Positions 1-41,197 of a DNA stretch of 41,197 nucleotides are shown here, piece by piece. Positions within the stretch are counted from its first letter, which is position 1; the number at the start of each line of letters is the position of its first letter. A program made the translations under genes and the position numbers. The notes beneath the pieces were generated by a model that had not been told where the DNA came from, searched no databases, and saw only the letters and a list, made by a program, of their open reading frames with translations. The DNA is from Planctomycetota bacterium (lineage in GTDB: Bacteria; Planctomycetota; Phycisphaerae; Phycisphaerales; SM1A02): positions 1 to 41,197 of the forward strand of contig JACNLW010000060.1 in assembly GCA_014381305.1 (NCBI GenBank). Reading direction: 5' to 3'.

Positions 1-2
1 CA

Positions 3-953
3 GGTCACGCTGACTATGTGAAGAACATGATTACTGGTGCTGCCCAAATGGACGGCGCGATTCTTGTTGTTGCAGCAACTGACGGCCCAATGCCACAAAC
101 TCGTGAGCACATTCTTCTCGCACGCCAAGTTGGTGTGCCAAAGATTGTTGTGTTTATGAACAAGTGTGACATGGTTGACGACGAAGAACTACTAGAACTC
201 GTTGAAATGGAAATTCGTGAATTGCTCAGCATGTACGATTTCCCAGGTGACGATATTCCAATCATCCGTGGTTCAGCGCTCAAGTCACTTGAAGCCGAAG
301 GCAAGGATGATGAAATTTGCAAGCCAATCGATGAACTCATCGAAGCATGTGACTCATACATTCCAGAACCAGTTCGCGAAACAGACAAGGACTTCTTGAT
401 GCCAGTGGAAGATGTCTTCTCCATCAAAGGTCGTGGTACTGTTGTAACAGGTCGTATCGACCGCGGTATCGTAAAAGTTGGTGATGAAGTTGAAATCGTC
501 GGTCTTGCAGAAGAAAGCCGAAAGACAACTGTTACTGGCGTTGAAATGTTCCAAAAAATTCTTGACGATGCACAAGCTGGTGACAACGTAGGTTGTCTCC
601 TCCGAGGTATTGACAAAGAAGACATTGAACGCGGTCAAGTTCTTGCGAAGCCAGGTTCCATCACACCGCACACGAAGTTCGAAGGCGAAGTGTATGTGCT
701 TACGAAGGAAGAAGGCGGTCGTCATACACCATTCTTCACTGGGTATAAGCCACAGTTCTACTTCCGAACAACGGATGTAACAGGTAAGTTGGAACTTATG
801 GATGGCGCAGAAATGTGCATGCCTGGTGACAATGTAACCATGTCAATCGATCTTGAAGATAAACCAATTGCTATGGAATTGGGTCTTCGTTTCGCGATTC
901 GCGAAGGTGGCCGCACGGTTGGTTCCGGTGTTGTTACCAAGATTATTGAATAA
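3..953 (+). CDS. tuf: Elongation factor Tu, 5'-truncated by window edge
   Basis: GTPase that carries aminoacyl-tRNA to the ribosome in the cytoplasm. The frame is already open at base 3 and reads [15 protein letters not shown], the G3 (DxxGH) region of EF-Tu, so roughly the first 80 residues lie outside the window. The G4 motif NKCD follows (about residue 55 of the visible part), then the SAL-type G5 region ([12 protein letters not shown]), domain II ([13 protein letters not shown]) and domain III ending [10 protein letters not shown]. The family is usually near 395 residues and the visible 316 codons fit that. It is followed by rpmG, tRNA-Trp, secE and nusG, a common bacterial order. Identification is secure; only the missing start is unknown. 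Confidence 0.98.
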
Positions 954-975
954 TGTTTTTAATGTGAATTGGTTT

Positions 976-998
976 TGGGGGAGCACTTTGCTCCCCCA
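976..998 (+). other. Stem-loop between tuf and rpmG
   Basis: A perfect 9-bp GC-rich stem (TGGGGGAGC pairing with GCTCCCCCA) with a 5-nt loop ACTTT sits 22 bases after the tuf stop and 25 bases before the rpmG start. No U-run follows, so it does not look like a full intrinsic terminator. A partial terminator, a processing site or an mRNA stabiliser that separates abundant tuf message from the downstream genes are all possible. Confidence 0.55.
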
Positions 999-1023
999 GA
1001 CCCGTTCATGAAAGAGGTTTATC

Positions 1024-1203
1024 ATGGCCAAGAAGGCAACAGATCGAGAATACGTATGGCTTCAATGCACGGAAACAGGCGACCTTAATTATCGCACAAG
1101 TATCCGCGTGAAGGGTGGCATTGACGAAAAAGTCAAAGAAGGCTATAAAAAATATTGCCCGCGTCTACGTAAACACACGCTTCATAAGATCAAGCGAAAA
1201 TAA
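1024..1203 (+). CDS. rpmG: 50S ribosomal protein L33
   Basis: Small large-subunit ribosomal protein of 59 residues, too short for a usual ORF cutoff. It starts MAKKATDREYVWLQC and ends KKYCPRLRKHTLHKIKRK, the typical L33 C-terminus. An AAAGAGG-type ribosome site lies just before the ATG. Zinc-binding forms of L33 carry two CxxC pairs. Here only one cysteine remains in each half (about residues 15 and 46), so this is a zinc-free (C-minus) form. The position between tuf and tRNA-Trp/secE supports the call. Confidence 0.96.
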   Translation: MAKKATDREYVWLQCTETGDLNYRTSIRVKGGIDEKVKEGYKKYCPRLRKHTLHKIKRK

Positions 1204-1223
1204 ACCGCGCCGATTGGCGCAAG

Positions 1224-1296
<73 letters not shown>

Positions 1297-1350
1297 TTTT
1301 GAAGACAACTACGAAATCGCACGCGGTTTCGGTAAACAAAGAGGATGCAC

Positions 1351-1761
1351 ATGGCTGCAGGAATCTACAAACAAGGGCAAGGATATTGGGTACGGTTGAT
1401 GTCTGCCATCGGCTTTGGACTATTGTCATTGATGGGCGTTGCGTGGCTGTGGGATCAAGTCAACGGTATTCAAATTGGTGATATTGAACCAGTTTTTGTT
1501 TCAGCAGCAGTGACGATCGTGGTCATGCTTGCTTGTGGATCAACCGGCTATTACCTCATTGGTCGCAAACCAAAAATGGTTGACTTCATGATCGCAACTG
1601 AAGGTGAAATGAAAAAAGTGAACTGGTCTACAAGGCGTGAAATACTGGGATCAACAATTTTAGTCATCTTATTGACTGCATTTATCGCACTGTTTTGTCA
1701 AATTGCTGACCTAGGTTTCTCAACATTCTTCCAATCCGTTGATGTTTTGCAATCTTCTTAA
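1351..1761 (+). CDS. secE: Preprotein translocase subunit SecE
   Basis: Small membrane subunit that clamps SecY in the SecYEG protein-export channel. The start at 1351 is chosen because AAAGAGG (1338-1344) is 6 nt upstream; an in-frame ATG at 1345 would directly touch it. About 136 residues give two hydrophobic segments in the N-terminal half, then the conserved amphipathic stretch GEMKKVNWSTRREILGST and a last transmembrane helix (VILLTAFIALFCQIADLG). The three-helix plan resembles proteobacterial SecE rather than the single-helix Gram-positive form. It lies between tRNA-Trp and nusG, as is common. Confidence 0.95.
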   Translation: MAAGIYKQGQGYWVRLMSAIGFGLLSLMGVAWLWDQVNGIQIGDIEPVFVSAAVTIVVMLACGSTGYYLIGRKPKMVDFMIATEGEMKKVNWSTRREILGSTILVILLTAFIALFCQIADLGFSTFFQSVDVLQSS

Positions 1762-1785
1762 CGAGGGACATTGAAGAAAGACGCA

Positions 1786-2493
1786 ATGAATACTATGACT
1801 GATACAGAAAACAACATTGAAACACCCGCATCTGAAACCACAGAAGCCGTGACTCCTGAAGTTTCAGAAGAAACAGTGGTTGCGCAACCAGTTGAAAGTG
1901 CGGTTGAAAATGAACCCGATGGTGAAGAGCCACAAACTCGCGCGGGCATGAATTGGTTTGTGCTTCGCGTGGCATCAAACAAGGAAGATTATGTAAAAGC
2001 AGCGCTTGACCGCAAAGTCGAAATTGAAGCAATGCAACACCTTGTTGGGCGCATCATGGTTCCAACCGAAAAAACAAAAACGCTTTCCAAAACAGGTAAA
2101 GCAAAAATTACTGAAACAAAACTCTATCCAGGTTACATCTTTGTTGAGATGAAACTCGAAGAACAACGAATTTCGCAAGACATCTTTTTCCTCATCAAAG
2201 AAACAACGGGTGTTGGTGATTTTGTTGGTACAGCTGGCAAGCCAACCCCAATGTCTGCTGATGAAGTTGACAAAATGCTCTTTGACTCACAAGCCCCAGA
2301 TGAAGTCACAGAGGTGCGACTCGAATTTGCTGTTGGCGATCATGTTAATATCAAAGAAGGTCCATTTTTGGGCTATGAGGGTACAGTCGATGAAATCTTC
2401 CCCGACAAGGGTGTTGTACGGGTGCTCGCTACCGTGTTTGGTCGCCAAACGCAGATCGAAATCGAATACTGGATGATTGAAAAAGCTGAGTAA
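1786..2493 (+). CDS. nusG: Transcription termination/antitermination protein NusG
   Basis: RNA polymerase cofactor that promotes processivity and Rho action and couples to the ribosome. The NGN domain begins near MNWFVLRVASNKEDY and includes LYPGYIFVEM. The C-terminal KOW domain is visible as EGPFLGYEGTVDEI. An acidic, Thr/Glu-rich N-terminal tail of about 55 residues precedes the NGN domain and is not in the standard bacterial protein. The start is uncertain: a TTG at 1771 follows GAGGG closely, while ATG at 1786 is preferred here for its codon. It follows secE by a short gap. The usual next genes (rplK, rplA) are absent; a MoxR gene follows instead. Confidence 0.94.
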   Translation: MNTMTDTENNIETPASETTEAVTPEVSEETVVAQPVESAVENEPDGEEPQTRAGMNWFVLRVASNKEDYVKAALDRKVEIEAMQHLVGRIMVPTEKTKTLSKTGKAKITETKLYPGYIFVEMKLEEQRISQDIFFLIKETTGVGDFVGTAGKPTPMSADEVDKMLFDSQAPDEVTEVRLEFAVGDHVNIKEGPFLGYEGTVDEIFPDKGVVRVLATVFGRQTQIEIEYWMIEKAE

Positions 2494-2590
2494 ATTAACA
2501 CCTTTGCGTAATTTACGATTTTTGCCCCTCCGTTAATTTGCGTCTATTTACAAAGTTTACTACCTTGAGACTAAGTTTCTCCAATAATGG

Positions 2591-2596
2591 TATCGT
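2591..2596 (+). promoter_or_regulatory. -10-like hexamer for moxR
   Basis: TATCGT ends 6 nt before the moxR ATG. A TTGAGA lies at 2565-2570, but its spacing to this hexamer is 20 nt, which is long. The 109-bp gap after nusG suggests a separate promoter. This is one of several placements that would give an almost leaderless message. Confidence 0.3.
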
Positions 2597-2602
2597 GTTC
2601 GT

Positions 2603-3604
2603 ATGACAGAAACTGCATCACGAGTAGAAACCACGGCAGATTCATTTCGCGCGGATTATCAACGAACTCGAGAAGAAATAGCCAAAGCCGTTGTTGGACA
2701 TGATGAGATTGTCGACGGTGTTCTCATTTGTTTGTTTGCAGGTGGACACGCACTACTTGAGGGTGTTCCCGGATTAGGAAAAACGTTGTTGATCCGAACG
2801 CTGAGTGAAGCGTTGGATCTCTGTTTTTCTCGTATTCAATTTACGCCAGATTTAATGCCGGCCGATATCACTGGAACAACTGTTGTCGTTGAATCAGAAG
2901 AAGGACGAACGTTTGAATTTCGCAAGGGACCGCTCTTTGCCCAAATGGTGCTTGCAGATGAGATAAACCGTGCAACACCAAAAACACAATCGGCTCTCCT
3001 TGAAGCGATGCAAGAAAAATCAGTTACAGTTGGCGGTGAAACACACCAACTGCAACAACCGTTTTTTGTCATGGCAACTCAAAACCCGATCGAACAAGAG
3101 GGAACATATCCACTGCCAGAAGCGCAACTCGATCGTTTCTTTTTTAAGTTACGCGTTGGATATTCAGACCGCAACCAACTGATGGAAATTATTGACAGAA
3201 CAACGACTGGTTTCCAACCGAAGATTGAAAAAATTCTCGATACAGAAAAGATCATGCACTATCAATCAATGATCAGAGAAGTAGAGTTGAAACAGGATGT
3301 GCAAGATTATGCAGTGCGTTGTGTACTCGCAACGCATCCTGAGGCAGAGGTTGCAACACCTCAGGTCAAAACATTTTTACGTTTTGGTGCATCACCAAGA
3401 GCAGCACAAACGTTGGCCTTGGCTGGAAAAGTAAGGGCGCTGCTCGCCGGTAGATCAACTGTTGCGGTAGAAGATATTCAAAGTGCAATTCTGCCAGCAT
3501 TGCGACATCGTTGTATTCTTAATTTTGAGGCAGAGGCAGAAGGCGTGACAACCGATGACATTTTGACTAATCTCGTGGAAACACTCCCTACGACAACTTC
3601 TTGA
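2603..3604 (+). CDS. MoxR-family AAA+ ATPase
   Basis: AAA+ ATPase of the MoxR type, a group usually thought to act as chaperones for protein or metal-cofactor maturation. The Walker A motif GVPGLGKT is at residues 54-61 and Walker B (LADEIN) near 114-119. These are followed by the MoxR signatures ATQNPIEQEGTYPLPEAQLDRF and, later, FGASPRAAQTLALA and ALRHRCILNFEAE. Length 333 residues is normal. MoxR genes are usually followed by a DUF58 protein and von Willebrand domain proteins. Here the next gene, 8 bases on, is a probable outer-membrane barrel, so its substrate cannot be read from context. Confidence 0.93.
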   Translation: MTETASRVETTADSFRADYQRTREEIAKAVVGHDEIVDGVLICLFAGGHALLEGVPGLGKTLLIRTLSEALDLCFSRIQFTPDLMPADITGTTVVVESEEGRTFEFRKGPLFAQMVLADEINRATPKTQSALLEAMQEKSVTVGGETHQLQQPFFVMATQNPIEQEGTYPLPEAQLDRFFFKLRVGYSDRNQLMEIIDRTTTGFQPKIEKILDTEKIMHYQSMIREVELKQDVQDYAVRCVLATHPEAEVATPQVKTFLRFGASPRAAQTLALAGKVRALLAGRSTVAVEDIQSAILPALRHRCILNFEAEAEGVTTDDILTNLVETLPTTTS

Positions 3605-3612
3605 ACGGACTT

Positions 3613-4497
3613 ATGATGAGAACAATTGCTTTCACTTTTCTTGTATTGATTATTAGTACTGCTCAAGCAGATGACATTGATTCAATTTTAGATTTCCATC
3701 TCACAAATCAATTTGATAGTTCCATTGATAATGGTGGTAAGGTTGAAGCTACAAGATATGGTGCAGAGCTACGACTTCAATACCAAGTGACTGACGATGA
3801 TTATCTGCAATTTCGTTTTCAATACCAACGCGATGATTGGAATTTTTCGGGTGCTACAGGTTTGGGAAATGATGATCCGTGGGATCTTGTTACTACCACA
3901 GATCTTGCAATGCAGTGGACGCACCAACTTCGAGAGAAAACCCAAATTTTTGGTGGACCCATTATTAAATGGAGCAGAGATTCTGGTGCGGCTCAATCCG
4001 ACTCCAGAGTTTTTGGTGGGATGATCGGTTTTGCGCACGCTTACTCGGACACACTTGTTTTTGGTGGTGGCCTTGGTGTTGTCGAGGCTCTAGAAGACGA
4101 CGATCGTTTGTTTCCTATCTTGGTGCTCGATTGGAAATTGGCAGATGATGTAACACTGACGAGTGATTTGACCACTCGTTTTGGTAGTCGGATTGGCGCT
4201 GAACTTGTATGGAAACCAATTGACGATTGGTCTCTTGGGGTTGGTCTTTCATACGATTACAGCCGATTCCGTTTGGATGATTCTGGATATGCCCAAGGTG
4301 GTGTTGGTGAAGCGACTTCGCTCCCACTGCATGTACGAGCTACCTATCATCCCACTCCAAGCGTTTCAATCACGCTGTTGGGCGGAGTCGTGTTTGCTGG
4401 TGAGTTATCAGTCTATGACTCAGCAGGTGTAACACTGCAAACAGAAAATTATGATTCTGCTGGTGCAATCGGCATTCTTGCACGCCTGAAATTTTAG
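3613..4497 (+). CDS. Probable outer-membrane beta-barrel protein, function unknown
   Basis: About 294 residues. The N-terminus MMRTIAFTFLVLIISTAQA is a clear signal peptide with an AQA cleavage site. The rest is made of alternating polar/aromatic strands (for example YLQFRFQYQRDDW, VTLTSDLTTRFG, WSLGVGLSYDYSRF) and ends in aromatic-containing IGILARLKF, with a C-terminal phenylalanine typical of outer-membrane barrels. ATG 3613 follows ACGGA; TTG 3601 overlaps the moxR stop and is less likely. Close spacing to moxR suggests co-transcription. No specific family is recognised; an alternative is a periplasmic beta-rich protein. Confidence 0.7.
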   Translation: MMRTIAFTFLVLIISTAQADDIDSILDFHLTNQFDSSIDNGGKVEATRYGAELRLQYQVTDDDYLQFRFQYQRDDWNFSGATGLGNDDPWDLVTTTDLAMQWTHQLREKTQIFGGPIIKWSRDSGAAQSDSRVFGGMIGFAHAYSDTLVFGGGLGVVEALEDDDRLFPILVLDWKLADDVTLTSDLTTRFGSRIGAELVWKPIDDWSLGVGLSYDYSRFRLDDSGYAQGGVGEATSLPLHVRATYHPTPSVSITLLGGVVFAGELSVYDSAGVTLQTENYDSAGAIGILARLKF

Positions 4498-4878
4498 CCC
4501 TGCTTCGCTTTAACGCACTCAGCACCGCCGCGGTATACCGCTCGCTATACCTACACCAACATTTAATTGACTCCGAGTGAATAAAAACCATTGCCACACC
4601 CACTTAACATACTGGTAACAAACGAGATAAGTTAATCCCAAAATTAATTAACTCCGAGTCAATTAAAAATTTCAGGAATTAATTGACTCCGAGTTCATTA
4701 AAATCTTCAGGATTAAATTCACTCGGAGTTAATTAAATAATACAGGATTTAATTCACTCCGAGTCAATAAGCCGTGTCTTAACACATTGGTAATAAACGA
4801 GATATGAAAATTACGGAATTAATTGACTCCGAGTCAATTAAAAATATAAGGTTTTAATTGACTCGGAGTCAATTAATT
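4498..4878. other. 381-bp gene-free region between convergent genes, holding a palindrome array
   Basis: The stretch lies between two stop codons (plus-strand barrel gene and minus-strand unknown). It contains seven copies of a 23-bp palindrome (listed separately), a diverged 27-bp direct duplication (4603-4629 and 4778-4804, 24 of 27 bases identical, offset 175 bp), and a separate 12-bp palindrome GCGGTATACCGC at 4530-4541. I see no credible reading frame in it. Confidence 0.85.
4563..4876. repeat. Palindrome array 1: seven copies of a 23-bp inverted repeat
   Basis: The unit is TTAATTGACTC, one central C or G, then the reverse complement. Copies start at 4563, 4644, 4679, 4714, 4748, 4819 and 4854. 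Copies 6 and 7 are perfect; others carry one to a few changes (for example TTCATTAA or TTAACTC arms). Copies 2-3, 3-4, 4-5 and 6-7 are separated by only 11-12 nt, giving a 34-35-bp period. Three spacers share CAGGA. The last copy ends 2 bp from the stop codon of the minus-strand gene at 4879. It could be a stack of RNA hairpins acting as a bidirectional terminator, or iterated sites for a DNA-binding protein. Confidence 0.95.
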
Positions 4879-6513
4879 TTATTCGGGGTCTGGTGTGATA
4901 GGAATATTGTCGATCGTGTTCCAGTGTGTCGTATCAATCACAATTGGTGCAGGATTAATGTCCCAAGGCACGCAAGGGAGCGGGGAAGTTTCAATATTAT
5001 CATTCTCGCCATGAGTGCGTACAACGGAAAATGATAGTTTTCCATTTTGAATGACAGAATTCGGTACAACAACACGCGAATTCCAACCCACATCAGTTGT
5101 TTCCGTAAATATCTGAAAGTGAGACAAAGCATTCGTTTTCGGTGTAATCACAATTGGTTCTGAAAGCGATGAAAAGAATAAGGAAACAGTTTCTTGGTCG
5201 ATTTCTGAATCATTTGCGCTTCCATGGCACGCAATAAAGATTTCCCAACTTCCTAGCACATACCGGACTTCTACTTCAGTTTTTTGATTTTGAGAAACAC
5301 GTCTTGCATACCCATGGCGTAGCGAAGAGAGTGTCCATGTAGGAACGAGCGGAGGAAGTTTAACATGCGGTGGTTTTGCTTTAATGACTCCATTTTCTAC
5401 AGGAAAAATAGCCATTCTGTTTGGCATGCTGAGCACTAATTTTTGAACAGGGGGAGTGACAACCGGACCAAAAACTGAAAGGTCTAGTGCTTTTGGTCTT
5501 TTTAAATTCATGGAAACCGTTTTGCGCGCGGGTATCTCAAAAGCGAGAGGTATTTCGTCTTCACCTTCCCATGCAAGTTGGCACAAACTTGTTTCTGGTT
5601 TACTGTTCGCTACTTTAACTGTTACCGATGCGCCGAACAGCGAAGTAAACCAAAACAAAGATTTTGATTGTGCATCACTCCAACGCAACGCCCTGTATGC
5701 TAGTTGTTTACTCGTTAATGTTTCGTCGAGTAAAATACTAAGTAATTTTTCGAGTTTGGTTTGACTTTCAACCCAGCAAGCAAAACGGTGGTCTTCGTCC
5801 ATCGACGTATCTGTAAGTAGATCGAGACAAGCAGCCCCAGCACCTCGGCTTGCAATAGAGAGATTGTGAAATGCAATCCGCCACAATTGTTCGCCATGTA
5901 GAGCCGAAAGTTTTTCTACGCGGTTAGCATTAGGAATTACAGGAGGATTTACATTGTTTTTAGATGCAAGCAGTACCCATCTCCAATAATGCAAGGCATT
6001 CGTTGGCGGCAAGTAGTTCGCTTCTAAAAAAGTTAGGGTTCCAGTTTTTTCTGTTTTTGAAAAATCAAAACTCGGGAATTGTGATGGGAGATCTACCCAC
6101 TTTGGCACAACGCTTTCTCCGCCAAAATAAATTGAACCAGTTCCATTTTTTGGAAGTTCTACTAAAAGAATTGGACCACTGATGGTGTCCCTTGGGTTCG
6201 TTGATGCTGTGGAATCTGTCATTTCAATTGGGCGAACAAAAACACTTTCGTCTGTCCAACCCGTTGAATGTTCTTTTATCTCAATCCACCCAACTACACC
6301 GTCGGCAGTAGTCCCATCTTCAAAAACAACAGGTATTGTCGAAGGCCATTCGTTGCCAAGTTCGCTGCTCAGAAGGCGGACCATAAGAACACCACCCCTT
6401 GGTGCAATTGGAAAAGTGTTTTTCGCAACAATCGAATCAAGCGGTACAGCAGCAGAAACCCTTGCTGCGCACAGCAAAACTGTGACCATGAAACTTTTTA
6501 GAAACAGTTTCAT
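4879..6513 (-). CDS. Secreted protein of unknown function
   Basis: About 544 residues. The ATG at 6513 is chosen because it overlaps the gmk stop as ATGA and opens a textbook signal peptide (MKLFLKSFMVTVLLCAARVSA). The mature part looks mixed beta and helical, ends in a Pro/Asp-rich tail (ITPDPE), and has no motif I recognise. A central block (RVEKLSALHGEQLWRIAFHN and onward) is helical and resembles repeat-type scaffolds, but only weakly. It sits directly downstream of gmk in the same transcription unit and its stop abuts palindrome array 1. Location is probably periplasmic or cell surface. Function is not assignable. Confidence 0.75.
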   Translation of the reverse strand: MKLFLKSFMVTVLLCAARVSAAVPLDSIVAKNTFPIAPRGGVLMVRLLSSELGNEWPSTIPVVFEDGTTADGVVGWIEIKEHSTGWTDESVFVRPIEMTDSTASTNPRDTISGPILLVELPKNGTGSIYFGGESVVPKWVDLPSQFPSFDFSKTEKTGTLTFLEANYLPPTNALHYWRWVLLASKNNVNPPVIPNANRVEKLSALHGEQLWRIAFHNLSIASRGAGAACLDLLTDTSMDEDHRFACWVESQTKLEKLLSILLDETLTSKQLAYRALRWSDAQSKSLFWFTSLFGASVTVKVANSKPETSLCQLAWEGEDEIPLAFEIPARKTVSMNLKRPKALDLSVFGPVVTPPVQKLVLSMPNRMAIFPVENGVIKAKPPHVKLPPLVPTWTLSSLRHGYARRVSQNQKTEVEVRYVLGSWEIFIACHGSANDSEIDQETVSLFFSSLSEPIVITPKTNALSHFQIFTETTDVGWNSRVVVPNSVIQNGKLSFSVVRTHGENDNIETSPLPCVPWDINPAPIVIDTTHWNTIDNIPITPDPE

Positions 6514-7109
6514 GGTGCCGATTGCGCAGTGTCTTGACACTTTTTAATAATGGCTACAGTTTCTGCTACTGCAAGTTCAAGATTGTCATTTACAATAAAA
6601 AAGTCGTACGCACCACTTTCGCTCGCAAAGAGTATCTCTTGTTTGGCTTCGGAAAACCTCCGCTCGATCGAATCAGCATCATCACGCCCCCTTTCGGTCA
6701 ATCTTCGAAGCAATTCATCTTCACTCGGTGGAAGGATAAAAAATCGTAAGGATTCGGGCATATTCTGATGCACTTGCACGCCGCCTTGCACATCGATATC
6801 AAGCAGCATCAAATTACCCTTTGCCAGTACTTTTTCAACTGGCTCTTTCAGTGTGCCATATCGATGACAATGGAAAACTTCAGCGTGTTCTAGAAAAGCT
6901 CTTTCTTGTACTAGCTCCTCAAACCGTTCGGATGTAACAAAGTAGTAATCCACACCATCAGTTTCGCGATCACTTTTTGGACGAGTTGTTGCCGAAACGC
7001 TAAAAATAGCGTTCAATTCTTCTCGTACCCTATGTACGATCGTCGTTTTTCCAACTCCGGATGGGCCAGAAATGACGATCAAAGCACCTTGTGTACGTGT
7101 AGTAGGCAT
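6510..7109 (-). CDS. gmk: Guanylate kinase
   Basis: Phosphorylates GMP to GDP with ATP in the cytoplasm. The P-loop GPSGVGKT is at residues 15-22, followed by the GMP-binding SATTRPKSDRETDGVDYYFV block and LLDIDVQGGVQV, then RRLTERGRDDADSIERR of the lid/arginine region. Length 199 residues is typical. It overlaps the downstream secreted-protein gene by 4 nt (ATGA). It is divergent from der with 84 bp between starts. Confidence 0.97.
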   Translation of the reverse strand: MPTTRTQGALIVISGPSGVGKTTIVHRVREELNAIFSVSATTRPKSDRETDGVDYYFVTSERFEELVQERAFLEHAEVFHCHRYGTLKEPVEKVLAKGNLMLLDIDVQGGVQVHQNMPESLRFFILPPSEDELLRRLTERGRDDADSIERRFSEAKQEILFASESGAYDFFIVNDNLELAVAETVAIIKKCQDTAQSAP

Positions 7110-7115
7110 TTGGAG

Positions 7116-7121
7116 AGTGTA
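7116..7121 (-). promoter_or_regulatory. -10-like hexamer for gmk
   Basis: On the minus strand TACACT ends 6 nt before the gmk ATG. A second candidate, TATAAA at 7136-7141, would give a 20-25 nt leader. No clear -35 box is visible for either one. Confidence 0.3.
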
Positions 7122-7181
7122 TCGCAGTTTGGCAATTTATACGACCCGTAATTCACTGCGCATCGAACGCGCCTGCTCTGA

Positions 7182-7187
7182 TACAAT
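7182..7187 (+). promoter_or_regulatory. -10-like hexamer for der
   Basis: TACAAT (5 of 6 matches to TATAAT) ends 6 nt before the der ATG, so transcription would start at or next to the start codon. No purine-rich ribosome site is present between them. No good -35 match is seen at 16-18 nt spacing. Confidence 0.4.
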
Positions 7188-7193
7188 GGCGGA

Positions 7194-8705
7194 ATGTCCC
7201 TACCAAGAGTAGCAATTGTCGGAAGACCAAATGTTGGCAAATCGAGCCTCATGAACCGTCTTGCTCGCAAGCGTGTTTCTATCGTCGATCCAACCCCCGG
7301 AGTCACGCGCGATCGCGTGAGCGTGGTGCTTGAAATTGAACCTCCGAAAAAGACTCCAAAGGGTACGCTCCCTCGTTTTGCAGAAATTCATGATACAGGT
7401 GGCTGGGGCGTGTACGTTGTTGAAGGACAACACATTGATGATGCCGGGTGTGACCTCCGCGATTTAACAGAAGATATTGAATCCCAAATTCAAGAAGCAA
7501 TGGATCGTTCAGAAATCATTCTTTTTGTGATTGATGCGCAATCTGGTATTACACCACTTGACGAAACGGTTGCAAAATTATTGCGGCGATCAGGAGCAGC
7601 AGAAAAAACAATCGTAGTTGCAAACAAAGTAGATTCACGGAGTTGGGAATCACATGGCCATGAAGCAGCTGCGCTTGGCTTGGGCGAAGTGCTTTGCGTT
7701 TCATCGACGAGTGGTTTTGGAATTACTTCACTTTCTAACACACTCTGGGAACGTCTTGGTGAAGTTGGCGAGGTTGAACAGCAACAAGACGAAATGCGGT
7801 TGTCTATCGTTGGAAAACGAAACGCAGGAAAGTCATCGTTTATTAATGCACTTGCTGGAGAAAACCGCGTGATTGTTTCTGAAATTGCAGGAACAACTCG
7901 CGATGCAGTTGACGTGCAATTTGAAATTAATGGAAAAATATTAACAGCGATTGATACCGCTGGTGTTCGAAAACAAAAAAGTTTTTCGGATGACATTGAA
8001 TATTACGCCTACCGCAGAATGTTGAATTCAATTCGTCGTTCAGACGTAGCAATGTTGTTGGTCGATGCAACGCAACGGATTTCTCAAGTTGATAAAAAGC
8101 TTTCAACAGAACTTCAAAGGCAGTTTAAGCCAACAGTCATAGTGGTAAACAAATGGGATCTTGTTGATGAAAGTGTCACACCAGAAGATTACCTCGAATA
8201 TTTAACAAAAGAGTTGCGGGGTTTAGATTACGCACCAATTGTGTTTATCAGCGCCCATGAAGGCGAAGGCATTGAAGACGCTGTCGCTATGGCGTTTAAC
8301 TTAAAGGCGCAATCCATCCACCGCGAAACAACTGGCAAATTGAATGGCGTGTTGCGAGATATATTGAAAGATCGCGGTCCATCATCTCGTTTGGGAACAG
8401 TTGCAAAACTTTTATATGTGTCGCAAATAGCCGTTTCACCACCAACGATTGCGATCGTTGTGAATGAACCAGATATGTTTGAAGGTCAATATGAACGGTA
8501 TCTGATGAACCGTCTTCGAGAAGAATTGCCCTTTAGTGAAGTGCCGATTCGGCTTCTCTTTACAAAACGGCAACGAAAAACGCTCGAAGCGCTCAAACAA
8601 GACGGTCGAACCGCTACAATAGAATCGCTTACGCGTACAAACCCATCAGTTGGTCAGGTGATTGATGGAGATGAAACCCTTCCTGACGACAGTTTTGAAC
8701 AGTGA
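7194..8705 (+). CDS. der: Ribosome biogenesis GTPase Der (EngA)
   Basis: Double-GTPase needed for 50S subunit assembly. The first G domain has GRPNVGKS (residues about 10-17), the G3 block DTGGWG and NKVDS. The second has GKRNAGKS (near residue 206), DTAG and NKWD. The C-terminal KH-like domain reads PPTIAIVVNEPDMFEGQYER. At 503 residues it is slightly longer than usual because of an insertion in the first G domain around EIEPPKKTPKGTLPRFAEI. The ATG is supported by the conserved N-terminus LPRVAIVGRPNVGKS. Confidence 0.97.
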   Translation: MSLPRVAIVGRPNVGKSSLMNRLARKRVSIVDPTPGVTRDRVSVVLEIEPPKKTPKGTLPRFAEIHDTGGWGVYVVEGQHIDDAGCDLRDLTEDIESQIQEAMDRSEIILFVIDAQSGITPLDETVAKLLRRSGAAEKTIVVANKVDSRSWESHGHEAAALGLGEVLCVSSTSGFGITSLSNTLWERLGEVGEVEQQQDEMRLSIVGKRNAGKSSFINALAGENRVIVSEIAGTTRDAVDVQFEINGKILTAIDTAGVRKQKSFSDDIEYYAYRRMLNSIRRSDVAMLLVDATQRISQVDKKLSTELQRQFKPTVIVVNKWDLVDESVTPEDYLEYLTKELRGLDYAPIVFISAHEGEGIEDAVAMAFNLKAQSIHRETTGKLNGVLRDILKDRGPSSRLGTVAKLLYVSQIAVSPPTIAIVVNEPDMFEGQYERYLMNRLREELPFSEVPIRLLFTKRQRKTLEALKQDGRTATIESLTRTNPSVGQVIDGDETLPDDSFEQ

Positions 8706-8747
8706 TTACGAACTCGGTGAACTCGGTGAACCTAGTTTCGTAATTTT
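8705..8747 (+). terminator. Possible weak terminator after der
   Basis: An 8-bp perfect stem ATTACGAA/TTCGTAAT (8705-8712 and 8737-8744) encloses a 24-nt loop and is followed by TTTT within the last bases. The loop holds a short tandem duplication of GAACTCGGT. The long loop and short U-run make it weak. Confidence 0.35.
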
Positions 8748-8767
8748 GTAACGCGGTATCTACAGAC

Positions 8768-9988
8768 ATGTCTATTTTTCCATTACCGGTTTTTGAACAG
8801 GACGAAGATCCTTCAAACCGAGATGCACTCACCCTAGAAGAACAACTCGAAGCGCTTGAGGCGCCAACGACGATGGTTGTGCGTTTTGGCGCAATGCTTG
8901 AAGTTGGCGAGTATAAACAAGCAGGAGAAATCCGAGCAGGATGTGGATCAAAACTTGTTGCTCGGACGCATCGAGGAACAGAATTGGTCGATCTGCTCAC
9001 CACGACCTGTTCAAATGCAGGCTGCGGTAAATCCATTTCTCGTTCTGAAATGCTCGAATATATAGATAACTCCGGCGGAAAAAAGTTTCCATTCCATACA
9101 AATGGTCGAGTTCTCCGGATTGCAACTGCGGAGGATTTAGGTCGCATGAGTGTACTCAAGGGAGGAGTGAGAGATCATAAAAAGATAGTTAAAAAATTGG
9201 TAGAAGAACATCAACTGTCAATGAAAATTGTAGACGTGGAACCAATTCTTGGTGAAGAACTTTTTACGGTTTATTATCAAGCAGAAGACAGGGTTGATTT
9301 CAGATCTCTTGTTCAAGCACTTGCGAAAGAATTTAAAACCAGAATTGAAATGCGTCAGGTTGGCTCACGAGATGAAGCAAGGCTTGTTGGAGATTATGAA
9401 AAATGTGGTCAACATTGTTGTTGCAAGAGCTTCTTGAAAGTTCTTTCGCCAGTTTCAATGCGCGCAGCAAAACAGCAGAAGCAAACGCTTGATCCGAAGA
9501 AGATTTCAGGACGGTGCGGACGTCTTATGTGTTGCCTTCGGTATGAAGACCAAACGTATCGTGAATTGAAAAAGAATTTGCCACACAGAAAAACAAGGGT
9601 TGGCACTGCTGAAGGGCCAGGCGTTGTACTTGACGGAAAAATTTTGACGCAACTTGTGCTTGTCGCTCTTGAACATGACAACAGGCAGATCGCAGTCCCA
9701 GTTGAAGAACTCAGCGATCCAGAAACTTGTCCTCGACCATGGGAAGAAATTGAAAAGCCCGTGTACGAGAAAAAAGAGAATAAAAATAAAAATAAAAAAT
9801 CTCGTCGGCGACGCGGAAACAAGAGTAGCGCAAAGCAAGTTGCCCAAAACAAAGGACCCACTCAGACACAAGAAAGTACAGAAGCCTCTGGGCCAAAGAA
9901 GAAAAAGCGCCGACGCCGAAGACGTCGAAGGAAAGGCGGCAACTCCGGTTCAAATTCCGAAGGTGGCGGTTCTGAGAGTACAGGGTAA
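8768..9988 (+). CDS. PSP1-domain protein, RicT/YaaT-like
   Basis: The core reads YQAEDRVDFRSLVQALAKEF, RIEMRQVGSRDEARLVGDYE, CGQHCCCKSFL and KKISGRCGRLMCCLRYE. This is the PSP1 signature with the cysteine clusters known in RicT, a subunit of an Fe-S-containing Ric complex that affects RNase Y in Bacillus. An N-terminal region of about 90 residues includes another cysteine set (TTCSNAGCG). The C-terminal 90 residues are a disordered Lys/Arg-rich and Gly/Ser-rich tail (KKKKRRRRRRRRKGG), suggesting RNA or ribosome contact. It is followed 12 bp later by lepB. No RicA or RicF partner is visible. The family call is firm; the role here is inferred. Confidence 0.88.
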   Translation: MSIFPLPVFEQDEDPSNRDALTLEEQLEALEAPTTMVVRFGAMLEVGEYKQAGEIRAGCGSKLVARTHRGTELVDLLTTTCSNAGCGKSISRSEMLEYIDNSGGKKFPFHTNGRVLRIATAEDLGRMSVLKGGVRDHKKIVKKLVEEHQLSMKIVDVEPILGEELFTVYYQAEDRVDFRSLVQALAKEFKTRIEMRQVGSRDEARLVGDYEKCGQHCCCKSFLKVLSPVSMRAAKQQKQTLDPKKISGRCGRLMCCLRYEDQTYRELKKNLPHRKTRVGTAEGPGVVLDGKILTQLVLVALEHDNRQIAVPVEELSDPETCPRPWEEIEKPVYEKKENKNKNKKSRRRRGNKSSAKQVAQNKGPTQTQESTEASGPKKKKRRRRRRRRKGGNSGSNSEGGGSESTG

Positions 9989-10000
9989 ACTGCACAGTAC

Positions 10001-11557
10001 ATGCAAACGAAAGAACACAAAGAAGAGACAGGCGTGATAAAAACGATCCAATCATTATTGGTGGCGTTCGTCCTTGCAATGGTTTTTCGGGGTTTTGTCG
10101 TCGAGGGGTTTGTTATTCCTACAGGTTCGATGGCACCAACTCTGCTTGGGCAGCACTTGTTGAAACACAGCGATCAAACAGGCGAATATTTCCCCGTGGG
10201 TTTTGATGTTCAGAGGAATATTGGTCCAGAACGATTTGTTGATCCGTTACTTGGAAGAACAATGCCGCTGCCACTGGCCGAAGCAAAAAAAATCATTCCA
10301 CGCACTGGTGATCGGGTGTTAGTACTAAAAACGTTGTATCCATTTTTTGAGCCAAAGCGATTTGATGTTGTTGTATTTAAAAATCCAACAGACACGCAAG
10401 GTCTTGCTGCAAATTACATCAAGCGCCTGATTGGATTGCCAAACGAAACTCTTTGGATTGCAGATGGAGAAATTTTTGCCAAGAAGGGCAACGGTTCATT
10501 TTTAATTCAACGCAAACCTGAACACGTACAGAAAACTTTATGGAGACCAGTCTCAGATAGCGACGCAATTCCATCAGACCATCTCGCACTGGCAAGACCT
10601 TGGAGAGGTTCACCTTGGCACGCAACGCCTGTCGCGGATTGGAATCGCGATGGGCGAACATGGGAGTGCTCTGGGGGAAACACAACACTCACGTGGGATA
10701 ATCACAAAATACCAATTGATGATTGGCTTCCGTACAACATGTTGATGCCAAGGTCTAGGCAAGAGCCAATGTCAGACATCCGAGTTGCGGCAACAATTGT
10801 TCCGCAAGAAAAATCGTTGGTTGTGAACTTTGAACTCCACGCTGTTGGGCATGTTTTTAACTGGACAATAGACGGGTCTAAAGCAATGTTGACAAAACAA
10901 TTAGTCGACGATCCTTCGTCGCTTACAATTGATACGTTTGACATTGATCCGATACAAGTAGGTAAACCTACAGCAGTAGAGTTTTGGCACGTTGATCAAA
11001 TGCTCGCAATGTACATTGATGGTCAGCGAGTTGGAGAAATGCTGTATGACTATGGACCAGAAGGTCGACTTCGGCTAGTAACTAGGGCTGATGAGTCTGT
11101 GCCAATCGAAGTAATTGCTGGTCGAGGCGGCGCTGCTCCCACATTATCATGGCATTTTAAAAACGCCCCTTTCATAATGAGTAAGGTAACTGTTGATCAT
11201 GATTTATATTATCGAAGTGGTCGCCTTCCGTCGAGAGCCACAAAAAATCCAACAACACCTGGGAATGAAAAACTTGTAGAAGTAGGATCTCCAGCTTTTG
11301 GAACGCACCCAGATAAACTTGCGGTTTTAGGTCCTGATCAATTTATGATGGCTGGCGACAACAGCGCATATTCTTTAGATGGTCGACTTTGGGGAAACCC
11401 AGATGAATTTGTCGCAGCACAGATCGATACCGCACCTTTTTTAGTAAACCGAGATTTACTCATCGGTAAAGCGTGGTGCGTGTATTGGCCATCCGCATTT
11501 CGCATAAGTAATGTTCCAATCATTCCAGATTTCGGATCGGTCCGTTTTATTCGGTAG
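10001..11557 (+). CDS. lepB: Signal peptidase I with large insertion
   Basis: Membrane serine protease that removes signal peptides during export. A transmembrane helix (residues about 13-32) leads to the catalytic Ser43 in PTGSMAPTL. The catalytic Lys141 sits in YIKRLIGLPNE, and the last conserved box is MMAGDNSAYSLDGRLWG near residue 450. At 518 residues it is far longer than the usual 200-320. About 270 residues lie between the Lys box and the GDNS box. Part of that insertion (VEFWHVDQMLAMYIDGQRVGE) looks like a jelly-roll carbohydrate-binding or LamG-type strand pattern. All catalytic residues are present. It closely follows the RicT-like gene. Confidence 0.94.
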   Translation: MQTKEHKEETGVIKTIQSLLVAFVLAMVFRGFVVEGFVIPTGSMAPTLLGQHLLKHSDQTGEYFPVGFDVQRNIGPERFVDPLLGRTMPLPLAEAKKIIPRTGDRVLVLKTLYPFFEPKRFDVVVFKNPTDTQGLAANYIKRLIGLPNETLWIADGEIFAKKGNGSFLIQRKPEHVQKTLWRPVSDSDAIPSDHLALARPWRGSPWHATPVADWNRDGRTWECSGGNTTLTWDNHKIPIDDWLPYNMLMPRSRQEPMSDIRVAATIVPQEKSLVVNFELHAVGHVFNWTIDGSKAMLTKQLVDDPSSLTIDTFDIDPIQVGKPTAVEFWHVDQMLAMYIDGQRVGEMLYDYGPEGRLRLVTRADESVPIEVIAGRGGAAPTLSWHFKNAPFIMSKVTVDHDLYYRSGRLPSRATKNPTTPGNEKLVEVGSPAFGTHPDKLAVLGPDQFMMAGDNSAYSLDGRLWGNPDEFVAAQIDTAPFLVNRDLLIGKAWCVYWPSAFRISNVPIIPDFGSVRFIR

Positions 11558-11719
11558 GTATTACACCTCCCGCTGAACGCTGAATCAATTTGTGCGTTCA
11601 TTCATTCTTGTTTCATTACTCCAGTTGTGCAGGGGATGAACTCCCCCAACCCACACAATCCAACCCCATACTTTGCATAGGACTCTAGAAGCACATCGCG
11701 CTTGTCGATTGCAACGTGT

Positions 11720-12748
11720 ATGGGAATTCAAAAAAGATTCACTCGTGCATCGGCCAAGCCACCAGTAGCAATTCATTTTGGCAACGACGATGTTGTCCGT
11801 TTCATGCAAATCAGTGGGGAAAATGAACTTGTACTTGAGGCTTCATTTGAAGTATCTGCCAATGATGATGTTGGATTACGGGAAGCAACTTCATGCTTTC
11901 ATTCTCGCAAGGCAGTGGTTTCAGTACCCTCTTCAGAAATACTTTTGAGGCATATTCGAGTCGATTGCAATGCAAGAGACGACGAGGTTGTGCAAAAACT
12001 TTGTGAACAGAATGGATCGTGGAGTCACGCTTCTATCAGACAGTTGCCGATCTTCACAAATATTCGGGATGGGTCTAATTCGCAATTACAACAGGAATTA
12101 CTTTGCATAGGTGTTTCTCATGCAATGATTGATAGGTGCGTATCTACTGTTGAACGCGCAGGTATGGATGTTCGAAGGGTTACGGTTCCAGTTCACGCAA
12201 CGCTACGAGCGTTTGACAAACTTTATCGCCGCGATGGAGATGAAATGATCACTTCAATGGTCGTTGATATGGACAAAGAACAAACCATCGCCATGATTGC
12301 ACATGGGATGAATCTCGTTGTAGCTAGCACGCTGCAATACAAACCAGAGACTTCTTCTACACAACAATGGAAATCAACACCAGCGCTGATTCGGGCGGGA
12401 GCGAACGGCAGAGAGTTTGAGCGGCGTGGAGAAATTTTACCTCGTGGTCTTGCAGAGCCAAACTCTTCATTAGAAAGTTGCTGCGAAAACACATTTGTAG
12501 AGGAACTCCGCGGATGCACCCGGCATCACAGTTCACTGTTTCCCGAACGCCCCATAGACCGCATCGTGTTTTGTGGTGGCGGAGCGTTGAAAACAGAATT
12601 ATGTGCTTCAGTTGCGACGGAGTTGGGTTTGCATGGTTTTATTGCAGATCCCTCGGCGTGGATCAGTGGCGCGGAAGAGTTGGCAAGCGGACCAATATGG
12701 ACAACTGTCGCAGGTTTGTGTTTTGCGTACGCGAGGGAATCAATATGA
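11720..12748 (+). CDS. pilM: PilM-like cytoplasmic pilus/secretion ATPase-fold protein
   Basis: About 342 residues with an actin-like (FtsA/PilM) pattern: an N-terminal AIHFGNDDVVRFMQI, a middle ATLRAFDKLYR and SMVVDMDKEQTIAMIAHG phosphate-type loop, and a late IDRIVFCGGGALKTELC followed by GLHGFIADPS. PilM forms a cytoplasmic ring that binds the PilN tail in type IV pili and related type II systems. ATG 11720 is chosen; TTG 11702 is in frame but lacks support. Overlap ATGA with pilN (12745-12748) and position before two single-pass membrane proteins and a secretion ATPase support the call. Sequence similarity by eye is modest. Confidence 0.78.
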   Translation: MGIQKRFTRASAKPPVAIHFGNDDVVRFMQISGENELVLEASFEVSANDDVGLREATSCFHSRKAVVSVPSSEILLRHIRVDCNARDDEVVQKLCEQNGSWSHASIRQLPIFTNIRDGSNSQLQQELLCIGVSHAMIDRCVSTVERAGMDVRRVTVPVHATLRAFDKLYRRDGDEMITSMVVDMDKEQTIAMIAHGMNLVVASTLQYKPETSSTQQWKSTPALIRAGANGREFERRGEILPRGLAEPNSSLESCCENTFVEELRGCTRHHSSLFPERPIDRIVFCGGGALKTELCASVATELGLHGFIADPSAWISGAEELASGPIWTTVAGLCFAYARESI

Positions 12749-13350
12749 ACCATCCATTTGATGATTTTCTAACGAAGCGTTGGCACGATCAAAAACGAGA
12801 TCGAAGAATATTTCGGTATGGATTGGTATTGGTTGGAATAGTAGTCATTATGACCTTCTCTGCATTTGCAGCAACCATGGGACATTGGCGGAGTGTTTTT
12901 CAAAACCAACAAGCTGTTTCAGCAAGGTGGAATGATGCACAGTTGCGTGTGCAGGGTTATATGCAATCAGAGAGAACGCTGAGAAAAAAACTCGAGGAAG
13001 CAAAAGTAATCAGCGAGTTACTTGACGTCGTTCCAAAATCACTTTTACTTTCTGAATTAACCTCCGTTTTACCCGAAGAGGCATTTATGAATTCAATTCG
13101 AGTAGATACTAGAACTCGCACAAATGATGATGGCATTTCGATTAGGTTCGACAAAGTGCATGTAGCAGGGGATGCAGATGATGATGCAACAGTTTCATCG
13201 TTTGTAGAAAGTTTGATGGAATCCGCATATTTTACAAATGTGTCATTGCAATACTGCCAACAGAAAAAAGGTGGAATTGCAAGGGGTTTCGCAATCTCGA
13301 TGGAAGCACACAATGAAGTTAAACAGACTCTTGCTGAGGTGCACCCTTGA
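12745..13350 (+). CDS. pilN: PilN-like inner-membrane protein
   Basis: About 201 residues. There is a short cytoplasmic tail (MNHPFDDFLTKRW), then a transmembrane segment (YGLVLVGIVVIMTFSAFAA), a coiled-coil (WNDAQLRVQGYMQSERTLRK) and a ferredoxin-like periplasmic domain beginning LLSELTSVLPEEAFMNSIRV. This matches PilN/GspL-C. The start is fixed by overlap with the pilM stop and a GAGGGA site 6 nt upstream; an open frame extends far upstream but only as antisense or out-of-frame pilM. It is followed by the PilO-like gene with a TTGA overlap. Confidence 0.82.
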   Translation: MNHPFDDFLTKRWHDQKRDRRIFRYGLVLVGIVVIMTFSAFAATMGHWRSVFQNQQAVSARWNDAQLRVQGYMQSERTLRKKLEEAKVISELLDVVPKSLLLSELTSVLPEEAFMNSIRVDTRTRTNDDGISIRFDKVHVAGDADDDATVSSFVESLMESAYFTNVSLQYCQQKKGGIARGFAISMEAHNEVKQTLAEVHP

Positions 13351-13883
13351 ATATTCCAATGAGATATTTTTCGCTTGTACTTGTTTTAGTCGCAACGCCG
13401 GTAATGGCTTGGCTGACGGTGTATCGTCCAACAAATCTTGCTGTTGAGACCGTTGCTAGTGAAATTAAAGCAAGAACAAAACAACTCAGTCATTTCTCAG
13501 AAGTAAATGCACAGTATCGTCAAATGCAAGATGCGATAGAACAACTGGCAAGTGCTTCAGAAGTTGCAACTTCTAGAATTCCAATCCAGCATCAAGCCGA
13601 GCAGTGGCTTGGAGAGGCATCAATTGCTGCTGAGCAATCAAATCTTACTGTTCGCAGCGTTACCATTTCTGGAAATCGATCTGAAAACGACTTTGGTGTG
13701 CTTCCAGTGAATATGGAAGTAACCGGTTCTTTCGTGGGTGTGTATGATTTAATACAACGGTTTGAACAAATGGAACGGATGATTCCAATAAGCAGATTGG
13801 ATATTAGACGGACAAATGATGTAACAGTTGATGCAACGTTGGTGCTTCACTTGTTGTTCAATGAAGAGGGTGGTTCTCAATGA
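13347..13883 (+). CDS. pilO: PilO-like inner-membrane protein
   Basis: 178 residues: an N-terminal membrane helix (FSLVLVLVATPVMAWLTVY), a coiled-coil (LAVETVASEIKARTKQLSHF and onward), then a periplasmic domain with PVNMEVTGSFVGVYDLIQRFEQMERMI. The phrase MEVTGSFVGVYDLIQ closely resembles the PilO/GspM ferredoxin-like domain. Start TTG 13347 is supported by GAGGT 7 nt upstream and by the 4-nt overlap with pilN; ATG 13359 is the alternative. It would dimerise with PilN in the inner-membrane alignment complex. Confidence 0.85.
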   Translation: MNIPMRYFSLVLVLVATPVMAWLTVYRPTNLAVETVASEIKARTKQLSHFSEVNAQYRQMQDAIEQLASASEVATSRIPIQHQAEQWLGEASIAAEQSNLTVRSVTISGNRSENDFGVLPVNMEVTGSFVGVYDLIQRFEQMERMIPISRLDIRRTNDVTVDATLVLHLLFNEEGGSQ

Positions 13884-14539
13884 ATATTCTAAAGCACATG
13901 ACGGAGCTCTATGGAGCAGCGCCGATGTTTGTCATTTTTTCTGCGCTGTTTGCGATTTCTGAGCTCACAGTGATGTGGATGGTCGTTCCTGTAGAAGGGA
14001 GTGTTGCATCAACGCAGCAAGATATGCTTATGGATTCTTTTTTAGGTGAAAATGGTGTAGTCAAGACATCGTCTGAAGTTGTTGATGTCATACTTGAAAC
14101 ACAAACCGTTTCGGGGAGGCTTGATCATGATCCATCGAGTTGGCAGCAACCACTTGTTAACCTTAATCCATGTCAAAAACAAACAGTTGCACATACAGAG
14201 GTGGCAGTTGTAAAAAAGCCTTCTGAAACTTGGATTGCACACCAATTCTTAGTAGAAATTGCAGATCGTGCGATGTTTGAGTTAGAACTCACATCAATCA
14301 TGAAGGGAAAGAGTTCGTTGGCGAATATAAATGGAAGCATTTACCAACAGGGTGATACGTTACTTTTGCCAAACGCAAACGGCGCTTTTGTTGTAGTTGA
14401 AGTGCGGGGCGATTCAGTTCTTCTTCGTTTGGTGATTGATGATGAAAATATCCTAGCAGAGTTTGGTGAAATTGAACGAACACTATTTATATTCGGAAGC
14501 ACAAGCAATACACTTGTTGATGCTGGAGAACGGCAATGA
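13880..14539 (+). CDS. PilP/GspC-like protein of the pilus/secretion complex
   Basis: 219 residues. An N-terminal hydrophobic segment (APMFVIFSALFAISELTVMWM) precedes a long linker. The C-terminal domain FELELTSIMKGKSSLANINGSIYQQGDTLL, then FVVVEVRGDSVLLRLV, has the strand pattern and wording of the PilP or GspC HR domain that links the inner-membrane complex to the secretin. Known PilP proteins are lipoproteins; this one has a membrane helix instead, as in GspC. It overlaps pilO and the following ATPase gene by 4 nt each. Assignment is by position and pattern, moderately sure. Confidence 0.62.
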   Translation: MNILKHMTELYGAAPMFVIFSALFAISELTVMWMVVPVEGSVASTQQDMLMDSFLGENGVVKTSSEVVDVILETQTVSGRLDHDPSSWQQPLVNLNPCQKQTVAHTEVAVVKKPSETWIAHQFLVEIADRAMFELELTSIMKGKSSLANINGSIYQQGDTLLLPNANGAFVVVEVRGDSVLLRLVIDDENILAEFGEIERTLFIFGSTSNTLVDAGERQ

Positions 14540-16224
14540 AACAGTTAAACACCCTAAAACAACCAGCAACCTCTTATGCAAACAAACTTATGGTTGCGTT
14601 ACGCGCGCAAGGTGTTCTTGATGGAGAACAACAGGAAGCAGTTGAGCGATTGCAAAAGAAAAACCGCGGGCAATCCGTTGCGCAAACACTCATTGATACA
14701 GGTATCTGTGAGGAGAGCGTACAAAAAACAGTTGCTCAATTATCAGGAATGTTGTTTGTTAAAATTGACAATGAAAACATTGATCTAGAGTTTGTAGAAA
14801 AAATTGGAAGTTCGTGGTGCAGGGAACATTGTATTGTTCCGGTTAAGATAGAAGGAAAGAGGTATTTGGCAGCACAAACACCAGACGCAGTATTTTTAGC
14901 CGAGGGTATTTGTTGCGATCAGTCTGCAAAAATGGGTCAAGCAATTGCACTAAGGCGAGATTTGGAAAGCGCTATTGATGTGTTTGATGCACAAACACGA
15001 AAAATTGAACCCGAGATTCGTGAAGAAGAAAGTGGGGGCGAACTTTCGCTTGATCTCGAAAATGCTACTGCAGAGGCAGATTCTTCACCTGTTGTGAGTT
15101 TTGTGAGCAATATGATTGCAACCGCTTTGCGAGAAAATGCTTCAGATATTCATTACGAACCATGTGATGATCGATCTCGGGTTCGGTATAGAATTGATGG
15201 CGTGTTACACGACTTAGATGATGCGCCCAAACGGTTGCACGCAGCAGTTGTGAGCCGTATAAAAATTCTCGCGAACTTAGATATTGCAGAACGACGATTG
15301 CCACAAGATGGACGAATTCGCGCAACGATTCTTGGCAGGTCATTAGACTTACGAGTTTCAACTGTACCAACTCCAAAGGGCGAGAAGATTGTGATGCGGT
15401 TGCTCGATGATCGGAACATTCGGATTGGTCTTGATGAGTTGGGGTTCCGCAAAGAAATTCTTGAAGCGTGGCAGAAAGAGGTTACTGCGCCAAATGGAAT
15501 TATTCTTGTGACGGGTCCAACTGGATGTGGTAAAACAACAACGCTTTATTCATCCTTGCAGTCAATGGATCGCAAGCGTTTGAATATATCTACGGTCGAA
15601 GATCCAGTTGAGTACGAATTGGATGGTATTACTCAGATACAGGTACATGATAAAATTGACATGACATTTTCCAGAGCCCTGCGCGCACTGTTGCGGCAAG
15701 ACCCCGACGTAGTCTTACTGGGCGAAATTCGTGATAAGGAAACAGCTGGAGTGGCAATTCAAGCAGCCATGACGGGACACTTGGTGCTATCTACGTTACA
15801 CACAAATGATGCACCTTCATCGATGACAAGGTTGATTAATATTGGTGTCGAACCATTCTTAGTTGCATCTGCGGTGAACGCTATTCTCGCGCAGCGTCTT
15901 GCTCGGCGTGTGTGCCAGCAGTGCGTGAAGTTTGAAGAACCAACCCCTGAAGAACTAGAATTACTTGGAGGGCTCACTCCAGAAAAAATCCCGCATGCTG
16001 TTGGTTGTAATCAGTGTCGGGGGAGTGGATACGCAGGTCGACTTGGCATCTACGAGTTATTGCTGATGAATGACGAACTACGCGATTTGATTGCGAGTAA
16101 CCCAACGATTACCACATTCCGAAACCGTTGTATTGAATCTGGTATGCAAAACCTTCGTATTGACGGTTTTGCTAAATTGGCCGAAGGTCTTACAACCCTC
16201 GATGAAATTCTCCGCCTTACCTAA
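14536..16224 (+). CDS. GspE/PilB-type secretion or pilus assembly ATPase
   Basis: Hexameric cytoplasmic ATPase that powers type II secretion or type IV pilus extension. An N-terminal MshEN-type domain covers about residues 10-150. The core has the Asp box region, Walker A GPTGCGKT at residues 327-334, and Walker B/His boxes in LLRQDPDVVLLGEIRDKETAGVAIQAAMTGHLVLSTLHTNDAP. A zinc-binding pair CQQC ... CNQC lies near 460-495, followed by GYAGRLGIYELLLMNDELRDLI. 562 residues is normal. It is last in the pilMNOP-like operon. No PilC/GspF, pilin, prepilin peptidase or secretin is in the window. Confidence 0.95.
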   Translation: MKQLNTLKQPATSYANKLMVALRAQGVLDGEQQEAVERLQKKNRGQSVAQTLIDTGICEESVQKTVAQLSGMLFVKIDNENIDLEFVEKIGSSWCREHCIVPVKIEGKRYLAAQTPDAVFLAEGICCDQSAKMGQAIALRRDLESAIDVFDAQTRKIEPEIREEESGGELSLDLENATAEADSSPVVSFVSNMIATALRENASDIHYEPCDDRSRVRYRIDGVLHDLDDAPKRLHAAVVSRIKILANLDIAERRLPQDGRIRATILGRSLDLRVSTVPTPKGEKIVMRLLDDRNIRIGLDELGFRKEILEAWQKEVTAPNGIILVTGPTGCGKTTTLYSSLQSMDRKRLNISTVEDPVEYELDGITQIQVHDKIDMTFSRALRALLRQDPDVVLLGEIRDKETAGVAIQAAMTGHLVLSTLHTNDAPSSMTRLINIGVEPFLVASAVNAILAQRLARRVCQQCVKFEEPTPEELELLGGLTPEKIPHAVGCNQCRGSGYAGRLGIYELLLMNDELRDLIASNPTITTFRNRCIESGMQNLRIDGFAKLAEGLTTLDEILRLT

Positions 16225-16230
16225 AGTCAT

Positions 16231-16277
16231 AAATAAACTCACCCCCAGAAATAAACTCACCGGGGGTGAGTTTATTT
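16231..16277. repeat. Inverted-repeat element of family 2, locus 1 (likely bidirectional terminator)
   Basis: Built from the 16-nt unit AAATAAACTCACCCCC. One forward copy is at 16231-16246, a second, shorter forward copy at 16249-16261, and the reverse complement at 16262-16277. The second and third form a 13-bp perfect stem with a 3-nt loop; the first and third can form a 16-bp stem. It lies between convergent genes, and the stop of the DUF456 gene falls in its last bases. TTTATTT on each outer side gives a U-rich tail in both directions. Confidence 0.85.
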
Positions 16278-16812
16278 ATACAAAAGGTGTGATGACGAGG
16301 ATGCACCAACACACAGCGGCAACGCCGGTTTTGCCTAGCACGCCGAGGATGCGACCGATCGTTGCGCCAGATGCGGATTTGGCAATACCACCAACAGTGG
16401 CAGGATCTTTGCGTGTGCACTCCCCGATTACTGCACCCGCAAATGTGCCGATGACAGCGCCGATGAGCGTCCCAATAATTGGAATAGGGATTAGAGGTGT
16501 TAGGGCTATTCCGCCAACGATGCCTCCAATGATTGCACCGACCATACCGCGACGCGATCCCCCTCCAACTTTTACACCAAGGGCGCCCGCACCCATCTCC
16601 ATGATTTCTCCAATGATCGCAAGACCAAAACAAACGCCAAGCGTTGTCCAACCCCACGTTTCCCCATCCCCCCAATACGTGTCGAGCAACTCAATACCAA
16701 GGGCAATAGCGAGCATGATCCACGTGCCGGCAAGACCAAGCAAAGCGAGCAGTACGCAAACTGCCGCAATGAGGGCAAAAAGCACGATAATAATAATAGT
16801 AATCCAATCCAT
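16276..16812 (-). CDS. DUF456-type membrane protein
   Basis: 178 residues, nearly all hydrophobic with glycine-zipper repeats: MDWITIIIIVLFALIAAVCV, LLGLAGTWIMLAIALGIEL, GLAIIGEIMEMGAGALGVK, then GMVGAIIGGIVGGIALTPLI and IIGTLIGAVIGTFAGAVIGE. The order of features matches DUF456 proteins, whose role is unknown. An upstream in-frame extension exists, but the ATG at 16812 with GGAACC before it fits the family start. It is divergent from the next gene (31 bp between starts) and convergent with the secretion ATPase gene. Confidence 0.82.
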   Translation of the reverse strand: MDWITIIIIVLFALIAAVCVLLALLGLAGTWIMLAIALGIELLDTYWGDGETWGWTTLGVCFGLAIIGEIMEMGAGALGVKVGGGSRRGMVGAIIGGIVGGIALTPLIPIPIIGTLIGAVIGTFAGAVIGECTRKDPATVGGIAKSASGATIGRILGVLGKTGVAAVCWCILVITPFV

Positions 16813-16843
16813 AAGGTTCCTTACTTGATGGTTGGGAATAATT

Positions 16844-18541
16844 ATGCAACCATTGCACGTGATGGTACTCGCAACGATTCTACATTGTGCTTTGAGTGCA
16901 ACTTTTTTTGCCCCAGAAAATGCCGCTGATGCTTGGGGTGAGTTGTTCCTAGAAATGCAGGGCATAGAAATTCCACAAGGTGCGCAGAGTGATTGGACCA
17001 ATGTGGAGCAAGAACAATATGAACAACTTGCGCCCTTTCGCAAACGAATACAAGAAATAGCTGCAATGCCAACCTGTGATTGGGAACTTGACTATTCTCA
17101 GGGATTTGATTTAGAACTGCCACACTTAGGAAACATTCGCTCTGCAATGTTTCTCATGAGTTTTTCCATACAGGGCGATCTCGAAGCAGGGAATTATGAC
17201 AACGCGCTTTCTGGAATGGAAACAATTTTGGGCATTTCACAAGACGTAAATAATCAAAGGGCAGTTGTATGCTCTCTTGTAAGTTATTCCATGTTTGGAC
17301 CGGTTAAAGAAATGGTGTCGGTGATTGATGATGTACACGATGTTAGCAAATTGGAAGAATTTAAAAAGAATCTCGATAATCTTGACCAGTTTGATCCATT
17401 TGGTATTCGGGAAAGCCTTTCAAACGAACAACAATTTTTCGGAGATTGGTTGATCGACAAAGAAGTTGAAGACCTAGAAATAGGTGGTTTTATACATGAT
17501 GAATTCAGTTCTGATTTTGATATGGAGTTTGAAGTAGCGCGCTATGACGAAGCGATGGAGCGTCTAGTAGAAGTGTTCCAAATGACAGATGAATCACACG
17601 CAGTAAAGGCGATGGAAGTATTGCAAGAGGAAGTTTCCTCAGGAGAGTTTGGCGAACTAACAAAGGTGCTGTTTATATCAGGGAACAACTTATTAAAATC
17701 TGCGTTCCTTGCAACCAAAGATGTAAAAGAAATGCAATCATTAGTACAGCAGCGAATCGATATGCTTACTGCCCCAAATGCAGCTACATATTTTTTGCAA
17801 GCTGTTGACACATATTGTGCAATTGACGAAAAAGAACGGGTTGAAGCAATTCAAAAAGGGGAGTTTGAAATTATTGCACCGACACTTGTTTTACTTGAGA
17901 AAGCAGCAGAGATGCAGCCCGCGGAAATTACACTTTCAAACGACCTGCCAACACCAAACTGGCTTGCGCCTATTTATGCAATGACAATTGATGGTCTTGC
18001 GAGAGGAACCACAGGTGATTTTATAACCGCACTTCGTGTTGCTGGCCACCTGAGTCAACAAGAAAGACTCGCTTCTTCGGTAGCCGCATCGGTGATTGTT
18101 CAATCGGTGATTGACATGGTTCCAAAATTCTCTGAAGAAAATACGCCAAGAGTGCTTGAGGCAATACGCCGGATTCCTTCTGCAGACGCTTTTTTAATTC
18201 TTGCAACAACTGAGAACGAAAAAACGCGTTTTGAAGAGTGGTTTCGTACCCAAGAGGGTTGGGACCCAACCCCAATGGCGCTGCTTGCCGCAACGCTTAC
18301 GCTCGCAAAAGAAAATAAAATAGATTCATCGTGCGAAGATTGCTGGCTTAGACTGATTACAGACCTTGGTGTGCATGATGATGACACCATTGTGCTTGCT
18401 GCAGTGACCCAACATTTATCAGCAGTGCTTTTACATGCAGAGTTTGAAAACGAACAACTGTTTGTGCAGAAATTACGGCGTGCAAAAAACCAGTTGCCAA
18501 TGTTGCGAAGAAAATTGACTACTCCCCCCGCAAGGCGGTAA
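16844..18541 (+). CDS. Secreted helical protein of unknown function
   Basis: 565 residues. The start MQPLHVMVLATILHCALSATFF is a signal peptide. The mature protein is strongly acidic and almost entirely helical, with repeated short amphipathic helices (for example LEAGNYDNALSGMETILGIS, VARYDEAMERLVEVFQMTD, RGTTGDFITALRVAGHLSQQ). These suggest a TPR-like or armadillo-like scaffold in the periplasm. No catalytic motif is recognised. Similar long helical secreted proteins are common in planctomycetes, which is an inference from general knowledge. The 3' end overlaps the 3' end of mqnB on the other strand by 23 bp. Confidence 0.72.
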   Translation: MQPLHVMVLATILHCALSATFFAPENAADAWGELFLEMQGIEIPQGAQSDWTNVEQEQYEQLAPFRKRIQEIAAMPTCDWELDYSQGFDLELPHLGNIRSAMFLMSFSIQGDLEAGNYDNALSGMETILGISQDVNNQRAVVCSLVSYSMFGPVKEMVSVIDDVHDVSKLEEFKKNLDNLDQFDPFGIRESLSNEQQFFGDWLIDKEVEDLEIGGFIHDEFSSDFDMEFEVARYDEAMERLVEVFQMTDESHAVKAMEVLQEEVSSGEFGELTKVLFISGNNLLKSAFLATKDVKEMQSLVQQRIDMLTAPNAATYFLQAVDTYCAIDEKERVEAIQKGEFEIIAPTLVLLEKAAEMQPAEITLSNDLPTPNWLAPIYAMTIDGLARGTTGDFITALRVAGHLSQQERLASSVAASVIVQSVIDMVPKFSEENTPRVLEAIRRIPSADAFLILATTENEKTRFEEWFRTQEGWDPTPMALLAATLTLAKENKIDSSCEDCWLRLITDLGVHDDDTIVLAAVTQHLSAVLLHAEFENEQLFVQKLRRAKNQLPMLRRKLTTPPARR

Positions 18542-19157
18542 TTGCTTGACCTACGCTTTTTCCTAATATTTTTAATGCAAGTTCAAGATTCCACTGTTGG
18601 GAATCTCGATCGCCGGTTGTGTTAGAAATGACGCGTAATTCAATCGCCTTCGCGCCAAGGCGGTTCGCGGTGTGCACTACTGCGGCACCTTCCATTGCTT
18701 CGCAAAGACACCCAGTACGACTTTGAATGAGTGCAGCGTGTTCGTTTGTTCCACTGCAAGTTGCGACAGTTGCAATTCCACCCACTCGGCCGATGGATTG
18801 CAATCGTTCTTTCATCCAAGTGTCGACAGGAACTTCGTTATTTTCGAAGTTGCCGAGTGCAAAGCCCATTTCGTCAATTGTTTGAAAACCACTTGGGGAA
18901 ACAATACCCTCTTCGGCATACACGCACTTGTCTGCAATGACAACGTCTCCGATGTTCAAATTGCTATCTGGTAGCGCACCCGCAACGCCCGCGTTGATGA
19001 TCCATTCGAATGGTCCATCGGCAAGAATAGAAGTGGTTGTTGTAACTGCCGCGTTTGTTCGTCCAATACCACCAGCGACGACGAATGTCCCCTTTGGTTT
19101 TCCGACCGCATCTGCTTCGGCCTGTACTGCTGTTACGATGAGGATGCGGCGAGCCAT
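18519..19157 (-). CDS. mqnB: Futalosine hydrolase (MqnB-like nucleosidase)
   Basis: 212 residues of the MTA/SAH nucleosidase fold: ILIVTAVQAEADAV at the start, then INAGVAGALPDSNLNIGDVVIADKCVYAEEG. The catalytic-region phrase CEAMEGAAVVHTANRLG is followed by LRVISNTTGDRDSQQWNLELA, which resembles futalosine hydrolases rather than Pfs. MqnB splits futalosine or aminodeoxyfutalosine in the alternative menaquinone pathway. No other mqn gene is in the window. It is directly after hisS with no gap (stop and start adjacent). A general purine nucleosidase is the alternative. Confidence 0.8.
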   Translation of the reverse strand: MARRILIVTAVQAEADAVGKPKGTFVVAGGIGRTNAAVTTTTSILADGPFEWIINAGVAGALPDSNLNIGDVVIADKCVYAEEGIVSPSGFQTIDEMGFALGNFENNEVPVDTWMKERLQSIGRVGGIATVATCSGTNEHAALIQSRTGCLCEAMEGAAVVHTANRLGAKAIELRVISNTTGDRDSQQWNLELALKILGKSVGQAITALRGE

Positions 19158-20402
19158 TTATGATTTTAAATGTTCAATCAAATCTGCTCGTTGAAGCGTC
19201 ACTTGATCTTTTGTGCTTAAGTTTTTGACAACGTACTCACCGCGAGTAAACTCTTCACCAAGAATAACAGCAAATGTAGCTTTCGTTTTTGCTGCTTCAG
19301 TGAGTAGCTTCCCAACGTTTTTTGTTGTTTTGTAACTTCTTCTCGCGTGTAAGTTTGCGTTTCTTAAAAGTGAAACCGTTTCTGCAATTGCCGCATCGCC
19401 TTCTTCGCCAGCACTGACCACAAAAACATCGGGTGTTGGAAGGAGGTCGTTTCCATCTCCAAGCAATCCCTTGTCACGCAACACAAGCGAAAGAACAACG
19501 TCTCCCATTCCAAAACCAACAGCAGGTATAGAAGGTCCGCCAAACATCTCAACGAGTCCGTCGTATCGGCCGCCACCAGCAATTGCTCGTTCATTTCCAT
19601 TTGCTTCGTGAATTTCAAACACAATGCCTGTGTAGTACGCAAGCCCTCGAACAATACTAAAATCAAACTTGCACCATTCTGCGATGTCCCACTGTTTTAA
19701 CTCATGTTGAAGAGTCGCAAGATCTTCGTGCGATGCTTCTGTTTCATTGTCGAATGGTGTGAATACGCTCGGGTCAATTCCTGCTTCCTCAGCTTTTTCT
19801 ACAAAGATTTCAGCAGGCATTTTTTCCCGTTTGTCGAGCAATCCAAGTGCAACTTGTAGTTGCTCTTCTTTAAGTCCACCATCAAGTAACATTTTTGCAA
19901 CCACATCACGATGGCTAATACGTACAACAATATCATCAGATGTAAGACCTAAGTCTGCAAGTGCTCGAATTGCAGTTGCAATGACTTCTGCATCCGCAGA
20001 TGGTGAGTCAATGCCAAGCATGTCAACGTTCCACTGTTTAAACTCACGCAATCTTCCGCGTTGCGGTCGTTCAGCACGAAAGTGGCTTGGGATACCAAAC
20101 CACTTTGTAGGAACGGAAAGCGATCGACCCTTTGCAGCCGCCATCCTTGCAAGCGTTGGTGTAAATTCTGGGCGAAGTGCATAATCAGTATCTCCACCGG
20201 CTCGCCGAAAACTAAAGAGTTCGCTCACAATGCCTTCGCCACTTTTTACAGTGTAAAGATCAAGGTGTTCAAACATAGGACCTTCGATTTCATCGAACCC
20301 CGCGTTTATCGATGCATTCCGCCAAGCACTTTCAACATGCTGGATCGCAGCTAAATCGGCAGGGAAAAAATCACGAGTTCCTTTTGGTGATTGCCACGTC
20401 AT
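19158..20402 (-). CDS. hisS: Histidyl-tRNA synthetase
   Basis: Class II synthetase that charges tRNA-His. It opens with TWQSPKGTRDFFPADLAAIQ (the KGTRD motif). Motif 2 is seen around FGIPSHFRAERPQRGRLREFKQWNVDMLG. The HisA boxes are represented by VRGLAYYTGIVFEI, and motif 3 by AIAGGGRYDGLVEMFGG and IPAVGFGMG. The C-terminal anticodon-binding domain follows (VFVVSAGEEG onward). 414 residues is normal. It follows the mutase gene by only 6 bp and precedes mqnB, so the three form one minus-strand unit. Confidence 0.97.
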   Translation of the reverse strand: MTWQSPKGTRDFFPADLAAIQHVESAWRNASINAGFDEIEGPMFEHLDLYTVKSGEGIVSELFSFRRAGGDTDYALRPEFTPTLARMAAAKGRSLSVPTKWFGIPSHFRAERPQRGRLREFKQWNVDMLGIDSPSADAEVIATAIRALADLGLTSDDIVVRISHRDVVAKMLLDGGLKEEQLQVALGLLDKREKMPAEIFVEKAEEAGIDPSVFTPFDNETEASHEDLATLQHELKQWDIAEWCKFDFSIVRGLAYYTGIVFEIHEANGNERAIAGGGRYDGLVEMFGGPSIPAVGFGMGDVVLSLVLRDKGLLGDGNDLLPTPDVFVVSAGEEGDAAIAETVSLLRNANLHARRSYKTTKNVGKLLTEAAKTKATFAVILGEEFTRGEYVVKNLSTKDQVTLQRADLIEHLKS

Positions 20403-20408
20403 CTAAGA

Positions 20409-22034
20409 TTACCACTCGGGCCCGCCGCTGTACCTACCGAAGACATCTGCCATCGCTTGTACCATTTCTCCGAGTGTGCACCGAGCAAGCGAAGCATCAA
20501 CGAGCGATTGCATGACGTTTTCGTCATTGCGAGCAGCTTCTCGGATTGCATCAAGCGCTTGCAAAGCACAGTTGTTATCTCGAGTCTTCAACACTTTATC
20601 GAGTCGTTCACATTGCTGTGTTTCAACTGCGTGCGGAATTTGTAAGAGTTCAACTTGCGCATCTTCGTTTCCATCAGGATATGCATTGACACCCACGATG
20701 ATTCGATCGCCCGCTTCCATCTCTTGTCCAAATCGATAAGAAGCTTCGGCAATGGAGCGCCGGAAATATCCTTTGTGAATGCCTTGTACAACGCCTCCCA
20801 TGCCATCAACTTCGTTGATGATTTGATTTGCGTCTTCTTCCATTTGGTTGGTAAGCGATTCAACAAAATAACTTCCTGCAAGCGGATCAACCGTGCGGTG
20901 CACACCGGTTTCGTGTGCGAGAACTTGTTGTGTTCGAAGTGCAACGCGTACAGCAGTTTCTGTTGGAAGTCCTAGTGTTTCATCCATTGAATCTGTGTGG
21001 AGCGATTGACATCCTCCAAGAACACCAGCCATTGCTTGATATGCAACACGGACGATATTGTTCAATGGTTGTTGTTCGGTGAGTGAACACCCAGCTGTTT
21101 GTACATGTGTTCGCATAAGAAGGGATCGGTCGTTTTTTGCACCGAACCGATCGCGCATCGCGTGCGCCCAAATTCTTCTAGCTGCACGCAACTTGCAAAT
21201 TTCTTCAAAGAACTCATTATGACTGTTAAAAAAGAACGAGAGTCTTGGTGCAAACGAGTCAACATCAAGACCACGTTTCATGCACGCTTCAACATATTCC
21301 ATTCCGTCACGAAGTGTGAATGCAAGTTCTTGTGTTGCGGTTGAACCCGCTTCGCGAATGTGGTAACCACTGATCGAAACACTATTCCACCGCTTGGTGT
21401 TATTGGTTGCAAATTCAATGGTGTCAACGACGAGTTTTACAGAAGCTTCGGGTGGATAAATAAATTCGTTTTGGCTGTGAAACTCTTTGAGAATATCATT
21501 TTGTAATGTCCCGCCAAGTTTGTTCCAGTCAATGTCGCGCTCTGTTGCCATGGCGAGATACATCGCCCAAATGACACAAGCGGGGCCGTTGATGGTTTGG
21601 CTAACAGTAACCTCATCAATTGGAATGTCAGCGTAGAGCCTGTGCATGTCCTCGATGGTGTCTATGGCGACGCCGCATCGACCAACCTCACCAATTGAAA
21701 GGGGATCATTTGAATCACGCCCCATCAAAGTGGGCAAGTCAAATGCAGTGGAAAGTCCTGTGTTTGCTTTTGTGCCCTTTGCATTTTCGAGCAGATATTT
21801 AAACCTTGCGTTTGTATCGTCTGCTGAACCAAAGCCGGCAAATTGCCGCATCGTCCAAAGCCTAGAGCGGTACATTGTTTCATGAACACCCCTGGTGTAG
21901 GGAAATTCGCCCGGCTGCCCAATCGTGGGGTCTGTCTGACCACCAACTGGTTCGTAGAGCGGGTCAATAATGTAGCCAGAAAGCGATACAGCGTCTGGGT
22001 TATTTGCAGTTTTTACCTCTTTGGCAGTGGTCAT
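20409..22034 (-). CDS. Methylmalonyl-CoA mutase catalytic (alpha) subunit
   Basis: B12-dependent acyl-CoA mutase interconverting methylmalonyl-CoA and succinyl-CoA. Visible family blocks include GEFPYTRGVHETMYRSRLWTMRQFAGFG, GLSTAFDLPTLMGRDS, VSQTINGPACVIWAMYLA, WNSVSISGYHIREAG and LQSLHTDSMDE-type sequence. It ends at 541 residues without the cobalamin-binding DxHxxG domain, so that domain must be a separate protein, not seen here. Isobutyryl-CoA mutase-like specificity is possible. The carboxylase beta gene at 26861 would be its natural partner in propionate metabolism. The -10-like TACAAT lies at the edge of a family-2 repeat. Confidence 0.93.
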   Translation of the reverse strand: MTTAKEVKTANNPDAVSLSGYIIDPLYEPVGGQTDPTIGQPGEFPYTRGVHETMYRSRLWTMRQFAGFGSADDTNARFKYLLENAKGTKANTGLSTAFDLPTLMGRDSNDPLSIGEVGRCGVAIDTIEDMHRLYADIPIDEVTVSQTINGPACVIWAMYLAMATERDIDWNKLGGTLQNDILKEFHSQNEFIYPPEASVKLVVDTIEFATNNTKRWNSVSISGYHIREAGSTATQELAFTLRDGMEYVEACMKRGLDVDSFAPRLSFFFNSHNEFFEEICKLRAARRIWAHAMRDRFGAKNDRSLLMRTHVQTAGCSLTEQQPLNNIVRVAYQAMAGVLGGCQSLHTDSMDETLGLPTETAVRVALRTQQVLAHETGVHRTVDPLAGSYFVESLTNQMEEDANQIINEVDGMGGVVQGIHKGYFRRSIAEASYRFGQEMEAGDRIIVGVNAYPDGNEDAQVELLQIPHAVETQQCERLDKVLKTRDNNCALQALDAIREAARNDENVMQSLVDASLARCTLGEMVQAMADVFGRYSGGPEW

Positions 22035-22040
22035 AGCCGT

Positions 22041-22046
22041 ATTGTA
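22041..22046 (-). promoter_or_regulatory. -10-like hexamer for the mutase gene
   Basis: On the minus strand TACAAT ends 6 nt before the mutase ATG, with the family-2 repeat directly upstream. Any -35 element would lie inside the repeat; no good match is seen there. Confidence 0.4.
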
Positions 22047-22107
22047 ATAAACTCACCCCCAAATAAACTCACCCCCGGTGAGTTTATTTCCGGGGGTGAG
22101 TTTATTT
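22045..22107. repeat. Inverted-repeat element of family 2, locus 2
   Basis: Four copies of the AAATAAACTCACCCCC unit arranged forward, forward, reverse, reverse: 22045-22060, 22061-22076, 22077-22089 (shortened) and 22092-22107. The inner pair forms a stem with almost no loop, and the outer pair can stack around it. It lies 7 bp from the stop of the lipoprotein gene and 10 bp from the start of the mutase gene, both on the minus strand. Likely a terminator for the lipoprotein gene that also overlaps the mutase promoter region. Confidence 0.85.
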
Positions 22108-22114
22108 GGGGGTA

Positions 22115-22615
22115 TTACTGCTCATACCCGTCAACAGGATCATACACATCGATTTCGCCCCCTTCATTAGACCACCAATCAGGGTGATCCTCTGCGGTAT
22201 CAACCTGCATTGCAAGAGGTTCGCTTGGAATTGCATATTCGCTTGAAGGTCGAATTGCGATATCAAGGCGTCTTGACCATCGATTTGGAACAGTCATGGC
22301 ATTATTTAGCGCGCCCCAGCCGGTTCCAACGTCAAATACTTCCCATCGCATCAAATCTGGTGATTCAACAAGGTCATTTCCGCCATCAGTTTCAAAATCG
22401 ATGACAAGTTGTTTTCCGACTGGAATTTCCATGACAAAGATGTTTTCTCCACTTCGAGTATCAATCAATGTGATGGTTTTTGGAAATTCCTCGGTTGATT
22501 CCCATGTGGCAGCACTGTCGGGACCATTAAAAAACACATTCCCACCAGGAGAGTACATTTTGCAACCTGAAACAGTGACTGTTGATAGAACCGCAATAAT
22601 AAATAGATTTCGCAT
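22115..22615 (-). CDS. Predicted lipoprotein, function unknown
   Basis: About 166 residues. The chosen ATG opens MRNLFIIAVLSTVTVSGCKMY, a signal peptide with lipobox VSGC, so the mature cysteine is near residue 18. The rest is beta-rich and acidic (AATWESTEEFPKTITLIDTR, RWEVFDVGTGWGALNNAM) and ends YDPVDGYEQ. An upstream in-frame extension lacks the features of a real start. TACCAT at 22622-22627 ends 6 nt before the ATG on the minus strand. It is divergent from ispF with 49 bp between starts. No family is recognised. Confidence 0.78.
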   Translation of the reverse strand: MRNLFIIAVLSTVTVSGCKMYSPGGNVFFNGPDSAATWESTEEFPKTITLIDTRSGENIFVMEIPVGKQLVIDFETDGGNDLVESPDLMRWEVFDVGTGWGALNNAMTVPNRWSRRLDIAIRPSSEYAIPSEPLAMQVDTAEDHPDWWSNEGGEIDVYDPVDGYEQ

Positions 22616-22651
22616 GCGTCTATGGTACATCGGCAAATGCAGTCGGGGGGG

Positions 22652-22657
22652 TACAAT
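22652..22657 (+). promoter_or_regulatory. -10-like hexamer for ispF
   Basis: TACAAT ends 7 nt before the ispF ATG, directly after a G-run. Only ACAGTGT lies between, with no ribosome site. No convincing -35 is seen 16-18 nt upstream. Confidence 0.4.
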
Positions 22658-22664
22658 ACAGTGT

Positions 22665-23150
22665 ATGGAAACGAGAATTGGACATGGGTACGATCTGCAC
22701 CGCCTTGAACCCACCGGTGACAATGGTACATCTCTCATGGTTGGTGGTGTGGAGGTGCGATGTGGGCTTCAATCTATCGCACACAGCGATGGGGATGCTG
22801 TGATGCATGCTGTCACAGACGCGCTGCTTTCTGCGATTGGAGAGCCGGACATAGGTTCACTTTTTCCTGATACCGAACCCGAAAACGAAAATCGTGACTC
22901 AGGAGAGTTTTTACTCGAGGCAATGGATCGGGTAAATGCTGGCGGCTGGGCGATTTGCAACGTAGACATTACAGTGTTGTGCGATCAACCAAAAATGAAT
23001 TCAATTCGAGAACAAGTTTGCGAGAATATACGTAGGTATATTGTTGCCCCTGTAAACATCAAGGGAAAAACGCACGAAGGAACTGACAGCAGTGGGGCAA
23101 TTGAAGTGCACGTTGTCGCGTTGTTACAAAAAGGAAAGACACATGAGTAA
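22665..23150 (+). CDS. ispF: 2-C-methyl-D-erythritol 2,4-cyclodiphosphate synthase
   Basis: Enzyme of the MEP isoprenoid pathway that cyclises CDP-methylerythritol phosphate. The metal ligands Asp10 and His12 are in GHGYDLHRL and the third His in IAHSDGDAVMHAVTDALLSA. IGSLFPDTEPENENRDSGEFL and the C-terminal KGKTHEGTDSSGAIEVHVVALL match the family. At 161 residues it is complete, with a small insertion near DNGTS. An open frame extends upstream, but ATG 22665 matches the conserved N-terminus. The stop overlaps the next gene by 8 nt. Confidence 0.96.
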   Translation: METRIGHGYDLHRLEPTGDNGTSLMVGGVEVRCGLQSIAHSDGDAVMHAVTDALLSAIGEPDIGSLFPDTEPENENRDSGEFLLEAMDRVNAGGWAICNVDITVLCDQPKMNSIREQVCENIRRYIVAPVNIKGKTHEGTDSSGAIEVHVVALLQKGKTHE

Positions 23151-23649
23151 GGCACTTTGGCAACAAGCAACTGCGTTTGCAGGCGAGGCACACAAGCACC
23201 AAACAAGAAACGACGGGCGCCCGTATGTATCACATTGTTTTCGTGTTGCAATGACGGTAAATCTTGTGTTCGGTTTTGATGATCCAGAAGTTATTGCCGG
23301 CGCTTTGTTACACGACACGATTGAAGATTGTGATGTTGATTACGATGAAATTTTAGAAGAGTTTGGACGAAACGTTGCTGACTATGTTGCTGTGATGACA
23401 AAAGACATGCGAATGGAAGAGGAGTTCAGAGAAATTGCATACGACAAACAACTTGAAGATGGACCATGGCAAGGCAGACTGATTAAACTTGCTGACGTCT
23501 TCGATAACCTCACCGATACTTCTCCTGATAAACGAAAAAAGTTCATGTCAAAAGCTGACCGAATCCTTTTTCTTACTGAAACTGATGAACAATTACAAGA
23601 CGCACGGGAACAACTTCGAGAACTGATGAGTGAGTTGTCGCCGTGTTGA
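23143..23649 (+). CDS. SpoT/MESH1-like HD-domain hydrolase
   Basis: 168 residues of an HD phosphohydrolase of the RelA/SpoT type with no synthetase part. Visible: AGEAHKHQTRNDGRPYVSHC with His31, LLHDTIEDC with His57-Asp58 (the HD pair), and LIKLADVFDN with the late Asp near 121. These are the metal ligands and the layout of small alarmone hydrolases such as MESH1, which degrade (p)ppGpp. Substrate is inferred. The start follows AAGGAAAG and overlaps the ispF stop by 8 nt. It also overlaps the next gene. Confidence 0.85.
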   Translation: MSKALWQQATAFAGEAHKHQTRNDGRPYVSHCFRVAMTVNLVFGFDDPEVIAGALLHDTIEDCDVDYDEILEEFGRNVADYVAVMTKDMRMEEEFREIAYDKQLEDGPWQGRLIKLADVFDNLTDTSPDKRKKFMSKADRILFLTETDEQLQDAREQLRELMSELSPC

Positions 23650-24395
23650 TTCACTTTCTACTAACCTTAGTTATTTCTGCAATTTCACTGTGCCCAGAGG
23701 AGGGATCGCTGAGCGTCGAGGACGCACTTGATAAGATTGAATCTGTGCAACTAACATCGCTTACTGCGAATGTTTTTTACACACGAACAGACCCAATTCT
23801 CGATCGACGAGAAATACGAACAGGTCGTTTGCTCTTTCAGAAAAGAGAAGGGAAGCGTGAAGCAGCCATTTTGTTTGACACGCTCATTATTGGTCGACGC
23901 AGAGAAACAAAACAGAAGCATTACATTTTTTCTGGTCGTTGGATGGCAGAAGTTGATCATGATAAAAAACAATTCATTAAACGAGAACTTGTGAGTCCAG
24001 ATGAAGAAGACATCGACCCGTTCGAGTTAGGCAGTGGACCGATTCCACTGCCTATTGGACAATCAAAAAAATCAGTCTTAGATAAGTTTAATGTAACTCT
24101 TATTGAAAAACCAACAGAGGGCCCGCTTGCAAAACTAAGCGATGATGTTGTTGGTTTACATCTCGTTCCAAAAACAAATGACGAGTGGGAATATATCAAT
24201 TTGTTTTATGACAACGAAACATGGTTGCCAGTGGGGGTGGAAACTGTGGAGTTAGATGGCACAAAAAGAGTGAGCCGCCTTTCTAATATGCAGGCAGATG
24301 AACTGAACAGTGAAGACAAAGTGCTGCTTAATATTGAAACTCCTGATCCCAAAGAGTGGTCAATTGATGTGCAAGTGTTAAACAATACTAATTAA
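23643..24395 (+). CDS. Secreted LolA-like protein
   Basis: 250 residues from GTG 23643, which overlaps the preceding stop. The N-terminus MLIHFLLTLVISAISLC is a signal peptide. The mature region begins SVEDALDKIESVQLTSLTANVFYTR and continues with RTGRLLFQKREGKREAAILF, IFSGRWMAEVDHDKKQFIKREL and NLFYDNETWLPVGVETVELDGT. This succession of half-barrel strands is characteristic of LolA/LolB-like lipoprotein-carrier folds found in many secreted planctomycete proteins. True lipoprotein transfer is not shown. The stop is 5 bp from that of the convergent gene. Confidence 0.7.
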   Translation: MLIHFLLTLVISAISLCPEEGSLSVEDALDKIESVQLTSLTANVFYTRTDPILDRREIRTGRLLFQKREGKREAAILFDTLIIGRRRETKQKHYIFSGRWMAEVDHDKKQFIKRELVSPDEEDIDPFELGSGPIPLPIGQSKKSVLDKFNVTLIEKPTEGPLAKLSDDVVGLHLVPKTNDEWEYINLFYDNETWLPVGVETVELDGTKRVSRLSNMQADELNSEDKVLLNIETPDPKEWSIDVQVLNNTN

Positions 24396-24400
24396 CTTAT

Positions 24401-26053
24401 TTAATTAGCATGGAACGCGCTGGAATTATACGGCGCTTGGACTGGCCAGCACTCACCCCAGTCATCTATGACTAAGAGAATATCTTGCACGTCAACGATT
24501 CCATCTTCATTGATATCTTCTTCAACGTATTCGTTTCCTATGCTTCCAACGACCGCAAGAATGTCACTTGTGTCGATATACCCATCAACAACTACATCAG
24601 CTTTACAACCAGCTTCTCTGATGATTTCTCCAAGCAGAGAAGCAAAAAAAGCGGCGGAGTTTGCTGATCCCGGATGAACAACGAATATGTCGAACATGTC
24701 ACCACCCGTGTCTTCAATCAAATTAAATGAATTTGAACCAAATTCAAAATGGTCAAAGCCGTGGTAAAGCAACCACGGCACACCCTCTGTCCCATTGAAC
24801 AAAACCTCATCGGTCGCATTGAAAAGCGATGCAGCAGAAATATTCGCTACTTTATCTGCTAAGTCAAAAGCAACTTGTTGCTGATGCCGTATATATATTT
24901 TGGATAACTCAATGTCGTCGTTCAGCTTAAACAATGGAGCAATAACGATAAGGTGTTCAATATTTGTTAATCCAACGTCCGCGGATGAAGCTTCCGCTTG
25001 TGCAATCATGTTTGACATGCGTTCGAATGCGAGGTTGTACCCCACGGGTTCGGGTGCAAAAAACCAGAAAAATACAGTTGGCTGATCCCTATCAAGTGTT
25101 GTCACGTCAAGCCAGTGCGTGAATTGTTCTTGAGAAAAATTTTTGTCTAGGTACCAAGATCCCTCGGTGTCTGATCCAAAACCACTGTAGGACCAACTGT
25201 TGTCTGAAACATGGCTGTAATATAATCCGGTCTCGCGAGAACCATTTTCATCTACGTGGTAATAAATACCACCGGCGGGTTCGAAATATTTATTTGTGCC
25301 AACTAGTGAAGTAGTTTGTGAAAGATTAACCCGTCGTAGTGAAAGGTCATTGTTTGCAGGATAATCAAACGCAGATGCATTGATTTGTCGAGGTATTGGC
25401 GCGAGCCCGATTTTGCCGGGCTGTTCACCAAGATGCCAGAAAGGTCGGGCTCCATCTTTGAGTTGAATAACTCCCGACTCGCTCTCATCATCAAAAATTT
25501 TAATTTCATCAAGTTGCATTTCAATATCGGTTGGACAGCGATACAAAAAACGAAAGGCAAGCGAGTCGCTCGGTTCGATAAATGCTCCATGTACCCCAGA
25601 GCCAAACCCATCATCACCAATTTCATCGATTTTAAATTCGAACAAAGTGTCAGTGCCTAAATCGTCAAATGCCGTGTCAGTATATATCTCGCGTAGTTCT
25701 CGGATGGGTAAAGTGAAGTGCGTAAGTGTAGATTGTCGCTCGACTCGGTACCCACTGCTATCATTTGCCCACACATCAGCAACGGGTTCGCAGTGTGCAG
25801 CACATCGAATAATGTTTCCACCCTTAGCGGCACCCCCCCCGATGCCCATGATATTTGGGATAGGCCAAACACGTAATGCTGCAAGTGGTATGCGAGTAAA
25901 GTATGGACCGCAATAAGAATCACCCATCGCAATCATACGAACATCACCCCGCAACCGCTTTGCCATATGTTCCAATCCTGCTGAAGTGGGGTTCTCTACA
26001 TCGCCACCAGAAAGTGCAGTGAGGGCACCGAAAAAAAGAGCAGGTATCGCCAT
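24401..26053 (-). CDS. Secreted SGNH-like protein with C-terminal dockerin-like domain
   Basis: 550 residues with an N-terminal signal (MAIPALFFGALTALSGG). MIAMGDSYCGPYF resembles block I (GDS) of SGNH esterases. A beta-rich middle section contains RFLYRCPTDIEMQLDEIKIFD. A long acidic region leads to the tail DGYIDTSDILAVVGSIGNEY and DINEDGIVDVQDILLVIDDWG. Each tail segment carries a DxDxDGxxD-like calcium loop, as in type I dockerins. Such dockerin-like ends are frequent in Phycisphaerae surface proteins, where no cohesin partner is usually evident. Catalysis is unproven because the later SGNH blocks are not clear. Confidence 0.72.
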   Translation of the reverse strand: MAIPALFFGALTALSGGDVENPTSAGLEHMAKRLRGDVRMIAMGDSYCGPYFTRIPLAALRVWPIPNIMGIGGGAAKGGNIIRCAAHCEPVADVWANDSSGYRVERQSTLTHFTLPIRELREIYTDTAFDDLGTDTLFEFKIDEIGDDGFGSGVHGAFIEPSDSLAFRFLYRCPTDIEMQLDEIKIFDDESESGVIQLKDGARPFWHLGEQPGKIGLAPIPRQINASAFDYPANNDLSLRRVNLSQTTSLVGTNKYFEPAGGIYYHVDENGSRETGLYYSHVSDNSWSYSGFGSDTEGSWYLDKNFSQEQFTHWLDVTTLDRDQPTVFFWFFAPEPVGYNLAFERMSNMIAQAEASSADVGLTNIEHLIVIAPLFKLNDDIELSKIYIRHQQQVAFDLADKVANISAASLFNATDEVLFNGTEGVPWLLYHGFDHFEFGSNSFNLIEDTGGDMFDIFVVHPGSANSAAFFASLLGEIIREAGCKADVVVDGYIDTSDILAVVGSIGNEYVEEDINEDGIVDVQDILLVIDDWGECWPVQAPYNSSAFHAN

Positions 26054-26059
26054 TTGCCT

Positions 26060-26065
26060 ATTGTG
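26060..26065 (-). promoter_or_regulatory. -10-like hexamer for the dockerin-tailed gene
   Basis: On the minus strand CACAAT ends 6 nt before the ATG at 26053. The gap to the upstream SDR gene is only 31 bp, so co-transcription is the alternative. Confidence 0.3.
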
Positions 26066-26084
26066 GCGGGAATTGTGTCTCAGG

Positions 26085-26864
26085 TCAAGAAAATCTCTGA
26101 ATAATAGTGCTTGCGACCTTCGGAAACGCAGAAAAACTTGTACTTATCAGACGCATGGGTAAGCTTGTCCAGACTTCTGGTTTGGGTCGACCTAAACACC
26201 GAACAACAGCGTTCGCCACTTTTTCAGGTGGTTGCATCAGCCACGAAGGTGATTGGCTACTAAAAGTTGATTCTTCTTTTCCACTTCGTACTGCGCTGAC
26301 GTCAAAAAACTCAGTTCTCGTCCCGATAGGATGCACGGTGCTCACAAACATTTTGTCTTTTTTAAGTTCCATACGCATGGATTTCGCCATCGCTTCGAGC
26401 GCTGATTTGCTCGCGCTGTACACACCATGTTTCGGGGTTGCAAATTTAGAAAGACAACTTGCGCAGAGCAATATGTGTCCAGATTGATTAGTCACCATTT
26501 GCTTTGCTCCAAGCGATGCAAGTTCGATTGCTGAAAAGACATTGAGTTCAAATAGTTCTTTGCATTGCTTCATGTCGCAATCAATCATCGACTGGTTGAG
26601 GCCGTGCCCTGCATTTGCAAAAATTGCATACACGTCTCCAGACTCGTCTAACAAATGCTGATTGAATCCATCTTCGGTTACATCACCCTCCACAACAATA
26701 CAATTTTCACCAAGTTCCTTTGCCAGAAGATGTAACTTGTCTTTTCTACGAGCGTTGATGACACAGTGCATGCCAGCGGCTACGCACGCCCTCGCAGTTG
26801 CAGCGCCGATTCCACTGCTTGCTCCGGTAATGACGATTGTTTTCCCTTCAAGGGCGACCTTCAT
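26085..26864 (-). CDS. Short-chain dehydrogenase/reductase
   Basis: 259 residues of classical SDR type. The cofactor motif TGASSGIG is at residues about 13-20, and the NAG motif is in AIFANAGHG. The catalytic YSASK (YxxxK) is near residue 152, after LLCASCLSKF carrying the serine. R39-R40 after the second strand (INARRKDKL) favours NADP. The substrate is not evident. It overlaps the carboxylase stop by 4 nt (ATGA), so the two are co-transcribed, pointing to acyl-CoA or fatty-acid metabolism. Confidence 0.93.
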   Translation of the reverse strand: MKVALEGKTIVITGASSGIGAATARACVAAGMHCVINARRKDKLHLLAKELGENCIVVEGDVTEDGFNQHLLDESGDVYAIFANAGHGLNQSMIDCDMKQCKELFELNVFSAIELASLGAKQMVTNQSGHILLCASCLSKFATPKHGVYSASKSALEAMAKSMRMELKKDKMFVSTVHPIGTRTEFFDVSAVRSGKEESTFSSQSPSWLMQPPEKVANAVVRCLGRPKPEVWTSLPMRLISTSFSAFPKVASTIIQRFS

Positions 26865-28495
26865 GTTTGCAAGATGCCGGTTTTGTATTCACTGTCAATA
26901 ACAAACGTAGAAGCAATTGATAATGCTTCCATCAACTCAAGTCGAGTATCTTGCGGATCAATCATTCGATCTACCCAACCGCGGGCTGCTCCGTAGAAAA
27001 TATTTTCTTGTTCGTCATAACTTGCTGTGATTGCAGCAAGAAGTTGGGCTCGCTCTGTTTCATCAATCTCCTCGCCTCGCCGTTTTCTTGCCGCAAGATC
27101 AATTTGCAACAATGTACTCGCAGCAGCAGCGCCGCCCATCACTGCGTATTTTGCAGTTGGCCAAGCGAGAGTAAGGAACGGATCGAATGCTCGGCCGCAC
27201 ATGGCGTAATGACCGGCTCCGTATGTGCTACCAACAATCAAACTAATTTTTGGCACAATTGAATTACTCATCGCGTTTACCATTTTTGCGCCAGAGCGAA
27301 TAATTCCAGCTTGTTCGCTGTCGCGTCCAACCATGAAACCAGTTGTGTCATTGACAAAGATGAGTGGGATACGTTTTTGATTGCAATCCATGATGAACCT
27401 TGCTGCTTTGTCGGCTGCTTCGGTATAGATCACTGCTGGCATATTCATTGAAGTTGATGGACCAGCTTTCCCACCTGCCATTTTCTTTTCAGTTAAGCAG
27501 CGTTGGTTCGCAACGATTCCACATGGCCATCCACCGATGCGGGCATACGCACAAACCATTGAACGTCCGTAATCAGCTTTGTATTCGTTAAAACTTTCAT
27601 TATCCACGACGCAGGATAGTAACTCGGTCATGTCGTATTGTTCGTGTGCTGCGACGCGAAACACATCCGTAATTTCAGAACAGCCGCGAAGTGGTTCTAC
27701 ACTTTCGTAGGGCGGCTGCGTGATTGGCATAACCGACATGTCACTGTGTACAAGTGATCGCACTCGTTCGATACATGTATCATCGTTCGTTTCGTGGAAG
27801 TCGATAGTTCCGGAAACTTCTGCGTGCATCGTGGCGCCACCGAGATCTTCGTTTTCAACTTCTTGTCCAATGGCAGCTTTGACAAGGGCGGGTCCTGCAA
27901 GATATAGCCCGCTGCCTTCAGTCATAAGTAGGGTGTCACACAGCACAGGTAGATAGCCACCACCGGCAACGCAGTTACCCATAATGGCTGCAATTTGCGA
28001 AATTCCTTTGGCTGAAAATACAGCGTTGTTTCTAAAGATGCGACCAAAATCATCTGTGTCTGGAAAAACATCTTCTTGAAGAGGAAGAAACACACCTGCC
28101 GAATCTACAAGGTACAAAAGGGGAAGCCGCGCGCGCTCAGCTATTGATTGTGCGCGGATAATTTTTTTACAAGTCATTGGAAAAAATGCACCAGCTTTTA
28201 CAGTTGCATCGTTGGCGATGATCATGCAATGTTTCCCGCCAACTTGTGCAATCGTTGTGACAACTCCAGCAGATGGTGCGCCGCCGTATTCTTGATACAT
28301 GCCATGAGCGATAAAGAGCCCGCATTCGAATTGCTGAGAACCTTTGTCTACAAGTTTTTCGATTCGCTCTCTTGCGGTAAGTCGACCGTGGCGATGCTGC
28401 CGCTCGATCCCACGCTCACCACCACCAAGGCGGATTTCATCTGCCCTAGAGAGCATCTCGTCTGTCGCAAATTTTACTGCTGCTTGTTCTGTCAT
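26861..28495 (-). CDS. Acyl-CoA carboxylase beta subunit (carboxyltransferase)
   Basis: 544 residues of the biotin-dependent carboxyltransferase family acting on propionyl-, acetyl- or methylcrotonyl-CoA. Visible: GGGERGIERQHRHGRLTARERIEKL, the N-domain oxyanion region around VDSAGVFLPLQEDVFPD, GNCVAGGGYLPVLCD, and the C-domain block VNDTTGFMVGRDSEQAGIIRSGAKM and STYGAGHYAMCGRAFDP. The HRHGRLTARERI and VFLPLQ forms lean to methylcrotonyl-CoA carboxylase beta. The alpha subunit with biotin carboxylase and BCCP is absent. ATG 28495 is preferred over TTG 28519, which overlaps a terminator. Confidence 0.93.
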   Translation of the reverse strand: MTEQAAVKFATDEMLSRADEIRLGGGERGIERQHRHGRLTARERIEKLVDKGSQQFECGLFIAHGMYQEYGGAPSAGVVTTIAQVGGKHCMIIANDATVKAGAFFPMTCKKIIRAQSIAERARLPLLYLVDSAGVFLPLQEDVFPDTDDFGRIFRNNAVFSAKGISQIAAIMGNCVAGGGYLPVLCDTLLMTEGSGLYLAGPALVKAAIGQEVENEDLGGATMHAEVSGTIDFHETNDDTCIERVRSLVHSDMSVMPITQPPYESVEPLRGCSEITDVFRVAAHEQYDMTELLSCVVDNESFNEYKADYGRSMVCAYARIGGWPCGIVANQRCLTEKKMAGGKAGPSTSMNMPAVIYTEAADKAARFIMDCNQKRIPLIFVNDTTGFMVGRDSEQAGIIRSGAKMVNAMSNSIVPKISLIVGSTYGAGHYAMCGRAFDPFLTLAWPTAKYAVMGGAAAASTLLQIDLAARKRRGEEIDETERAQLLAAITASYDEQENIFYGAARGWVDRMIDPQDTRLELMEALSIASTFVIDSEYKTGILQT

Positions 28496-28502
28496 TTTGG
28501 AG

Positions 28503-28508
28503 AGGATA
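28503..28508 (-). promoter_or_regulatory. -10-like hexamer for the carboxylase gene
   Basis: On the minus strand TATCCT ends 7 nt before the ATG at 28495, just downstream of the strong terminator at 28518-28553. If real, the carboxylase unit has its own promoter and the upstream RNA is independent. Confidence 0.3.
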
Positions 28509-28517
28509 CCAGAGCAC

Positions 28518-28553
28518 AAAAAAACTCGGCAGTTGTTGATTACAACTGCCGAG
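28518..28553 (-). terminator. Strong intrinsic terminator on the minus strand
   Basis: A perfect 12-bp stem (CTCGGCAGTTGT with its complement) and 5-nt loop are followed on the minus strand by seven U residues. On the plus strand no T-run follows. It ends about 23 bp before the carboxylase start codon, so it terminates an upstream minus-strand transcript or acts as an attenuator of the carboxylase gene. Confidence 0.88.
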
Positions 28554-28848
28554 CAATAGTCTGTCTGGGGCTACACGCCTGTAAACCCGACGGGTTTACG
28601 GGTTCAGGTTATGTGAAGCCCACTTGTACAGTCGTTTAAATCTATCACTGATCACCTCCTTGAATACGTTGCCATGCTCAGCCGTCACGTCCCATTTGAC
28701 GCCGCCAAGCTATAAAACCCACCCAACTTCCGGGTGGCACACCGCCCAAGGCACTGTGCCTTGGTCGTCGTGGCGCTTGTAGTCGATTTTCCGCTTTTGG
28801 CATTCCATCGAGCACTGCATCCCACGAGTACCCCATTTCTATCGGCAA
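28518..28848 (-). ncRNA. Candidate structured minus-strand RNA of unknown class
   Basis: About 330 nt with no good protein-coding frame but several strong hairpins: 28746-28764 (CCAAGGCA stem), 28719-28737 (CCACCC/GGGTGG), and 28581-28599 (GTAAACCC/GGGTTTAC) enclosed by GGGCT/AGCCC and CTGT/ACAG pairs. It ends in the terminator above. It includes AAGGAGGTGATC (28650-28661), a 12-nt perfect complement of the standard 16S rRNA tail, followed by GTG and a 14-codon frame (MIDLNDCTSGLHIT, 28604-28648). I could not match it to tmRNA, RNase P RNA, SRP RNA, 6S or a cobalamin riboswitch. The 5' end is a guess; it may be a leader instead of a free RNA. Confidence 0.4.
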
Positions 28849-29037
28849 TTAATTGACTCCGAGTCAATTTAGATCCTCATTCATCAAGATACAGGAAGCC
28901 GGTCTTGAACTGTAATCATCGATTAAGCACCCATTAGAAGGGATTTAATTAACTCCGAGTCAATTAAATCATCCGTTTTTTAATTAACTCCGAGTCAATT
29001 AAAATTAGCCGGTGTTAATTGACTCGGAGTCAATTAA
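28849..29037. repeat. Palindrome array 2: four copies of the 23-bp inverted repeat
   Basis: Same unit as the array at 4563-4876. Copies start at 28849, 28945, 28980 and 29015. The last three have a 35-bp period with 12-nt spacers. The final copy ends 9 bp from the stop codon of ftsK (minus strand), matching the placement of array 1 next to a minus-strand stop. Together with the candidate RNA it fills the 550-bp gap between ftsK and the carboxylase gene. Confidence 0.95.
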
Positions 29038-29046
29038 TTTGGGGGG

Positions 29047-31428
29047 TTAGAAGTCGTCGTCTTCGAGTTGTTGCATTTCGTCCCAATCCTCGATGGATAT
29101 GAGGATTTCGCGTGCAACTGAGCCTTTGTGTTCACCGACGATGCCAGCAACGGCCATTTGGTCAACAAGGCGTGAAGCACGGCCGTACCCAATGCCCATG
29201 CGTCGTTGCAGGAGGGAAACAGATCCGCGACCACTTTCAATCATGACCCGAACGGCGTCGTCAAAGAGGTCATCGCGTTCACCAGTATCTGATCCAGCAT
29301 CAACACCGCCTCCACCACCGGGCTTGATTTGCACGAGGCTCCGCTCGAAGTTTGGTGCTGCAACTTCTTTGATGTGTTTCACAATTTTTCGAATTTCCGT
29401 TGGGGAAACAAATGTGCCTTGAGAGCGATTCGCTGTTGTCGTGCCGGGTGAAATATAAAGCATGTCGCCATTGCCAAGGAGCAGTTCAGCGCCCTTCGTG
29501 TCGAGGACAATTCGGCTGTCCATGCCACTACTCACTTTAAACGCAACACGGCAAGGCATGTTCGATTTAATCAAACCAGTCACAACCTTTGCTTCTGGTC
29601 GTTGGGTTGCAAGAATCAAGTGAATGCCAACCGCCCGCGCTTTTTGCGCAATTCGTACAATTGCTTGTTCTACATCTTTTGCGGTCATCATAAGATCAGC
29701 GAGTTCGTCAATGATAAATACAATGTAAGGCAACTTGACAGGGATCCGAGCCTTGGCTTCTTCGGTTTGCGGATCCAATATTTTGTAAATTTCATCTTCT
29801 GTAAGTTCGTTAAATCCAAGCAAGTCACGCACGCCAAGTTTCTGGAACAACTGATACCGTTCTTCCATTCGTGCAACTGCCCACTCTAAAATCGCAGCCG
29901 CGCGGCCCATTTCAGTAACCACTGGGCACGCGAGGTGAGGAATATCTGAAAACTGACTGAGTTCAACCATTTTTGGATCAACCAAAATCAATTTCAATTC
30001 ATCCGGTCGTTTCGTGTACATCCACCCTGCGATGATGGAGTTAATACAAACACTCTTGCCCGAACCAGTTGTTCCTGCAACTAACATGTGCGGCATTTTT
30101 GTGAGGTCTTCGACCATTGGCTCACCCGAGGCGTCCTTGCCAAGAAACATTGGAAGTTTCATTTTTTCAGTTTTTTTCGTAGACATCAGTTCCTTGATAC
30201 AGACTGTTTCCCGCTCTGGATTTGGAACCTCAATACCAACAGTTTTCCGCCCAGCGGTGTTTGGAACAATGCGAATATTTGGCGCACCTAAACTACGTGC
30301 GATGTCACTTGCAACACCGTTGATGCTCGAAACTTTTGTGCCTGGCGAAAGACGAATGGAATACAACGTGATTGTTGGACCCGCTTCGATGCCCGCTACT
30401 TCACCTTCAATACCATACATTTGCAATGTTTCTTCAAGATCAACGGCTTGTTGGCGGACGAGATCTTCAATTGAATCGCCACTTTGTTCTTCTTGGTCAG
30501 CGAGTAAATCAAGTGAGGGGAAAATATACCCTTTGTAATTATCAGGTCGTTGAATATCTGAATCTTCGGCTTTTTTCTTTGAAGAAAGGCGGACGGGCAG
30601 TTTAGAGATTTTCTTTTTCAATTCGGATGAACTTAATTTTTTGCGAGGCTCTTCTTCCTCTTCTTCGAACTCTTCATACTCGTCTTCATCTTTATACTCA
30701 TCTTCGTATTCATCTTCAACGTAATCATCTTCCCACTCTTCTTCATCGACTTCGTTGCCATCAAGAACTGCAGTCGTTGCATTTGATTTGAGAAATGGAA
30801 ATGCAGGGAAACTTAGTTTTGGTTTTCGAATCTGCAATAAAGCGAATACTCCGTCTCCAATCAACCGCGGAATAGCGAATGCAATTTTTTCAGCAGCGAC
30901 AACAAGCCCAACTGCAAAGGCTGCGGTAACAACGAGGAATGCGCCGAATCCACTAAATTGCACCGTCAGTTGCGTCACGATTGTTTTTGCGATGAGTCCT
31001 GCTTTGGCACCCGCGAGCGACCCAACATTTGGAATCAATAATTCATGAAAGCATGAAACCGCAAGTGCCAAGATGACTACACCAAGGCCCCGAACTGCAG
31101 TGTGTGAAATTTCCCTACCACGGAAAACAAGTGTCACCCATGAACCAACGCCGAGCAATATGACCCAGATGCCAAATCCAATTGTGTGATACGACCAATA
31201 CGCGATTGCTGCACCTACTGGTCCACACCAGTTTGCAACAGGGTCGTTGTAATTGGCAACAACGTGCGAAGGGGGATCTGCAACATTGAAGGAAAGCAGC
31301 GATACTGCAACAAAAACAGCGATTGCGACGCTTGAAATCCAGAGAATCCGTGAGGACAGATCAGCGGACGATAGGGCAGAAGGGCGTTTTTCTCGCCCAC
31401 GACGTGGAGATACTGCAGATGTTGCCAT
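29047..31428 (-). CDS. ftsK: DNA translocase FtsK
   Basis: 793-residue septal DNA pump that clears and aligns chromosomes at division. Four or five membrane helices span roughly residues 28-190. They are followed by a very acidic linker (225-265, runs of Glu/Asp) shorter than in E. coli. The RecA-like motor has Walker A GTTGSGKS at 452-459, Walker B VFIIDELADLMM, and HLILATQRPEAKVVTGLIKSN. The C-terminal gamma winged helix (GRGSVSLLQRRMGIGYGRASRLVDQME-like) reads KOPS-type DNA. The linker followed by the complete gamma domain shows a full-length protein. Confidence 0.96.
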   Translation of the reverse strand: MATSAVSPRRGREKRPSALSSADLSSRILWISSVAIAVFVAVSLLSFNVADPPSHVVANYNDPVANWCGPVGAAIAYWSYHTIGFGIWVILLGVGSWVTLVFRGREISHTAVRGLGVVILALAVSCFHELLIPNVGSLAGAKAGLIAKTIVTQLTVQFSGFGAFLVVTAAFAVGLVVAAEKIAFAIPRLIGDGVFALLQIRKPKLSFPAFPFLKSNATTAVLDGNEVDEEEWEDDYVEDEYEDEYKDEDEYEEFEEEEEEPRKKLSSSELKKKISKLPVRLSSKKKAEDSDIQRPDNYKGYIFPSLDLLADQEEQSGDSIEDLVRQQAVDLEETLQMYGIEGEVAGIEAGPTITLYSIRLSPGTKVSSINGVASDIARSLGAPNIRIVPNTAGRKTVGIEVPNPERETVCIKELMSTKKTEKMKLPMFLGKDASGEPMVEDLTKMPHMLVAGTTGSGKSVCINSIIAGWMYTKRPDELKLILVDPKMVELSQFSDIPHLACPVVTEMGRAAAILEWAVARMEERYQLFQKLGVRDLLGFNELTEDEIYKILDPQTEEAKARIPVKLPYIVFIIDELADLMMTAKDVEQAIVRIAQKARAVGIHLILATQRPEAKVVTGLIKSNMPCRVAFKVSSGMDSRIVLDTKGAELLLGNGDMLYISPGTTTANRSQGTFVSPTEIRKIVKHIKEVAAPNFERSLVQIKPGGGGGVDAGSDTGERDDLFDDAVRVMIESGRGSVSLLQRRMGIGYGRASRLVDQMAVAGIVGEHKGSVAREILISIEDWDEMQQLEDDDF

Positions 31429-31528
31429 GGCAACCTACATATCGGCACCGTAGAGTGCATTTGCCGAGATTTTTTGGTTTCCACAGAACAATGGTCTAAA
31501 TGAGCCTAACTTCTGAGTTTTAAGTGGT

Positions 31529-32335
31529 TTAGAACAGTGATGTTGGTTGTTTTTCTAGTCGTAACAATCGCGAGCATCGATCTTGATCAGTAATTGTGAC
31601 ACAATCGTAAAGATGGGCAAGATGATCTTGGTACAAATCACGAATAATTGCTGATGCGTTGCACTGCCTTGAAAGGTGAAGCAGCACGATGTGTTGTAAA
31701 TTTGAATTCTCGGCAATGTGTTTCACAGCAGCAAGCGACTCCTCATTTGAGAGATGTCCGCCTCCACCCATGATTCGATCTTGTAAAAAATCAGGCCGCC
31801 CACTTGCCCGCTGCATCGTTGGGTCGTAATTGGATTCAAACGCAAGCATGTCAAGCGATGTGAAAGTATCGAGGAGTGACTGGGGAACTCGCCCAAGATC
31901 TGTCGCGAACCCGAACCGAGTTTGGCATTGAGCATAATTAAAAATGAATCCAACTGTGCCGAGCACATCGTGCGCCATGTGCACAGTTTCAACATGTAAG
32001 TGTTCAAAATCTATTGAAGTTGTAAATGGTCTCATTATTTTTGGGTCAAGACCCGCTCTGATCCCACGATCAACATGTCGCTCGTGAAGGTGTACAAAGA
32101 TTCCACGGTTCAAGAGTGTTCGACACCACGCAGGATTAAAGTGATCGCGATCTAAATGTGTGAGGAGTACATCGCCCACTTCATCCATGCAAATGTTATG
32201 TGTTCGCATTCTTTCTTTGGTTTGTCGCATTGAAAAACCAGCATCGATCATGATCCATTTCGATTCGTTTATCTTTAGTAATGAACAGTTACCGCTAGAA
32301 CCACTTCCAAGAACACAGAACGCAAAATGACTCAT
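31529..32335 (-). CDS. MBL-fold metallo-hydrolase, YycJ/WalJ-like
   Basis: 268 residues. The N-terminus FCVLGSGSSGNCSLLKI is the YycJ-type opening. The metal motif LTHLDRDHF (HxxxDH form) and the later HMAHD, FATDLG and HIVLLHLSRQCN supply the other ligands. WalJ-like proteins are nuclease-like hydrolases linked to cell-wall and DNA-replication control in Gram-positives; the substrate here is unknown. It overlaps lpxA by 4 nt and so belongs to that unit. Confidence 0.88.
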   Translation of the reverse strand: MSHFAFCVLGSGSSGNCSLLKINESKWIMIDAGFSMRQTKERMRTHNICMDEVGDVLLTHLDRDHFNPAWCRTLLNRGIFVHLHERHVDRGIRAGLDPKIMRPFTTSIDFEHLHVETVHMAHDVLGTVGFIFNYAQCQTRFGFATDLGRVPQSLLDTFTSLDMLAFESNYDPTMQRASGRPDFLQDRIMGGGGHLSNEESLAAVKHIAENSNLQHIVLLHLSRQCNASAIIRDLYQDHLAHLYDCVTITDQDRCSRLLRLEKQPTSLF

Positions 32336-33153
32336 GCCCTAGTCTCAACAGACGTACCCCGCCTCGCGTTTCGAGTAGCGTTGGCACAGGGAACTATGCC
32401 TCGTCTCGATGAATTGATTGCCGCAATATATTCCAGTGCAATCGGATCGTTTTGCTCTGTAAGCATTTCAACAGTTTTGTTGTGTGAATGATCAGAACGG
32501 TACAAAAGTTTAAAAATTTCTTTTCGCTGAGTTATCTCTTCACGATCCATTCCACCTCGACGCATCCCAATAAGATTGACTGAGCCAACAATGTTATATC
32601 CCGTAAGTAAAAAATAGGGCAGCACGTCGTACGTTGTGATTAATCCTGCGGCGATCATTGCGCCTTTTCCAATCGTGACAAATTGATGAACAGCACTCCC
32701 GCCGCCAACAATAACTTTATCCTGCACATGTACATGACCCCCGAGTGCAGAGTTTGAAACGAGTGTAACGTTGTTTCCAACTCGGCAGTCATGTCCAACA
32801 TGCGACGTAGTCATTAAAAAATTGTTATTTCCAATGGTTGTTGGCACATCTTGTGTAGCTCGATGTACGGTTGCATTTTCACGAAACGTGTTCCCGTCCC
32901 CAATAACGATACCGGGCTCGAATAGATCAGCAGGATAATTAACATCTTGTGCAGCAAATCCTATACAAGCAAATGGGTACACAGTATTACGCTCTCCCAT
33001 CACGAGTTTGCCTGTGAGGTACGCGTTTCCTATGATTGTCGATCCAGCGCCGATTGTTATTTCACCCTTGAGCACGCAGTGTGGTCCGATGACGACATCT
33101 TCTGCAAGTGAAATATCGCCTTCAAGAATGGCTGTGGAGTGAATCTGTGGCAT
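32332..33153 (-). CDS. lpxA: UDP-N-acetylglucosamine acyltransferase
   Basis: First enzyme of lipid A synthesis. 273 residues. The N-terminal part is a left-handed beta-helix of hexapeptide repeats (IHSTAILEGDISLAEDVVIG, GAGSTIIGNAYLTG and onward). The catalytic-region phrase TTSHVGHDCRVGNNVTL contains the active His, and the C-terminal helices begin VNLIGMRRGGMDREEI. The ATG at 33153 begins MPQIHSTA, the usual start. It shows that the organism makes lipid A and has an outer membrane. It is divergent from lipB with only 28 bp between the start codons. Confidence 0.95.
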   Translation of the reverse strand: MPQIHSTAILEGDISLAEDVVIGPHCVLKGEITIGAGSTIIGNAYLTGKLVMGERNTVYPFACIGFAAQDVNYPADLFEPGIVIGDGNTFRENATVHRATQDVPTTIGNNNFLMTTSHVGHDCRVGNNVTLVSNSALGGHVHVQDKVIVGGGSAVHQFVTIGKGAMIAAGLITTYDVLPYFLLTGYNIVGSVNLIGMRRGGMDREEITQRKEIFKLLYRSDHSHNKTVEMLTEQNDPIALEYIAAINSSRRGIVPCANATRNARRGTSVETRA

Positions 33154-33181
33154 GCTATTGGGTATTATTCCAAGAATCACG

Positions 33182-33856
33182 ATGTCTTGCACGCTGCAAA
33201 TTTCTGATTTACGTTCTGTGCCCTACGAAGAGGCGCTAGAACTGCAACGTCAATTTCACAAAGAAATAGTTGAAAGTCGTACAACCAGTTCTATTTCACC
33301 ATTTCGACTTCTTTTGCTCGAACACGATCCACCTGTCATTACCCTCAGTAAGCGACCGGCAGCGGGCGAACATTTGCTTGCAACACCCGAACAATTGGCA
33401 GCATCAGGTGTACAACTTTGCAAAACCGATCGTGGGGGGGACATCACATATCACGGTCCGGGGCAACTTGTGGGATATCCAATTTGTGATCTCAACGCGC
33501 TCTCGCTTCGCATACATGGGTACATGCGTTTTTTAGAAAGTTGCATGATTGATGTGCTTGCTAAGTTTGATATCCAAGGGAAACGTGATGCGTGCGCAAC
33601 AGGCGTGTGGGTGGATGGTTCGAAAATATGTGCGATGGGTGTACGAGTTTCAAAGTGGGTTTCGATGCACGGCTTCGCTTTGAACGTGTCTACGAACCTA
33701 GATCATTTTGATTTGATTGTTCCATGCGGATTGGCGGGACGATCTGTAACTTCCATGAAGAATATTCTCGGCGCGGAATGCCCGTCGATGGAAGAAGTAA
33801 AGCGAGTGGTTTCAGACGTATTTACGAAAGCGGTTTGTGAACAATCTCAGAAATGA
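33182..33856 (+). CDS. lipB: Octanoyltransferase LipB
   Basis: Transfers octanoate from ACP to lipoyl domains. 224 residues. TDRGGDITYHGPGQLVGYPI is the family signature. The catalytic pair is Lys148 (VDGSKICAMG) and Cys182 (IVPCGLAGRSVTSM). Start ATG 33182 is preferred: TATTAT at 33163-33168 would be the -10 and would fall within the alternative frame from 33152. No lipA is nearby. It ends 25 bp from the convergent Skp-like gene. Confidence 0.95.
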   Translation: MSCTLQISDLRSVPYEEALELQRQFHKEIVESRTTSSISPFRLLLLEHDPPVITLSKRPAAGEHLLATPEQLAASGVQLCKTDRGGDITYHGPGQLVGYPICDLNALSLRIHGYMRFLESCMIDVLAKFDIQGKRDACATGVWVDGSKICAMGVRVSKWVSMHGFALNVSTNLDHFDLIVPCGLAGRSVTSMKNILGAECPSMEEVKRVVSDVFTKAVCEQSQK

Positions 33857-33881
33857 AAGCGAAGGTTGCAAGCAAAAAACA

Positions 33882-34580
33882 TCATTCAACTTCAAGACCA
33901 AGTTCAGAGAGAACTTCGTCAGTAATGTCGATGCCTTCGGGTAATCGAAGTGCAGTACGTAGACGAATTTGCATGATCGCTGCGTCTGGCGAATTTCCCT
34001 CAAATTCGCTGTCTGGTGGAATAAATCGAAGGACCATATCAATGTTCAACCGGTCAGATACTACATTCACTGCTTCGAGCACTTCGTTGTATGACTCTTC
34101 CATTTGCTCTGCGGCAAGTTCCCCGCGTAACTTTATAGCAGCTTGTTGAACTTGTTCAAATTTTCTATACGCATTATCCCACTCTTGTCTTAGTGCTGGG
34201 ATTTCAGGATCATCTTGTTCTAAATCCCGACCCCGCTCCCTAATATCGTCGAGTTTTCCTCTTGCAGCATCAAGTTCTTCTTCAAGTTCTTCGTCAAGAT
34301 CGTCACGAACTTCAACAAAGTGATCGGCTTTCATCAGTTGCTCAAGTGCTTTTCCTGTTTCCATAAACCCGATGGACCACAGCCGGCTTGTTTTTTCTTC
34401 ACCCCACGAAACACGTTCGTCCGTATTCTTGACGGTGATATCGCCAGTGGATCCAGCAAGGGTAATGGAATCAACTGGTCCTAATTTTCCATCTTCTTCT
34501 GAACTTTGCAAAGTTGCTGATAGAACCATACTCAGTAAGAGTGCGGTTGCGATAATAATTGGAGTAAGTTTGTGTTGCAC
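33882..34580 (-). CDS. Skp/OmpH-like periplasmic protein
   Basis: 232 residues from GTG 34580. The N-terminal hydrophobic segment MQHKLTPIIIATALLLSMVLS is a signal peptide. A strongly acidic coiled-coil follows (DDLDEELEEELDAARGKLDD, EIPALRQEWDNAYRKFEQVQ), then VLEAVNVVSDRLNIDMVLRF. The coiled-coil followed by this alpha/beta end is the plan of Skp/OmpH chaperones that escort outer-membrane proteins. The start has AGGTGA 7 nt upstream, and it directly follows lepA. Confidence 0.78.
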   Translation of the reverse strand: MQHKLTPIIIATALLLSMVLSATLQSSEEDGKLGPVDSITLAGSTGDITVKNTDERVSWGEEKTSRLWSIGFMETGKALEQLMKADHFVEVRDDLDEELEEELDAARGKLDDIRERGRDLEQDDPEIPALRQEWDNAYRKFEQVQQAAIKLRGELAAEQMEESYNEVLEAVNVVSDRLNIDMVLRFIPPDSEFEGNSPDAAIMQIRLRTALRLPEGIDITDEVLSELGLEVE

Positions 34581-34582
34581 AG

Positions 34583-36388
34583 TTAATCACCTTGTTCTAG
34601 GATTGAGAGAAATGCTTCTTGGGGAATATGAACATTGCCAATGGCTTTCATACGTCGCTTCCCCTTCTTTTGTTTTTCTAAAAGTTTTCTTTTTCTTGAA
34701 ATGTCTCCGCCATAGCACTTCGCAGTCACGTTTTTGCGATGGCTTTTTACGGTTTCGCGCGCAATTATTTTCCCACCAATTGCTGCTTGTAGCGCTATCT
34801 CAAATTGATGTCGATCAATCTGTTTTCGTAATTTTAGAAGAATAATCCGAGTTCTTGCAACAGCTTTGTCTCGGTGACAAATCATACTGAGTGCTTCAAC
34901 TGGTTCCCCGTTTACTAAAATGCTCACTTTGACCAATTTGTCGGCGCGGAACTCAATGATTTCGTAATCCATCGTTCCATATCCACGAGTAATAGATTTT
35001 AATTTGTCGTAAAAATCATAAATAATTTCCGCAAGAGGTAACTCATAGTCGAGCATTTGGCGGCCTTCTGAGACGAACTTCTGACCCATAAAAATACCTC
35101 GCCTCGTTTCGCACAACCGCATCAAGTCACCAATGTTTTCATCAGGACAAATAATTTCTACGCGAACAATTGGTTCACAAATGTTCTTGATAAGCGTTGG
35201 ATCTGGCAAATCGGCCGGGTTGTGAATGTCAATGATGGTGTCATCGGTGAGTTCGATCTGGTAATTCACCGTGGGTGCTGTTTGGATAATTTCAGCGCCG
35301 CCCTCTCGCTCTAATCGCTCTTGTACAATTTCCATGTGCAATAGACCGAGAAACCCACACCGAAAACCAAATCCAAGTGCTTCAGAGTGTTGGGTTTCAA
35401 AAGTAAAACTTGCATCGTTGAGCCTGAGTTTTTCTACCGCTTCTCTGAGCGTTTCAAACTCTGTTTTCTTACTTCCCGTATCGCTTGATGCGGGATAAAA
35501 ATCACAGAAAACCATTTGTTTTGGCTCTTCGTATCCCGGAAGGGGTTCACTTGCAGGATCGAGGTCAAGTGTAATCGTGTCACCAACGCGAACATCTTCA
35601 AGTGTTTTGATAGCAGCAACCATATAACCAACCTGAGAAGTTCCAATTTCTTTCGTCGGTGTTGGAGTCGGGGTGTATTTTCCAAGTTCGGTGATGGTGA
35701 ACGTTCTGCCTGTTCCCATCATAAGAATGCGATCACCTTTTTTGAGCCCTCCATCAAAAACACGGAAGTAGACTACAACACCACGATACTCGTCGTAGTG
35801 AGAATCAAAAATGAGTGCGCGCGTTTGTTTAATTTTTGCAGGTTCTGGAGCAGGCAGTCGGCTGCAAATAAGATCGAGCAGTTCTATGATGCCTTCACCA
35901 GTTTTTGCCGAGCAGTTGATGCAATCTTCAGCTGGAAGCCCGAGAACCTGTTCAATTTCCATCGCAACTTTATCTGGATCGGCAGAAGGAAGATCAATTT
36001 TATTGACTACAGGAATGAGTTCGAGATTGTTTTCGATGGCTAGATATGCATTTGCGACAGTTTGCGCTTCGACGCCTTGCGTTGAATCGACAACAAGTAA
36101 GGCGCCTTCACAAGCGGTGAGTGCTCTTGAAACCTCATACGTAAAATCAACATGACCGGGCGTGTCAATAAAATTAAGTTCGTACACTTCAGAGTTGTAT
36201 GTATGGTGGACCGTGACGGCCGAAGCCTTGATTGTGATGCCTCGTTCACGCTCCAAGTCCATCGAATCTAGGAGTTGATCTCGAGATTCGCGTTCGGTTA
36301 CAGCCTTCGTTGCTTGTAGCAATCGATCGGCAAGCGTGCTTTTGCCGTGGTCAATATGAGCAATGATTGAAAAGTTTCGAATAGGCAC
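34583..36388 (-). CDS. lepA: Elongation factor 4 (LepA)
   Basis: Translational GTPase that back-translocates or eases stalled ribosomes. 601 residues from GTG 36388. G1 is AHIDHGKST (residues 9-17), G2 RGITIKA, G3 DTPGHVD and G4 NKID. LepA-specific parts include FCDFYPASS, the EF-G-like domains and the C-terminal domain GRRMKAIGNVHIPQEAFLSIL-type ending. Length is normal. It follows rimO by 11 bp. TAGAAT at 36397-36402 on the minus strand may be a -10 if an internal promoter exists. Confidence 0.97.
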   Translation of the reverse strand: MPIRNFSIIAHIDHGKSTLADRLLQATKAVTERESRDQLLDSMDLERERGITIKASAVTVHHTYNSEVYELNFIDTPGHVDFTYEVSRALTACEGALLVVDSTQGVEAQTVANAYLAIENNLELIPVVNKIDLPSADPDKVAMEIEQVLGLPAEDCINCSAKTGEGIIELLDLICSRLPAPEPAKIKQTRALIFDSHYDEYRGVVVYFRVFDGGLKKGDRILMMGTGRTFTITELGKYTPTPTPTKEIGTSQVGYMVAAIKTLEDVRVGDTITLDLDPASEPLPGYEEPKQMVFCDFYPASSDTGSKKTEFETLREAVEKLRLNDASFTFETQHSEALGFGFRCGFLGLLHMEIVQERLEREGGAEIIQTAPTVNYQIELTDDTIIDIHNPADLPDPTLIKNICEPIVRVEIICPDENIGDLMRLCETRRGIFMGQKFVSEGRQMLDYELPLAEIIYDFYDKLKSITRGYGTMDYEIIEFRADKLVKVSILVNGEPVEALSMICHRDKAVARTRIILLKLRKQIDRHQFEIALQAAIGGKIIARETVKSHRKNVTAKCYGGDISRKRKLLEKQKKGKRRMKAIGNVHIPQEAFLSILEQGD

Positions 36389-36399
36389 AGAAGGGTATT

Positions 36400-37860
36400 C
36401 TAGCGTAACGGAAGGGAGATGACCTTTTCAAGTTCATCTGTTGGCCGCGCAATCATGTCGTATTCATCGCTGTCAGTAATTGTGCACTTGACAACTTCGC
36501 CGACTGTCAGTTTTGCCTCTGCCATGACGATCGTGCACGCGTCGACGTCAGGCGCTTGATGGTAGGTTCTTCCTCTGAAAAGATGCAATTCACCTTCACC
36601 GGTTTCTCCGAGATATTCGTCGAGTAGCACACCAAACACACATTCTTGTTCAGCTCGTTTTGCAGCAGTTGCAAACGCGATGCTTTGTTGCAACAACATT
36701 AACTCTTCTTCCCTGACCTGTTTTGTTTCTTCTGGCACACGTAAACTCACATCATTTTCCATTGTGCCGGCAACAGTTCCTTCTTCTGCGGAATATTGAA
36801 AAACACCCATCGCATCAAATTTGTGCGTAGCAATAAAATCAACTAGCGTTTTGTGATCATCTTCGGTTTCGCCCGGGAAACCGGTGATCATTGTTGTACG
36901 GATCGCAATACCAGAAACACGATCGCGTAATTTGTGCAGTAACTCGGATTGAGTTTTGGAAGAAACGTTACGTCGCATCGCAGTGAGCATGGAATCAGAA
37001 GCATGCTGCAAGGGAATATCGATGTACTTCACCACGTGTGGCAAGGATGCAATTGCGTCGATCATCTCGTCGGTAAAGTGAGAGGGGTATGCATACATCA
37101 ATCGAATCCATCCACCCCCAGCGTTTGCAACGGTATCGTTGAGTGCAGTGAGTAGACCTACAAGTCCATCGTCGTAACCAATATCATCTCCGAAACTTGT
37201 TGTATCTTGTCCTATTAGGTTTAACTCAAACACCCCAGAAGCAAGGAGTTTTTTTGCTTCGGCAACAATTGTTTCAACCGGTTTTGATCTCATTTTTCCA
37301 CGAATCGATGGAATAGTACAAAACGCACAATTTTGATTACACCCTTCACTGACTCGAAGATATGCCCAGTGTCTCGGGGTGAGTTGCAGCCTGTTTGAAT
37401 CGTCCTCGGTATATCCAGAAACCTCATCATTGCCGCGAGCTCTTGCAGCAAGTAAGGCATTCGCCGCAATCCACGACGGTGCTTTTTCTTCTTCTAATTT
37501 TGTCGCGAGTGCATCCACAATGTGATCTCGGTCAAAGACACCAATCATCGCATCAACTCCGGGGCACCACTCTAGCAATTTGGCACGGTGTCGTTGAACA
37601 AGACAGCCCGCTGCAATGACTCGTTGCACTTTTGCAGATTCTTTGAGCGAGATTGCTTCGTTGATGACGTCAACAGATTCTTCTTTTGACGCTTCGAGAA
37701 AACCACATGTATTGATGATGATCGCATCAGCCTCTTCGTGATCTGGAACAAGGTTGTAGTGAGCATCAATGAGCGTGGCAAGCATTTGCTCGCTATCAAC
37801 AAGGTTTTTTGGGCAGCCTAGGCTGACAAACGCGATGTTTTTGATTGGTGGGGAAGTCAT
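36400..37860 (-). CDS. rimO: Ribosomal protein S12 methylthiotransferase RimO
   Basis: Radical-SAM enzyme that methylthiolates Asp of S12. 486 residues. The N-terminal UPF0004 domain has SLGCPKNLVDSE and INTCGFLEASKEES. The radical SAM motif CNQNCAFC lies near residues 172-179. TTMITGFPGETEDD and QYSAEEGTVAG follow, and a C-terminal TRAM domain ends near SDEYDMIARP. All six expected cysteines are visible. It lies 12 bp after nadD in a minus-strand operon with panC and lepA. Confidence 0.97.
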   Translation of the reverse strand: MTSPPIKNIAFVSLGCPKNLVDSEQMLATLIDAHYNLVPDHEEADAIIINTCGFLEASKEESVDVINEAISLKESAKVQRVIAAGCLVQRHRAKLLEWCPGVDAMIGVFDRDHIVDALATKLEEEKAPSWIAANALLAARARGNDEVSGYTEDDSNRLQLTPRHWAYLRVSEGCNQNCAFCTIPSIRGKMRSKPVETIVAEAKKLLASGVFELNLIGQDTTSFGDDIGYDDGLVGLLTALNDTVANAGGGWIRLMYAYPSHFTDEMIDAIASLPHVVKYIDIPLQHASDSMLTAMRRNVSSKTQSELLHKLRDRVSGIAIRTTMITGFPGETEDDHKTLVDFIATHKFDAMGVFQYSAEEGTVAGTMENDVSLRVPEETKQVREEELMLLQQSIAFATAAKRAEQECVFGVLLDEYLGETGEGELHLFRGRTYHQAPDVDACTIVMAEAKLTVGEVVKCTITDSDEYDMIARPTDELEKVISLPLR

Positions 37861-37872
37861 GCGTAGAACATT

Positions 37873-38433
37873 CTACATGTAAAGGTTGTGTGCAGCGATG
37901 TATGCACAAACTGCTGGAGAAACAAGATGTTCAATGGACTGGTTGTCGCGGCATCGTTTCCGTATTTGTGAAGAACTTACGGGGATGGTTTCAATAGGCA
38001 ATGTTTTAAATCGGTCGGATTCATATCCATCTCTTCCAAGTACAACAACACTCGCAATGGATTCAATTTCTTCGTTGTTGTGCCATTTGTCAAACGACGC
38101 AGCTTGATCTTCACCGATGAGAAGCATGAAACTCACGTCTGTTTCATGCTGCTTTTGTAAAGTTTGAAGTGTGTCAATTGTGTAACTTGTGCCGCCCCGG
38201 TCAAGTTCAAGGGTGCAAATCTCTGCCCATGGTTTCTCTGCAAGCGCGAGTTTTAGCATTGCAAGTCGATGTTCACTTAGCGTGTGTGCGTTCGTTTGCT
38301 TGAATGGACTTGTTGCTGCAATTACAAATAAAACTTTTTCGCATTGAAGGTGCTCCATTGCTTTTTTTACGAGTTCGACGTGGCCAAGGTGCGGCGGATC
38401 AAACGTGCCTCCAAATACAAGGATACGAGTCAC
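37873..38433 (-). CDS. nadD: Nicotinate-nucleotide adenylyltransferase
   Basis: NAD biosynthesis enzyme. 186 residues. The nucleotidyltransferase motif GGTFDPPHLGH is at residues 8-18 and the second signature near the C-terminus is VSSSQIRKRCRD (SSTxIR form). FVIAATSPFKQ and LLIGEDQAASFDKW fit the family. Start at 38433 overlaps the panC stop by 4 nt, so panC-nadD are co-transcribed. Confidence 0.96.
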   Translation of the reverse strand: MTRILVFGGTFDPPHLGHVELVKKAMEHLQCEKVLFVIAATSPFKQTNAHTLSEHRLAMLKLALAEKPWAEICTLELDRGGTSYTIDTLQTLQKQHETDVSFMLLIGEDQAASFDKWHNNEEIESIASVVVLGRDGYESDRFKTLPIETIPVSSSQIRKRCRDNQSIEHLVSPAVCAYIAAHNLYM

Positions 38434-39224
38434 GAGGAGTTCTCCAGACTACAGTTGTCAATAAGTCTGACGTCACCAACTTTTACAGCAATAAGAGCAC
38501 GTTTTGGTTCATTTTTCCTAGGTTCCAGTAGTGTTGCTTCATCTCGAATAACAGCATACTCAACATCAAGTCCATGTTGGTCAAGCTTCTCCGCCATCTT
38601 TTGTTCATTTGGTTCTTTGAGCGCTAGATGAATTGCGAGTGCTTGCGTTCGTTGGTCTGCTGAAAGAAAAACGTTACGGCTACTCATTGCAAGTCCATCA
38701 TCGTCGCGAATATTCGGTGCACCGATGATGTGTAAATTATCCCAACGAGCATTTTGTTGTTCAACCATTTGTTTGATTACGAGAAATTGTTGATAATCTT
38801 TTTCTCCAAATATCGCAGCAGTGGGTTTTACAAGATCAAACAGTCGCGCAACGGCTAAACAAACACCACGAAAGTGCCCCGGACGAAATGCATCCTCAAG
38901 TTTTGGTTCGGTAGCTGCAGGTGGCAAAGAAATCGTTGGATTTGTTTTTGGGTACATTGTTTCGACTGATGGCGCAAATACGACAGTTGCACCTGCGACC
39001 TCGGCAAACGCAGCATCTTGCTCTAAGGATCTTGGGTAGGTCGAAAAATCCTCGTTCGGGGCAAATTGCTCAGGGTTCACAAAAATGCTGACAACGACAG
39101 GGACGTCAAGTTTCTTGGCTTCTCTGATGAGTGATAGGTGTCCATCGTGGAGCGCTCCCATTGTTGGCACAAAGGCACATCCTGCGTATGGGGCAAGATG
39201 AACAATTTCAGAAACAATTTCCAT
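38430..39224 (-). CDS. panC: Pantothenate synthetase
   Basis: Joins pantoate and beta-alanine with ATP. About 264 residues from the ATG at 39224; a longer frame upstream lacks conserved sequence. The nucleotide-binding block PTMGALHDGHLSLI (HxGH) is at residues about 20-33. SIFVNPEQFAPNEDFSTYPR, the KDYQQFLVIKQMV block and DGLAMSSRNVFL are all present. The C-terminal domain is short but complete. Confidence 0.96.
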   Translation of the reverse strand: MEIVSEIVHLAPYAGCAFVPTMGALHDGHLSLIREAKKLDVPVVVSIFVNPEQFAPNEDFSTYPRSLEQDAAFAEVAGATVVFAPSVETMYPKTNPTISLPPAATEPKLEDAFRPGHFRGVCLAVARLFDLVKPTAAIFGEKDYQQFLVIKQMVEQQNARWDNLHIIGAPNIRDDDGLAMSSRNVFLSADQRTQALAIHLALKEPNEQKMAEKLDQHGLDVEYAVIRDEATLLEPRKNEPKRALIAVKVGDVRLIDNCSLENSS

Positions 39225-39230
39225 ATTTGT

Positions 39231-39236
39231 ATTGTC
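39231..39236 (-). promoter_or_regulatory. -10-like hexamer for panC
   Basis: On the minus strand GACAAT ends 6 nt before the panC ATG. The 188-bp gap upstream also holds the erpA promoter in the opposite direction. Confidence 0.3.
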
Positions 39237-39372
39237 CCATTCATGGGCTATTTTCGCCACCTCAAGACTCAGGTGAATGAAAAGTGCCCGTTGTCTTAAG
39301 CCCACAGGTCATATCCATTTCCAACCCTTAGAGTAAATATGCAAATTGTTGTGGTTTTACTACAGGTGTTGC

Positions 39373-39378
39373 TATAAT
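39373..39378 (+). promoter_or_regulatory. -10 element of the Fe-S carrier gene
   Basis: A perfect TATAAT. TTGTGG at 39349-39354 gives an 18-nt spacer and is a weak -35. The message would have a leader of about 30 nt with a GAGGAG ribosome site at 39404-39409, unlike the near-leaderless genes elsewhere in the window. Confidence 0.6.
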
Positions 39379-39415
39379 GTGACACTTAAACAGGTTTTAG
39401 TATGAGGAGCCAATG

Positions 39416-39772
39416 ATGCCAGTTATTATCACAGATACAGCAGCCCGAGAAATCGGTAACATTATGAAACAACAAGACTTAAGTCTTGAATCTACACACT
39501 TGCGAGTTGGCGTTAAAGGTGGTGGTTGCTCTGGATTTAGTTATATTCTTGATCTCACTGAGACCAAAAAAGAAGGTGATGAGCAGTGGGACTACACTTT
39601 TGATGTGGAAGGTGAGAATCTTGGCATTAAAGTGATTTGTGATCCAAAAAGTTACCTTTATCTCAACGGTACAACTGTTGACTTCAAAGATGAAGTCATG
39701 GGCAGGGGTTTTGTCTTTGACAATCCCAATGCGAATGCTACTTGTGGTTGCGGAAGCAGTTTTTCAACATAA
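39416..39772 (+). CDS. A-type iron-sulfur cluster carrier (ErpA/IscA family)
   Basis: 118 residues. Accepts and delivers Fe-S clusters. The first conserved Cys is in VKGGGCSGFSYILDL and the paired C-terminal cysteines in ATCGCGSSFST. VDFKDEVMGRGFVFDNPNA matches the family. GAGGAG is 6 nt before ATG 39416; ATG 39413 is also possible. It stands alone, without an isc or suf cluster. ErpA is the closest match by motif, but IscA and SufA cannot be ruled out. Confidence 0.92.
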   Translation: MPVIITDTAAREIGNIMKQQDLSLESTHLRVGVKGGGCSGFSYILDLTETKKEGDEQWDYTFDVEGENLGIKVICDPKSYLYLNGTTVDFKDEVMGRGFVFDNPNANATCGCGSSFST

Positions 39773-39813
39773 TTGAAATCTCAACACCTCGGTTTCGTTC
39801 TATGATGCGACGC

Positions 39814-41197
39814 ATGCACGTACCCCTCAACAAAATGAATAGAGAGCGAACAATGAAGATCCAAACCACGGTGATCGCAATGGTGTGTTTATGCCAATTT
39901 GCCGATGCTGCAAAAACAGACCATTACAACTCTTTGCAAACAATCACGTATTCAGGAACGAGTGAATCTTTTCAACAAAATGTACGTGCGATTGTGCGCA
40001 GCACTACTTTTACCGAAGACGGTGCGTTGAGTTATCGAATGGCTTTCGAAGGTGGAATTACATATCCCTCCCTCTCCTCTCCAACGATCGCACAGTCCGA
40101 AGAAGTAATCGTAGTTCAAAACAGCGGTGGAAAACTAGAAACTACCCAACCGTCTCTTGCAAGAACAATTGCAGTCATCAACGATGGTGTCGACTGGGCA
40201 ATTTCAAATGCACTTCCAGAAAACAAGCAACTGAGAATTCCAGTTGATCTTGGGAATGGTGTTACTTCTTACTCGATCATGACCTTTGATTCTGAACCAG
40301 TGGACATTGGGGCAGCAGACGACACTCGGTTAGTGACGATCAGGACAGCGCCTAGAAGAATAAGTGGACGAAGTGGAGTATTCACCCTTCAGTATCAATC
40401 GATCATTATTTACTCACCTCGCGAAGATCAATTGTATCAATCTACATCGGTTTTTACTGCAAAAAACGGGAGTGATCAACTGCGAATAGAAGAGCAAACA
40501 TTTTTGACATCAGAAAATGGTGGAGCTCCTCGCTACCCGTTGGTTTCTTATGAAAATCGCTTGGGGACTTTTATGGAACGTGCGTCGAACGCCGACATGA
40601 CTGGCCCGCCACCACCATGGGTGATTGAAGCGATTACTGCCAGAGAAAGTTTATATTGCGCAGGAAAAGCAATCGTATATCAAAAAACAAACTGGGTTTT
40701 TGTCAGCGCGTTTATTGCAAACACAACATACTCGTTGATGAATTATGCGTGGAGTGCGGTTGCTGGTGAATCGCTTGTCACTTCAGTATCCTCAAGCAAT
40801 CCAGAAATTGGCTCACGTCTTCAACACATAGATATTGAAACAATTTCTTGTACGCAGCACGCTGCAATCGAGGCAGGTCAACTACAACTAGCTTCCACAG
40901 TAGCGAGCGAATCTGCGAAGATTGGTGCAAAGCATGTCGCGATTGTTCCTGATGCAAAACCCGCACCCCCAAGTCCTCCTCCTGCACCTGTTGCAGCAGC
41001 TGGAATGGATTGGGGTACAACTGCGTTGATCATTGGCGGAGGAGCAGGCGTGGCGATTGCAGCAGGTGGAAGCAGTGGTGGAGGTGGTGGAGGAAGTGGT
41101 TGTTCTGGAAATGGTCTTGTTGATTTATATACCGCAACAGTTAATTCGCCTTGCATGGGAACGTCGATTCCTGCTGGTGATATTAGTTTTGCTTTGA
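39814..41197 (+). CDS. Secreted or surface-anchored protein, cut by the window end
   Basis: The frame stays open to the last base. From ATG 39853 (with GAGAG before it) it reads MKIQTTVIAMVCLCQFADAA, a signal peptide. An in-frame ATG at 39814 adds 13 residues and has TATGAT (39801-39806) 7 nt upstream. The mature part is beta-rich (SYRMAFEGGITYPSL, PLVSYENRLGTFMERAS) with scattered cysteines. Near residue 375 a proline run (PPSPPPAP) precedes a Gly/Ala hydrophobic segment (TTALIIGGGAGVAIAAGG) and a glycine/serine run, then CSGNGLVDLYTATVNSPC. This looks like a linker, a membrane or glycine-zipper anchor, and a start of another domain. No family is recognised. Confidence 0.7.
   Translation, partial: MHVPLNKMNRERTMKIQTTVIAMVCLCQFADAAKTDHYNSLQTITYSGTSESFQQNVRAIVRSTTFTEDGALSYRMAFEGGITYPSLSSPTIAQSEEVIVVQNSGGKLETTQPSLARTIAVINDGVDWAISNALPENKQLRIPVDLGNGVTSYSIMTFDSEPVDIGAADDTRLVTIRTAPRRISGRSGVFTLQYQSIIIYSPREDQLYQSTSVFTAKNGSDQLRIEEQTFLTSENGGAPRYPLVSYENRLGTFMERASNADMTGPPPPWVIEAITARESLYCAGKAIVYQKTNWVFVSAFIANTTYSLMNYAWSAVAGESLVTSVSSSNPEIGSRLQHIDIETISCTQHAAIEAGQLQLASTVASESAKIGAKHVAIVPDAKPAPPSPPPAPVAAAGMDWGTTALIIGGGAGVAIAAGGSSGGGGGGSGCSGNGLVDLYTATVNSPCMGTSIPAGDISFAL

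Follow-up and report, generated by a model that had tools for sequence, protein, structure and literature searches.

The intergenic region described here lies within a 41,197-nucleotide stretch of a planctomycete genome (the stretch as a whole is termed the window, and the genome, of 1,878,999 bases in 114 contigs and 95% complete, is termed G000). Between positions 4563 and 4876 of the window, seven 23-bp palindromes differ from the pattern TTAATTGACTCNGAGTCAATTAA by 0–3 mismatches, two of the seven being exact, and only 2 bp separate the last of these from the stop codon of the neighbouring gene (4879–6540). No match to this pattern was found in 100 dinucleotide shuffles of the window, and thus the seven regularly spaced palindromes recorded in the initial annotation are borne out. 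Successive start-to-start distances are 81, 35, 35, 35, 70 and 35 bp. That annotation had four of the six neighbouring pairs 34–35 bp apart with spacers of 11–12 nt; the count of four stands, with all of them at 35 bp and all of their spacers 12 nt long, and the sharing of CAGGA by three spacers was likewise found to be correct. We refer to this unit as REP-A (Table 1).

Table 1. Repeat units and longer spacers in the window
Feature	Position	Strand	Match to pattern or basis
REP-A unit 1, outermost left, centre C	4563–4585	+	2 mismatches
Longer spacer with recurring motif TTAACATACTGGTAACAAACGAGATAAG; variants in other arrays	4586–4643	+	by eye
REP-A unit 2, centre C	4644–4666	+	1 mismatch
REP-A unit 3, centre C	4679–4701	+	2 mismatches
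REP-A unit 4, centre G on +	4714–4736	-	3 mismatches
REP-A unit 5, centre C	4749–4771	+	3 mismatches
Longer spacer with CTTAACACATTGGTAATAAACGAGATATG version of motif TTAACATACTGGTAACAAACGAGATAAG	4772–4818	+	by eye
REP-A unit 6, centre C; REPIN-like inverted pair with unit 7	4819–4841	+	perfect
REP-A unit 7, outermost right, centre G on +	4854–4876	-	perfect
REP-B palindrome, single	16252–16274	-	0 mismatches
REP-B palindrome, half units either side (22046–22110)	22064–22086	+	0 mismatches
Second array unit 1, centre C	28849–28871	+	1 mismatch
Second array unit 2, centre C	28945–28967	+	1 mismatch
Second array unit 3, centre C	28980–29002	+	1 mismatch
Second array unit 4, centre G on +	29015–29037	-	perfect

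The longer spacers of REP-A arrays carry a recurring motif that, by eye, approximates GTAAC..TTGGTA..AAAC.AGATAAATT. As single-stranded DNA, the inverted pair at 4819–4876 is predicted to form a 27-bp stem with a free energy of −27.6 kcal/mol (z −12.7), compared with a mean of −4.4 kcal/mol for shuffled versions, and none of 200 shuffles was equally stable. A scan of the whole window against Rfam returned one tRNA and no match at the array.

A second array, with four REP-A units at 28849–29037, had been overlooked in the initial annotation. Next to it, in the gap between ftsK and a carboxyltransferase gene, the minus strand at 28500–28852 holds a candidate conserved structured RNA of about 330 nt with a terminator-like stem and a T run at its end. 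Both sides are changed in 26 of its 104 predicted pairs in at least one of five sequences, and the covariation term of −2.95, calculated without a control, is weak. No Rfam family matched this candidate at the gathering threshold, and the best sub-threshold E-value was 0.12.

REP-A is a family found throughout the genome. With three or fewer mismatches allowed, 122 sites are present in G000, whereas the reversed control pattern matches nowhere. A stricter pattern for one strand finds 104 sites, every one of which falls within the window or the other stretches examined. At five or fewer mismatches, these stretches contain 130 units in 27 clusters, consisting of 26 multi-unit arrays with up to eight units each and one single unit; this last REP-A-like unit (L023:1173–1195) lies within an ORF of 702 codons. 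Neighbouring units in the 26 arrays are 34–37 bp apart in 68 of 103 instances (47 at 35 bp and 19 at 36 bp). The view that the unit is iterated is therefore upheld, and the 35-bp spacing noted at the first locus is also characteristic of the copies elsewhere.

The arrays also have a preferred orientation. When the centre base is used to set the direction of each unit (C for plus, G for minus), the first and last units point inwards (plus to minus) in 16 of the 26 arrays and outwards (minus to plus) in none (sign test p 3e-5), with seven arrays reading minus to minus, two plus to plus and one beginning with a minus unit and ending with a unit of undefined direction. Reading inwards, a C-centre unit comes first at 41 of the 52 array ends. 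Spacers of 12–13 nt have a mean identity of 0.56 within arrays (61 pairs) and of only 0.31 between arrays (2084 pairs), and the within-array value was reached in none of 2000 label shuffles. Given that spacers are more alike within than between arrays, the arrays probably grow locally.

Position 7 of the palindrome arm is occupied by a non-standard pair in 63 of 129 units and by the reversed C-G pair in only two. This mispairing resembles the mid-stem mismatch of Escherichia coli REPs that, according to the portion of PMC8266576 available, is required for cutting, although it is a resemblance and not a test. Beyond the outermost unit, a C-rich stretch is found at a distance of 4–9 nt, where CCC is present at 18 of 41 C-centre ends and 3 of 10 G-centre ends, with a background of 9.4% among random 16-mers. 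By eye, no common target-site duplicates were evident in the outer 16 nt of the 27 clusters. According to gene calls from a simple codon model, the TGA codons of seven flanking genes (at L011, L012, L013, L024, L025, L030 and L031) are located within the outermost palindrome, at a distance of −7, and thus the repeats supply stop codons.

Three genes for Y1_Tnp proteins are present in G000, and one of these (on contig C87) is located between the REP-A arrays at L030:4978–5070 and 5843–5935. These two arrays are separated by 772 bp, and no other pair of REP-A arrays is less than 1 kb apart. The locus lies between aroK and rpmH/rnc, with rpmH assigned by eye. The reading frame is open and encodes HWH and Y---NP motifs, and the protein matches PF01797 (Y1_Tnp) with an E-value of 1.7e-13 and 51.2 bits, where the cut-off is 23. 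It also matches the NCBIfam model for REP-associated tyrosine transposases (E 2.2e-15), with a score of 56.8 bits that is below the cut-off of 80. A C-terminal extension is present, Pfam detects no HTH or DnaA-C domain in the protein at E-values of 0.001 or less, and a search of PDB sequences with the protein gave nothing at E-values of 0.1 or less. Tandem repeats distinct from REP-A lie upstream of each of the other two Y1 genes of G000, and each gene has a type of its own: the 13-nt GGTCTGACCCC type, a sequence that fits GGGGWSAS, at L036:1950–2090 and the 12-nt GAGGTATACACA type at L037:2023–2640.

Canonical REPs carry a GTAG or GTGG tetranucleotide at the 5′ foot of the hairpin, and GT[AG]G occurs near the feet of REP-A units in only 2 of 260 instances, less often than the 3.6% per 10-mer found as background. 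The E. coli enzyme contacts GTAG through W94, Q95, E100, H101 and R104 (PMC6006769), and when the C87 transposase is aligned with E. coli RayT, only Q95 is retained among these five positions. The loss of most of the contacts thus fits the missing tag. Both nevertheless weigh against the assignment of REP-A to the C87 transposase.

Relatives of this gene (Y1/RAYT) were found in 46 of 181 genomes of the family, and two of them provide parallel cases. The nearest relative, which is 52% identical and belongs to another genome of the same genus (G031), is bracketed by a different palindrome, REP-B (AATAAACTCACCCCCGGTGAGTTTATT). Among 13 genomes of the genus, REP-B at two or fewer mismatches has 163 sites in G000, 11 in G031, two each in G029 and G034 and none in the other nine, and its spacing is mostly 46–47 bp at the loci examined. 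Despite these 163 sites, G000 has no transposase that is more than 52% identical to the REP-B-bracketed enzyme of G031. This disfavours a strict rule of one gene for one family, and a high copy number need not be accompanied by a cognate gene in the same genome, either because of gene loss or because of a gap in the assembly. In another genus (G141), a gene of 40–42% identity is bracketed by a third palindrome, AAGTGACCGGCGGTCAGTT, which has 28 distinct sites in that genome (33 when strands are listed separately), including nine opposite-strand pairs 85–86 bp apart, and single matches with two mismatches in each of G045, G138 and G140. Overall, a palindrome common to both sides was evident at 9 of 33 RAYT/Y1 loci and at 0 of 13 gmk control loci (Fisher p 0.044); at the threshold used, the remaining 24 of the 33 had no common bracketing palindrome. 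A second transposase gene of G031, with 41% identity, sits at the aroK-rnc locus, as the C87 gene does in G000, and has a repeat of the CTCTGAGACTTTTT type upstream but not downstream.

REP-A itself has a very narrow distribution. At two or fewer mismatches it is present in 2 of the 181 family genomes, with 112 sites in G000 and one, at a contig end, in G032, and these same two genomes were the only ones recovered among 400 genomes of the order. An exact scan of 84,980 genomes gave no matches, in a set from which the window's own genome may be absent. Both genes flanking the array at 4563–4876 were found in 11 other genomes of the genus, where they are 19–147 bp apart and have no such array between them; in G027 the contig ends inside the second gene. 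The concern raised initially that the unit might occur only here is thus justified with regard to the species and unfounded within the genome.

A comparison with sister species revealed a different palindrome at the same sites. The second array in the window was compared next, chosen only for its position in the window. In G029 and G034, the two nearest species, the gap downstream of ftsK contains short tandem palindromes that approximate TTGACCCGCGGTCAA plus one base, which we term REP-C and which have a period of 16 bp. The right edge of this gap, CAATTA(A/T)TTGCCGATAG, is common to G000, G029 and G034, and in G031 the gap is occupied by a further repeat, CTCTGAGACTTTTT and its inverse. At one or no mismatch, matches to REP-C on the two strands number 15 and 13 in G029, 4 and 7 in G034 and 2 and 8 in G000, with none in the other ten genomes of the genus; the reversed control gave one match each in G000, G029 and G035. 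Although REP-C is present in G029 and G034, the RAYT query had no match in either genome.

Ten REP-C loci were examined in each sister genome, and these coincide with REP-A array sites of G000 in 7 of 10 instances for G034 and 4 of 10 for G029, with chance probabilities of about 3e-11 and 1e-5, respectively, figures that are flattered by treating all gaps as equal (with approximately 1719 genes estimated from the gene calls). We also examined 20 stretches of four long G029 contigs, which have REP-C matches and therefore do not form a blind sample; five REP-A arrays (L013, L014, L015, L016 and 4563–4876) have an orthologous flank there or in the stretch examined earlier, and REP-C is present in the gap at four of these. 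In total, 13 of the 27 cluster sites were compared, most of them picked through REP-C matches, and 12 of these have REP-C in G029, G034 or both. The one exception is the array at 4563–4876. By eye, the edges of the outermost units coincide at L019, at L020 and on the right sides of L013 and the ftsK gap, and at L031 a decayed REP-C-like unit is followed by the first REP-A unit, which stands where the 16-bp register would place the second REP-C unit. Also by eye, the edges differ by about 15 bp at L018, and extra C-rich bases are present in G000 at L017 and on the left side of the ftsK gap. At L144, L153 and L162 of G000, several REP-C-like halves (TAGACCGCGGGTCAA) are immediately adjacent to REP-B units, as though one family had been superimposed on another.

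REP-A and REP-C have the same outer arms, TTGAC...GTCAA, around different cores. From these sequence comparisons we infer that one REP family may have been replaced by another at inherited sites, with the sites being retained while their sequence turns over. Three accounts of this pattern remain, which are replacement in place, concerted evolution of a single family and separate insertions that happened to use the same preferred gaps. The edges common to both families and the half-decayed REP-C units found as neighbours favour the first two alike. Replacement in place is a tentative proposal to which we assign somewhat less than an even chance. By this account, the ancestor of G000, G029 and G034 would have had REP-C at many intergenic sites, and a transposase of new specificity in the G000 lineage would have converted or re-targeted these hairpins to REP-A, which were then enlarged to 35-bp arrays.

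Several other explanations for the palindromes were weighed. That they are transcription terminators or mRNA 3′-end hairpins, kept by selection for this role in stacks behind genes, draws on the many arrays that touch stop codons, including the seven with TGA inside the outermost unit, on the several REP-A and REP-C sites at gene 3′ ends, and on the inverted pair at 4819–4876, which was called terminator-like (two sites in 4450–4950, where shuffles predict 0.4). However, the array at L015 lies between two divergent genes, an arrangement that also holds for the orthologous G029 gap, and three more (L021, L026 and L027) appear to be divergently flanked when judged only by ORF calls from the simple codon model. 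A pure terminator reading was dropped because arrays are also found between divergent genes. The unpaired or mispaired state of arm position 7, so rarely compensated, likewise weakens the idea of a maintained RNA helix, and with it the stack of RNA hairpins entertained in the initial annotation. Terminators would also leave the transposase linkage and the confinement to one species unaccounted for, and we consider this explanation quite unlikely. The chance is slimmer still that the units are iterated sites for a DNA-binding regulator or a nucleoid or partition protein. Near-perfect dyads with a period of 35–36 bp in 66 of 103 neighbour distances, where 35 bp amounts to roughly three and a third turns of the helix, are what such a protein might require, but it would not predict the orientation rule, the similarity of spacers within arrays, the bracketing of a transposase or the change of palindrome between sister species, and the periods of the relatives (46–47 bp for REP-B, 85–86 bp in G141 and 16 bp for REP-C) are different. 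The earlier suggestion of iterated protein-binding sites may hold, but only if the units, as folded single strands, are taken to be transposase substrates.

Gene conversion and replication slippage might instead be the sole means by which REP-A spreads, with the transposase between two of its arrays as a bystander. Local duplication is indeed evident from the spacers, and REP-C persists in G029 and G034, where no RAYT was detected. This explanation, which we regard as unlikely, must nevertheless contend with the transposases of G031 and G141, each bracketed by its own, different, multi-copy palindrome, and with the absence of such bracketing from all 13 gmk loci. CRISPR arrays have unique spacers of approximately 25–40 nt between near-identical repeats. 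Palindromic repeats, a fixed period and spacers give REP-A a superficial similarity to these or to other spacer-acquiring arrays, yet its spacers are 12–13 nt long and alike within arrays, its repeats vary by several mismatches, and both orientations occur within an array, such that this relationship is scarcely credible. The view that the array is neither a CRISPR nor a simple terminator is thus upheld by the spacers and by the divergent genes at L015.

We therefore favour the interpretation, with a probability of roughly 0.87, that REP-A is a non-autonomous family of palindromic repeats and that the array is one of its clusters. In this view, the most likely cognate enzyme is the RAYT-type HUH (Y1) transposase of C87, and REP-A probably spreads with this transposase of its own. 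We infer that REP-A is recognized, cut, moved and locally amplified as follows. At replication, single units or inverted unit pairs would fold as single-stranded DNA, and the transposase would cut and rejoin the folded strand, such that REP-A units could be seeded into intergenic sites. Local duplication of a palindrome together with its 12-nt spacer would then enlarge the arrays, which would account for the 35-bp period and for spacers that are alike within arrays and different between them.

R. baltica is a planctomycete. It is named among the genomes rich in TIRYT genes and their repeats in the description of TIRtrons (Di Nocera et al. 2013, PMC3733652), which, together with enzymes of RAYT group 1, also known as TnpA-Y1 subclass 2.1 (Corneloup et al. 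2018, PMC6006769), are the known systems closest to REP-A and the C87 transposase. As in TIRtrons, a RAYT-like Y1 gene is bracketed by a dispersed palindromic family without GTAG, and some TIRs are self-complementary and found in dimers or clusters (PMC3733652). The motif GGGGWSAS, reported for the majority but not all of the TIRs, is absent from REP-A, whereas REP-B contains GGGGTGAG, which fits it (PMC3733652). TIR families are described as ‘moderately abundant’, compared with the 122 sites of REP-A, and in the available text of the same paper we found no description of regular 35-bp arrays with locus-specific 12-nt spacers (PMC3733652). Enzymes of subclass 2.1 have in common with the C87 transposase the Y---NP motif and a C-terminal extension (PMC6006769). 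The distance from HuH to Y is about 60 residues in the C87 enzyme, and the accessible portion of that paper gives medians of 58–67 for most TnpA-Y1 subclasses and places 20 of 26 TIRYTs in subclass 2.1. In the same portion, no REP-like sequences are reported in the vicinity of genes of subclass 2.1, in contrast to the C87 gene, a possible member of the subclass, between its REP-A arrays.

REP-A also has several of the canonical attributes of REP/REPIN elements, namely a dispersed palindrome of 20–40 bp, inverted pairs and a RAYT gene flanked on both sides (at L030). To the extent that the sources are available (Bertels and Rainey 2011, PMC3116915; PMC8266576), REP-A resembles the elements of RAYT groups 2 and 3 in being a short, extragenic, high-copy palindrome with inverted pairs that form ssDNA hairpins, in its tandem clusters near RAYT genes and in having one transposase per repeat family. 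It differs from them, again within the available text of these sources, in lacking the GTAG/GTGG foot, with only Q95 of the five contacts kept, and in forming arrays with a 35-bp period and as many as eight units where REP/REPIN elements are mainly doublets. The initial remark that no described bacterial element with this unit was known agrees with our searches, to which the sequence unit is new, whereas repeats of this kind (REP/REPIN or TIR), with links to a Y1 transposase, have been described before. Orthologous RAYT genes of related pseudomonads and stenotrophomonads carry different REP classes, according to the accessible part of Nunvar et al. (2013, PMC3686654), much as the transposases of G000 (REP-A) and G031 (CTCTGAGACTTTTT type, on the upstream side only) share the aroK-rnc locus. 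What differs here, as far as that source can be compared, is that dispersed sites, and not only the transposase locus, are common to species while the palindrome differs. In the open-licence literature, within the text that is accessible, we found no REP population whose sites are common to sister species while the palindrome differs genome-wide.

These findings extend abundant, regularly spaced REP-like arrays without a GTAG tag to small-genome planctomycetes. The dissemination of REPs is described as poorly understood in the available text of PMC8266576. Should existing REP hairpins serve as targets for new ones, the distribution of REPs across species would be shaped by the inheritance of sites and not by new insertions time and again, and sister species whose palindromes differ at shared sites would offer a natural before-and-after pair for tests of a transposase.
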